Origin: Candidatus Thorarchaeota archaeon
Lineage (GTDB): Archaea > Asgardarchaeota > Thorarchaeia > Thorarchaeales > Thorarchaeaceae
Assembly (NCBI GenBank): GCA_004524435.1
Contig: SDNO01000002.1
Location: 1-44,948, forward strand
Direction: 5' to 3'
DNA length: 44,948 nt
Each line of letters starts with the position of its first letter. Position 1 is the first letter of the stretch. The notes beneath the pieces were generated by a model. The model did not search any database, was not told the origin of the DNA, and saw nothing but the letters and a program-made list of their open reading frames with translations. Of the stretch, positions 1 through 44,948 are shown one piece after another. A program made the translations under genes and the position numbers.

Positions 1-33
1 ACCGAGCTCATCCTTAGCAAGCGTCTTGACAAC

Positions 34-492
34 TTGAGTGATGAACCATCTGGAGGGTTAGATTCGGCTCGATTCACCGTATCCAAGGACTCGACTAAGG
101 AGGCACAGATGACCGTGAGAAGGGGTCTCGGCAAAAACTTCGATGATCATGTCGGAGAACTGCTGAAGAAGTACCCCCAGATTCCGCTTCAACTGATAAT
201 CCGAAAGAACAACGGAGAAGTCATCGGTGGTTTCTGTGGCTATTCAATCCTTGGTACCATGACCATAGATGACCTATGGGTACATGCGAGGTATCGTGGT
301 CAAGGCTATGGGACTGACCTGCTGGAGCATGCCGAAGCCATAGCAAGAGAGAGAAAATGCATGGCGGTTCAGACTGCTTGCTTCTCCTTTCAGAACCTTG
401 CTTTTCTGAGGGGAAGAGGTTTCGAACCGTTCGGAGTATCTGATGTCTATCCAAAGAGCGTCAAGGAGTACTATCTGATCAAAAGGCTATGA
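34..492 (+). CDS. GNAT-family N-acetyltransferase
   Basis: Predicted acetyl-CoA-dependent N-acetyltransferase; substrate unknown. The acetyl-CoA loop is visible as RYRGQGYGTDLL near residues 87-98 (consensus Q/R-x-x-G-x-G/A), preceded by the beta-4 strand IDDLWVHA. It is followed by the FSFQNLAFLRGRGFEPFG segment, which is typical of a GNAT subgroup ending in YxLxKRL, as this protein does. The start is uncertain: TTG at 34 is used here, but the frame stays open to the window edge. An internal ATG at 109 has a good AAGGAGG upstream, yet starting there would delete the first beta strand. The protein is of normal size for a single GNAT domain. No partner gene is evident; the next gene lies 320 bases away. 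Confidence 0.8.
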   Translation: MSDEPSGGLDSARFTVSKDSTKEAQMTVRRGLGKNFDDHVGELLKKYPQIPLQLIIRKNNGEVIGGFCGYSILGTMTIDDLWVHARYRGQGYGTDLLEHAEAIARERKCMAVQTACFSFQNLAFLRGRGFEPFGVSDVYPKSVKEYYLIKRL

Positions 493-811
493 GTAGTAGC
501 CGTTCATTGTATGTTGGACAAACTTGGACACCAGAGAGTTGTCCTCCCAGGTAACGGCACTGGGTGGTCTCTGTCATGGTCAGCGATAGTGTGTCAGTGA
601 CCAGCTCTCAGTCATGGGCTGGAGGATATAAACTCCTGCGCTGAAATGTCCACGTTTTCGGTAGCTGCTGATATACCCCAAGACCTGTCTTTCATCTGGA
701 TTTGGCCCATCTACTACACATGCCACATTTTTGCTATGACTATGATACGAAAGGCTAATCTCAGAGCTATACGATAGGAGCTGTTTGGATTGATCGGGAG
801 ATAGACAGAAG
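493..811. other. intergenic region with a possible promoter
   Basis: No convincing gene is seen in this stretch. An AT-rich element, ATATAAAC at 626-633, lies inside the short inverted repeat GGAG/CTCC and could be a TATA box for a transcript reading into the TPR gene, leaving a leader of about 150 bases. The weak reverse-strand ORF at 580-831 overlaps the TPR gene start and has no recognisable features. Confidence 0.3.
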
Positions 812-2308
812 ATGAAGCCCATAGGGAGCATTACTCTCTTCTATAGATTCTTAGATGCTGAAGATCGGGCTATTATGGATGCTATAATGGAAAAGGCAAC
901 TGGCTATGTTGATTTTATCCATATGTTGGGACAGCATCTCTTGAAAACCGAAGCCTCTCCGAAACTCGTACATGTATGTGTCAGACTTGCACGAACAATA
1001 GAATCCTATGGTCTAATGGAACGACTAGGAGAGAGATATCCTGAGAACGATCTTATACGCCCACACTACGTCTGGGCAAGAGTTCGTACTGGCACGGCAG
1101 AAGTATCTGCACTAGAAGAAGCGACCAGAGTTGCAATAGAGGCACATCACGACGACTGGATTGCTTTCTCATTCCACTTCCTAAGATTGTCGACCGACCT
1201 CCCAGCAAGCACCAAGGCTCACCTAGATAATCTATCAGCGATGGACCGAATAGTGAAAGATAATCCTGAGCTCTCATTTCTGGGGTCATATGTTCCCTAT
1301 CTCATATCCATGGACAAAGAGAGAGAAGGGTTCATAGATGAAGCGATAGATCTGAGAAAGAAATCGGTTGCCATTGCAGTGGAATTCGATGACTACATCC
1401 TTGCCATTCCCATTCTGAGAGAACTAGCCCCTTTGATGATGAAGAAATACCCTTCAGAAGCTATGAGGATCATTAAGAATTTGGAGGATTACTATCCGCA
1501 TCTAGGTACTCCCGCCTCAGAATCCTCATACTATCAATCAATCAGAGGCTATCTGCATCTAATTCGTGGCGAGTTTGATACTTCGGTTGAAGCCTTCGAA
1601 CGAGCGATAGACATAGTGGAGAAACAACATCCCTTTTCGACGCTGAGAAATGTTCCACATAGGTTGGCATTGACCTATCTTGATATGGGAAGAATGGAGA
1701 GCGCTGCGGAATGGGCGAACTTTGCTTTAGCCTCCAAATCAACTTCAACTGCGTATCCGTTCCTCATGCCTCTTGCCCATCTGATACTGAGCTGTGCACT
1801 GTGTGAGACGGGAGATGTAGACGAAGCAGAGGAACAGCTCTCTCTGGGCCATGAATCATCACTAAAGATTGGGAATGAGTCAATCCTTATCTACAGCTAT
1901 TATGCAAGTGGTCTGATTGACATCGCTCAAAACGATATTCTCTCAGGAATGGCAAGTCTGGAACGGGCTCTAGAGATTGCCGAGCGTCTGATCATCCGAG
2001 ACCGAATTCATTCGATTCTCCTGAAACTTGTCGAGTGTGAAATCGCTCTTTCTGACGCGGACGTATCTGAACAGACCTCAGGTCGGTGGATGGACCGTCT
2101 GGAGTCTGTACTCCTGAAAGATGATTTTCCTGGGATTCGTGGTCTGTCATCGCTTCTGAAAGCTCGGTTTCGTATCAAACAAGGGCGAATTAAAGAGGCA
2201 TATGAAATCTTGAAGGAAACAAGGACCTTGGCCAGTAATCCTGGTCTACAGTATCTGAATGAGAAAACCGATGAGGTACAATCGAAGGTAGAACACACAT
2301 CTGGATGA
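812..2308 (+). CDS. TPR-repeat protein
   Basis: Large all-helical protein of 498 residues with repeated TPR-like helix pairs. Examples are the segment around 235-265 (YLHLIRGEFDTSVEAFERAI), the segment near 285-305 (LALTYLDMGRMESAAEWANF) and the one near 340-400 (ALCETGDVDEAEEQLSLG). TPR arrays are protein-protein interaction scaffolds. No enzymatic or DNA-binding motif, signal peptide or membrane segment is visible, so a cytoplasmic scaffold or regulator is the most that can be said. The ATG at 812 has GGGAG at 796-800 upstream. The shape resembles the sensor half of AAA/MalT-type regulators, but no P-loop or HTH is present. Confidence 0.75.
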   Translation: MKPIGSITLFYRFLDAEDRAIMDAIMEKATGYVDFIHMLGQHLLKTEASPKLVHVCVRLARTIESYGLMERLGERYPENDLIRPHYVWARVRTGTAEVSALEEATRVAIEAHHDDWIAFSFHFLRLSTDLPASTKAHLDNLSAMDRIVKDNPELSFLGSYVPYLISMDKEREGFIDEAIDLRKKSVAIAVEFDDYILAIPILRELAPLMMKKYPSEAMRIIKNLEDYYPHLGTPASESSYYQSIRGYLHLIRGEFDTSVEAFERAIDIVEKQHPFSTLRNVPHRLALTYLDMGRMESAAEWANFALASKSTSTAYPFLMPLAHLILSCALCETGDVDEAEEQLSLGHESSLKIGNESILIYSYYASGLIDIAQNDILSGMASLERALEIAERLIIRDRIHSILLKLVECEIALSDADVSEQTSGRWMDRLESVLLKDDFPGIRGLSSLLKARFRIKQGRIKEAYEILKETRTLASNPGLQYLNEKTDEVQSKVEHTSG

Positions 2309-2405
2309 TGAGAGCTAAGAATCTAAACCAAGACACGGCCTACTGCTATCTCGAAAGCTTGATAAGCACACCCAGAGGTCGGGAGCCGAGTCAGGTGATG
2401 GTCAG

Positions 2406-2852
2406 ATGAAATATGACATAATTGCGGAGCCAGTTGTAAGATCCCCCGGTGAAGGAAAACCAAGAAGGGGACGCGGCTTCAGTCGCAAGGAGATCGAAGA
2501 GGCAGACATCACAGTGAATGAGGCGAGGGATATGGGGCTCATAGTGGATCTGAGACGAAGAACTGCCTACCCTGAGAATGTCGAGGCGCTGAAGGAGTAC
2601 GAAGAAGATCTCAAGACCGTCGCTGATGAACTCGTCGAGGCGATGACTCCATCCGAGGACGTCGAAGAGGCAATCAAGGAACTCTCATCACTATCCTCAG
2701 TCAAGAAGTCCGAGGCGATGGCTCTCGTTGAGGCCGATGTCAAGAGTCTTGAGGACCTGGCATATTGTGACATAGAGAAAGTGTCGAACAAGACTGATAT
2801 CGATCCAGACCGACTGACCAAGATGGTCGAGGCTGCCCTGAAGAAGATATAG
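2406..2852 (+). CDS. rpl13e: Ribosomal protein eL13 (L13e) with C-terminal HhH-like extension
   Basis: Large-subunit ribosomal protein. The N-terminal 65 residues carry the L13e core: RRGRGFSRKEIEEADI at about 20-35, then a helix ending in GLIVDLRRRT and a NVEALKEY helix. This matches the eukaryotic pattern RxGRGFxLEELK...GIxVDxRRRN. L13e is known from eukaryotes, some TACK archaea and Asgards, so it supports the lineage call. Residues 66-148 are extra: an acidic helical linker followed by a module resembling a helix-hairpin-helix (DVKSLEDLAYCDIEKVSN, then DPDRLTKMVEAAL). GGTGATG lies just upstream of the ATG. The PfkB kinase gene follows after 24 bases, probably in the same transcript. Confidence 0.85.
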   Translation: MKYDIIAEPVVRSPGEGKPRRGRGFSRKEIEEADITVNEARDMGLIVDLRRRTAYPENVEALKEYEEDLKTVADELVEAMTPSEDVEEAIKELSSLSSVKKSEAMALVEADVKSLEDLAYCDIEKVSNKTDIDPDRLTKMVEAALKKI

Positions 2853-2876
2853 AGAGAACAGAGCGAGGCTCGAAAG

Positions 2877-3983
2877 ATGCAGGAGCTGGAGTATGGTCGG
2901 CTCGTGCAAGTCCTACGAGAAGGCCGCGAAACAAAGACACCCGTCTTGCTACCTGACTTCTTTCTCGATCACTTTGTTATAGCAGAGGACTTCGCCAGTT
3001 TTGACGCCCAACTGGAACGACTTGCCAACCGGGGTGGTGGCAATCTCACCGGCACCTCTCAGTTCATCCGTCGAGGGGGAAATTCAGTCAACACTGCATC
3101 TGCGTTGCTCTCCCTTGGGGCGCACCCTGTCCTGATTGTGAAAACCGACCCACAGGGGTCCCGCCTCCTTCGTGAGATGACCCCACCTGAGTTGGACCTC
3201 TCCCACGTTAATACAAACGGCACCCTCTCGTCCACTGTTTCTCTTGAGTTAGACCACAGGGGTCGGCGAGTCAACCTGATGGTTAGTGACAGTGGATCTG
3301 CTGCGGACTATGCCTTCTCAGACCTTCAGGATGCAGACAAGGAGGCGATGCGCTATTCGGGACTCGTTGGACTGCTCTGTCTTAATCACAATCTTGAGGC
3401 TCCAATTTTAGCATACGATGTCTTTTCTTTCGTACGAAACGAGTCAGACGCAATGACATTCATGGACATGGGTGATCCGTCCAGTAATCCTGGCATTGTC
3501 AAGCCGCTTGCAACGGATGTGCTTGCCAACGGCCTGGTTGACATACTCGGCGCAAATGAGAATGAGATCTGCTGGCTTGCCTCTGTTCTCTCTGATGACA
3601 AGAAGTGGATGAATGCCGTCAATGAGCCTGACGACTGGCTTGATGCCGCGAAGTTGGTTTCGCAGATGACGGGTGCTCGTATTGACATGCACACCCCCTA
3701 CTTCGCTGCAACAGTGGAAGATGACTCTACCACAGGAATCCCTGTTTTCGATGTCGAGAACCGAGTGATATGTGGAGCAGGGGATGCCTGGAATGCTGGT
3801 GATATCTACGGCACACTTCTGAATCTAGAATCTTCTCTGCGACTTGTACTTGCGAATGCAGTGGCCGCTCTGTACGTGTCCTCTTCAGACGCTTCTCATC
3901 CGTTTCCCCGCGACTTGATCGATTTTCTAGAGTCGAATCCGCCCGTTTCGGAACATGGTAATAAGTTACTTATGCGCTCTTGA
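2877..3983 (+). CDS. PfkB-family carbohydrate/nucleoside kinase
   Basis: ATP-dependent ribokinase-fold kinase; substrate not determinable. Seen: the N-terminal substrate-side motif RRGGNSVNTASALLSLGA at about 66-82 (PfkB signature 1, GGN-x-x-N-x-A), and the catalytic anion-hole motif CGAGDAWNAGD at about 299-309 with catalytic base Asp303. The length of 368 residues is longer than a typical ribokinase (about 300), with about 25 extra residues at the N-terminus and a long middle region containing WLASVLSDDKKWMNA. It lies 24 bases after eL13, so co-transcription is likely. It has no close similarity to the second PfkB kinase at 15174, so the two probably differ in substrate. Confidence 0.85.
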   Translation: MQELEYGRLVQVLREGRETKTPVLLPDFFLDHFVIAEDFASFDAQLERLANRGGGNLTGTSQFIRRGGNSVNTASALLSLGAHPVLIVKTDPQGSRLLREMTPPELDLSHVNTNGTLSSTVSLELDHRGRRVNLMVSDSGSAADYAFSDLQDADKEAMRYSGLVGLLCLNHNLEAPILAYDVFSFVRNESDAMTFMDMGDPSSNPGIVKPLATDVLANGLVDILGANENEICWLASVLSDDKKWMNAVNEPDDWLDAAKLVSQMTGARIDMHTPYFAATVEDDSTTGIPVFDVENRVICGAGDAWNAGDIYGTLLNLESSLRLVLANAVAALYVSSSDASHPFPRDLIDFLESNPPVSEHGNKLLMRS

Positions 3984-4029
3984 GCAGGTATGATGAGCCT
4001 CTCAGAGCATACTGGATGGTATTTGCGCG

Positions 4030-4956
4030 TTGAACCTAGAGAGAGTACTGACAAAACTGAAGTTTGATGAATCAGTCAGTGGTTACGCTCTCTTGACCAA
4101 CGATGGCTCTCCATTCCTGTCATTTGCACTCCCCGAGCATTCCCTCCCTCTGATTCAAGGGACAATGAAGATACATGCCTCCTCACTGAAGATGATGAAT
4201 ATCATGACCGGTGATGGGGTTGTGATTCTTGCGCGCGTGAACCCCGAATGGGTGTTAGCCGTGAACTTCTCAGAGTTACAGCTCGGGATTGCGCTGAAGC
4301 GAACGCAGGATGTTGTGGAGCTGCTGAAAGAAGTAGATCTCCCTGCTCCTCCTACTCCTGATGAGGAACCAGAAGAGGAGATGGAGCCCGAACCAGACGT
4401 TCCTGAAGCAGAGATAGAACCGGCAGAGACTTCCGAACCAACGGAGGAAATCATTGAGGAGATTCCACTTGATGAGGTTGAGATACGTCACGGATGCCTC
4501 ATATTGCGTGGCCCTCTGTATAATGATGCAGCAAGCATTGACTCGGAGCTGAGCCGTACTCTCAAAGAGAAGTACTCGGGTCTTGGAACAGACATTCTGC
4601 TAATGGTAGACGAGAAGCGAACCACCCTCAAGATTGCTGAGATTCTTGGCAAGACGGTAGATAACGTCATTCAAGTGCTATGTTGGTGCGTTTCGAAGCG
4701 CATCTTAGATGCAGAGTGTCCTGAAGAACAGGAGTCAGGCATTCGTGAGATAGTCGAGGTTCCGCTTTTCGAGGGCTCTCTCGAAAAGGCCAAGAAGGAG
4801 CATCGGCAGGTCTTGGAGCTGTGCAATGGCATCAACACACTGCATGAGATTGCAGCGAGGTTAGGCGTCCAGTATTTCGAGGCTCTACAGAGCACTCTGC
4901 CCTACAAGGGTAAGACTCTACGATATGTAAAACGAGATAAATCCACCAAAGGATAG
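4030..4956 (+). CDS. Roadblock-like domain protein with tandem winged-helix C-terminus
   Basis: A 308-residue protein built as three blocks. Residues 1-100 fit a Roadblock/LC7 pattern: a GYALLTNDGSPFLSFAL strand pair, a long helix, VVILARVNPEWVLAVNF, and the closing helix. Residues 108-150 are an acidic Pro/Glu linker. Residues 155-305 hold two winged-helix-like units (TTLKIAEILGKTVDNVIQVL and NTLHEIAARLGVQYFEAL). Roadblock proteins are known partners or regulators of small GTPases; the winged helices could bind nucleic acid or protein. It is paralogous to 6974-7969 with the same block order. The V4R gene follows after 7 bases. Start TTG is used because the paralog begins the same way (xxLERxLxKLxFD). 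Function is inferred. Confidence 0.7.
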   Translation: MNLERVLTKLKFDESVSGYALLTNDGSPFLSFALPEHSLPLIQGTMKIHASSLKMMNIMTGDGVVILARVNPEWVLAVNFSELQLGIALKRTQDVVELLKEVDLPAPPTPDEEPEEEMEPEPDVPEAEIEPAETSEPTEEIIEEIPLDEVEIRHGCLILRGPLYNDAASIDSELSRTLKEKYSGLGTDILLMVDEKRTTLKIAEILGKTVDNVIQVLCWCVSKRILDAECPEEQESGIREIVEVPLFEGSLEKAKKEHRQVLELCNGINTLHEIAARLGVQYFEALQSTLPYKGKTLRYVKRDKSTKG

Positions 4957-4963
4957 TGAAATT

Positions 4964-5470
4964 ATGGGTATTAAGGGAAAACTGGCTTGGGCCCTCAAGA
5001 TTGACAAGGTCTCAAAACCACTCTTTCAGGCAATCTATCGTGAGATGATGAACTTCCTCATCCAGACTAGTGATACAGTCGATGAGGTCAATCGAAAACT
5101 AAAGGACCTAGGCTTCAAGGTGGGAGAGCATTTGCTCATGGACTACGCCGAACGAATTCGCGAACACGCAGCAGAGTTCCATGAGTTCGGTTCCACATTG
5201 CAACTCGCATACAAGGTCAACTCGGGACAAGACTTCACAAGTGCTTGGGTCAGTGATGACAGGAGGACAATCAAGTTCTCCGATGATAACTGTCCAATAT
5301 GTGAGGGAGTCGAAATCACAGATATGCCTGGTCTGCAGTACTGTAATCTCATCAGTGGCGTCTTCCAAGCAGTCCTCGATCTTCGTGGTTTTCAGGGTGA
5401 GGCCTACCAGGAGTCTTGCAAGGCTCTGGGTGACTCCACCTGCACGTGGACCATTCATAAGATAGATTGA
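4964..5470 (+). CDS. V4R/Bet3-like (TRAPP-fold) protein
   Basis: A 168-residue single-domain protein. The C-terminal half shows the V4R pattern: CPICEGVEITDMPGLQYCN near 107-125, a helix ISGVFQAVLDLRG, then ESCKALGDSTCTW near 150-162, a Cys-rich ending typical of V4R domains. V4R and the eukaryotic TRAPP subunit Bet3 share this fold; in bacteria and archaea V4R binds small hydrophobic or aromatic ligands. The N-terminal FQAIYREMMNFLIQTSDTVDEVNRKLKDLG resembles the Bet3 helix pair. It is immediately downstream of the Roadblock-winged-helix gene, and the same pairing recurs at 6974-8475, which suggests the two proteins work together. Confidence 0.75.
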   Translation: MGIKGKLAWALKIDKVSKPLFQAIYREMMNFLIQTSDTVDEVNRKLKDLGFKVGEHLLMDYAERIREHAAEFHEFGSTLQLAYKVNSGQDFTSAWVSDDRRTIKFSDDNCPICEGVEITDMPGLQYCNLISGVFQAVLDLRGFQGEAYQESCKALGDSTCTWTIHKID

Positions 5471-5493
5471 GCTCCCCCTCAGAATGGCGTATG

Positions 5494-5500
5494 TATAAAA
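5494..5500 (+). promoter_or_regulatory. TATA box for the 5548 gene
   Basis: TATAAAA in the 77-base gap after the V4R gene. The expected start site about 26 bases downstream (near 5523) precedes GGAGG at 5536-5540 and the TTG start at 5548, a well-spaced archaeal promoter, RBS and start arrangement. Confidence 0.55.
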
Positions 5501-5547
5501 GATGAAGATGGGTGTCGAGTCAGTAGAGAATAATCGGAGGCTATTCG

Positions 5548-6048
5548 TTGGGTCAAGGCATAGGCACTATTGTTGGTCTTGTGACTACTTTCGCAGTTGT
5601 CTTCATCATCCTCTCCTTTGGAATATTCATCCCTGAAGATGTGATTGACCCGTCGATAGTTGCGGATTTCATGAATCGCCCCGATCTTGAGCTTAAACTC
5701 GCTGTTGTCGGGACAATCCTTTATCCTCCCCACCTAGGAGTGCAATTATCATTTGGGGCTCAGGGCGGGACAGTACTCATGGCTCTCGCGTGGGGTGTTG
5801 GTGGGCTGCTAGCCGGCCTTCTTTCACGCGATATTGTAGGCGGAATCTTTGCAGCCGTCTTTGCGGTGGTCATCGGTGCCTTTCTGACCTGGCTTCTCGT
5901 ATTCTTCATTGGCACTGCAGATATCTCGCAGATTTTGGGTGCCCCTTCCCTATTACTACTACAGTTTGTCTTGGAGGGCATGCTTTATCCCTCCATAGCT
6001 GCAATAATTGGTGGCCTGCTTGGCGGTGCTATCACAAGAAAACGCTAG
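5548..6048 (+). CDS. Small four-helix membrane protein
   Basis: Unrecognised integral membrane protein of 166 residues with four hydrophobic segments: about 5-27 (TIVGLVTTFAVVFIILSFG), 76-98 (TVLMALAWGVGGLLAG), 99-122 (GGIFAAVFAVVIGAFLTWLL) and 135-162. Gly-rich helices (GGLLGG) suggest tight packing. Start TTG at 5548 is chosen because GGAGG at 5536-5540 is spaced 7 bases from it. It converges on the zinc-ribbon membrane protein, with only 7 bases between the stop codons. It sits between the two Roadblock/V4R cassettes and could be their membrane partner, but nothing in the sequence proves this. Confidence 0.7.
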   Translation: MGQGIGTIVGLVTTFAVVFIILSFGIFIPEDVIDPSIVADFMNRPDLELKLAVVGTILYPPHLGVQLSFGAQGGTVLMALAWGVGGLLAGLLSRDIVGGIFAAVFAVVIGAFLTWLLVFFIGTADISQILGAPSLLLLQFVLEGMLYPSIAAIIGGLLGGAITRKR

Positions 6049-6055
6049 AACTGGT

Positions 6056-6622
6056 CTAGCTCTGAGTTTTCTGCTCCAAGACTCTGCCGCACTCTGAGCA
6101 TAGAATAGGATTTGATTTGAATACTGCTCCACATTGGCATCGGGTTTCTATTCTCTCTGGTGCCTCCGGAGGCTCTTTCGCGCGGATTCTGTTGACTATG
6201 AGTGTGGCCGGAATCGAGGACACGAGAGATAACTGAGAGGTAAGCAGGGCTACGATGAAAGAGACCAGAATCACCACATTCCTGTCAGTCTGATACCAGA
6301 AACTGGGATTGAGGAGAAGTGTAGATGCGAGGTGTACCGTTCCGATGACCAAGCCGACCCATACGGCGGTCCTTACATTGGTCCACGTCCCATCCGAAAA
6401 CAGCCCAGACAAGAATCCAATGAGCAGCCAGGCCAATAGGTGCTGCAGAAAGTCTATACCCCAACTCAGAGTGGAGAAGGTGTTCAAGAGGACGGAGGAT
6501 GCCGCCAAGAAAATGGCAAAGGTCCCATAGGGCACAGGGTACTCCGGGATGTCTAGCCCCAGGGCATAGAGCACGAGCGAGCCGACAACAAAACTGAGAA
6601 TCGCCCCGATGAGGTTTTTCAT
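6056..6622 (-). CDS. Four-helix membrane protein with C-terminal zinc ribbon
   Basis: A 188-residue protein. Hydrophobic segments lie at about 4-22 (LIGAILSFVVGSLVLYALG), 33-50, 60-105 and 118-145. A cytoplasmic tail follows with CQCGAVFKSNPILCSECG near 163-180, two CxC/CxxC pairs forming a small zinc ribbon. The family is not recognised. Membrane-anchored zinc ribbons are common in archaea and usually mediate protein contacts. The ATG start at 6622 is the first Met in frame. It is convergent with the 5548 gene, leaving 7 bases. Confidence 0.7.
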   Translation of the reverse strand: MKNLIGAILSFVVGSLVLYALGLDIPEYPVPYGTFAIFLAASSVLLNTFSTLSWGIDFLQHLLAWLLIGFLSGLFSDGTWTNVRTAVWVGLVIGTVHLASTLLLNPSFWYQTDRNVVILVSFIVALLTSQLSLVSSIPATLIVNRIRAKEPPEAPERIETRCQCGAVFKSNPILCSECGRVLEQKTQS

Positions 6623-6973
6623 GATTTTTGCACCACGAGAACACTAGCTTCCAGTCATCGATGGTCCAAAATAAAGATAGGTGTTCTGATGCGCTGCTGG
6701 CAGCGGTCCAGCGATATGTAGATCTTTGCAGAAGTGCAGGACTCGGCTGGAGGGATCAGATTCTGTACGAGAATACTTCTTAACACCTCCCTCATTATTG
6801 AATGACGTGGACGTCCTTCGAATCGGAACCCACGCATTGGGAGATGATTTCATCACGTTCAGCCGCTCCGTCTGAGAACTTGGTTTATCGAATACCACAA
6901 CGCTTTTCAGACTACTGCGGACTTCCTGATACTTGAAGGACTAGTTTCCTCAGCGAATGCGAGGTGTAGCAGA
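6623..6973. other. divergent intergenic region
   Basis: This 351-base stretch separates the leftward membrane protein from the rightward Roadblock-winged-helix gene. TGGTTTATCG at 6881-6890 could be a TATA box for the rightward operon, with a long leader of about 65 bases. GAGGTG just before the TTG at 6974 is a good ribosome-binding site. Two overlapping weak ORFs on the reverse strand (6644-6898) lack features and are judged non-coding. Confidence 0.35.
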
Positions 6974-7969
6974 TTGGCCAGTGACTTAGAAAGAGCTCTG
7001 TCGAAACTACGTTTCGACGATCAGGTTCTTGGATACTCCTTGATGACCAAAGGAGGTCGTCCATTTGTCAGTTTCTCATTTCCTGATGAGCTGTTTCCCC
7101 GCGTCAAGGACAGCATCAATCTCTACAAGTCTGATTTGAGGCTCATGACCATTGATACGGAGCAGGGCCTTGTTGTCTTGGCTCCGGTTGATGATAATTG
7201 GATTCTGACTGTTCTATATGTGCCAGAACTCCAACTCGGTCTCGCAATCGCAAAGACCAAGAACGTCCTTCGTCTTCTAGAGGGAATCGAGCTCCCGCCT
7301 CCACCTGAGGATTTCGAGGAATCAGCAGAAGGGAACCTAGAGGTTCTGGAGAGCATCGCCATTCAGGCAGCATCCACGGAGGCTGTTGCACCCTCCCCTA
7401 CTTCTACTGAGCCCACGCCGCCTCCGGTTGAACAACCGGAACCAACAGTAGAGCTTGAACCGGAAGAGCTATCCCCCAGCGATTTCCAGCTTGGACCATC
7501 AACAGTACCCGGCCGGGGCGAGGCCTATGCAAAGGCTCTGTCCCTAGACTCTGAACTTTATCAGGAGATGAAGAAGTCCTACCGCAACTTCGGATTCGAT
7601 GTTCTGATGTTGGTGGACGGGAATACCTCCGTTTCCGACGTAGCGGACTCGATGTTTCAGCCCCTTGAGCGAGTGATAGAGCTGCTCAGATGGGCTGCGT
7701 CGAAAGACATTGTTACTGCTCCTTTGGCCGAACCGTCTGAGGTGTCTGGCGGAAAGACGGGCGGTTTTGGTCGGTTTGTGAAGGTGCCCCTATTCGAAGG
7801 CGATCTGTCCAAGGTACGTCCTGAGGACAAACCGATAATCGAGATCTGCGATGGTACAAAGACGCCAGAACAGATTGCGAAGTCCACGGGTCTGCCAGTT
7901 CCAAGAGTAATCCAAGTATTGGCGCAATACAGACGACACGGTCTGCAAATGATTGGCAAGACCATCTAG
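6974..7969 (+). CDS. Roadblock-like domain protein with tandem winged-helix C-terminus (paralog)
   Basis: A 331-residue paralog of the 4030 gene. Residues 1-105 are Roadblock-like (GYSLMTKGGRPFVSFSF, then GLVVLAPVDDNWILTVLY, then QLGLAIAKTKNVLRLLEGI). Residues 106-170 are a Pro/Glu/Thr linker, longer than in the paralog. Residues 185-331 contain two winged-helix-like units joined by FVKVPLFEGDLSKV; the paralog has IVEVPLFEGSLEKA at the same place. The shared connector VPLFEG is the clearest mark of common ancestry. The N-terminal domain probably binds a small GTPase, an inference from the Roadblock family. GAGGTG precedes the TTG start. Two V4R-type genes follow at 8002 and 8540. Confidence 0.7.
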   Translation: MASDLERALSKLRFDDQVLGYSLMTKGGRPFVSFSFPDELFPRVKDSINLYKSDLRLMTIDTEQGLVVLAPVDDNWILTVLYVPELQLGLAIAKTKNVLRLLEGIELPPPPEDFEESAEGNLEVLESIAIQAASTEAVAPSPTSTEPTPPPVEQPEPTVELEPEELSPSDFQLGPSTVPGRGEAYAKALSLDSELYQEMKKSYRNFGFDVLMLVDGNTSVSDVADSMFQPLERVIELLRWAASKDIVTAPLAEPSEVSGGKTGGFGRFVKVPLFEGDLSKVRPEDKPIIEICDGTKTPEQIAKSTGLPVPRVIQVLAQYRRHGLQMIGKTI

Positions 7970-8001
7970 ATATCCAGACTACCAGAAGAGGTCAGATCTC
8001 A

Positions 8002-8475
8002 ATGGCAAAGATAGAGAATCCGTTGTTTCTAAGCATCTATTCCAAAATGGTTGATGACATTCTCATGTCCACAGCGAATGTGGAGGAAGCAAATGAGAAG
8101 CTGCGAGAACTTGGCAGTGAGATGGCTCAGCAAATCTATCTTACAACTGAGATTGTTGACAAGACCAAAGAAACCATCACGACTCGGGAAGACGTTTCGA
8201 AGCTGATTGAAGTTCTCTTCAAAGTATTATTCGACAAGAAACCGTCTGATATAGACATGGAGTCTGCTAGAGGCTCAGTACGAGTCAGCGATGAATCTTG
8301 TATCTGGTGTCAAGAGGTCAATCTGGAGGGAATGCGAGGTTTCGGGTATTGTGAGGCCTTCAGTGGAATCCTTCAGTCCATTCTACAGTTCAAAGGTGTA
8401 GATGCAAAGGTCTTCGAGGAGTCCTGCAAGGCGACCGGAGCCGAGCAATGTACCTGGAATGTACGTCTTGTCTAG
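8002..8475 (+). CDS. V4R/Bet3-like (TRAPP-fold) protein
   Basis: A 157-residue paralog of the 4964 gene. Shared features: NPLFLSIYSKMVDDILMST at the N-terminus, TANVEEANEKLRELG, then ESCIWCQEVNLEGMRGFGYC near 95-117, ISGILQSIL-type helix (here FSGILQSILQFKG), and EESCKATGAEQCTW near 140-153. Cysteines are conserved at the same positions. GAGGT lies 8 bases upstream of the ATG. It is 32 bases after the Roadblock-winged-helix gene. The likely role is a ligand-binding or scaffold partner in a GTPase-linked complex, by analogy with Bet3 in TRAPP; this is an inference. Confidence 0.75.
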   Translation: MAKIENPLFLSIYSKMVDDILMSTANVEEANEKLRELGSEMAQQIYLTTEIVDKTKETITTREDVSKLIEVLFKVLFDKKPSDIDMESARGSVRVSDESCIWCQEVNLEGMRGFGYCEAFSGILQSILQFKGVDAKVFEESCKATGAEQCTWNVRLV

Positions 8476-8539
8476 CACATCATGACAAGAAACTTAACCA
8501 TCTACGCGATAGAAAGCCTACTGATTGGTGAGCCTCAGA

Positions 8540-9097
8540 ATGTCAAAGGAGCAAGATATCATAGAATGGTGGCAAGGTCGCCTCAAAGAGAGAGAGCTGA
8601 TGCGTGCTTTCTTCAGCAAGACTTGGACAAAAATCGGAAATCGCATCGAGGTAATGTTTCCAGACAAGACGAAGGACCTCTATTACAGTGCAGGTAGGCT
8701 TGCCGGTCTAGAGGCCCAGCGAGAGTATTTCAAGATAGGTAAGCAGACCCCACCAGGCGATTTCAAGGGCATCATCGAGTTCATCAAGATGGCACTAGAG
8801 ACCCTCATCGTCCCCTTTGGCGATATCAAGATTGCGAAGCTGTACAAACTCTTCCTGGATGAGGAGGCAATTATCGAGGTCAAAGACAACCCCTACGCGG
8901 CGGGTCTTGACAGTGATGAGCCCACCTGCTACTTCCTGAAGGGGTTCATAGAGGCAGTCCTAGAATACTTGACCGATTTCAATAGAATCGAGTATGAGAA
9001 ACTCGTGGTCACTGAAGAAACGTGCATGTCGATGGGAGCTGAAGCGTGCACTTTTCAGATCACGATGTCCTATCCCGCCCGTGGTGAGAGACCCTAG
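8540..9097 (+). CDS. Divergent V4R-like protein
   Basis: A 185-residue protein. The C-terminal half retains the V4R layout: EPTCYFLKGFIEAVLEYL near 132-149 and EETCMSMGAEACTFQI near 161-176, with the paired Cys of the ESCxAxGxxxCTW motif. The N-terminal half is different, helical and basic, with LKERELMRAFFSKTWTKIG and a middle IIEFIKMALETLIVPFG. The ATG at 8540 is preferred over the upstream TTG at 8525 because GGTGA at 8528 is correctly spaced for it. It is the third gene of the second cassette and has no counterpart in the first, unless the membrane gene at 5548 occupies that place. Confidence 0.65.
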   Translation: MSKEQDIIEWWQGRLKERELMRAFFSKTWTKIGNRIEVMFPDKTKDLYYSAGRLAGLEAQREYFKIGKQTPPGDFKGIIEFIKMALETLIVPFGDIKIAKLYKLFLDEEAIIEVKDNPYAAGLDSDEPTCYFLKGFIEAVLEYLTDFNRIEYEKLVVTEETCMSMGAEACTFQITMSYPARGERP

Positions 9098-9140
9098 ACT
9101 TCTTGGAGTACAATAGTACATCCTTTCATCGAAACCAAGC

Positions 9141-9145
9141 TTTAA
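9141..9145 (+). promoter_or_regulatory. TATA box for the membrane-anchored regulator
   Basis: TTTAA preceded by the purine-rich GAAACCAAGC, a BRE-like context. The start site expected near 9169 lies downstream of the ATG at 9162 but upstream of the ATG at 9180, so it favours the second start with a short leader. Confidence 0.5.
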
Positions 9146-9179
9146 CTACTAATCCACCCTAATGGGCTCGGTCTACACC

Positions 9180-9938
9180 ATGAATGGCAGGACTACGAAA
9201 CAGATTCTTGCGACAACAGCATTCCTCTTGCTCATAACAGGTATGTTGGGGCTCTACCTTGTACAGATGGATTCTGGGGAGCAGTCCCTTGCCGTTCAGG
9301 ATCTCTCTTTCTCCGAAGGCACAGGAACTAGCGGTCTTCTGAACTCGACCCTAAGCATAGCCCCGGTGGAATTCGGCACGATGGATGCCTTCTCTTGGAC
9401 AGGATGTGCAGGTTCAATCTCAGGGCTGTTTGCATTGGGTCTTGGAACCGTCGCGACTGAGCGACGCGAAAGGAGCAGCGGGAAGCTGCGTGACCGAGTG
9501 GTGGCTGAAATTGCAGACCAGCCAGGAATACACTTACGTGAATTGAAGCGCACAGTCGACTGCGCCATGGGGGCTCTTCAGTATCACCTGCGAAATCTTG
9601 AAGATGAGCGTGTGGTTGAGTCTCACAAGTCAGGGAATACGAAGCATTTCTTCCTCTCTGAGTTCTCTTCGGACTCGGAAGTGCTCCATCTTGCCTCGGT
9701 GCTACGAAATCCCACCGCTCGAGTCATCCTTTGTGAGATTCTTGACGTTGGGAGGATAACTCAGGCTGAACTCAGCAGAAGCTTAGAACTCGATAAGAGC
9801 CTAGTCTCCTACTATGTTAGCAGTCTTCTAGAAGACGGCATTCTCAACTCCATTCGCGTCTTTGGCAGAGAGAAGCCGCTGGTACTAGCTGACTGGGCTC
9901 GGATGGAGCTTCCCAGTCTACTCTCTCTGATTCAGTAG
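9180..9938 (+). CDS. Membrane-anchored transcription regulator with two winged helices
   Basis: About 252 residues. The N-terminal hydrophobic helix (QILATTAFLLLITGMLGLYLV) is followed by about 50 polar residues and a second hydrophobic helix (WTGCAGSISGLFALGLGTVA). Two winged-helix domains follow on the cytoplasmic side: residues about 105-150 (PGIHLRELKRTVDCAMGALQ, then YHLRNLEDERVVES) and about 175-235 (GRITQAELSRSLELDKSLVS, then YYVSSLLEDGILNS). Archaeal membrane-tethered winged-helix proteins of this layout are known, with unidentified signals; the loop between helices is probably extracytoplasmic. It lies upstream of an FtsX-type ABC exporter, which it may regulate (inference). The ATG at 9162 is the alternative start. 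Confidence 0.75.
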   Translation: MNGRTTKQILATTAFLLLITGMLGLYLVQMDSGEQSLAVQDLSFSEGTGTSGLLNSTLSIAPVEFGTMDAFSWTGCAGSISGLFALGLGTVATERRERSSGKLRDRVVAEIADQPGIHLRELKRTVDCAMGALQYHLRNLEDERVVESHKSGNTKHFFLSEFSSDSEVLHLASVLRNPTARVILCEILDVGRITQAELSRSLELDKSLVSYYVSSLLEDGILNSIRVFGREKPLVLADWARMELPSLLSLIQ

Positions 9939-10062
9939 AAGCGTGGTACGTTCGCCGTCCTACCTCTATCCTTATCTTCACAAAGGAATTGATGCCCAAC
10001 AAGGAAGGCGGGCCCATCAACGGTCCCAGTAGTTCGAACAAGTAACAACAGAGGCTACTTCC

Positions 10063-10812
10063 ATGGATGATGAGGCGTTTCTAGGAATCGATGAATCAGT
10101 TGATGACCTTGACATAGAGGGTCTGGAAGAGGTGGAGTATGCCGTTCGACTCAGCAATGTAAGCCGAACCTATACTCTTGGTACCCGAGAAGTTACGGCT
10201 CTGAACAATGTGAATCTAGAAGTGAGATCTGGTGATTACGTGGTCGTTCATGGTCCCTCTGGTTCTGGAAAGACGACTCTCTTGAACATCATCGGTTGCA
10301 TCGATCTGGCGACCTCAGGGCGGGTCCTCGTCATGGACGTGCCCATAGGTGACTACGACGAGTCTTTCAGAGCCACTTTCCGTCTTGCTAACACGGGTTT
10401 CGTCTTTCAGAGCTATAACCTCATTTCGACGCTGACCGCAATTGAGAATGTCATGTTTCCAATGCAGCTCCAAGACCATCCCGAGTCCGAACTACGAGAT
10501 GAAGGATCTCGACTGCTAGACTTGGTCAATCTAGGGGAACGTCAAGACCATCTGCCTTGGCAGTTGAGCTCTGGAGAGCAACAGAGAGTGGCGATTGCTA
10601 GAGCGCTTGCAAATGATCCCCCCGTACTTCTCGCGGACGAACCCACAGCAAATCTGGATCAGGAGAGTGCACAGATGATACGCGACATACTCTCGGGTCT
10701 GAACAGTGATGGCAGGACTGTCATCGTCATGACTCACGATCCAGCCATCATCTCTCATACAGGTACTCGCAGATTCACCATGAGCAAAGGAGAGCTGTCG
10801 GCGATTGAATGA
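10063..10812 (+). CDS. ABC transporter ATP-binding protein (MacB/LolD type)
   Basis: ATPase of a FtsX-type ABC exporter. Walker A GPSGSGKT lies at 64-71, the Q-loop at FVFQSYNLI, the signature at LSSGEQQRVAIARAL, Walker B at VLLADEPTANLD and the switch His at VIVMTHD. An unusual acidic N-terminal extension of about 25 residues (FLGIDESVDDLDIEGLEEVE) precedes the first beta strand. The downstream permease overlaps the last 8 bases, so the two are translationally coupled. In this class ATP hydrolysis drives mechanotransmission across the membrane to extracytoplasmic permease domains and not necessarily substrate passage; the substrate cannot be told. Confidence 0.92.
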   Translation: MDDEAFLGIDESVDDLDIEGLEEVEYAVRLSNVSRTYTLGTREVTALNNVNLEVRSGDYVVVHGPSGSGKTTLLNIIGCIDLATSGRVLVMDVPIGDYDESFRATFRLANTGFVFQSYNLISTLTAIENVMFPMQLQDHPESELRDEGSRLLDLVNLGERQDHLPWQLSSGEQQRVAIARALANDPPVLLADEPTANLDQESAQMIRDILSGLNSDGRTVIVMTHDPAIISHTGTRRFTMSKGELSAIE

Positions 10813-12658
10813 AACACAGGACTACGCAAGCACTGACCTGAAGAGAAGACCCTTTCGCAGCGGTGTTGTTCTTCTCTCCATGACGACGTCCGTTGCCTCA
10901 ACGGTGTTTCTCTTCCTATTCGCGAACTCACTGCTCGATGTTACACTCCTGTTTACGTCTACAGGGTTGATGCAGTCTCTGAGTGTATTCTTTGAGGCAT
11001 TCATCTGGGCAACTCTGCTTCTGGTTATCGTGCTTGGTGGCGTTGTGGTCTCTAGTACCATCTCAATGGAGATGGTCAGCAGAAGAAAGGACATCGGACT
11101 CATGAAATCCATAGGTTCTCTGATGGATACCATATTTGACCACTTCATGGCTCAAGCGGTGATTCTCCTTCTGGCAAGCATCGTTCTGGGTGTTTCCTTT
11201 GGCACACTGTTCTATTTGATTGGGATGGGCTGGCTAGCATCTATGGCTCCCGGGCTGGAGTACACGTTTCAGTTTCCCTTTGTTCAGATTGGTCTCCTCG
11301 TCGGAATCTACCTCTTCCTCGGGTATTTCGCCTCACAGAAGCCCATCTACGATGCGGTGCACGAGTCACCCATTTCGGCATTGAATCCCGACATTGGTGA
11401 TCGTGTTCGTCGGGTTGGCTTGTTTGACTCCTTCGGATTACCCTTCAGGATTGCAACTCGGGGAACGGGACGTCGTGTCAAGGGGATGAGACGAACTCTT
11501 CTCTCTCTCTTCTTGGGTGTGACCATTGCATCAGTGATTTGGATAGGCGGCGGAATTGTTGAAACAACCACGGATGCCTACATAACCCGGTCAATGGGAA
11601 CGAATGTCATAGCTGTTGGAAATCCTCAGCTTCTTCAGCAATATTACAATGCCTACACCCTGACAGGGTCAGTGCTTGACTCCAACTTCTCCTTCGTCGG
11701 CAGCGACTCGCTTCTGCCTACTAGCTTGATCCAGAGTCTTGAGGATAACAGCCATGTTGAGTCATTGGAGTCCCGTCTAGTACACTATACCGGAATCAGG
11801 GAACTGCCTGGAATCATTCGGAATCCTACCACTAATGAGTACGAATGGGTCGGCCAGAACCGAACCAGTTCCTGCCTCATAATGGGAATAGACTGGCAAG
11901 AGACAGAGTCCACCTGGTACTATGAGGGGCTTGAGCCAAACGCCACAAATCAGGCCTGGGTCGGAGGCACGCTGGCCAATCAGGTCTACGAGGACCCTCT
12001 TGTACAGAGCCTGGCATTTGGGGGATTTGCCTTTGACATTCAAGCCGTCGCCTTTGAGTTGGCAAATGGTGGGATGGTCGCAATGGTCGATATTTCAGCC
12101 TTGCAGACGGTCTTAGACCTAGATGGGGCGAATCTACTGCTCCTCCGTGTGGACTCTTACTCAGAGGAGGCCATCTCCGAAATTGAATCTCTGGCTGAGG
12201 ACTACGGTTTTGGCATCTACCTTCAGGATGAGATTCTAAATGCAAATCTTGGAATCATCCACGACATCTGGTTCCTTCTGCAGCCGTTGTCTGTCATGGC
12301 ACTCATCGGTGCATTTCTGAATCTCATGAACTACCTCTTGGTATCGGTGTTCAGCAGGTTCCGAGACTACAAAATCATGCGAAGCATTGGCGCAACTCCA
12401 GACTTCATCGTCAAGACCATGATTGCAGAAGGCCTTGACATGGGTCTGAAATCGGGCGTTCCTGCAGTACTTGCTGCGACGCTCTTCAGCGTATACTTCT
12501 TGGTCCCTGAAGCCGCGGTCCCCTCTGTGCTCTATCTTCCGGCTTCCATGACGGTCATGATTATGTTTCTCGTCATAGTCACGCTTCTTGCTGCAATACC
12601 CGTCTACTACATCTTCAATAGGAAGTCAGATTTACAAGTATCCGAGTTCTCCGTGTGA
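10805..12658 (+). CDS. FtsX-like ABC permease with two FtsX cores
   Basis: A 617-residue permease. Seen: an N-terminal TM helix (residues 20-45), a first FtsX core (about 65-180) with SRRKDIGLMKSIGS, a second TM start near 230 (TLLSLFLGVTIASVIWIGG), a large extracytoplasmic domain of about 230 residues (260-490), and a final FtsX core with SRFRDYKIMRSIGATPDFIV. The repeated R-x-x-D-x-x-x-M-x-S-I-G motif is the cytoplasmic coupling helix that contacts the ATPase. TTG start overlaps the ATPase stop. Probable function is export or mechanotransmission of unknown substrate. The nearby membrane-anchored regulator is a candidate controller. Confidence 0.9.
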   Translation: MNETQDYASTDLKRRPFRSGVVLLSMTTSVASTVFLFLFANSLLDVTLLFTSTGLMQSLSVFFEAFIWATLLLVIVLGGVVVSSTISMEMVSRRKDIGLMKSIGSLMDTIFDHFMAQAVILLLASIVLGVSFGTLFYLIGMGWLASMAPGLEYTFQFPFVQIGLLVGIYLFLGYFASQKPIYDAVHESPISALNPDIGDRVRRVGLFDSFGLPFRIATRGTGRRVKGMRRTLLSLFLGVTIASVIWIGGGIVETTTDAYITRSMGTNVIAVGNPQLLQQYYNAYTLTGSVLDSNFSFVGSDSLLPTSLIQSLEDNSHVESLESRLVHYTGIRELPGIIRNPTTNEYEWVGQNRTSSCLIMGIDWQETESTWYYEGLEPNATNQAWVGGTLANQVYEDPLVQSLAFGGFAFDIQAVAFELANGGMVAMVDISALQTVLDLDGANLLLLRVDSYSEEAISEIESLAEDYGFGIYLQDEILNANLGIIHDIWFLLQPLSVMALIGAFLNLMNYLLVSVFSRFRDYKIMRSIGATPDFIVKTMIAEGLDMGLKSGVPAVLAATLFSVYFLVPEAAVPSVLYLPASMTVMIMFLVIVTLLAAIPVYYIFNRKSDLQVSEFSV

Positions 12659-12683
12659 CGATAACCTTCTTTAGAAGAAGCGG

Positions 12684-14372
12684 ATGGCCAACCTTAGGGA
12701 TATCACTATGTCCGGTAGGGACGAACAGGAATTCTCAATTCATTGGATTCAGGATGTTGTTGACAGGGTTCTTGCCCGAGATGTTGATGATTATCTGATA
12801 TCTGCTGGAAAGAGTCCAAGTGGAAGAATCCACATAGGCATACTAAGAGAGCTTATCGTATGCGACGTCATCAAACGCAGACTAGTGGAGCGGGGCAAGA
12901 ACGCCCGGACTATGTTCGTCATCGATGACTATGATCCTGTCAGGTCCTTCCCGCCCTCGACTTCTCTCTCACTTGACAAATACGCCGGAGTGCCCTATTC
13001 TGACGTACCCGACGAGTTTGGCTGCTGTGAGAGCTACGGCGCACACTGGGCAAATGAGCTCATAGAAACATTTCCTGAGTTTGGTATTGACCCTAAGATT
13101 GTATGGACATCCAAACTCTATGAGACCTCGGAGATGCTTGAGGAGGTTCGGATATGCCTCCGGAAGACCGAAACCATTCGTGACATCATGGTGGAATACG
13201 TGGCGCGCGACTTCAACGAGGAGCAGAAACAGCAGTATACTGAGGGGATGAAGACCTGGTTTCCTGCATCTATAGTCTGTCCTAATTGTGGGCGCCTGCA
13301 GAGTGGTGTCAAGGGCGGGATTGAACCTAACAGGGTGACCGAATATGATCCCAACACCGATGAGGTCAGTTTCGCCTGCCCTGGGTGTGGACATGCTGCG
13401 ACCCTCCCTCTCAGCGATGTTCGCATCAAGCTCACTTGGAGGGTTGACTGGCCTGCAAAGTGGCATCTCTTTAAGGTCACGTGCGAGCCTGCAGGCAAAG
13501 ATCACGCTGTCAAGGGGGGTTCCTACGATACTGGTCTCGAGGTATCTCGAAGAGTCTTTGGATGGAAAGGTCCTGTGAAGGTACCATACGAATGGGTCCA
13601 AATTGGTGGTCGCGACATGGCCACTTCTGAGGGAATCGTGTTCATTCCGAAGACTTGGCTTGAGATTGCACCTCCCGAGCTCTACAGGTTCCTGATGTTG
13701 AAAACCGACCTGAAGAGGACCATCAATATCCAACCAGACCGTATTCCCGACTTAGTAGATCGGTACGAGCGCTTTGAACGGAGTTACTATGGAATCGATA
13801 ATCCCACAGACGAGGAGCGAGAACTGGCCGAACTACTGTATCCATTGAGTGAAGCGGAAACACCCAGCGAGCACTTCATTCCAAAGTTGTCGTACAAGTT
13901 TGCGATAGTGACTTCCCAGCTAGAGGCGCTGCTGGGTAAGGAAGTTGTCCTAGAGAGATGCAAGGAGGCCGTCCGAAAGCAACATGATATTGAGGAGCTT
14001 TGCCCCGAAACAATCTCCCACATCCCGATTCGTTTGAGCCGGGCCAGGGCTTGGGTCTCCGAGTTTGGCTCTGAACGGGACCAGATTCAAGTCACCGAAG
14101 AGGTTCCCCAGGATGTGCGCCAGACTCTGAACGAGCAGGACCGAGAGTTTCTTGCCACGATGCTTGAGCTACTCAAAGGCCAGCCGAAGAATGACGAAGA
14201 GCTCCAGACTGCAGTCTTTGAAACAGCAAGAGAGATTGGCATGAAGCCTCGCCGGGCATTCACCGTATTCTATCGATTACTCATCTCCAGAAAATCGGGT
14301 CCGCGACTTGGTCCTCTCCTCAATCTCTTGGGGCCGGATTGGGTTGCACAGAGGATAGAGTCCATACTCTAG
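12684..14372 (+). CDS. lysS: Lysyl-tRNA synthetase, class I, with altered KMSKS loop
   Basis: Class I (archaeal) LysRS charges tRNA-Lys. Seen: PSGRIHIG at about 45-52 as the HIGH motif, the DDYDPVRS lysine/ATP pocket segment, a Zn-binding insert with CPNCG and CPGCG (about 200-250), and a C-terminal helical anticodon-binding region. Length 562 is normal. The oddity is the KMSKS region: where family members normally have a Lys-containing K-M-S-x-S-x-G loop after YEWVQIGG, this protein reads RDMATSEG (about 310-317), with Asp and Glu in place of the usual lysines. Either the loop varies in this lineage or activity is altered. The ATG at 12684 is used; ATG 12708 is possible. Confidence 0.85.
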   Translation: MANLRDITMSGRDEQEFSIHWIQDVVDRVLARDVDDYLISAGKSPSGRIHIGILRELIVCDVIKRRLVERGKNARTMFVIDDYDPVRSFPPSTSLSLDKYAGVPYSDVPDEFGCCESYGAHWANELIETFPEFGIDPKIVWTSKLYETSEMLEEVRICLRKTETIRDIMVEYVARDFNEEQKQQYTEGMKTWFPASIVCPNCGRLQSGVKGGIEPNRVTEYDPNTDEVSFACPGCGHAATLPLSDVRIKLTWRVDWPAKWHLFKVTCEPAGKDHAVKGGSYDTGLEVSRRVFGWKGPVKVPYEWVQIGGRDMATSEGIVFIPKTWLEIAPPELYRFLMLKTDLKRTINIQPDRIPDLVDRYERFERSYYGIDNPTDEERELAELLYPLSEAETPSEHFIPKLSYKFAIVTSQLEALLGKEVVLERCKEAVRKQHDIEELCPETISHIPIRLSRARAWVSEFGSERDQIQVTEEVPQDVRQTLNEQDREFLATMLELLKGQPKNDEELQTAVFETAREIGMKPRRAFTVFYRLLISRKSGPRLGPLLNLLGPDWVAQRIESIL

Positions 14373-14401
14373 ATGCCTGCTCTACCAGACTCCGCAACAG
14401 C

Positions 14402-14408
14402 TTTATTA
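14402..14408 (+). promoter_or_regulatory. TATA box for the CDP-alcohol phosphotransferase operon
   Basis: TTTATTA, with predicted transcription start near 14431 and the ATG at 14450. The spacing fits an archaeal promoter with a short leader. Confidence 0.5.
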
Positions 14409-14449
14409 GCAGGTCGAAAGTGGGCCACGAGCTGTGGCCTGTGATCTAG

Positions 14450-15172
14450 ATGCTGGGTAAACTGAGAGAAAGATATCAGAGAGCGATGCTGCCTGTTGGA
14501 AGGGTACTGGCTAAGACCGGCATAACCCCTAATGCTATTACTGCGTTGACTCTGATGGTTTCGATTGTGAGCGCTTATTTCTTCTATCTCGGAGACTTAT
14601 TGGTTGGCTTCGTGATAATGCTCTTGACTGTAGTCATGGACATGTTTGATGGGGCGGTGGCGAGGGCGGCTAATCTTGCATCTCCATTTGGCGCAACTTT
14701 CGATCATACGCTCGACCGATACGCCGAGTTCTTCTTCATTCTCGGACTCATGGCTGGCCCGTCTGGCACACCGAATATCGTATGGTGGCCTTATGCCACA
14801 GGTGATAGTTTCGTTCCTTGGTTCTGGGGATTTGTCGCCCTCTTTGGAATGCTCATGGCAAGCTTTTCCAGAGCAAAGGCTGAGTCCGTGGGCGGCATGG
14901 AGAACTGTGCTGTCGGAATTGCCGAGCGACAGGAGAAGCTCCTCCTCCAGTTTGCAGGCATTCTCTTGCTTGCGTTGCCTACGACGAACATCTGGATGGA
15001 TTTCCTCAGTATCTTTCCGACACCATTCACGACATTCTTCGCTGCAATCCAGATTACCAATGTACTCACACTCTGCATTGTAATTGTGGCCATTCTCTCT
15101 CATATCACTGTGGCTCAGCGTTTAGCATACGCACGAAAGGTCATCTTGTCAGAAGAGCAGGAAGCGACATAG
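14450..15172 (+). CDS. CDP-alcohol phosphatidyltransferase (candidate archaetidylinositol-phosphate synthase)
   Basis: Integral membrane enzyme that transfers a phosphoalcohol from CDP-archaeol to an alcohol acceptor. The family motif D-x2-D-G-x2-A-R-x8-G-x3-D-x3-D is intact: Asp64, Asp67, Gly68, Ala71, Arg72, Gly81, Asp85, Asp89. Around six hydrophobic helices are visible, and GITPNAITALTL near 24-35 is the usual first-helix entry. Acceptor is not readable from the motif. An inositol-1-phosphate synthase at 27730-28818 makes archaetidylinositol-phosphate synthase the most attractive choice, but serine or glycerol acceptors remain possible. A PfkB kinase follows after 1 base, so both are co-transcribed. 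Confidence 0.85.
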   Translation: MLGKLRERYQRAMLPVGRVLAKTGITPNAITALTLMVSIVSAYFFYLGDLLVGFVIMLLTVVMDMFDGAVARAANLASPFGATFDHTLDRYAEFFFILGLMAGPSGTPNIVWWPYATGDSFVPWFWGFVALFGMLMASFSRAKAESVGGMENCAVGIAERQEKLLLQFAGILLLALPTTNIWMDFLSIFPTPFTTFFAAIQITNVLTLCIVIVAILSHITVAQRLAYARKVILSEEQEAT

Positions 15173-15173
15173 A

Positions 15174-16085
15174 ATGTATAGAGCACTTGTCGTGGGAAAC
15201 CCTGCTTACCGAAAGATGGTCGGTGCATCCGGTGGGAATGGTCAGCATCTTCCCTCTGGGCCTGCTATACATACAGCGCAAGTCATCACTAAGCTGGGTG
15301 TCGAGGAATCTGCACTGATTGGGTGCACCTCGAGAAGTACGAGGCAACAACTGTCTGCTGACCTCGACCTCTGTGGCATCAAAGAGCGGCATCTCATCGA
15401 GTGTGAGGAGACCAATCGTTTCACAATCAACCTGCCTGGAACCACACCCCCCACATCGGAGCTCATGGGGCTTGGTGATGCAATTCGGATACGGGATTTT
15501 CCTGAGGAGTTTCTGAGAACAGAGTGTATCCTTCTCAGTCCGATACTCCAGGAGGTTGATATGGAACTCATAGAGTGGCTCTCCAATTCTTCTGATGCAA
15601 TCATCCTCTGGAATCCTCAGCTGTACCAGGTGAGCTTGAAACGAGGATTGGCCGCGAACATTGATACGCGTACAATACGTCAAATCCTCCGCTTGGTGGA
15701 CGTAATCAAAATCAACCGCACTGAAGCGTTTCTCATGACGGATGACAAAGACCCCTTTGTTGCTGCTGAAATCCTCGTTGAATGGGGGGCCCCCCTCGCC
15801 GCGGTCACTTTAGATTCTGAGGGCAGCATAGTCTATGATGGCAAAGATTTCTTCGTCGTTCCAGCATATCCAGCCAAGATAACAGAGACATACGGTGCAG
15901 GAGACGCCTATCTGGCAGGCTTTGCCCTGAGAACGATAGAGGGCGCCAGTCTTGCTGAGTGTGGCGCCTTCGGGACTGCCGCAGCCAGTATGATGATTGA
16001 ACGTTTGGAATGTGAATCCAATATCACGTATCCGGGGATAATGAAGCGCTCAGAAGAGCTATATCCAAGAATCACTGTTCGTTAG
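15174..16085 (+). CDS. PfkB-family kinase
   Basis: Ribokinase-fold kinase of 303 residues. Catalytic motif YGAGDAYLAGF lies at 240-250 with base Asp244, and the N-terminal side shows SGPAIHTAQVITKLG (a degenerate signature 1). The substrate is unknown. Archaeal PfkB members include nucleoside, sugar and myo-inositol kinases. Since it begins 1 base after a CDP-alcohol phosphotransferase, a polyol such as inositol is a reasonable guess, but only a guess. Its last 4 bases overlap the stop of the convergent PadR gene. Confidence 0.85.
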   Translation: MYRALVVGNPAYRKMVGASGGNGQHLPSGPAIHTAQVITKLGVEESALIGCTSRSTRQQLSADLDLCGIKERHLIECEETNRFTINLPGTTPPTSELMGLGDAIRIRDFPEEFLRTECILLSPILQEVDMELIEWLSNSSDAIILWNPQLYQVSLKRGLAANIDTRTIRQILRLVDVIKINRTEAFLMTDDKDPFVAAEILVEWGAPLAAVTLDSEGSIVYDGKDFFVVPAYPAKITETYGAGDAYLAGFALRTIEGASLAECGAFGTAAASMMIERLECESNITYPGIMKRSEELYPRITVR

Positions 16086-16429
16086 CTTACCTGTGTGAGA
16101 TCAAAGACCTTCTCAAGCGTTTCAAGTAGGAATTCTTTTGCATCTCTCATCGCCTGTAGCCCCTCATCGGTTATCCCGTAGTATTTCCGGGGTGACTCGT
16201 CTCGCTCTTGTTCCTCGATGAGCCCATCTTTCACAAGGCGATATATTATTGCATAGCCGCTTACGGTTGCCGGCGAGAAACCGAATCTCTCGGTGACCAG
16301 ATTCTTGATCTCATACCCGTACCTTGGTTTCTCCTGTAATAGGCGGAGAATATAGATCCACAACATCTCTTTGGTGAGTTTCTTGACCAATCTATGAATT
16401 GCTTTTGGCCGGTCTGAAGACGGTTTCAT
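16082..16429 (-). CDS. PadR-family transcriptional regulator
   Basis: Winged-helix repressor type, about 115 residues. Seen: LWIYILRLLQEKPRYGYEIK near 15-34, VTERFGFSPATVSGYAIIYR as the recognition region, then LVKDGLIEEQER and SPRKYYGITDEGLQAM, the PadR wing with Y-Y-x-x-T-x-x-G. A C-terminal dimer helix ends the protein. Start ATG at 16429 is chosen because ATGA overlaps the stop of trmY, giving translational coupling; an in-frame start at 16474 would intrude 49 bases into trmY. The effector is unknown; PadR proteins usually sense phenolic or other small molecules. Confidence 0.85.
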   Translation of the reverse strand: MKPSSDRPKAIHRLVKKLTKEMLWIYILRLLQEKPRYGYEIKNLVTERFGFSPATVSGYAIIYRLVKDGLIEEQERDESPRKYYGITDEGLQAMRDAKEFLLETLEKVFDLTQVS

Positions 16430-17022
16430 CTGTTTTTCATCCCTTCCATTTCCGAGATCACCGACGCTATGCAATGGCTACTCAGATAGCTGTGCGGTCC
16501 CAATGAGATTGGGCTGATGTCTAGCTGGCCAATCATATGCAGGATGTCCTTACCAAATCCCTGATGGTCTCCAAGGATAAAACTGTTCTGCGCTTCCACA
16601 TCGAGGTTCGTGATAGACCGGATATCCGGCCCACTCTCCTCGAGCACCCAGAGGCTGCTATTCTCCTCCGCAAGAAGACTTCGGAGTAGTTCCTTCGTGT
16701 CAACTGATTGTTTCTCTATGAGGTCGCTATCATTGCCATCTAAGACCGACTGGATCTCTTCAGCCCACGCTCTCTCCCCAACAGGTATTCTCCCGCCAGG
16801 ATGGTGGAACAAAAGAGCGACATCCTCCGGTAATAGGACGATGAGCTCAAGGGCGTTTCTTGGCCACTGGTCGGGTCCCCAGTCAAAACAGGCAGCAAGA
16901 TCACGGCAGAGAAGGTCTATCCTCTTCCCTGAGCCGGGAAGGTCCTTCAGAATGAATCTCCCATCTCTCGGGCCGTCTAGAAGCAGTTGAATGAACCTGA
17001 GCAAAGGTTGTTCTCGAGTCAT
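16426..17022 (-). CDS. trmY: tRNA pseudouridine-54 N1-methyltransferase TrmY
   Basis: SPOUT-class methyltransferase that methylates pseudouridine 54 of archaeal tRNAs using SAM. Family landmarks are all present: LKDLPGSGKRIDLLCR near 25-40, then LELIVLLPED, then SFILGDHQGFGKD near 147-159 and ISPISLGPHSYLSSHCI near 169-185, the knotted SAM-binding loop. A length of 198 residues is usual. ATGA overlap with the downstream PadR regulator is notable, since an RNA modifier coupled to a transcription factor is not an obvious pair. Confidence 0.9.
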   Translation of the reverse strand: MTREQPLLRFIQLLLDGPRDGRFILKDLPGSGKRIDLLCRDLAACFDWGPDQWPRNALELIVLLPEDVALLFHHPGGRIPVGERAWAEEIQSVLDGNDSDLIEKQSVDTKELLRSLLAEENSSLWVLEESGPDIRSITNLDVEAQNSFILGDHQGFGKDILHMIGQLDISPISLGPHSYLSSHCIASVISEMEGMKNR

Positions 17023-17099
17023 CTGGAATACCAGCTACCTTGAAGTTACAAGTTCTTGATGCCTTGCGTATTGAATGATCGGGCATTGTGGATTTGTTC

Positions 17100-17372
17100 T
17101 CAGCTTCTGCGCTTGCCCTCTTCTCGAATCTGTACGCGTCCCGAGTGCACAGCGCAACTAATGCAATAGTACTGAGTGATCTTCTTCGTATGGATGAAGG
17201 CACCCTGTTTCCTCAATTCCCGTGCCAGCTGTGGGTCAACAGGAGATACTCGGCGTGTGTACTTCTTTGCCTTGTCTGCGGGGACAATCCGTCCGCATTT
17301 GGAGCACTGTACTGTACCGGTCTTTCCTGATTTACCCTTGCTTCGGCCACCCGATTTTCTCTTTTTAGCCAA
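17100..17372 (-). CDS. rps26e: Ribosomal protein eS26
   Basis: Small-subunit ribosomal protein. Basic N-terminus (AKKRKSGGRSKGKSG), zinc-binding CSKCGRIVPADKAKK near 23-37, and YYCISCAVHSGRVQIR near 68-83 match the eS26 plan with its CxxC pairs and CxSCAxHSxxV. eS26 is typical of eukaryotes and of TACK and Asgard archaea, and is absent from most euryarchaea. TTG at 17372 is favoured over TTG at 17399 because the product then begins MAKKRK like its relatives, and because the TATA box predicts transcription start near 17396. Confidence 0.92.
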   Translation of the reverse strand: MAKKRKSGGRSKGKSGKTGTVQCSKCGRIVPADKAKKYTRRVSPVDPQLARELRKQGAFIHTKKITQYYCISCAVHSGRVQIREEGKRRS

Positions 17373-17419
17373 TTCTAGACCACCGTATGGGGTTGTCAAC
17401 GGGGCCTCAGAGGCTGACC

Positions 17420-17425
17420 TTAAAA
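17420..17425 (-). promoter_or_regulatory. TATA box for eS26
   Basis: TTTTAA on the reverse strand. The start site expected about 26 bases downstream (near 17396) leaves a 24-base leader before the TTG at 17372. Confidence 0.45.
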
Positions 17426-17444
17426 CATCTTGCCTTACGCCGAA

Positions 17445-18518
17445 CTACCAGAACGGACTGAAGGTCTCAACGATAGACTCCATGATTCTCTCGTTGCTCT
17501 CCACAATGAGTTCGTTTATCTCTCTCTCCACTTGATCTTGTAGCGAAGGGAGTGATTTCTCGGCTAGGCCATGGAGAGATGCTTCAATGGATGGCCCGAT
17601 GGCGAAGGGATTGTAACCCCCCTCTAGTACCCAGAATGAGCCCATTGCATTCACCTCACGCACCAGATCAGAAACTGCTTTTCCAATATGGTGAAACGTA
17701 GAACTATCAACGTCCATGTTTCCTACAGGGTCAGCATAATGGGGGTCATAACCTGCCGAAACTGCAATGATATCAGGATCGAAGGAACGAACGGCCGGTT
17801 CTATGATTTTTTCAAACGCACTTCTATAAGAGGCATCAGGTGAGAAGTCAATGAGGGGAATATTCACGTTGGTGCCTTCTGCATCACCATATCCAATCTC
17901 TGAGAAGTGGCCTGTGCCGTAGTTCTCATAGTCGTATTCATGAATCGAGATGTACTGTACATCCGGGTCCGCATAGAACACATCTGCTGTACCATTGCCG
18001 TGATGATCGTCGAAATCGATGATGCTAACTTGCCCGATTCCATCCTTGGCTTGAAGGTTCTTCACTGCGATGGCAATATTATTGAAATAGCAGAGTCCCA
18101 TTGCGGTGGAGATGGATGCATGATGACCTGGAGGACGCATGAGCGAAAAGGCATGACGAACCTCTTTCTCATACACAGCTTCTCCCGCACGCACGGCTCC
18201 ACCCACGGCACGTAGAGCACTTCGTAGGAGTTCTGGACTAGCATATGCCGCCTCTCCAATCTGCCCGCTGCCCAGATCTGTCATGAGTCTGACTGAGTCA
18301 ACAAGGTACTCGCTATGAACACTCAGAGCCATCTCTATGGGCACCTTGGGAGCTTGCTGGGTCTTCACTCTTCCAAGCACCCCTCGTTCCTTGAGATAGA
18401 CTTCTGCCATCTGCACTCGCAATGGGTTCTCAAAGGACTCCAGATGGGGGCGTGGAAAGGGCATATTATGCTGGATTGAGCTCGGATGTGAGAGAAACAG
18501 AATCTTGTCCCAGGCCAA
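17445..18518 (-). CDS. Histone deacetylase/acetoin-utilisation family hydrolase
   Basis: Zn-dependent deacetylase of the class II HDAC/AcuC-like superfamily. Visible: MRPPGHHAS at 128-135 (catalytic His pair), GLCYFNNIAIA at 141-151, DFDDHHGNGTADVFY at 168-182 (zinc ligands Asp170 and His172), SAGYDPHYADP at 254-264 (third ligand Asp258) and LEGGYN at 298-303 (transition-state Tyr302). All catalytic residues are intact and the length of 357 is normal. The substrate may be an acetylated lysine of a chromatin protein such as Alba or an archaeal histone, or an acetylpolyamine; the sequence does not decide. Start is TTG, with a TTTAAT box near 18553-18558 on the same strand. Confidence 0.9.
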   Translation of the reverse strand: MAWDKILFLSHPSSIQHNMPFPRPHLESFENPLRVQMAEVYLKERGVLGRVKTQQAPKVPIEMALSVHSEYLVDSVRLMTDLGSGQIGEAAYASPELLRSALRAVGGAVRAGEAVYEKEVRHAFSLMRPPGHHASISTAMGLCYFNNIAIAVKNLQAKDGIGQVSIIDFDDHHGNGTADVFYADPDVQYISIHEYDYENYGTGHFSEIGYGDAEGTNVNIPLIDFSPDASYRSAFEKIIEPAVRSFDPDIIAVSAGYDPHYADPVGNMDVDSSTFHHIGKAVSDLVREVNAMGSFWVLEGGYNPFAIGPSIEASLHGLAEKSLPSLQDQVEREINELIVESNERIMESIVETFSPFW

Positions 18519-18564
18519 GAATATTCACCAACGTCAGGCAGTGCATTGTTTCATTAAATCCTTG

Positions 18565-20013
18565 TCATCCCGTGAGTTGTATCTCCTCTACCCTCAGAAC
18601 TGCCTCTCGGAGGATGTTGGCCACTTTTCGAGTCAGTTCTCCGGTTTCCTGCAGAATCTCTAGGTTTTCTAGTCGCTCTTTCGTGATCAAGTCCTTGACC
18701 ATTTTGCGTGCAGATGTCCATGCTCGGGTCTCTGTTATCCACAGATATCCATCCCTCTCATAGGCATTAGGATGCTGAGCTTTGAACTGCTCTGCGGCAT
18801 TCTTCATACGGAGAGGCGGCCCTCGACGCGGATACTCCTTTTTCACAGACGGTCGCTCCAGCAGGAATCCGAGGGCGTATCTCGGTGTTTCGAAGTACAG
18901 CTCGAAGATACAGTCGCCGAATCGTTTCTCTCCAGTTCGTTCTCTTGAAATTCTTTCACTGATTCTGTTCGCCTGACTATACAGTTTATCCCTGAGGATG
19001 GTATAGTGCTCGGAGCCCACCGATTCGAATTCTATGCCTACGAAATGCTCCTGCAGTTCTGGGGGTAAGGGTGCTGTGCTTATGGGTTCTTCAATGAACA
19101 GACCAAAGACGGCGTCTGAGTCTTTGGAATGAGCGGCATCAAGCAATTCATGTACTCTGCTGATTGTCCAGTCAACGCTTCTTCTGGAGAAGCTCGAGGC
19201 GACATTCCTGTCAGTATCTACCGGGTCAATCACAAACACGTAGTCGTTCCGGAATTCTGGCGTGTTCTTCAACTGAGCGAGAGTTCTATCCCTTGGATCA
19301 AGAGGGTTCTCCCGTAGACATTGCATAGCTCTGACTGCCCCATCCAGTCCTTCTCCCCATATCACCATGAGTTCCAAGCAGTAACCGGTGAGTCCCATTC
19401 TACCTACTGCACATCTGTCCCCGTAGGCGTGACCCGCCCGTATGAATGATTTCAACAATCGTACATCTGCCCTGAGTCTATCATCAAGCCGCTTCGATAC
19501 GCATCGAGTATGATGGATGGTACGATCCACCGCAGTAATAGGTCCCTTTGCTTGAAGGTAGTCCGCAGGTAAGTCGAAGCAGGTAACAATGTCCGCTTCT
19601 AGACCTTCCATCATCAATGACAGATAGGGGTGCTGTGAGTAGGTCTTCTTGATGTTCTCTGCTCCAGTTGACTCAGCAGCTGGCCGAAACCAGTCATCTA
19701 CAAACCTTTCCAACTCAGCACTGAGTCTTCGGTCCCTCTTCTCGGGAGGTAGTTCCAAGACTGAATGAAAGCATTGAGGCTTCAGAGCAACAAAGAGGTC
19801 AATGTCTGCTGCGCCTCTTAGTTGCGTCTGTTTTCGCCCGGTTGAACCATGGGGCTCAATGAATGAGTACTCCACGTCAAGGGTTTCGGCTCTCTCTTCT
19901 AGGGCTGTGGTTAGACTCTCAATGATTCGTCTTTGTTTTGTAAGTTCATCCTCAGTTGGAGTGATCTCTGCTAGAATACGTTCTCGTAGTTCTTGGTCCA
20001 GTATATCACTCAA
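18565..20013 (-). CDS. cca: CCA-adding enzyme (archaeal class I tRNA nucleotidyltransferase)
   Basis: Adds and repairs the 3'-CCA of tRNA without a template. Landmarks: ITPTEDELTK near the N-terminus (family pattern P-T-x-E-E), the nucleotidyltransferase signature HGSTGRKQTQ...LRGAADIDLF with catalytic Asp pair, YSQHPYLSLMMEGLEADIV, and the PVDTDRNVASSFS stretch of the central domain. The tail domain has PRYALGFLLE. TTG at 20013 is preferred: the product then starts at the normal place for the family, and a TTATTA box at 20049-20054 (reverse strand) predicts a start near 20026. The longer ATG start at 20103 would overlap the NUDIX promoter. Confidence 0.9.
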   Translation of the reverse strand: MSDILDQELRERILAEITPTEDELTKQRRIIESLTTALEERAETLDVEYSFIEPHGSTGRKQTQLRGAADIDLFVALKPQCFHSVLELPPEKRDRRLSAELERFVDDWFRPAAESTGAENIKKTYSQHPYLSLMMEGLEADIVTCFDLPADYLQAKGPITAVDRTIHHTRCVSKRLDDRLRADVRLLKSFIRAGHAYGDRCAVGRMGLTGYCLELMVIWGEGLDGAVRAMQCLRENPLDPRDRTLAQLKNTPEFRNDYVFVIDPVDTDRNVASSFSRRSVDWTISRVHELLDAAHSKDSDAVFGLFIEEPISTAPLPPELQEHFVGIEFESVGSEHYTILRDKLYSQANRISERISRERTGEKRFGDCIFELYFETPRYALGFLLERPSVKKEYPRRGPPLRMKNAAEQFKAQHPNAYERDGYLWITETRAWTSARKMVKDLITKERLENLEILQETGELTRKVANILREAVLRVEEIQLTG

Positions 20014-20080
20014 TCCATGGTACCCAGAAGATTGGTGTCCGATAATCGCTAATAACTTTCGGCTTCTTCTCCAGCTAGAG

Positions 20081-20086
20081 TTTATA
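20081..20086 (+). promoter_or_regulatory. TATA box for the NUDIX operon
   Basis: TTTATA on the plus strand. Predicted transcription start is near 20110, leaving about 29 bases to the ATG at 20139. The element lies in the divergent gap only if the CCA enzyme starts at 20013. Confidence 0.45.
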
Positions 20087-20138
20087 GGAGCTTGCCCTCT
20101 CATATCCTCCCTGTATACAGTCTCATCGAGTGTTCGAT

Positions 20139-20633
20139 ATGGCTCCGTTAGTGCCGATTGTAATCACGATCCTCAAACATCAGGATGACTACCTCTTCAT
20201 CAAGCGACGAAAATCTCCATACGAAGGCCTTTGGAGCTTGGTTGGAGGAAAGATCGACTTGGGCGAGCATGTCAAGGAAGCGGCAGAGCGCGAAGTCCTC
20301 GAAGAAACCGGAACAGGTAATCTGACGGACTATAGATATCGTGGTCTTGTCTCTGAGCGTCTCGTTGATGATCGTGGCTCCCTCCAGGCGCACTTCCTCA
20401 TCTTCGTTAGTAGTGCAATAGTGTCGGACTATCATCAGGATTCCAGAGAGGGCGAACTCCGTACCTTCACTCGAAAAGACATTCTCTCGTCGAGGAAGGA
20501 TTTCCTCCCCTCCGATTGGTACATGTTCAAATCGTTCGAGCTGGATAATGAAGCAGGTGTACCCTACGAAGCGGAGCTTGTCCATGACGGTGCGGGCTAT
20601 CACCTGAACTACTATAGGAAGGCCTACGATTGA
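20139..20633 (+). CDS. NUDIX hydrolase
   Basis: Hydrolyses a nucleoside diphosphate linked to another moiety. The NUDIX box G-x5-E-x7-R-E-x-x-E-E-x-G is intact: GGKIDLGEHVKEAAEREVLEETG near 37-59, with metal-binding Glu residues present. About 164 residues, one domain. ATG 20139 is used; GTG 20130 is an in-frame alternative and neither has an obvious ribosome-binding site. The substrate is unknown. Its stop overlaps the TTG start of the UPF0282 gene (TTGA), so the two are coupled. Confidence 0.88.
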   Translation: MAPLVPIVITILKHQDDYLFIKRRKSPYEGLWSLVGGKIDLGEHVKEAAEREVLEETGTGNLTDYRYRGLVSERLVDDRGSLQAHFLIFVSSAIVSDYHQDSREGELRTFTRKDILSSRKDFLPSDWYMFKSFELDNEAGVPYEAELVHDGAGYHLNYYRKAYD

Positions 20634-21604
20634 TAGTCGGCGATGTTGAGATTCTCCCGCTAGCTGCAGAGACTATGGGAGTACGCTCCCTATGCACCGT
20701 AGTTGTAACACCAGATCTACGAATCTTGTTCGACCCATCTGCGGGACTTGCAAAGAGATACGGCCTTGAACCACACCCCTTGGAGTACAAAGCCCTTCAG
20801 AGCTGCCTAGAGAGAATCTTTGTTGAGGCCCGAAAAGCCGATGTACTCTCTATATCTCACTATCACTATGACCATGTCCGACCTGGCTTCACGAACTTCC
20901 GATACAATTTCAGCTCGCGAGAGGAACTGCAAAGGATGTTTGAAAACCGTCTGGTTCTTGCCAAGGACAACAGGGAGAACATCAATCCCTCGCAGCGCCG
21001 TAGAGGATACTACTTCGAAAAGGATGTTGAAGATGTCGTCACAGCCATAAAGTGGAGTGACGGAAAGCGATTCCGTTTCGAAGATACGATGCTGACATAT
21101 TCTCCTGCCCTGAGCCATGGCCCCAAATCGAGCCCTCTTGGATATGTTGTGGCGACCTGCGTCGAGTATGGTTCCATACGCATCGTATTCGCTCCTGATG
21201 TCCAAGGTCCCGTTGAACAAGAAACAACTGACGTACTACTCTCAATGAATCCCGACTTGATGATAGTGGGAGGGCCGCCTATCTACCTGCATGTGTTTAC
21301 CGACGAACATCGGGCAGCGGCCCGGGCATCGCTGTGTAGGTTAGCAGCAGTTGTTCCCATCTTGGCTGTGGACCACCACCTGCAACGATCCCCCTCATGG
21401 AGAAGATGGCTCTCTCCGGTTTACGGCTCTGCAGAAGAAAACGGAAATCAGGTGACCACTTTGGCTGCACTCGCTGGTAAAGATGTGCAGTGCTTGGAGG
21501 CCGAGCGTCAACTTCTGTATCAGACCCGCCCACCATCTGATGAGTTCAGAATCTGGACCGAAGCAACCGACGAATACAAAGACTCGCATATGCCTCCATT
21601 GTGA
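20630..21604 (+). CDS. UPF0282 metallo-beta-lactamase-fold hydrolase
   Basis: Archaeal MBL-fold protein of 324 residues. Seen: LPLAAETMGVRSLCTVV near 10-26, ILFDPSAGLAKRYGLEPHP near 32-50, the metal motif SISHYHYDHVRPGF near 75-88 (H-x-H-x-D-H), ALSHGP, FAPDVQGP and VDHHLQR. This combination matches family UPF0282. Biochemical role in this family is unestablished. TTG start overlaps the NUDIX stop by 4 bases. Since all metal ligands are there, it should be an active hydrolase on a phosphoester or related bond (inference). Confidence 0.88.
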   Translation: MIVGDVEILPLAAETMGVRSLCTVVVTPDLRILFDPSAGLAKRYGLEPHPLEYKALQSCLERIFVEARKADVLSISHYHYDHVRPGFTNFRYNFSSREELQRMFENRLVLAKDNRENINPSQRRRGYYFEKDVEDVVTAIKWSDGKRFRFEDTMLTYSPALSHGPKSSPLGYVVATCVEYGSIRIVFAPDVQGPVEQETTDVLLSMNPDLMIVGGPPIYLHVFTDEHRAAARASLCRLAAVVPILAVDHHLQRSPSWRRWLSPVYGSAEENGNQVTTLAALAGKDVQCLEAERQLLYQTRPPSDEFRIWTEATDEYKDSHMPPL

Positions 21605-21660
21605 GGATAGAGGAATACATCATAGACATGTTTTAGGGCAGAGTTTCTGTAGGACCTGGT

Positions 21661-21936
21661 ATGGAGTCATCTGAGAGTTCAACCATCGCTACATTCAGTG
21701 CGGAGACCATCCGCCATCTGATAGGTGGCATGGGGATTGAACTCCTCTCCCTCATTCAGCAAGGTTGTGTGAACGACTACGAACTCAAGCGCTATAGCTC
21801 GATCACCCAAGGCTGTCTCGATGTGAAGATTCCTTTGTTGAAGACTCTCAGCCTACTCACAGGCGATTCAGATGGCTATGAAATCACAGCACTGGGCGAA
21901 ACATTCTTGCAGAGGGTTCTTGGATGGGAAGACTGA
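21661..21936 (+). CDS. Small hypothetical protein, winged-helix-like
   Basis: 91 residues, not recognised. Pattern TIRHLIGGMGIELLSLIQQG, then NDYELKRYSSITQGCLDVKI, then LKTLSLLTGDSDGYEITALG resembles a helix-helix-helix-wing layout ending in a wing with YEITxxG, as in many archaeal winged-helix regulators. Its end overlaps the next gene by 13 bases, so the two are likely translated together. Confidence 0.55.
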   Translation: MESSESSTIATFSAETIRHLIGGMGIELLSLIQQGCVNDYELKRYSSITQGCLDVKIPLLKTLSLLTGDSDGYEITALGETFLQRVLGWED

Positions 21937-22352
21937 AGACGCTGACAAAAGGTAGGCTCACAGAAGTGAGGGATGGCCATCTACTTCTGGGATCATTCGC
22001 CTCAGACATGGACATTGACGATGGATCTTCTGTCTTAGTTATCGGAACGAAGAGTCGTTTCCTTCGTGTCATCGGGGTGGACCGAGACCTAGTAGTACTT
22101 ATTCGGGTGAGCTTCTCTCTGGAAGGGTTCACGGAATCCGCCAAGGAGGTCTTCTCAGAGATCAAGAGTCGATCGATAGCCATGGTTCATTCCACAGGGT
22201 TCTGCCCATTCGAGGATTCCTGTGTTTGGGAGGGGTATTTCAGTCCGGAGCCTAAGGACAATATTGAAGAGCTTGCTAGATGGATTGAAAAACGACCAAG
22301 TGTACTTGGTGTTGAGATCGAACGCCTAACCGGCGACTTCGGTGAGGCGTAG
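21924..22352 (+). CDS. Putative ACT-like regulatory protein
   Basis: 142 residues. The C-terminal part (about 60-138) alternates strand-helix-strand-strand-helix-strand: DLVVLIRVSFSLEGFTESAKE, then SIAMVHSTGFCPFEDSCVWE, then NIEELARWIEKRPSVLGVEI. This fits an ACT or ferredoxin-like ligand-binding fold. Residues 1-55 look like a small beta barrel (GRLTEVRDGHLLLGSFASD, then SSVLVIGTKSRFLRVI). It overlaps the 91-residue winged-helix-like gene, so together they could form a two-subunit ligand-responsive regulator. No catalytic motif was seen. Confidence 0.55.
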   Translation: MGRLKTLTKGRLTEVRDGHLLLGSFASDMDIDDGSSVLVIGTKSRFLRVIGVDRDLVVLIRVSFSLEGFTESAKEVFSEIKSRSIAMVHSTGFCPFEDSCVWEGYFSPEPKDNIEELARWIEKRPSVLGVEIERLTGDFGEA

Positions 22353-22379
22353 CCACGATCATTCAAGAGGGATTGTGAA

Positions 22380-22937
22380 TTGGAGAGCTCAGAGCTGAAA
22401 TCAACACGGGCCATCCTTGACAGGTTCAAGAAGGCGACGGAAGAAGCTAGCGAGCTCCTTAGAAACCAGGAATACCAGCAGGCCATGGCTCTCTACTACG
22501 ATGCAAGTCGGTCGGCAGATGAGATGTGTGAGAGATTCATCAAACTGCTGATGAAGACGGCTCCGAGTAATGCGCACCGCATTCTTCTCGTCGAGGTCCT
22601 AAGCTGGAGACTGAGATACTACACCACCCAGTACGACTATCATCTGGCAGTGGCCCAGACGCTGAGCGGCCTACCACGCGAAGAGTGGATTGCTAGGCTC
22701 GAAACCATCCTTGTGCTTTCCCAGAGTCTTGTTGCCAAACTCCTACCGTTTCTAAAGGATGTGACAGATCCAGGAATCACGGGCCGCATCAGGCAGGTAT
22801 TGACTGACTGGGTCTCTGGTATTCATGATCTGGTGGCAAATCTCCGTGTCTGGGGAATCCCTAGTGCCCAAGCAGCTCAAGTACTAGAATGGGCCTTCGA
22901 CAATAGTATAGAAGCGCATCCCCTCGAAGACGAGTAG
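22380..22937 (+). CDS. Hypothetical helical protein
   Basis: 185 residues, all helical by pattern, no known motif. The N-terminal 55 residues (ATEEASELLRNQEYQQAMAL, then YYDASRSADEMCERFIKLL) resemble a TPR- or MIT-like helical hairpin. The rest is amphipathic helices, including LSWRLRYYTTQYDYHLAVAQ. The TTG start has GAGGG upstream. It follows the putative regulator pair by 27 bases. No transmembrane segment or signal. Confidence 0.5.
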   Translation: MESSELKSTRAILDRFKKATEEASELLRNQEYQQAMALYYDASRSADEMCERFIKLLMKTAPSNAHRILLVEVLSWRLRYYTTQYDYHLAVAQTLSGLPREEWIARLETILVLSQSLVAKLLPFLKDVTDPGITGRIRQVLTDWVSGIHDLVANLRVWGIPSAQAAQVLEWAFDNSIEAHPLEDE

Positions 22938-22960
22938 CATAACACATACAAGCCATTTCA

Positions 22961-23179
22961 CTAGGTTTCTTTGGCCTGAGCCTCTATGTAGGCGGATGCC
23001 ACTTCCGTGTCAGCCAGCTGATAGTGGCTATCCACATAACAGACAAGATAGTGATCGTTGTGTTTTATCACTATGGGAGTGGGGAACCTGTCGACGTCCT
23101 TGAGTACGTCAGATGGCACCTTCCAGTAGATCGTTTCCTTGCACACAGGACATTGCAACCATTTGAGTCCTTCAGACAT
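22961..23179 (-). CDS. Small Cys-containing protein, probable zinc-binding
   Basis: 72 residues. LQCPVCKETIYWKVPSDVL near 8-26 has a single CxxC knuckle, followed by RFPTPIVIKHNDHYLVCYVD with His, Asp and Cys residues that could complete a metal site. The IKHxDHxLxxYxDS stretch looks like a conserved family seen in archaea near small-GTPase genes, from memory and not checked. GGTGGTG precedes the ATG, supporting expression. Confidence 0.6.
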   Translation of the reverse strand: MSEGLKWLQCPVCKETIYWKVPSDVLKDVDRFPTPIVIKHNDHYLVCYVDSHYQLADTEVASAYIEAQAKET

Positions 23180-23356
23180 TTGGCACCACCTGTTGATAAG
23201 GACGCAGGCAAGTTGGCAGCTTGAGTAAACGTACTGAAAAAGATTTCTTACACAGGCCTCTGATACATTCTGAGGGTCTGGATGTCGTCAAAGGCGAGTA
23301 CTCAGCTGTCAAATGGTGCATATCTGTGGTCCAATACCGCGACATACAGTGGGTTT

Positions 23357-24190
23357 CTATTCGTCTTCTAGATCGACATCCCATGCCCCAGGATCCTCCA
23401 AGTCTGTGCTCAGTATAGGACGTTTTCTTCTTCTCACGTCCGATAGGTCGGTTCTGTCTGTGTCAATCACTAACTCCTCGGAGGTGCGGTCAAAGTATGC
23501 AGGGATCAGGCCCGTCTCAATACCTTTGAGTACAATCTCCCGGATCCTCTCAAACCCAAGCCCGGTGCTTTCTACGAGGCTAGATAGGGAAACAGCTAGC
23601 TCAGATTCCAGGGTTGTTCTGACGAATCCGATCAACACAAGCCTGAATATCTCCTTAATCTCGAAGTATTTCCGCCTGTCCACAACTCTCGCAACGGCCG
23701 CATCGATATAGCGGGCTGCATCGCCGAACTGGTATTCCGTCAACATGAGTGCAAGATTGATGAGCTCTTTTGCCCCGCCACGTATTGTTTCAGCGGCTGC
23801 GTGGATGAGCTGACGAGAGAGTTCCAGGTCGCCTCCGAGGATTGCAGAATAGGCACCGTCCAACAGCCGATTTGGGTTCTTCTCCTTCTCTGCTGCCAGA
23901 ATATGTGCCTCGGCCGCTATCTGATGATCGATCTCAAACTTATCATGTTCGCCAATCTTAATCCATGCGTTTCCTGCGTTCTTCATGATCTCTGCTGCCT
24001 TGGTATACTCTTGGGCCAACATGCCGTGTTCATATGCTCGCTCGTAGCAATCGGCAGTCTTCGCGAACGATTCCCATCTCTGCCAACACCGTCCCGCTTC
24101 AAGGAAGAGTTCAAAGGCTTCTTGGTTCATGCCTTCTGCTGCACGCTGATTGGCTGTTTCCTCCATCTCGCGGCAGTCACCGGTCTCCAT
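23357..24190 (-). CDS. SNAP/TPR-like helical protein with PCI-type winged-helix end
   Basis: 277 residues. Residues 1-180 are helix pairs with aromatic-rich TPR/SNAP spacing (FELFLEAGRCWQRWESFAKT, then ADCYERAYEHG, then YTKAAEIMKNAGNAWIKIGE). Residues 185-245 look like a PCI-type winged helix: FEIKEIFRLVLIGFVRTTLE, then VSLSSLVESTGLGFERIREI, then GIETGLIPAYFDRTSEELVI, the last resembling the G-x-I-x-A-x-x-D wing of PCI subunits. The tail is acidic. Alpha-SNAP and PCI subunits are eukaryotic adaptor folds in membrane fusion and in proteasome/eIF3/signalosome complexes. Evidence is pattern only. Confidence 0.6.
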   Translation of the reverse strand: METGDCREMEETANQRAAEGMNQEAFELFLEAGRCWQRWESFAKTADCYERAYEHGMLAQEYTKAAEIMKNAGNAWIKIGEHDKFEIDHQIAAEAHILAAEKEKNPNRLLDGAYSAILGGDLELSRQLIHAAAETIRGGAKELINLALMLTEYQFGDAARYIDAAVARVVDRRKYFEIKEIFRLVLIGFVRTTLESELAVSLSSLVESTGLGFERIREIVLKGIETGLIPAYFDRTSEELVIDTDRTDLSDVRRRKRPILSTDLEDPGAWDVDLEDE

Positions 24191-24263
24191 GGATTACTGG
24201 GCTCCCGATACTGCCTGCGGGACGGAGTGCAGGTATCTAAAGTTTTGCCACGAAATACTCTGG

Positions 24264-24944
24264 TTACCCTCTGACGACACCATCTTTCATTCGGAGAATC
24301 CGCTTGGCGTTCTTAACCAGGTCTTCATTGTGTGTGACTAAGACGACAGTCATGTCCTTCTCCTTGTTCAGTGCCGAGATGATCTTCATGATATTCTCGC
24401 CTGACTTCGAGTCCAGATTTCCAGTTGGTTCATCACAGAAGAGAACCGGCGGATGATTGACAAGGGCACGCGCGATGGCCACACGCTGCTGTTCTCCACC
24501 GCTCAGCTGTCTGGGGAAATGATCCCTTCTCTCCAGCATGTCGACCTCTCTCAGCACTTCCAGTGCCATGGACTCCTGCTTCTGTTTCGTAATCTCCTCA
24601 TTGGGCCACAAGACGGCCTGTATGTTCTCAAATGCCGTCAGATCCTCAATTAACAAGAAGGCCTGAAAGACGAAGCCAATCTTCTGTGCTCTGACCTTGG
24701 GGAGGTCTCTCTCGCTTATCAGCGTGACATCGACTCCGTCAAGAAGAACCCGTCCAGATGTGGGCGCCTCAAGACCGGACATGACATGCAAGAGGGTTGA
24801 CTTGCCGCAACCCGATGGCCCAACAACACCAACAAACTCTCCACGCCTGATCTCTAGATTGACATCCTTGAGCGCAGCGACGGTCTTTTTCCCTGATCCA
24901 TACTCTTTGTTGACCTCTTCCACTTGGATTATTGCGTTTGGCAC
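24264..24944 (-). CDS. ABC transporter ATP-binding protein (LolD/MacB type)
   Basis: 226 residues, complete. Walker A GPSGCGKS lies at 42-49, Q-loop FVFQAFLLIEDL, signature LSGGEQQRVAIARAL, Walker B VLFCDEPTGNLD and switch His VLVTHNED. It pairs with the minimal FtsX permease whose stop is 3 bases upstream. It differs from the ATPase at 10063, which has an acidic N-terminal extension. Substrate unknown. Confidence 0.92.
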   Translation of the reverse strand: MPNAIIQVEEVNKEYGSGKKTVAALKDVNLEIRRGEFVGVVGPSGCGKSTLLHVMSGLEAPTSGRVLLDGVDVTLISERDLPKVRAQKIGFVFQAFLLIEDLTAFENIQAVLWPNEEITKQKQESMALEVLREVDMLERRDHFPRQLSGGEQQRVAIARALVNHPPVLFCDEPTGNLDSKSGENIMKIISALNKEKDMTVVLVTHNEDLVKNAKRILRMKDGVVRG

Positions 24945-24947
24945 TTT

Positions 24948-25466
24948 CTATTCCTCCCTGAGAGCTCTCATTGGTGGTATCTTCATGGCACGATACTGTG
25001 CCAGTCCTAGGCCCGGTAGCTGCAACACAACCACTAGGAGCAGTGTGGTCAACATGGGGGCTACTGGAACTACAATCAGCCTCTGTATGTCCAAGAGGAA
25101 CGCGATATCTCCGAAGTATGCTATCAATCCTAGAACCTCGATGCTGAGTTGAAACACGACAAAGAACGCGGCCAGAGCGACGAGGACAACTTCTCCTATG
25201 AGGAGTATCATTATGTCTTGATTGCCCCATGACACGCACTTCAGTATCGCAATATCTCTCCTTCTGAACTGACTGATCAGAATGGCATAGATGGTTGAAA
25301 CAACGAAGGCCAGTATGATCCAGGGCCATTCAAGTCCTATAGGAGCTCCTGCAAGCTCCTTCCCAACTAGTACGTAGAGAATAGCATAGATTATGATGAA
25401 GGAGATGACTCTTCTCCTTGCTCTGAACGCGAATTTTACGCTCTTGAAGAATATTCTAAGATTCAC
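24948..25466 (-). CDS. Minimal FtsX-type permease
   Basis: 172 residues, a single FtsX core with no large extracytoplasmic domain. Four hydrophobic segments: VISFIIIYAILYVLVG, PWIILAFVVSTIYAILI, LIGEVVLVALAAFFVVFQLS and LTTLLLVVVLQLPGLGLAQY. The coupling motif RRRDIAILKCVSWGNQDIMI after the second helix and the PMRALREE C-terminus are classic FtsX features. The GTG at 25466 is chosen over the longer 25595 start because AGGAGG lies 10 bases upstream of it, and because the longer frame would run through the RHH gene. Two copies per ATPase dimer would form a small transporter. Confidence 0.78.
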   Translation of the reverse strand: MNLRIFFKSVKFAFRARRRVISFIIIYAILYVLVGKELAGAPIGLEWPWIILAFVVSTIYAILISQFRRRDIAILKCVSWGNQDIMILLIGEVVLVALAAFFVVFQLSIEVLGLIAYFGDIAFLLDIQRLIVVPVAPMLTTLLLVVVLQLPGLGLAQYRAMKIPPMRALREE

Positions 25467-25551
25467 AGTATCGCATCCTCCTAAACATGATGTGATGGCT
25501 AGGATGCTCTTGTTTGCAGCATTAAAGTGTCTTGCGGGTGTCTGAAAGAAA

Positions 25552-25731
25552 TTACTCCTGCCTCTCACTCTGGACCAGATGAGGCATCCCATCAACCCAG
25601 AGCTCTTTCATAAGCAGATCCCGAATGGCCACCCGTATAGCCTCACTTCTACTAGGATACATACCCTCTTCTACCAGCTTGTCTATTCCCTTCACGTAGA
25701 TTTCGCTCATCTTTACTGTGATCAGTCGCAC
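25552..25731 (-). CDS. Ribbon-helix-helix (CopG-family) regulator
   Basis: 59-residue DNA-binding protein, below the size cut-off of most ORF scans. Read directly from the sequence it has the beta strand RLITVKM, helix EIYVKGIDKLVEEG, turn MYPSRSEAIRVAIRDLL and a short C-terminal tail. This is the archaeal CopG/NikR-type plan, with the YPSRSEAIRxAIRDLL helix especially typical. GTG start has GGGAGG 7 bases upstream. It lies 85 bases upstream of the minimal FtsX permease on the same strand. A near-perfect palindrome overlaps its own promoter, indicating autoregulation. Confidence 0.85.
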   Translation of the reverse strand: MRLITVKMSEIYVKGIDKLVEEGMYPSRSEAIRVAIRDLLMKELWVDGMPHLVQSERQE

Positions 25732-25746
25732 TGTCTGGCCTCCCGG

Positions 25747-25770
25747 CTGGTACTACCCGGGTAATACCAG
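25747..25770 (-). promoter_or_regulatory. Palindromic operator at the RHH gene promoter
   Basis: A 24-base inverted repeat, CTGGTACTACCC against GGGTAATACCAG, matching at 11 of 12 pairs with no spacer (centre between 25758 and 25759). It lies between the TATA box (TTATAT, 25771-25776 on the reverse strand) and the ribosome-binding site, covering the expected start site near 25748. RHH proteins bind such palindromes as dimer pairs, so self-repression is likely (inference). Confidence 0.7.
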
Positions 25771-25776
25771 ATATAA
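25771..25776 (-). promoter_or_regulatory. TATA box for the RHH gene
   Basis: TTATAT on the reverse strand, abutting the palindrome. Predicted start is near 25748, about 17 bases before the GTG at 25731. Confidence 0.5.
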
Positions 25777-25945
25777 CCTCTTTGTGGATATCTTCAGAAA
25801 TGGACCGCTGGGCGCGAAATGGAAGCTGCGAAAAAAGGCTAAATAGGTTCCATCAGACTCGTCCTTGTCCGTCGATTACTTCACCGTGGGCACGAACGAG
25901 TGAAGTGGTCAGACAATCAACGATCCTATCATTTGAGGCTTGACT

Positions 25946-26479
25946 GTGTCAGAAGCGTTTCAGTACATGCGGAAGGTTGTTATGATTGGCGCCGGGGGCA
26001 GTGGCAAGACCGCGCTTGTCAATCGGTTCCTGACACATAAGTTCTCAGAGCAGTACATAGTCACCATCGGAAGCCAATTCGCTGTCAAGACGGTCGCGGT
26101 CGATAGGGACAATGGGAGTAGTGTCACCGTGAAGCTTCTGGTCTGGGATCTGGCTGGTCAGCAGCGCTTCGACTTCATCCGGTCTAGCTACTATAAGGGA
26201 GCAAAAGGTGCTCTGCTTGTGTTTGACGTGACACGAAAGAACACCTACGATGTCCTTCCCAACTGGATTGAAGAAACAGAGAATGCCCTGGGCCAGCGAA
26301 TCCCCATCATCCTCCTGGCAAACAAGGTTGATCTGGTTGATGAACGAGTCATATCTTCTGACATGGCTCACCAATTTGTGGAGGAGAATGGACTCAACGG
26401 CTATCTCGAAACCAGTGCTCTCACGGGGCAGAATGTTGAGCACGCATTCTATCTACTTGCTAAGTCTAGCCTGAACTAG
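25946..26479 (+). CDS. Ras/Rab-like small GTPase
   Basis: 177 residues, a single GTPase domain. G1 GAGGSGKT at 15-22; G2 Thr in the QYIVTIG segment; G3 WDLAGQQRF; G4 NKVD; G5 ETSAL. All catalytic motifs are intact, including the Gln of DxAGQ, and the effector region resembles Rab. The C-terminus ends LLAKSSLN without a Cys motif, so no prenylation is expected; membrane binding would need a partner. GTG at 25946 is used because GAGG lies 7 bases upstream, which does not fit the TTG at 25940. It stands between a divergent ABC cluster and the M42 peptidase. Confidence 0.9.
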   Translation: MSEAFQYMRKVVMIGAGGSGKTALVNRFLTHKFSEQYIVTIGSQFAVKTVAVDRDNGSSVTVKLLVWDLAGQQRFDFIRSSYYKGAKGALLVFDVTRKNTYDVLPNWIEETENALGQRIPIILLANKVDLVDERVISSDMAHQFVEENGLNGYLETSALTGQNVEHAFYLLAKSSLN

Positions 26480-26547
26480 CATGTGCTACCGAAACCGATT
26501 TCTATGATTCTTGAGCTCACCATCTACTAGAGAACACAGAAACAGAG

Positions 26548-27693
26548 ATGATTTTGATGGATTTTGAACTAGACATTAAGCTACTCGAAAAGCTCTGTAA
26601 CGCATTTGGTCCAAGCGGTCATGAGCATGAGGTCCAGAAGGTTGTCAAGGAATACGGAATGAGCTACGCTGATGAGGTCAGTCAAGATCGCATGGGTTCA
26701 GTAGTGTTTCAGAAGGGTAATTCCGGCCCGAAGATCATGCTGGCTGGACATGTCGATGAGATCGGGTTTGTTATCACAAAAGTTGAGAAGAACGGTTTCC
26801 TCCGATTCCACCAACTTGGTGGATGGTGGGACCAGGTTCTGCTTGGTCATGAGGTCATACTCAAGCCGTCAGAGGGAGACGGTTTCATCACGGGGATAAT
26901 CGGTGCCCCTCCCCCACACATTCTCTCTCAGGAGGACCGCAGCAAAGTGGTGACTAAAGACAAGATGTACATCGACATAGGTTGCCGTTCTGCTGATGAG
27001 GTGAAGGAGCTGGGTGTTCGTGTGGGTGACCCCGTTGTCCCCCATGCCAAGTTCAGGACGATGAAGCGGAAGTTCAAGGAGAAGAAGAAGAATGGCGCGG
27101 ATGATGAGAAGATAACCCGCGAGGTGACTGTCGCCGCCTCTAAGGCCTTCGACGATAGGATTGGTGTCTTCATCATACTCGAAGTACTTCGGAAACTTGC
27201 CGAGGACAAGGCAGAGCTTCCCAATACAGTCTACTGCGTTTCCACAACTCAGGAAGAGGTGGGTCTTCGAGGTGCGAGGACTGCAGCTCAAATGCTACTT
27301 CCAGATATTGGATTCGCTGTTGATGTAGATATATCCGGAGACGTGCCTGATACTGAGGAGATTGTCCAGAAGATGGGAAAGGGCGTGTCGATATCAGCCG
27401 GAGATGGGTCTATGATTCCTAATCCCCGATTCAGGAGGTTTATCCTCGATATTGCGGAAGAGCATGATATCCGCCATCAGGCTGCTTTCCTGAAGTCGGG
27501 AGGAACAGATGCAGGTATCATCCACATCACAGGCATGGGGGCTCCCTCGGTGTTTATTGGGATTCCAACCAGACATATACACTCCCATCATGGCATCCTT
27601 GATCTGAGTGATGTAGAGAACGCAGTAACGTTGCTAGTTGAGGTTATCAAACGTCTTGATGAGAAGACAGTCAAGAGCTTCACAGAAATCTAG
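26548..27693 (+). CDS. M42-family metallo-aminopeptidase
   Basis: Cytosolic dinuclear-metal peptidase of the TET/deblocking aminopeptidase family, likely a large oligomer acting on peptides. Metal and catalytic residues are visible: AGHVDEIGF (His), KAFDDRIG (bridging Asp), STTQEEVGLRGA (general base Glu and ligand Glu), AVDVDISGD (Asp) and TRHIHSHHG (His). About 381 residues, as expected for the family. A short basic insert, KRKFKEKKKNG near 170-185, is unusual and lies between the first two catalytic blocks. ATG 26548 is used; ATG 26560 is an alternative. It is close behind the Rab-like GTPase, perhaps co-transcribed. Confidence 0.9.
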   Translation: MILMDFELDIKLLEKLCNAFGPSGHEHEVQKVVKEYGMSYADEVSQDRMGSVVFQKGNSGPKIMLAGHVDEIGFVITKVEKNGFLRFHQLGGWWDQVLLGHEVILKPSEGDGFITGIIGAPPPHILSQEDRSKVVTKDKMYIDIGCRSADEVKELGVRVGDPVVPHAKFRTMKRKFKEKKKNGADDEKITREVTVAASKAFDDRIGVFIILEVLRKLAEDKAELPNTVYCVSTTQEEVGLRGARTAAQMLLPDIGFAVDVDISGDVPDTEEIVQKMGKGVSISAGDGSMIPNPRFRRFILDIAEEHDIRHQAAFLKSGGTDAGIIHITGMGAPSVFIGIPTRHIHSHHGILDLSDVENAVTLLVEVIKRLDEKTVKSFTEI

Positions 27694-27729
27694 CAAGCAT
27701 AAAGATGCGGGCGGCTAGAGGTTCTCCCT

Positions 27730-28818
27730 CTAGCGCTCTCTCTTCCCTTCAATGAACTCGTCTACTCTGTCTCTCGCCTCGAAGTCATCAATCTGGTATC
27801 GCGGGTGCTTGAAACTGTACGATGATATACTAGAGAGCTCTCCACCGATTCCTCTGTCCAGTCCTATCTTGATGGCACGAATGACATCAATGATGACTCC
27901 TGCACTATTTGGGGAGTCCTGCACAGACAACTTCAGGTTTAGGTCCAGGGGCAAGTCTCCAAAGGCTCTGGCTCGCATCGTGATATAGCAGACCTTGTTG
28001 TCTCCCAAGAATGGAACATAGTCACTGGGACCAATCTTGGTCGGCAGTTCGTATTTCACACAGCTTGTGACAGCCTCGGTCTTGCTAACCCTCTTTGATT
28101 TCAGGCGGTCCTCTACTTGCATGTTCTCGAAGTCAGTGTTTCCTCCGATGTTCAGCTGGTAGGTGTTATCTAGTACAAGCCCCCTCTTATCGTAGAGTTG
28201 TGCGAGAACTCTGTGCAGAATTGTAGCACCGAGCTGGCTCTTGATGTCATCACCCGCACAGGGTAGACCCTTTTCCTTGAAGCCCTTTGCAATGGGATCG
28301 TCGGGATCAGAAACGATGAACTCCGGTATTGCATTGATGAATCCTATTCCTGCATCGAGGGCGGCCTTGGCATAGTGTCTGGAGCCTTCGGCACTGCCTA
28401 CAGGAAGATAGCTGACCAGAACATCCGCATCAGCCTTCTTCAACTCCTCAGCAACATCCACCGGTTCTATTTCGTCCTCATCATATGCGAAGAACGATTC
28501 TCTCATGTGGGGGGCTACTCCGTCGGAAATGGGGCCGGGTAGCACCTTCACGCCTGACTTCGGAAGATCAGGCGCAAACTTCCAGCAGCAGTTGGGCTCA
28601 GCCCAGATGGCATCTGCTATGTCTAGTCCTATCTTCTTCCTATTAGCCTCGAAAACTGCAACAAACTTCAGATCCTTGGGGAAATATCCTCCAAAATCAA
28701 CATGCATTAGGCCAGGTATCTCTTCATCTGCCTTGGCGTTCCTGTAATAGTGTACGCCTTGTACTAATGCGGAGGCACAATTGCCAAGTCCTGCTATTGC
28801 GACACGAATGTCTCCCAT
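27730..28818 (-). CDS. ino1: myo-Inositol-1-phosphate synthase (Ino1)
   Basis: Converts glucose 6-phosphate to inositol 1-phosphate with NAD. Seen: Rossmann GLGNCASAL at 10-18, ADVLVSYLPVGSAEGSRHYA near 128-147, INAIPEFI, GDDIKSQLGATILHR near 190-204, and LNIGGNTDFENM near 225-236, all classic MIPS blocks, with SKTEAV and DYVPFLGDNK. Length 362 is typical for archaeal MIPS. In archaea the product feeds archaetidylinositol lipids or di-inositol phosphate. A CDP-alcohol phosphotransferase at 14450 may use it. Promoter TATTTTAT at 28846-28853 (reverse strand) leaves a leader of only about 5 bases. Confidence 0.93.
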   Translation of the reverse strand: MGDIRVAIAGLGNCASALVQGVHYYRNAKADEEIPGLMHVDFGGYFPKDLKFVAVFEANRKKIGLDIADAIWAEPNCCWKFAPDLPKSGVKVLPGPISDGVAPHMRESFFAYDEDEIEPVDVAEELKKADADVLVSYLPVGSAEGSRHYAKAALDAGIGFINAIPEFIVSDPDDPIAKGFKEKGLPCAGDDIKSQLGATILHRVLAQLYDKRGLVLDNTYQLNIGGNTDFENMQVEDRLKSKRVSKTEAVTSCVKYELPTKIGPSDYVPFLGDNKVCYITMRARAFGDLPLDLNLKLSVQDSPNSAGVIIDVIRAIKIGLDRGIGGELSSISSYSFKHPRYQIDDFEARDRVDEFIEGKRER

Positions 28819-28845
28819 GAGTATCTCACCGACTATTCTATGAGC

Positions 28846-28853
28846 ATAAAATA
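28846..28853 (-). promoter_or_regulatory. TATA box for ino1
   Basis: TATTTTAT on the reverse strand, predicted start near 28823, and ATG at 28818, so the transcript would be nearly leaderless. The box sits in the 59-base gap after the XPF-type nuclease, making ino1 a separate unit. Confidence 0.5.
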
Positions 28854-28877
28854 GCTGGACCTTTTAAGACTATCGAG

Positions 28878-29693
28878 CTAGTCATCGGTCGATTCGTCGT
28901 CTTCTTTGTCTACATAGTCTGAAAAGAGAACCTTTCTAGCAGCGGCAACCGTCTTGGGTCCGATTCCGGATACCTCCTCCCATTCATCGATTCTCCTCAC
29001 TACCTCAAAGGGGCTACCAAAGAGATTGAGTAGTGCTTTTGCCCTAACGACATTCACACTTGGGAAGCCTGCTATGAAGAACTCTTGCTCATCAGCCATG
29101 GAGTCTAGCCCCTTTCGTGTTCTCACAACCGGCAATCGGGTGCCACTCTCATCTTTATATCTGTCATCCGGAAATAGGACACCATATATGAGGCCAGCAG
29201 AATGGAGTGCATTGAAGCCCTCCAAGACCTCAATACCTCTCTCTTTTACACTCTCTATCAATGCATCAAAAGCGGAGGGGTGGATGTAACTCACTCGTTC
29301 CATCGTAACCATGAATGGTTTGTTCTTTGACTTGTTGCTCTTGAAGGGAATGTATACACACCCCTTGACCGGGTCTCTTCTGATCGAGAGGACATTCTCA
29401 ATCAAGAGGTAGGGTTTCTCGTATTCGAGAAGAGCATCCATCTGCTTCTGAAATCGCGGCACACCCGCTGCACTCCCCTTCAGCGTGTTGACGAGGTCGT
29501 TGACCGTCTTTCGCTCGATTGCGATTCCCTCTGGACCTAGAACATCGCCAATAGGGATCTTCTGTATCGTGTATTGTATCTCTTCCTTATCCAGCATTGA
29601 CATCAAGTGCTTTACGGAGTTCATCCGTTTGCCGCCCGTCTCATGAACGTCGATGACAACGACAGGCACGTTACCAAACAAATCAGTCTGCAT
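28878..29693 (-). CDS. XPF/Mus81-type structure-specific endonuclease
   Basis: ERCC4 nuclease domain plus (HhH)2. Catalytic core: VVVIDVHETGGKR near 11-23, IGDVLGPEGIAIERKTVNDL near 48-67 (metal ligand Asp50 and the ERK-x3-D motif at 60-66). C-terminal helix-hairpin-helix pair: FIAGFPSVNVVRAKALLNLF then WEEVSGIGPKTVAAARKVLF near 205-255. There is no helicase domain, so it is the short form. Length 271. It cuts branched or flap DNA in repair and fork processing by family analogy. It begins 2 bases after the DUF4443 regulator stop and may be co-transcribed with the transporter genes, an unexpected partner. Confidence 0.9.
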   Translation of the reverse strand: MQTDLFGNVPVVVIDVHETGGKRMNSVKHLMSMLDKEEIQYTIQKIPIGDVLGPEGIAIERKTVNDLVNTLKGSAAGVPRFQKQMDALLEYEKPYLLIENVLSIRRDPVKGCVYIPFKSNKSKNKPFMVTMERVSYIHPSAFDALIESVKERGIEVLEGFNALHSAGLIYGVLFPDDRYKDESGTRLPVVRTRKGLDSMADEQEFFIAGFPSVNVVRAKALLNLFGSPFEVVRRIDEWEEVSGIGPKTVAAARKVLFSDYVDKEDDESTDD

Positions 29694-29695
29694 AC

Positions 29696-30391
29696 CTAGT
29701 CCTCTTCAAATAGGGTCATAACAGCAGCCATGGATACTTCCCTCGCAAGATTTCCGTCGTCTGACGATCCGATGACAATTGCATCGCCATCTTCAGGTCT
29801 TAGGCTGTCAGTTATGAGGAGTGTTTCTTCTGGGTAGGTGCTCAGTATGTTGAAATCATCCGGCGGCATGAGCAATAGTCCTTCTTTCATCACGAGAGTT
29901 GTGGCTCCGGCATTGCCTGCGCCCCCTTGAATGATTGCCTCATCTCTCTGTCTGATGCCGTCCACAACTGACTCTGCCTTTCCTTTGACTATGTTGGCGA
30001 AGGACTGTTTGAAGACGGTCAGGTTGCCGACGTTCAAGAACAGGCCTAGTGGCACATCATTGGTCAGGTCCTCAAAGAGCGAAGCGCCCTCTGCCGTCAG
30101 TTTTTGTCCCTGTCTTCCTTCGGGTGTGATATATCCACTGTCTGCCAGTCTTCTGAGTAGCGTCCTGACACTGCCCTCCCCTATCGACATGTTCTCGCAG
30201 AGCTCATATCTGCCTAGGGGCTGCTGCCGGCCTATCATCACCGTTGCCACGGCGACATGGTACGGTTTGAAGACAGGGGGAACTCTCCCGTCCGCCGGTA
30301 ATGCTAGTTCAGTGAGTGTGTCTTTCCAGTGCACGACGAGCCAAACTCCATAGTGCTCTCCACCCGGCCTGTATTTTACTCTTCGGTCCAT
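29696..30391 (-). CDS. Winged-helix regulator with DUF4443-like domain
   Basis: 231 residues. The winged helix lies at about 45-105: FKPYHVAVATVMIGRQQPLG, then MSIGEGSVRTLLRRLADSGY and GQKLTAEGASLFEDL. The GEGSVRTLLRRL helix is a recognisable feature of archaeal DUF4443-type regulators. The C-terminal region (110-231) probably binds a ligand: TLVMKEGLLLMPPDDFNI then DGDAIVIGSSDDGNLAREVS. Start ATG 30391 overlaps the ECF S gene by 16 bases. Context suggests control of the transporter operon. The ligand might be the transported vitamin, but this is a guess. Confidence 0.75.
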   Translation of the reverse strand: MDRRVKYRPGGEHYGVWLVVHWKDTLTELALPADGRVPPVFKPYHVAVATVMIGRQQPLGRYELCENMSIGEGSVRTLLRRLADSGYITPEGRQGQKLTAEGASLFEDLTNDVPLGLFLNVGNLTVFKQSFANIVKGKAESVVDGIRQRDEAIIQGGAGNAGATTLVMKEGLLLMPPDDFNILSTYPEETLLITDSLRPEDGDAIVIGSSDDGNLAREVSMAAVMTLFEED

Positions 30392-30969
30392 TCCAGCCGG
30401 TCATCCTGCATTGACCATATCGATACGCCAAGGTCCTGCTTGATGGCGGCTTCCAGTCTTGGCACTGCTAGGGGTAGTAGCAGGGCATTGGACAGAATGT
30501 GGACGATGGTGAACGGGGCTCCCGAAAGGACTGCTATCCAATATGGGATGCCAAACGCGAGTGAGTAGCCTGCATTTGTCAATAGATCGAAGATCAGCGT
30601 TGTGAAGGAACCCACTCCCGCCAACTTGAGCCTCCCAGGCCGACCATGCGAACTCACGATTTCACCTTTGCCCAGAACGGCCGCAGTTGCACAGACATAG
30701 CTCCAACCGATGACTTGGAATATCCAAATCTGTGGGATGAAGCCCCCCCAGGGGTTGATCATCCCGAAGACCAATGACATCAGTAGAGCGACCCAGATTC
30801 CCATATTGAGGCCGAACACATATGCCGTCACGAAGAGAATGGTTGTCCCGAATTCTACACTAGGGACTGCCACCAATGCATAATTGCCCACTAGGGCAAG
30901 GGCTGTCATCACGGAAGCGAGGGCAACCCATTTGCTCCTGGAGATGTATGTGTCTTTCTCCTCTGACAT
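30376..30969 (-). CDS. ECF transporter S component
   Basis: Integral membrane substrate-binding subunit of an energy-coupling-factor transporter, 197 residues, six hydrophobic segments. Seen: LASVMTALALVGNYALVAVP near 15-34, VEFGTTILFVTAYVFGLNMG near 37-56, the INPWGGFIPQIWIFQVIGWS segment, and FTIVHILSNALLLPLAVP. ATG at 30969 is used because GGAGG lies 7 bases upstream. No ATPase or T component is in the window, as is normal for group II S components that share a common module. Substrate: cobamide is suggested by the neighbouring DUF4430 protein but is unproven. Confidence 0.82.
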   Translation of the reverse strand: MSEEKDTYISRSKWVALASVMTALALVGNYALVAVPSVEFGTTILFVTAYVFGLNMGIWVALLMSLVFGMINPWGGFIPQIWIFQVIGWSYVCATAAVLGKGEIVSSHGRPGRLKLAGVGSFTTLIFDLLTNAGYSLAFGIPYWIAVLSGAPFTIVHILSNALLLPLAVPRLEAAIKQDLGVSIWSMQDDRLEWTEE

Positions 30970-30985
30970 CTTCAAGCCTCCATGA

Positions 30986-31747
30986 TTACTTCTTCGTGAT
31001 GAGGGCCGCGCCCACTAGGAGCACCGCGGCAATGCCCGCTCCTCCTAGTCCTACAATCATGAAAAGGAGGCCTAGCGGAACAGGCTTGACCGGTTCTTTT
31101 ATCGATGACAATTCAAGGGTCAGGATGTAGGGCACTCCGAAGGAATATGATGTGTTGCAGAACACTAGAACTCCTGTTTCTAGGTCATACGCGAGTTCTG
31201 TCTGTTGAGGCGCACCAAACTCAACTGGGTCTTGAACATAGTCGAAGAAGACGCACTCGTGGGTGTGATTTGAAGCATCTAGTTCCCTCAGCGAGACCTG
31301 TATGGAGCCATTCATGTAGTTTCCACTCTTGCGCGCAGCTGCCTCTTGAGCGGTCTCGTTCAGACGTTCGACAGCCTCTGGGTCGATGGGAATAATTAGC
31401 CCCGGGAAGAATGGAGTCTTTCCCCATACACCAAGCACCAGTTCGATTCCGATTCGGGTGTTATTTGCCTGTGTAGTGAGATTTCCTATTGTGAGATTGC
31501 CAGCTATCTCTGGACTCACAGAGGTAACCTCATACTCGACCTTTGATCCCTTCTCCGCAAGCCACGTCTCGGATCCTGACCAGCCCCACGCAAAAGGGAC
31601 TGATGGACTATCGATTACATTCCACTCAATGATTGTATTGCCATTCTGTGAGGGTATTAGGCATTCGTGGTAGTTGACCGGGAGGAGCACTATCGCCAGC
31701 GTCAATGTTGCCCATATGGCTGATTGTCTGATGATGTTGCTTGGCAA
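30986..31747 (-). CDS. Secreted protein anchored by a C-terminal helix
   Basis: 253 residues, family not recognised. N-terminal signal-like helix (SAIWATLTLAIVLLP), a mostly beta ectodomain with several N-x-S/T sites (NLTIGNLTTQANNT), and a C-terminal helix GLLFMIVGLGGAGIAAVLLV followed by a short basic tail. This is typical of archaeal surface proteins held in the membrane. It lies 6 bases after the DUF4430 gene and 16 before the ECF S start, so it belongs to the same operon. It may be an extracellular partner in nutrient binding. TTG start. Confidence 0.65.
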   Translation of the reverse strand: MPSNIIRQSAIWATLTLAIVLLPVNYHECLIPSQNGNTIIEWNVIDSPSVPFAWGWSGSETWLAEKGSKVEYEVTSVSPEIAGNLTIGNLTTQANNTRIGIELVLGVWGKTPFFPGLIIPIDPEAVERLNETAQEAAARKSGNYMNGSIQVSLRELDASNHTHECVFFDYVQDPVEFGAPQQTELAYDLETGVLVFCNTSYSFGVPYILTLELSSIKEPVKPVPLGLLFMIVGLGGAGIAAVLLVGAALITKK

Positions 31748-31753
31748 AGATAT

Positions 31754-32257
31754 CTACTTCCTCACTGATAGTCGTAGAACGATCAAGAACACAACTGCTG
31801 CCAATCCTACTAGGGGAAGTCCGAATAGAAGGGACCTGTCGATTTCGCCCGGCGTTGTGGTGGTGGTTGCGGTTGTTTCTGCGGGTCCAAAACGCCATTC
31901 AATGGTGTCCCCATGCTCAACTGAATAGTGATTTGCAGCTACAGACCCAATATCACCGTTGACCCAATACTGCCACCAAAGACCAAGTTCCGGATCATTT
32001 GCAACGCTAGCGATGGAAGTCACGAAAGCCATGTTTCCATACCATTCGTACTCAATATCGACAACTTCCTCTGTCACGTTCAGTACTGTAGAGCCCTGCA
32101 ATTCCTCATATGAACTGAGTGTCCCATTCCCGAAGTCAAGTATCAGACTCAGGTTATCTGCGTCTGCAATCCTAATTCCCTCAGTCTCTGTTCTGACCGT
32201 CATTGGTACCGTGAGTGATAGTACTGCCACCATTATTATGATCAGATGCATCCGCAC
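31754..32257 (-). CDS. DUF4430-like surface protein, C-terminally anchored
   Basis: 167 residues. Signal peptide at 1-22 (HLIIIMVAVLSLTVP), then a compact domain: ADADNLSLILDFGNGTLSSY, WWQYWVNGDIGSVAANHY near 92-109, SVEHGDTIEWRFG near 110-122. The W-x-Y-W-V-N-G plus D-G/H-D-x-I-E-W pattern matches DUF4430, which is related to the C-terminal cobalamin-binding domain of transcobalamin and intrinsic factor. A Thr-rich stalk (ATTTTTTPG) precedes a C-terminal TM helix. GTG 32257 or ATG 32251. First gene of the operon, with an inverted repeat at its promoter. Probable extracellular ligand capture. Confidence 0.75.
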   Translation of the reverse strand: MRMHLIIIMVAVLSLTVPMTVRTETEGIRIADADNLSLILDFGNGTLSSYEELQGSTVLNVTEEVVDIEYEWYGNMAFVTSIASVANDPELGLWWQYWVNGDIGSVAANHYSVEHGDTIEWRFGPAETTATTTTTPGEIDRSLLFGLPLVGLAAVVFLIVLRLSVRK

Positions 32258-32269
32258 GATTATCCACCA

Positions 32270-32294
32270 GTTGTAGGATTGGTTAACCTACAAC
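32270..32294 (-). promoter_or_regulatory. Inverted repeat at the operon promoter (possible operator)
   Basis: GTTGTAGG at 32270-32277 and CCTACAAC at 32287-32294 form a perfect 8-base inverted repeat with a 9-base spacer. The box TTAAAT at 32308-32313 (reverse strand) predicts a start near 32284, inside the repeat. It is a good candidate site for the operon-encoded winged-helix regulator. Confidence 0.55.
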
Positions 32295-32686
32295 CTCTTG
32301 GAATCGGATTTAAGAATTGTCATTGGTCAGAGTGCAGCCTGACGTCTGGAATGCTGCTGTCATTCGGGAGCCTTTGAGATACGGGTCGCTGGATATGTGA
32401 ACTCTGCAAGGGGACCAAGTTAAGAACGAACGCGATTGCACGCCGCATACGCGATGTTTCTTAAAGAGAGTTTACCCAGACGACTTTCCGCTCCATGGAG
32501 ACTGACTCTCCAGCCGAAGGCGTTCATATGACATTCAGTTATGCGTCCCCTTCAAGTCCTATCAGGATATAGACGATTCTTCGAAAATATACGTTTTGGC
32601 GGCATATCCTTCTCTCTCTTCACCGAAGAACCTAAAACTATCTGAACTCCGACAACTCTTGTTTGTTGGTCTTGCGGTGACTGCTC
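32295..32686. other. intergenic region between divergent operons
   Basis: About 390 bases without a convincing gene. AAATATAC near 32586-32593 and CTAAAACT near 32632-32639 are possible TATA boxes for the dTMP kinase. A perfect 10-base palindrome (CTCCATGGAG) occurs near 32492-32501. No riboswitch consensus is recognised. The reverse-strand ORF at 32562-32798 overlaps the kinase and is judged spurious. Confidence 0.35.
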
Positions 32687-33340
32687 TTGAATGATGATAA
32701 GTACAAGCGACTGGACAGAGGGTTTCTCTTCGTCTTTGAGGGCATTGATGGCGCCGGCAAGACCGTGGTTGCAGATAGGATATCTCAGGAGCTGACATCA
32801 GAAGGATTCGACATTGTGCGTCTTCGAGAGCCGACCAATGAGAGCCCGTGGGGTCAGGAGATTCGGCAGAGGTCGCCCGAAGGAGAACTCAGTCCGGAGG
32901 AGGAGCTTACCCTCTTCATTAAGGACCGCCGGTGGCACGTCAGAGAACGGATTCGTCCCGCATTAGAGCAGAACAAAATCGTCCTATTGGATCGCTATTT
33001 CTTTGCGACCGGGGCCTATCAATCAGTCAGCACAGGTATCTCCTGGCAAGACATTCTGAGAAGAAACCGTGTTGAGATATCTCCTCCTGAACCAGACCTA
33101 GTATTTGTTCTGGATCTTCCTGCCGAGGAGGGTCTCTCTCGTATCACTGGTCGAGGCTGCAAGACAAACAAGCAATTCGAACAACTTGATCGTCTGGTCA
33201 GAGTCCGTCAGGCCTATCTGGAGATGAGCCGTGAAGACGAGGCCAACTACTGTGTTGTGGATGCGGTAGAACCTCTGAAAGATGTGGTGGGCCGAGTTCT
33301 ATCCAGAATCCATCAGGAACTGTCTGAACACGTCATATAA
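32687..33340 (+). CDS. tmk: Thymidylate kinase (dTMP kinase)
   Basis: Phosphorylates dTMP to dTDP. P-loop FEGIDGAGKT near 17-26, then REPTNESPWGQEIR near 47-60 (dTMP-binding, usually REPGGTPLGExIR), LLDRYFFATGAYQS near 99-112 (the DR-Y motif), and the LID-like DLPAEEGLSRITGRG. Length 217. The TPxG block is altered to NESPWG, so specificity could be shifted within the nucleoside-monophosphate kinase family. TTG start with GGTGA 7 bases upstream. No overlap with its neighbours. Confidence 0.85.
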   Translation: MNDDKYKRLDRGFLFVFEGIDGAGKTVVADRISQELTSEGFDIVRLREPTNESPWGQEIRQRSPEGELSPEEELTLFIKDRRWHVRERIRPALEQNKIVLLDRYFFATGAYQSVSTGISWQDILRRNRVEISPPEPDLVFVLDLPAEEGLSRITGRGCKTNKQFEQLDRLVRVRQAYLEMSREDEANYCVVDAVEPLKDVVGRVLSRIHQELSEHVI

Positions 33341-33376
33341 TCGAAAACCCAATTCGCGGTCGAAAAAGTGACAAGC

Positions 33377-33384
33377 TTTTTTAG
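33377..33384 (+). promoter_or_regulatory. TATA box for the 33458 gene
   Basis: TTTTTTAG preceded by ACAAGC. Predicted start near 33407, which excludes the TTG at 33404 and supports the ATG at 33458. Confidence 0.5.
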
Positions 33385-33457
33385 ATAGACAACGTGCATC
33401 GTATTGAGAAATATCTCCCCGCAGGCCTTGCCTCAAGGGACCGGGAGTAAGAAAAGA

Positions 33458-34597
33458 ATGCCCGTTGCGATGCTCTTAATCGATTGGGACAGTAAGATTG
33501 GCGCCGTTTTGAAGGCGAAAGTCCCGGATGACTTTGCGGACTACTACCGTGAAGACCTGAATACTGAAGCCATGAGGATCTTCACTTCACACGCAATGGG
33601 TGATGCCACTGCGGGATTCTCTACTCTCAGCGTCAGAGTAGGCGGTGAAGAGTACAATGTGGCCTCCTACTACACTGGGATTGTGCGAGAAGAGGAGCAA
33701 TACTGCGTCTCTCTCTTGCTAACACCATCTGAAGATCCTAAGACGTATGAGGCTGCCATCACATCCGTGGTGTCTCCCATCACAAATGCAGTCATATCCA
33801 TGACAGATGCAGAACTTCAGGAAGAACTCGACAACACGTATCGAAGAATCATACGTCTAGCCGGTATGACAGATGAGAGTCGTTTGGCGCGCTTGTTCTA
33901 CGATGAGGTCTCTCGTGCTGTGTTTCCGAAGCTCTGGAAAGGTGGCATCTCCAAAGAGGATTTAGAAGAGTGGCTCAAAATGGTCACTGGGCTTCCCAGT
34001 GTCAGTGTTGACTCGATACTCTCTCCATTCGAGGAGTTGGGCTTGGTCAAGAGCGAGTGGGTTGACGAGATTGGCCGGACTTGTGTGTTCATGATCAAAG
34101 ACCTTGAGGTCTTCAGAGCTCCACCTCTCACTGCGATGGAATCCGCAGCCGAGATTCTGGATCCTGAGCTTGCTGCTCAGTACAAGGCAGAGGTACTGGA
34201 GTTTCTCACGGAATGGAAGAAGACACCTGAAGATACAGTGGCTATCGCTGAGGTACTCGCAGATCCGGATTGCTATGATGTGTTGACCGAACTCCGGACC
34301 CGCCCAGTGAGCGTTGCGGAGCTGGAGGCATCCCTTGGTATTCCTCCCAAGGAGCTCAGAGCTGCAATCGAGACTCTCAAGAAGTACCGTGTGATCTCAG
34401 AAAAGAGGCGGAAGGGCGCCTCTGGCGAGTTTGACAAGTGGCTCTTCCTGCTGAACGACATCCGAGTACGGCTCTTCTTCCCTGAGTACTTCCTTCAAGA
34501 TCTCATCACCGAGCTTGAGAAGACCCCAGATGACTCTCGTGCTCGAGAGATGGTCCACCAGCATCTGCGCCTCTTGCGAGACAATTTCCCAAGGTGA
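33458..34597 (+). CDS. Longin/Roadblock-like domain protein with winged helices
   Basis: About 379 residues. The first 125 alternate strands and helices: MPVAMLLIDWDSKIGAVLKA, then STLSVRVGGEEYNVASYYTG and YCVSLLLTPSEDPKTYEAAI, in longin/Roadblock-like order. The remainder is helical with winged-helix-like units, for example SVAELEASLGIPPKELRAAI followed by ETLKKYRVISEKRRKG near 290-330. Family not identified. Combining a longin-like head with winged helices repeats the layout of the 4030 and 6974 genes, though the sequences are not alike. The start is moved from TTG 33404 to ATG 33458 because of the TATA position. Confidence 0.6.
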   Translation: MPVAMLLIDWDSKIGAVLKAKVPDDFADYYREDLNTEAMRIFTSHAMGDATAGFSTLSVRVGGEEYNVASYYTGIVREEEQYCVSLLLTPSEDPKTYEAAITSVVSPITNAVISMTDAELQEELDNTYRRIIRLAGMTDESRLARLFYDEVSRAVFPKLWKGGISKEDLEEWLKMVTGLPSVSVDSILSPFEELGLVKSEWVDEIGRTCVFMIKDLEVFRAPPLTAMESAAEILDPELAAQYKAEVLEFLTEWKKTPEDTVAIAEVLADPDCYDVLTELRTRPVSVAELEASLGIPPKELRAAIETLKKYRVISEKRRKGASGEFDKWLFLLNDIRVRLFFPEYFLQDLITELEKTPDDSRAREMVHQHLRLLRDNFPR

Positions 34598-35114
34598 AAG
34601 AGGCAATCTGCACAGGTTATGTCCGGTCTTTCATTCGCTTCTGACGGGACTGAAGAATAGGTCTCCTATCCATTCTTTACTCCGATACTAAGACATGACG
34701 GGCTATCTCAACCAAGGTAGAAGACAGGCAAAGTTCTTATGTGGTGAATGTGTTCAGAATACTGCGGTTCCGAGTTTGCTCGGATTTCCGCATTTCGAAT
34801 GCTCAAATGCAGGGCGTGTGAATTCCCCGTCGGAAACTCGCATTCGCAACATTGGTCCCAAAATTTGAGTTTCTAGCATTGGTCCCCTTGCAAGATCCCC
34901 TTGCAAACTTGCGCATACTGAATTCTTTCGTGCGCCTTGTGATTGGGCTGGTCTATATGACCTGACGGATGCGGAAGGTTCGCCACTACGGCCCTTGGCC
35001 TGGCGAGCCCCGCTCCTACATTTTGGAAGCAGAGAGTCTGATAGTGCTTGGCAGATGACGAATCATCTCAGGCACGACTTGACAAGGAGAATGAATTGAT
35101 TTCGTCACAGGCCT
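34598..35114. other. gene-free region with hairpin and short repeats, possible ncRNA
   Basis: 517 bases with no convincing ORF. A two-part hairpin at 34763-34792 pairs TGCGG with CCGCA and CCGAG with CTCGG around a TTTG loop. TTCTTATG near 34735-34742 could be a TATA box, placing a transcript start almost at the hairpin. Direct repeats follow: ATTGGTCCC at 34851 and 34878, CCCCTTGCAA at 34884 and 34897. A GC-rich, self-complementary segment is near 34985-35020. It is not recognisable as tRNA, SRP RNA or RNase P RNA. Confidence 0.35.
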
Positions 35115-36038
35115 CTACTTCTCTATCGCCTTTCGAAAGTATAGGAGAGTGTATACCTCTCTGTAGCCTAGTTTGTGATAGAGCGAGATAGCCGGTTCTG
35201 CCTCACTATGCACTAAAAGGGATGACCTAGTTATCCCCATGTCAGCAGCTCTAGCCAAGACCGCTTTCAATATATGGGTTCCAAACCCTCTACCTCTGTC
35301 CTGTGACGCGACCCCAAAGCCTTGGATCAACAGGTTCTTTTCCTCCGATGCTTCCCCCTTGTCCAGTAGACGCCCGTGGCAATAAGAGACTATTTCTCCA
35401 TTGTGAGTCCCTACTAGACTGAGTTCTCCAACGAAATCGTCCCGTTTTCTCAACTCTTCGTAGAAGTCGGAGGTAACAGGCACATAACGGAAGTGGCCCT
35501 CGAAGAGTCGATTCTGTAAGTCCGCCCATTGGGACGAATCCACGCCCTCTGCCTTCCTGATCTCATATTCGGGAATGGCTGTGGGGTGAGTGAAATTCCG
35601 AAGACTACGCAATACCATTCTCTTTAGCCCCCCAACCTTGACACATCCCCAGTTCTTCGCGGCATTGATGGCATATTCTCTGAAGCTCGGGACGATGCAT
35701 ACAAAGGCATCGAAGTCTTTCTGCTGATCCATGGACTCTTCAAGCAGAGCGGTACCTATCCCTTGCTGTCTGAAATCTGGATGGACATGAAGGCGCATCA
35801 ACAACTCCCCCGTCCTGCGTCTGTCTGGGAAGAACACCGATGAACCGATGAGTCTGCCCTCGGAATCTCTGGCAAGAATTGCATTCTCTTCTGGCTTACT
35901 CCCGTGTCTAGAAAAGAGAAGCCGTAAGTAATCCCCATCGATATCCCGATGATCCGTATCATCTTGGCTAGTCACTGCGTTATATAGGTCTGCAAGATCT
36001 TCAAGCATATCATTGGAGCCTTTCTCAAGCGATATCAT
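35115..36038 (-). CDS. Tandem GNAT acetyltransferase
   Basis: About 307 residues with two GNAT domains. First: LHVHPDFRQQGIGTALLEES, acetyl-CoA loop RQQGIGTALL. Second: IQGFGVASQDRGRGFGTHIL, loop RGRGFGTHIL, ending in the usual SLYHKLGYREVYTLLYF. Two-domain GNATs include mycothiol-synthase-like enzymes; the acceptor here is unknown. A start at ATG 36038 is preferred over 36221: the first beta strand (MISLEKGSNDM) begins there, a TAATAT box at 36071-36076 predicts a start near 36047, and the long version would overlap the divergent GTPase gene. Confidence 0.8.
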   Translation of the reverse strand: MISLEKGSNDMLEDLADLYNAVTSQDDTDHRDIDGDYLRLLFSRHGSKPEENAILARDSEGRLIGSSVFFPDRRRTGELLMRLHVHPDFRQQGIGTALLEESMDQQKDFDAFVCIVPSFREYAINAAKNWGCVKVGGLKRMVLRSLRNFTHPTAIPEYEIRKAEGVDSSQWADLQNRLFEGHFRYVPVTSDFYEELRKRDDFVGELSLVGTHNGEIVSYCHGRLLDKGEASEEKNLLIQGFGVASQDRGRGFGTHILKAVLARAADMGITRSSLLVHSEAEPAISLYHKLGYREVYTLLYFRKAIEK

Positions 36039-36070
36039 CCCACTCACATTGATACCGCTCCCATCATGGG

Positions 36071-36157
36071 ATATTAGCCTGATGGACGGCTCCGCTATTC
36101 GGTGCCTTGGATATGACTGAGATAACAATGAGTCCGTCAAGGATTGATTTACATATA
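36071..36157. promoter_or_regulatory. Divergent promoters for double GNAT and longin-GTPase
   Basis: Reverse-strand TAATAT at 36071-36076 serves the GNAT gene. Forward TTTACATATA at 36148-36157 predicts a start near 36181, followed by GGTGA at 36201-36205 and the TTG at 36213. Both fit starts that remove the apparent 78-base overlap. Confidence 0.5.
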
Positions 36158-36212
36158 CATTGAAGGAAGATTCCCAAGGATAGACCATCTTCGTAGCATC
36201 GGTGAACAGGCC

Positions 36213-38042
36213 TTGATTCATAACACGTTCCTAGTCCGTGTCTCCAACAACAAAGTACTCGCATCGACCCAGTATTGGCCAGTGGATGTTGAACCGGAGG
36301 AGATTGCAGAGTTTATCGAGACCAGGTCAGATCTGCGGTCAGCCGATACCTCCATGTCTGAGATTCCTCTGATAATCGGTGACGACAAGTACCACGGTGT
36401 CGAAGTAGTCCGAGACCTCCTCTTGGTGTTCGTAACAGATACCAGTGAAGATGAACATTCCATCTTTGAACGGATGGAGGATGCGGTCAAGCCCCTGAGA
36501 AGAACACTTGAGAAGAAGGGGCTGGACGAGCTGGTCGAACACTACGAGGCTCTCATCGAACCATCCGTCACTACCCGTCTGAAGATTGCTCTTGTCGGGG
36601 AGGGTGGTGTTGGAAAGACAACGACCCTGCACCTACTGCTCGGCGATACACCTCCAAAGCAATACGTCCCCACCATAGCTCTCAATCTGGAAACCGTGGA
36701 GAACATCCGCTTTGGGAACTACAGCCTCGTTTTGTGGGACTTCGCCGGCCAGGAGCGGTTCAGAACGCTCTGGCGCTTCTACTTCCACGGCGCAGATGTC
36801 ATCTTCTTGGTGTGTGACTCTACGCTGAGGAATGTTATCATCAGTAAGGACATCCTGAAGCTGATACGCCGTGATGCTCCCAAGGTCCCTGTCTTTGCCC
36901 TAGCAAACAAACAGGACAAGCCCAACGCAATGAAGCCTGAGGTCGTCCACAAGATATTGGGGATTCCTACGTATCCCATGGTGGCAATTGACAAGGAACG
37001 CCGTGACGAAATGCTGAGGATTCTGATGAACGCTGCAGCCCAGTATGTTGGGGTAGTGCTTCCTGACCTTCCTGCAAGCGAGCTCCTGAGATTCAGCGAT
37101 GAGGCTGCTGAGAGGGCTGCTGTGGTTGACCTTCGAGGGGAAGATGAGGAAGAGGAGTACGAAACGGTTGAGGTCATCGAAGAGGTGTATGTGGACGAGG
37201 ACGGTCACATCATCGAGGACACAGACGACTACGAGATCATCGAAGAAGTCGTTGAGGAAGTGGAGATTGAACCCGGTGAGGAGCTGGATGTTGAAGATAT
37301 TGATGTGGCGCCCGAGGAGCCTGCAGTCCCTGAGACCAGCACCGATTTCGTGATAGTCGAAGAAGATGAGACCGAAACTGCGGAGGAGATTGTTGAAGAA
37401 CCCCCTGTTTCTGGAGATATCCCAGAACCTGCATATCATTCCTCCACTGAGTTGGTTCCTGTCGAAGAGGAATCTGAAGCCGCCTCTGAAGATGAGGCTA
37501 CATACGAGATAATCCCGATTCAAGAGGAAGAGGGAGAGGCAGAGGAACAGGCAGAGGAACCCCCCACTGAGACTCCTGAAGAGGAATTCGACGTGGAAGT
37601 GGAGGATAAGGGTGCCCCTGCGGAGATATCAGTTGAAGTATCAGACGAAGCCAAAGAAGAGGTGGAGGAGGTACCAGAACCTCCATCTGAGGAGGAGATG
37701 ACTGACGAGCTGCGCCTCGTCAAGGATATCCTCTCCGAAAAGCTAGATGCAGACGACATAATTGCGGAGGAAATAGACCGGACAGCTCCGGATGACCTCG
37801 ATATTGCTCTCGATGCGCTGAAGTGTGAAGAGACTGTGAGCCCGAACGGAACAGAGACTGAGGCTCCGGATGAACTGAGAGAGGATGAGCTTCTAGACCT
37901 CGATAGAATCTTGGGGCTCTTGGACGACAAGACTACACCCCCGCCAGATGACACAGAATCCGCTGAGAAACCGGAGAGTGTAGACGAAGATACCCTTGTT
38001 GAGCTTGAAGAGATAATCGACCCCAAAGAATCTCATGACTAG
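36213..38042 (+). CDS. Longin-like domain fused to small GTPase with long acidic tail
   Basis: 609 residues in three parts. Residues 1-115: longin-like alpha/beta domain (NTFLVRVSNNKVLASTQYW, then VEVVRDLLLVFVTDTSE and a long helix). Residues 122-295: Arf/Rab-like GTPase with G1 GEGGVGKT at 129-136, G2 Thr in YVPTIALN, G3 WDFAGQERF, G4 NKQD. Residues about 310-609: a roughly 300-residue tail dominated by Glu and Asp, with little hydrophobic content until helical ends such as TDELRLVKDILSEKLDADDI. TTG at 36213 is favoured because GGTGA lies 7 bases upstream. Likely a membrane-traffic or polarity-type switch carrying its own regulatory domain; role inferred. Confidence 0.82.
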   Translation: MIHNTFLVRVSNNKVLASTQYWPVDVEPEEIAEFIETRSDLRSADTSMSEIPLIIGDDKYHGVEVVRDLLLVFVTDTSEDEHSIFERMEDAVKPLRRTLEKKGLDELVEHYEALIEPSVTTRLKIALVGEGGVGKTTTLHLLLGDTPPKQYVPTIALNLETVENIRFGNYSLVLWDFAGQERFRTLWRFYFHGADVIFLVCDSTLRNVIISKDILKLIRRDAPKVPVFALANKQDKPNAMKPEVVHKILGIPTYPMVAIDKERRDEMLRILMNAAAQYVGVVLPDLPASELLRFSDEAAERAAVVDLRGEDEEEEYETVEVIEEVYVDEDGHIIEDTDDYEIIEEVVEEVEIEPGEELDVEDIDVAPEEPAVPETSTDFVIVEEDETETAEEIVEEPPVSGDIPEPAYHSSTELVPVEEESEAASEDEATYEIIPIQEEEGEAEEQAEEPPTETPEEEFDVEVEDKGAPAEISVEVSDEAKEEVEEVPEPPSEEEMTDELRLVKDILSEKLDADDIIAEEIDRTAPDDLDIALDALKCEETVSPNGTETEAPDELREDELLDLDRILGLLDDKTTPPPDDTESAEKPESVDEDTLVELEEIIDPKESHD

Positions 38043-38140
38043 GCTGCTCAGTTCGAGGTCTATAGCTTCTGCTCAGCTTCTTGCCGTCTCGGAAGACTCA
38101 ATTGAAGGGATATTTCTCAACTAGTGTTAGGGAACAACCG

Positions 38141-38515
38141 TTGAAGATAGAAGACGTCGAAACTAACGAGAATGTGTCAGAGGTAACAGTGAGGGTCATC
38201 TCGAAGGCTCCGCCCCGAATCATACGGACCAGAGGAGGACGGAAGACACAGCTGACCGAACTGTTGGTTGGAGATGAGAGTGGCACCATCATTCTGACCC
38301 TGTGGGGATTTGGGGAGGGCTCCGATCTCATGACTGGCGACGTTCTCAAGATTACTGATGGCTGGGCTAAGGAATGGAAAGGAAAACCGCAGCTCTCTCT
38401 TGGACGGTCTGGCAAGATGGAAGTCATCGAGGATGATGGAACCGTTCCTGAGGTCTCAGAACTTATGGGGCGAATGGATCAGTCGGGCTCCGAGCCGAAA
38501 GCCGAGTCAGATTGA
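38141..38515 (+). CDS. OB-fold (RPA/SOSS-B-like) single-strand DNA-binding protein
   Basis: About 124 residues. OB-fold pattern MKIEDVETNENVSEVTVRVI, then RIIRTRGGRKTQLTELLVGD, then SGTIILTLWGFGEGSDLMTG and DVLKITDGWAKEWKGKPQLS. This is the arrangement of archaeal RPA-like/SOSS-B proteins with the G-D-E-x-G-x-I-x-x-x-x-W core. The tail is acidic and flexible. TTG 38141 is preferred to TTG 38081 because the fold starts there; AGGGA lies just upstream. It is followed by a DNPH1-like gene within 16 bases, so both may be one transcript. Confidence 0.8.
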   Translation: MKIEDVETNENVSEVTVRVISKAPPRIIRTRGGRKTQLTELLVGDESGTIILTLWGFGEGSDLMTGDVLKITDGWAKEWKGKPQLSLGRSGKMEVIEDDGTVPEVSELMGRMDQSGSEPKAESD

Positions 38516-38531
38516 TTGGTGGGTGCCCGCG

Positions 38532-39020
38532 TTGCTTCAGGGATACCTCTCAGGCCCAATAATACACGAACATCTTCAGAAGAGAGATTTCTACACAGTC
38601 GTGGTTGAGACGCTGAGAGATAGGGACATAGAGGTCTTCGCGCCACAATTCCTCGTTCCAGCAGCCGCCCGAGAGATATACTTACGTGATGTCCAATGGG
38701 TGCGACAATCGGATTTCCTCGTGGGTGAAGTCAGTAACCCGTCTTTAGGCGTTGGAATGGAGATAATGCTAGCCATCGAACTGAAGAAACCGGTGTTGCT
38801 CTTCAGGCAGGCCGAAAGCCCAAGACTGTCTCGTATGGTCTTAGGCGCAAAAGGGAAGGTTCTCTTTGTCTACAAAGAAACTGGTGACGTCGAATCTGTC
38901 CTTCGAGACATCGACTTCGAGAACCTGACGGTCAGGGAATGTCCTCACTGCGACTCGGAGGTTTCCATGAAGTCAGATGATGACTACGTATGTGTTCTAT
39001 GTGGGCAGACCGCGGATTAG
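38532..39020 (+). CDS. DNPH1/nucleoside deoxyribosyltransferase-like protein with zinc ribbon
   Basis: About 162 residues. LQGYLSGPIIHEH at the N-terminus, then a helix ending IEVFAPQFL, YLRDVQWVRQSDFLVGEVSN near 52-71 and PSLGVGMEIMLAIELKKPVL, the signature of the Rcl/DNPH1 and nucleoside 2-deoxyribosyltransferase superfamily (D-x-x-x-V-x-E-V-S-N-P-S-L-G-V-G-x-E). The Glu of MEIM is the probable nucleophile. The C-terminus has CPHCDSEV and CVLCGQ, a zinc ribbon not usual for the family. It probably cleaves deoxynucleoside monophosphates and could cleanse abnormal nucleotides. Start TTG 38532; GTG 38523 also possible. Confidence 0.8.
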   Translation: MLQGYLSGPIIHEHLQKRDFYTVVVETLRDRDIEVFAPQFLVPAAAREIYLRDVQWVRQSDFLVGEVSNPSLGVGMEIMLAIELKKPVLLFRQAESPRLSRMVLGAKGKVLFVYKETGDVESVLRDIDFENLTVRECPHCDSEVSMKSDDDYVCVLCGQTAD

Positions 39021-39032
39021 TTGGTGTATCAG

Positions 39033-39980
39033 ATGGGGAAGGAGATCGATATCCAGTCAAGCGATAGACCGCGAATTGCACTTCTGTTGATTCTCTCTGT
39101 TTCCATGGTTTCGAGTGCGAGCATTCTGATACGCCTTAGTCAGTCGCACCCACTTGTCATCGTATTCTGGCGAACGCTCCTTGGCGCAATACTGATGGCA
39201 TCTCTTGGCCTGATAAGAGGCGACTATACAAGGCAGGCCCGGGATACCGTGCGCCAGAACTGGAAGTGGTTCGTAACGATAGGACTCTTCCTATGCCTTC
39301 ATTTCTCTGCTTGGTTCACCTCATTGTTTCTGACGACTGTGGCTGCAAGCGTGGTATTGACAGACAGCTCACCAATCTTCACAGCGTTGCTGTCCACTTT
39401 CGTGCTAAAAGAGAAGCTCGGGGCCAAATCTTGGGCTGGGACTCTCATAGCTGTGTTAGGAGCGATTCTCCTGGCTTGGGGGGATCTCACATCCACAGGC
39501 TATGGAGCCCTCAGTGGTGATTTGCTGGCTCTACTCAGTGCACTCTTCTTGGCCCTGTACTTCATCGGAGGCCGCAGATTTGCTCGTGGTGTACCTATCA
39601 CAGTCTATACATCTATTGTCTATGCCACCGCATCTCTGTTTACACTAGTGCTCTGCCTCTTACAGGGAGTCAATGTTGTTGTTCTTGAATCAACAGAGAT
39701 GATTCTGTTTTTGGCTCTGGCCATCTTCCCTACAGTTCTTGGACATTCTGTGAACAACTATCTTCTCACATTGGTTCCAGCATATCTGGTATCTGCTGCA
39801 GTCCTAGGCGAGCCCATCGGTGCAACACTGTTGGCGGCTGCCATATTGAATGAAATCCCGCCACCAATCACCTTTGTTGGATTTCTAGTCATACTTGCAG
39901 GTATAGCTCTGGTTCTCACAGACCTTGCCCGTAGGACCCGAGGAAATGGATTAGCCCTTGATGACACCCATGGGTCTTAG
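39033..39980 (+). CDS. EamA-family (DMT) transporter
   Basis: Integral membrane permease with about ten hydrophobic helices in two EamA repeats (for example ALLLILSVSMVSSASILIRL and SGDLLALLSALFLALYFIGG). HPLVIVFWRTLLGAILMA near 40-57 and LGEPIGATLLAAAILNE near 270-286 are typical repeat motifs. Likely exports or imports small metabolites such as amino acids or nucleosides; substrate unknown. ATG 39033 is chosen over TTG 39021 because GGTG lies 7 bases upstream. Its final 30 bases overlap the end of the convergent rtcB gene. Confidence 0.9.
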   Translation: MGKEIDIQSSDRPRIALLLILSVSMVSSASILIRLSQSHPLVIVFWRTLLGAILMASLGLIRGDYTRQARDTVRQNWKWFVTIGLFLCLHFSAWFTSLFLTTVAASVVLTDSSPIFTALLSTFVLKEKLGAKSWAGTLIAVLGAILLAWGDLTSTGYGALSGDLLALLSALFLALYFIGGRRFARGVPITVYTSIVYATASLFTLVLCLLQGVNVVVLESTEMILFLALAIFPTVLGHSVNNYLLTLVPAYLVSAAVLGEPIGATLLAAAILNEIPPPITFVGFLVILAGIALVLTDLARRTRGNGLALDDTHGS

Positions 39981-41396
39981 CCTTGCCACCATGGTGGCAA
40001 TTCCTGCCTCGTGCGATACCCGGACAACTTCGTCAACATCCTTGTATGCCCCTGGCGCCTCCTCTGCTATGCCTACTGCTCTGGGTGCACGAACAAGTAT
40101 TCCCTCGCTGGCAAGCCGCTTCTGAACATCCTTGCCGTAGAAGTCACGCTTGGCTTGCGTACGACTCATGACTCGACCGGCTCCGTGGGCAGTTGAACCA
40201 AAGGTGAGTTCCATTCCTCGTGGATCGCCTCTGAGGATGTACGAGGCGGTACCCATCGTACCTGGAATCAGGACTGGCTGTCCAATCTTCTTGTAGAGCT
40301 TGGGTGTTTCAGGGTGGTTCGGTGGGAATGCACGAGTTGCACCTTTTCTATGGACTACCACCTTCTTGCGTTTCCCGCCTATCTCGTGCTCCTCAACTTT
40401 TGCCATGTTGTGAGCAACATCGTAGATCAAATGCATGTCCAGGTCTTCTGGGGACTGTCCAAAGACTCGACCGAAAGTTTCCCGTGTCCAGTGCATCATG
40501 GTCTGTCTGTTGGCCCACGCATAGTTGGCTGCAGCGCTCATCGCTGCAAGATATGACTGTCCCTCGTCAGATGTCACAGGAGCACTGCATAACTCTCTGT
40601 CGGGCACCTCTATGTTGTACTTCTTCATTGCCCTGGTCATGGTCTTGATGTAATCGCTGCACACTTGGTGGCCAAGACCGCGGGACCCACTGTGAATCAT
40701 CACCGTGATCTGGCCTTCTTCCTCGATCCCCATGGCCTTAGCTGCTTCTTCGTCATAGATTTCATGAACCGCCTGTACTTCGAGGAAGTGGTTGCCAGAT
40801 CCGAGAGTTCCAACCTGTCTGTTACCGCGCCCCTTTGCATGAGCTGATACCTTGGATGCATCGGCTACCTCTAGACTCCCATTCGCCTCGGTATGATCAA
40901 GATCCTCCTCCCAGCCATAACCGTTCTCTATGTTCCATCTTGAGCCAAGATTGAGGACCTCATCTACTCCGCCTTCGTTGCGAAGATTGACCTTGCTTGT
41001 GCTGCCGACTCCACTGGGAATGTTGTCGAAGAGTCTATCCACTAGCTCTCGTAACTTCGGAGTTACGTCATCTTCTCTGAGATTGGTCCGAAGCACACGA
41101 ACTCCACAGTTGATGTCGTAGCCTACTCCGCCTGGTGAAATGACGCCCTCGTCATAATCTAGGGCTGCCACACCGCCTATCGGGAATCCGTATCCCTGAT
41201 GACCATCGGGAAGAACAATACTCTTCTCCTGGATTCCTGGTAGACAAGCAACATTGGTGCTCTGCTTTAGCGTGTTGTCTTGCTGCATCTTGTTGATCAG
41301 GGTTTGTGATGCGTAAATTCTCACAGGCACTCTCATACACGGTTGGGTGCCCTTTGGTATTTCGTAGAGATTCTCACCAATCTTCTTAACGTCCAA
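39951..41396 (-). CDS. rtcB: RtcB RNA ligase (tRNA splicing)
   Basis: GTP/Mn-dependent 3'-phosphate RNA ligase joining tRNA exons after intron excision. Seen: SIVLPDGHQGYGFPIGGVAA near 59-78, GGVGYDINCGVRVL near 89-102 (metal ligands Asp94 and Cys97), TLGSGNHFLEVQ, MIHSGSRGLGHQV and STAHGAGRVMSR near 401-412 with the guanylylated His404. The C-terminus ARLRPMGVIKG is canonical. No intein is present. 481 residues is standard. TTG start with GGAG upstream. The final 30 bases overlap the convergent EamA gene. Confidence 0.95.
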   Translation of the reverse strand: MDVKKIGENLYEIPKGTQPCMRVPVRIYASQTLINKMQQDNTLKQSTNVACLPGIQEKSIVLPDGHQGYGFPIGGVAALDYDEGVISPGGVGYDINCGVRVLRTNLREDDVTPKLRELVDRLFDNIPSGVGSTSKVNLRNEGGVDEVLNLGSRWNIENGYGWEEDLDHTEANGSLEVADASKVSAHAKGRGNRQVGTLGSGNHFLEVQAVHEIYDEEAAKAMGIEEEGQITVMIHSGSRGLGHQVCSDYIKTMTRAMKKYNIEVPDRELCSAPVTSDEGQSYLAAMSAAANYAWANRQTMMHWTRETFGRVFGQSPEDLDMHLIYDVAHNMAKVEEHEIGGKRKKVVVHRKGATRAFPPNHPETPKLYKKIGQPVLIPGTMGTASYILRGDPRGMELTFGSTAHGAGRVMSRTQAKRDFYGKDVQKRLASEGILVRAPRAVGIAEEAPGAYKDVDEVVRVSHEAGIATMVARLRPMGVIKG

Positions 41397-42064
41397 GACT
41401 ATACTCTCCTCTCTGGAACAATCGCAACAATCCCAGAATTCGCTTTAAGACTTATGAAACATCGCTTATGTGAAGTCTGTAGAGTCATGTCTGTCCAGTG
41501 TCAGGGAAAACGACTATCACAGTATCTCGCTTCTCTGTGTCTTCCATGCAAATGGTATAGCATCTCATCAGTGATACGATGCCGGTGGAGAAAGAAAGCC
41601 GGTCGAACTTCTATCACTTGGCCGAGGCCATTACGGCTCTATTCGATGAGATGATTCAACTTGTCCAGAAGCTTGTCGAATCCTTTCAGCGAACTCAAGT
41701 CGAGGTCTGGGTCAATGAATTTCCGAATTTCGACGATCTCTTCCTCCTCCACATCGTGGAAGAGCCAGAATTCAGGTTCTTTGACTTGTTTTGTCGTTGC
41801 CAAGAGAAAGCTCACTCCAAATGATACTCTCACTATATACTTCGCGTTTTGCCGATATAACTTCTTTGATACGGGTTTTGTCGAAATACAGTTCGTACAA
41901 CATCGATTGGCTGTTCCCGTGTGCGCTTGCCAGTCTGCTGGTCTTCTCTAAAGGTGCTAGGAACCGGTCTAGTAACACCTAAGAGCGAGAACGCCAAATC
42001 ATTATTAACTCCCGATATGATTACGGGGACGCAATGTACGGAACGCAGGATTGGGTGCAAGATA
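41397..42064. other. intergenic region with ambiguous small ORFs on both strands
   Basis: 668 bases between rtcB and the COG2229 GTPase. Only the reverse-strand frame at 41639-41815 is supported, weakly. Antisense to it a forward frame, 41579-41824, also looks protein-like (HLAEAITALFDEMIQLVQKL), so at most one is likely real. TTATTAA at 42002-42008 is a probable TATA box for the GTPase, with start near 42031. Confidence 0.4.
41639..41815 (-). CDS. Small hypothetical protein
   Basis: 58 residues if GTG 41815 is used. Sequence is hydrophilic and helical: VKEPEFWLFHDVEEEEIVEI then FIDPDLDLSSLKGFDKLLDK. A TATA box (TTATATC, 41854-41860) predicts a start near 41831, which would give a leader of about 16 bases. 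No homolog is recognised, and the opposite strand also has an open frame, so this could be spurious. Confidence 0.35.
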   Translation of the reverse strand: MSFLLATTKQVKEPEFWLFHDVEEEEIVEIRKFIDPDLDLSSLKGFDKLLDKLNHLIE

Positions 42065-42766
42065 ATGAAGATTGTAGTCACAGGCCCATATGAATCGGGA
42101 AAGAGCTCCATTGTTCATCATATAACCGATGGTGCATGCATCAATGTTGAGCGCAACGGTACCACTATAGCTATGGATCATGGTGTTGCCAACGTGGATG
42201 GCATGAGTGTGTTCCTATTTGGAACACCGGGCCTTCTACGATTCAGGACAATGCGGAAGATTCTCAGTTCTGGTGCTGACGGTATCATATTCGTTGTGGA
42301 TTCAGTCGATGAGGAATCCGACGCCAGAGCCAGACTCTTCTTCAGAGAGATTGCATTCTTCCTTCCCGGAGTTCCCTGTGTCGTTGCGGCAAACAAACAA
42401 GATCTTGCGAGTGCACGGCCTGTTGACAGACTACGTGAGAGTATGAGTTTTCTTGTTGGACTGCCAGTCATCCCCTGTTCAGCTAAGACAGGGGAGAACA
42501 TTGACAATGTACTGCGAACACTGCTCTATCTCTCTATGATGCAATGGTGCTCTGTGTTCAAGAAGATGGCTGAGTATAGTGGTTCATCAGATGGACTCAG
42601 TCAATTGATGGACGACCTAAACATGGATCGAGAGCAGGTTGTTGGCTACCTCAGGCGTTTTGAGCTCCGTAAGCTACTTGAGGTTCAAGTCGGAGACGAA
42701 GAATTCAAGGTCCGAGAGGAAGTCCGACCAATACTGGAGAATCCAATGACCCTGATGCGCCGATAG
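42065..42766 (+). CDS. COG2229-type small GTPase with C-terminal winged-helix-like domain
   Basis: 233 residues. GTPase of the COG2229/SR-beta-like group: G1 GPYESGKS at 7-14, GTTIAMDHG in the switch I region, G3 LFGTPGLLRF (replacing DxAGQ), G4 NKQD and G5 SAKTG. G3 lacks the usual Asp and catalytic Gln, so intrinsic hydrolysis may be slow. Residues about 165-233 resemble a winged helix (GLSQLMDDLNMDREQVVGYL, then RRFELRKLLEVQVG). ATG 42065 is used; the in-frame upstream extension has no homologous look and precedes the predicted transcription start near 42031. The TPR gene follows after 63 bases. Confidence 0.8.
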   Translation: MKIVVTGPYESGKSSIVHHITDGACINVERNGTTIAMDHGVANVDGMSVFLFGTPGLLRFRTMRKILSSGADGIIFVVDSVDEESDARARLFFREIAFFLPGVPCVVAANKQDLASARPVDRLRESMSFLVGLPVIPCSAKTGENIDNVLRTLLYLSMMQWCSVFKKMAEYSGSSDGLSQLMDDLNMDREQVVGYLRRFELRKLLEVQVGDEEFKVREEVRPILENPMTLMRR

Positions 42767-42829
42767 TTCACAAGCAGAAAGAATCAAAAGCGACCTTAAT
42801 GCGCTCAAGGCACAGACAATGGATGTGAC

Positions 42830-43687
42830 ATGCCCATGAGTGAGGAAGACAATTTCGATGACATAGATCCCGCAATGCTGCTGGAGCAGGCTGCAGACTT
42901 GGAGGAATCTGGCAATAAAGAAGATGCTGCCAAGATGTACAATGAGATCGGGAATATCTACATGTCATTTGCAGAATATGAGGAGGCACACGATTGCTTT
43001 GACCGTTCTCTCACTCTCTATAAAGAACTAGACGATGAAGTGGGCATGAGTGATGCTCTCTACAACCTGGGTGTGGCACAGATCAACTTGGAGCAATGGG
43101 CGGAGGCTGCTGAAACCTGCAAGACGGCCATGGAGAAGTTTGAGAAGTTGGGCAACGAAGAGGGGAAGGCTGACTCTGTCTACGCTCTGGCACTGGCCAA
43201 TCTGGGCCAAGGAGACTTCGATGCGGCCATGGACCTGTTCAAAGATGCTCAGAAGTCGTACAAAGCAGCTGACAATCAACAAGGCGTTGCCAGCACCATG
43301 ATGGACATGGGTAACGCATACGCTGACAAAGAGGATTGGGACAACGCCGTCAAGATGTTCAAGAAGGCCTTGAAGGTCTACGAGGAGATTGATGACAAGG
43401 CCGGCAGAGCCGATGCTCAGTCTCTTTTGGGAGATATTGCGGAGCTCCAAGGTAATCAGAAAAAGGCTGCTGAGTATTTCACTGATGCTGCAAAGTTGTA
43501 CCTCGAGGCTGAGATATACGAGTTCTCTCGAGAGGTTGTCGAACGGGCAGAAAGCAAGATGTGGGACATTCCAAAGTCCACCCGCCGTCGACTCAGAAAG
43601 GTGATCGATGACGTCATCGACGCTCTTCCTGAAGAAGAGGAAGAGGATGAAGACGATGAAGATGACTTCGATGAAGACCTCCTGTAG
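42830..43687 (+). CDS. TPR protein with acidic C-terminus
   Basis: 285 residues with about five TPRs, for example MYNEIGNIYMSFAEYEEAHD, DALYNLGVAQINLEQWAEAA and TMMDMGNAYADKEDWDNAVK. Spacing of 40 residues with an extra helix turn resembles the LGN/Rapsyn or kinesin-light-chain type of TPR. The C-terminal 20 residues are almost all Glu/Asp (EEEEEDEDDEDDFDEDL). A scaffold protein; the partner is unknown, though the COG2229 GTPase just upstream is an obvious candidate. A CTTAATG box near 42795 may drive it. ATG 42830 or 42836. Confidence 0.85.
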   Translation: MPMSEEDNFDDIDPAMLLEQAADLEESGNKEDAAKMYNEIGNIYMSFAEYEEAHDCFDRSLTLYKELDDEVGMSDALYNLGVAQINLEQWAEAAETCKTAMEKFEKLGNEEGKADSVYALALANLGQGDFDAAMDLFKDAQKSYKAADNQQGVASTMMDMGNAYADKEDWDNAVKMFKKALKVYEEIDDKAGRADAQSLLGDIAELQGNQKKAAEYFTDAAKLYLEAEIYEFSREVVERAESKMWDIPKSTRRRLRKVIDDVIDALPEEEEEDEDDEDDFDEDLL

Positions 43688-43794
43688 CGACATAATCCAT
43701 ATGCATAGCTGAGCACGAATGGCAGTCCTGACTACCTCAAGAAAAAGGCTATTTGATTACGGCTCCTCCGCTTTGCTACAAGGAGCTTTGAGAC

Positions 43795-44948
43795 GTGCGA
43801 GGACCGTATCCCGCAATTGCTGCGTTCATATTAGTGCTGCTGTGTATGCCAGGTTTCCTACTTCTGGCGGACAATCCTCACCAAGCCTCTCTGCGGGTCG
43901 AAGAAGAGACTTCACGGGTCAGTCGACACACTCTCTCGGCAAACGCTTCCTCGCTGGCGCCTCTCAGGCGCATCACCTATGTGGCTGATGATCCCCTGTC
44001 CTACAGAGATGAGTTCTCCTACATGGCAGCAGTCCCGAGTTCTGTCTTCCGTAGCGGTGGGACAACCTACATGGCGCCGCTGATACTCAGTCAGAACTCC
44101 CAGTCGGAGATATGGTTGTCAGAAGACTGGGCCAGGTATACGTCGGATGACGGTGGAATCACACAGACGATGATTGTTGGAGACCTCTCTGAGGCAGTTG
44201 CCAAAGAGATCAAGCAGAGGACTGCGACCTCGATATTCCCGTGGATTCGTGGTACTTCCTCGGCTCAGATTGCAGCCGAGCTCGCCGTGGCAGACTGGCA
44301 AAGCTCAAACATAGGCGTCTTCGCTCTCGCTCAGGACTCCTTCGAGAGCCCTTCAATCTCAGGAGGGAACGCGGAACACACCTTCAACAATGATGAGGTG
44401 ACCACATATACGCCCGACGTGACAGTTTCCTCGATGGTCCCCGTTGACGTGGCCTTCACACCTCCATCTGCGTGTGGCTGGATTGAGGCCTCCATCAACT
44501 GGACCGGTAGCGCGTACTTCACCCATACGCTTGCGGACCCTGATGGTCGGATAGTGGACTACTCCGTCTGGACGCAGACCTACTGGGAACGTTTTAGTCC
44601 TCAGCTGGATGCGCCTGTCCCCCTGAAGTTCTGGATTCCCAAGACGCTCGATGGTGAATGGACTCTTCGCCTCTACCCTCAGACCTCAATTACTAGCCCC
44701 CTTCCTCTAGACTTCATTCTCACATACCACCCCAGCTTCAGTCATCAGTTCACCGTCGGGTCTGACGCATCATCTCTGCATATCGATTTGGGTTGGGATA
44801 AGACAGCTGCAGACCTCAATCTTGCCTTAGTGGACCCATCCGGCCGCCTTGTTGACTGGGCACCCTCCGGCAGTGTCATATCTAGTCCTAGTTCGGCAAC
44901 AGTTGACATAGAATATCCCATGGCGGGGACATGGACGGCCATCGTGGC
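43795..44948 (+). CDS. Secreted protein, partial (runs off the window)
   Basis: The frame opens at GTG 43795, with AGGAG at 43780-43784, and continues to the window end (at least 384 residues). A signal-peptide-like helix (AIAAFILVLLCMPGFLLLA) is followed by an ectodomain: RRITYVADDPLSYRDEFSYM, IWLSEDWARYTSDDGG and IVGDLSEAVAKEIKQR. Repeated beta modules then follow with LADPDGRIVDYSVW and LVDPSGRLVDWAPS, which resemble each other and fit P-domain-like or Ig-like repeats. A surface or secreted protease-associated protein is plausible, but no catalytic residues are in view. Confidence 0.7.
   Translation, partial: MRGPYPAIAAFILVLLCMPGFLLLADNPHQASLRVEEETSRVSRHTLSANASSLAPLRRITYVADDPLSYRDEFSYMAAVPSSVFRSGGTTYMAPLILSQNSQSEIWLSEDWARYTSDDGGITQTMIVGDLSEAVAKEIKQRTATSIFPWIRGTSSAQIAAELAVADWQSSNIGVFALAQDSFESPSISGGNAEHTFNNDEVTTYTPDVTVSSMVPVDVAFTPPSACGWIEASINWTGSAYFTHTLADPDGRIVDYSVWTQTYWERFSPQLDAPVPLKFWIPKTLDGEWTLRLYPQTSITSPLPLDFILTYHPSFSHQFTVGSDASSLHIDLGWDKTAADLNLALVDPSGRLVDWAPSGSVISSPSSATVDIEYPMAGTWTAIV

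Follow-up and report, generated by a model that had tools for sequence, protein, structure and literature searches.

Introduction

Bacterial vitamin B12 genes are mostly under riboswitch control, and CarH is a bacterial B12-binding repressor, a transcription factor that responds to B12. RbkR and ThiR are vitamin-responsive regulators of archaea, in which a winged helix-turn-helix (wHTH) domain is fused to a small-molecule domain and which control vitamin genes. The regulator that we propose here differs from RbkR and ThiR in its effector domain, which is DUF4443 and not riboflavin kinase or ThiN, and from CarH in that Pfam finds no B12-binding domain in it. Its family and its fold, over its length, are those of PH0730, a hypothetical protein of Pyrococcus horikoshii (PDB 2P8T), for which we know of no function.

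The idea of an archaeal cobalamin regulon is not new, since RegPrecise, according to a published paper (PMC10746257), lists a predicted cobalamin regulon for Pyrococcus, CblR, with its regulator given as 'unknown'. As occurs with CblR, the regulon described below is a predicted archaeal cobalamin regulon, and Thermococcus has both DUF4443 and a variant of our site at the mutase and nrdDG genes. Unlike CblR, which enters this comparison by that mention alone, it has a proposed regulator and reaches the Asgard and other archaea. Within the literature searched, where we found no paper on DUF4443 and none on archaeal transport by DUF4430, the proposed regulator, its operator and its range appear to be new.

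For the transport side, the closest described system is ECF-CbrT of Lactobacillus delbrueckii (PDB 6FNP), whose S component, CbrT, has been demonstrated to take cobalamin and cobinamide (PMC5997447). The S component of our locus belongs to the same sequence family, the shared ECF module is encoded elsewhere in both cases, and both hosts need cobalamin from outside. In contrast to CbrT, the Thorarchaeota S component is archaeal and adjoins two surface proteins and a transcription factor.

Results

A conserved gene run in Thorarchaeota

The window, that is, the whole 44,948-nucleotide stretch of DNA that was analysed, covers positions 1 to 44,948 of contig SDNO01000002.1 from a Candidatus Thorarchaeota archaeon (assembly GCA_004524435.1). 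The preliminary description had placed a run of five genes at 28878-32294, and the ORF check of the window confirmed it: the minus strand carries all five ORFs, which encode, in this order, a DUF4430 protein, an anchored β-rich protein, an ECF S component, a wHTH-DUF4443 regulator and an XPF-type nuclease. The spacing given there (6, 16, an overlap and 2 bases) held in part. The genes of the DUF4430 and anchored proteins are indeed 6 bp apart, and those of the regulator and the nuclease 2 bp. The gap between the anchored protein and the S component is 10 bp, and is 16 only if the S component starts at ATG 30969, while the 16-bp overlap between the S component and the regulator is gone if the regulator starts where its orthologues begin.

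This gene order is kept across Thorarchaeota, with myo-inositol-phosphate synthase next after the XPF gene in the window's family, whose assignment to Thorarchaeota comes from named loci. Beyond Thorarchaeota, the core made of the S component, DUF4430 and the anchored protein is spread over much of the Asgard phylum: the S component and DUF4430 accompany each other in many further Asgard families, and the anchored protein is often present too.

The last gene of the run (28878..29693, minus strand) encodes an XPF/ERCC4-type nuclease with HhH (PF02732, 39.2 bits vs a cut-off of 24), and its catalytic motif looks intact, with IGD...IERKTVND for the expected GD..ERKxxxD. Its placement in the operon is conserved only in Thorarchaeota and nothing links it to B12. 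A B12-related or regulatory role of this nuclease was considered and discarded, since no such link was seen outside Thorarchaeota; it is probably a co-transcribed passenger.

Note that the window also contains eukaryote-like small GTPase genes (25940-26479, 36144-38042 and 41921-42766), which are usual in Asgard archaea.

Surface proteins and the S component

The first gene (31754..32257, minus strand) encodes a protein of 167 aa with a signal peptide and a C-terminal anchor, in which Pfam recognises DUF4430 as the only domain (PF14478, E=2.7e-14; 53.8 bits vs a cut-off of 23.8). This above-cut-off match is what it shares with the C-terminal beta domain of transcobalamin and intrinsic factor. 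Unlike transcobalamin, the Thorarchaeota protein is small, anchored and stand-alone, without the alpha6-alpha6 barrel. When a profile of the DUF4430 family was compared with the PDB, only transcobalamin-1 and intrinsic factor were matched, weakly and below significance (E 0.13-0.37). The earlier proposal of a surface protein for cobamide capture is supported in that the profile's only PDB matches, although weak, are B12 binders.

The second gene (30986..31747, minus strand) encodes an anchored extracellular beta-rich protein of 253 aa, a putative partner of the DUF4430 protein, which it adjoins across Asgard families. Pfam gives no match for it, and its model is predicted with a pLDDT of 88; the fold search returned no confident match, just weak LolA-like ones.

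The third gene (30376..30975, minus strand, or from the ATG at 30969) encodes the CbrT-like ECF S component. Taken alone, this sequence stays below the Pfam cut-off (PF07155, E=0.14), and a scan of the genome contigs with the single sequence gave no match. The profile of its family, built from 19 S components, matched CbrT (6FNP) with E=3.2e-11, the next S component being HmpT (4hzu) with 0.28. The match to CbrT is thus far above that to any other S component, which supports the ECF-type cobamide uptake suggested in the preliminary description and argues against clustering with another vitamin specificity. Orthologues of the S component are present in 97 of the 149 Asgard genomes. Three EcfT genes accompanied by ATPase genes occur in the source genome, all on other contigs, and in one lineage (L069) ECF-type ABC ATPase genes lie beside the S-DUF4430 pair.

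CbiC was found in none of the 30 Thorarchaeota genomes searched, so that Thorarchaeota must salvage corrinoid. In the source organism salvage is to be expected because CbiC is absent, yet a corrinoid protein and a methyltransferase are encoded. The small operon very probably serves to capture and import vitamin B12, and its transporter, as judged from its sequence family, adds a new archaeal member to the CbrT kind.

A conserved palindrome at the operon start

The preliminary description had taken an inverted repeat at the start of the operon as the operator. This repeat, GTTGTAGG-N9-CCTACAAC, lies at 32270..32294, and no second exact copy exists in the genome. An 8-bp repeat of this kind is expected by chance with a probability of about 6% anywhere in the 429-bp spacer, and of about 0.3% at no more than 60 bp from the start codon. 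By itself the repeat is therefore weak evidence; it counts as evidence because its core is conserved in the orthologues. The palindrome upstream of the orthologous operons is often TAGGATAGGTTAACCTATCCTA, and their common core, of 17 bp, is TAGGATA-NNN-TATCCTA, of which the window carries a degenerate copy, TAGGTTAACCAATCCTA (32274..32290, minus strand), the predicted operator core.

In support of this, the core was present with up to two mismatches at the start of 27 out of 27 orthologous operons, from three Asgard families. With up to one mismatch it gave 31 matches in the 450 kb of these loci, vs 0 for the reversed motif, and it lies less than 150 bp from the DUF4430 start in 27 of the 28 named Thorarchaeota loci. 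The part of the earlier claim that stood is therefore the inner TAGG..CCTA core, conserved at orthologous starts; the GTTGTAGG arms vary among the orthologues, and the exact repeat, with its one genomic copy, was rejected as the operator.

A TATA-like box (CTTAAA, 32309..32314, minus strand) precedes the core by 24 bp. In most orthologous promoters such a box lies ahead of the core by about 11, 18 or 24 bp, a spacing that places the expected transcription start inside the operator. Neither the window nor the test loci gave an Rfam match to a cobalamin riboswitch.

Operator copies at B12 genes of other Asgard archaea

Further copies of the repeat at B12-related genes, as anticipated in the preliminary description, were found in related genomes and not in the source genome itself. 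In the latter (87% complete) no other B12 gene has the site, the near-exact 17-mers lying inside genes or between convergent genes. The operator search covered 149 relatives, in which the flanking genes were read. By hand count, 21 of the 27 exact sites in Asgard archaea outside Thorarchaeota are at B12 or S/DUF4430 loci; one of the remaining sites is at a contig end and five are without such a gene.

In these other Asgard families the 17-mer precedes btuF-like genes (L124, L128, L130, L131 and L134), cobT (L130 and L135), corrinoid-protein genes (L125, L127, L129 and L138) and another ECF S component (L126). An exact site was also seen at an anchored-protein-like gene near the S component (L143). 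Slightly differing sites occur at cbiB, opposite a phosphoglycerate-mutase-type gene (L142), and at two S loci of f2 (L144 and L145). Among the Thorarchaeota matches listed, one Thorarchaeon (G015) has an exact site before the gene of a methylmalonyl-CoA decarboxylase/propionyl-CoA carboxylase subunit (L110). The gene names tested were borne out by library searches, with CobT and CbiB above the curated cut-offs.

A different location was observed in four Thorarchaeota genera, where the 17-mer recurs just beyond the 3' end of one conserved gene of about 190 aa and has no obvious promoter role (L152 1501-1517, on contig C228 of the source genome; L111 5004; L114 5037; L123 5012). In L114 and L123 this gene and a glyoxalase-like gene are convergent, with the 17-mer between them.

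The proposed DUF4443 regulator

The fourth gene (29696..30391, minus strand) encodes a transcription factor composed of a PH0730-like wHTH domain (PF22167, 37.4 bits vs a cut-off of 30.2) and DUF4443 (PF14544, 70.8 bits vs 27), which we propose as the cobalamin repressor. Its predicted model matches 2P8T with E=2.8e-11 and a TM score of 0.81 by target; besides 2P8T, the fold search gave no informative match for the DUF4443 effector domain. A wide alignment of DUF4443 diverged too much to yield patterns, and a closer one that includes PH0730 was used.

In seven lineages DUF4443 is tied either to operator sites or to B12 genes. The gene lies inside the uptake operon in Thorarchaeota and in f9, and is divergent from the S gene, with the site between them (f5, L064). 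It closes a btuF-btuC-btuD run in Bathyarchaeota (L223) and Mnemosynella (L227), follows the mutase in Thermococcus (L249 and L283) and, in Thermoplasmata, precedes a propeller-EcfT-EcfAA'-S operon. Moreover, where the DUF4443 gene is unlinked (G006; L117, a Thorarchaeon), it carries the operator itself. Note that the Bathyarchaeota locus shows the linkage to btu genes but no recognised site. The recurrence of the site at B12 genes and the linkage of DUF4443 in seven lineages support the earlier suggestion of an operator bound by the winged-helix protein of the same operon.

Outside Thorarchaeota, the presence of DUF4443 correlates weakly with that of the exact site (18/69 vs 3/33, Fisher p=0.07), too weakly to serve as proof. 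In three Asgard genomes (G052, G059 and G066; 80-91% complete) operators are present and no clear DUF4443 was detected; the candidate matches in G059 and G066 were rejected, being DtxR-like metal-type repressors by eye.

In f2 genomes, of Lokiarchaeal type, the neighbours of DUF4443 are a gene for a JAB-domain protein and one for a subunit of the proteasome, and not B12 genes (L165, L169, L173, L175 and L180).

A variant site outside the Asgard archaea

A scan with the DUF4443 alignment yielded 64 named loci, including those of Thermococcus, Thermoplasmata, Bathyarchaeota and Candidatus Mnemosynella. In non-Asgard archaea that carry DUF4443 the sites resemble TGGATA-NNN-TATCCA. The site of the Thermoplasmata ECF operon is TTGGATAATACATCCAA, and Thermococcus has TTGGATAAAATATCCAA before methylmalonyl-CoA mutase, which is followed by DUF4443. 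In Mnemosynella a variant site is found 20 bp before btuF, and others precede DUF4430 genes.

Further variant sites were sought in 13 such non-Asgard genomes. A euryarchaeon has them at cobT-cbiS as well as in the region that separates cobQ from btuFCD, and a site also lies between btuF and nrdJ. In three Thermococcus-type genomes (L281, L282 and L284), TGGATA-N3-TATCCA stands just before nrdD-nrdG, which encode the B12-independent ribonucleotide reductase; this echoes the bacterial riboswitches, which control B12-independent isozymes.

Variant sites without a B12 gene were seen as well (L279 and L285-L288). That of L285 (4974), in one Thermococcus genome, coincides with the start of an anion-transporter-like gene that shows no connection to B12.

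Discussion

We estimate at roughly 0.8 the probability that positions 32257-29696 form an operon for the uptake of cobamide (vitamin B12) that includes its own DUF4443 regulator, which would bind the operator and sense cobamide. In the proposed mechanism, the DUF4430 protein and its anchored partner would capture corrinoid outside the single membrane and hand it to the CbrT-like S component, powered by one of the three EcfA-EcfA'-EcfT modules, whose genes lie elsewhere in the genome. A dimer of the wHTH-DUF4443 protein would repress the operon by binding to the 17-bp palindrome that covers the transcription start, and its DUF4443 domain would sense cobamide, most likely as co-repressor. From comparative genomics we infer the binding of cobamide by DUF4430, the S component and DUF4443, the binding of DNA by the DUF4443 protein, the hand-over between the surface proteins, and the direction in which the regulator would respond to cobamide. 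Cobamide as co-repressor is favoured because the B12-independent nrdDG genes and the import genes carry the site; the fact that mutase and corrinoid-protein genes also carry it argues against so simple a scheme.

The best candidate regulator of archaeal B12 genes is DUF4443. We consider it likely that DUF4443 proteins constitute a new family of cobamide-sensing transcription factors and the missing regulator of the archaeal cobalamin regulon, from Thermococcus, Thermoplasmata and Mnemosynella to the Asgard archaea. They would control import and salvage, B12-dependent enzymes, and also the ribonucleotide reductase that works without B12.

Another possibility could be that the cobalamin operon and its operator are as described and a different regulator, for example of the ArsR type, binds the palindrome, DUF4443 being linked to it in some other role. 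The three genomes with operators and no detectable DUF4443 would fit this, as would the JAB and proteasome neighbourhoods of DUF4443 in f2 and the ArsR genes found near the S component in L063 and L066 or adjoining the site in L110. However, the operons of Thorarchaeota, Mnemosynella and Bathyarchaeota showed no ArsR gene, and it is DUF4443 that is independently and repeatedly linked to sites or B12 genes in the seven lineages, with the unlinked gene of L117 carrying the operator itself; we thus regard a different regulator as unlikely. Import of a different vitamin or cofactor by the S component, such as riboflavin or a thiamine precursor, with DUF4430 as an unrelated surface protein, seems quite improbable to us. 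The operator of the S operon is the same as that at btuF, cobT and corrinoid-protein genes, the Mnemosynella DUF4430 genes are under the same operator, and the S profile separates CbrT from HmpT by 3e-11 vs 0.28. These results outweigh the weakness of the similarity between DUF4430 and transcobalamin, the shared folds and fast divergence of S components, and the sole Pfam transporter-family match of the S component alone, to the riboflavin S family with E=0.14.

It is also conceivable that the inverted repeat is due to chance, for which the probability of about 6% in the spacer leaves some room, or forms an RNA-level hairpin near the start codon with no protein partner. We give this very little credence, since the 17-bp core is kept despite sequence change, lies over the transcription start and recurs at unlinked B12 genes, and Rfam gave no match. 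A cobamide uptake operon controlled by its own DUF4443 protein is the reading that we prefer.

If this regulatory role is true, the control of B12 genes by DUF4443 would be a parallel to the cobalamin riboswitches of bacteria. The work names a testable regulator and operator and predicts targets in culturable Thermococcus. PH0730 (2P8T), an orphan of structural genomics, would gain a proposed function, and DUF4430 surface proteins and a CbrT-like transporter would be tied to B12 uptake in Asgard archaea that are unable to make the corrin ring.

Finally, a protein combining DUF4430 with a prenyltransferase-type alpha-alpha toroid was observed in Mnemosynella (L278 7241-9466), downstream of an operator; these are the two domains of animal transcobalamin.
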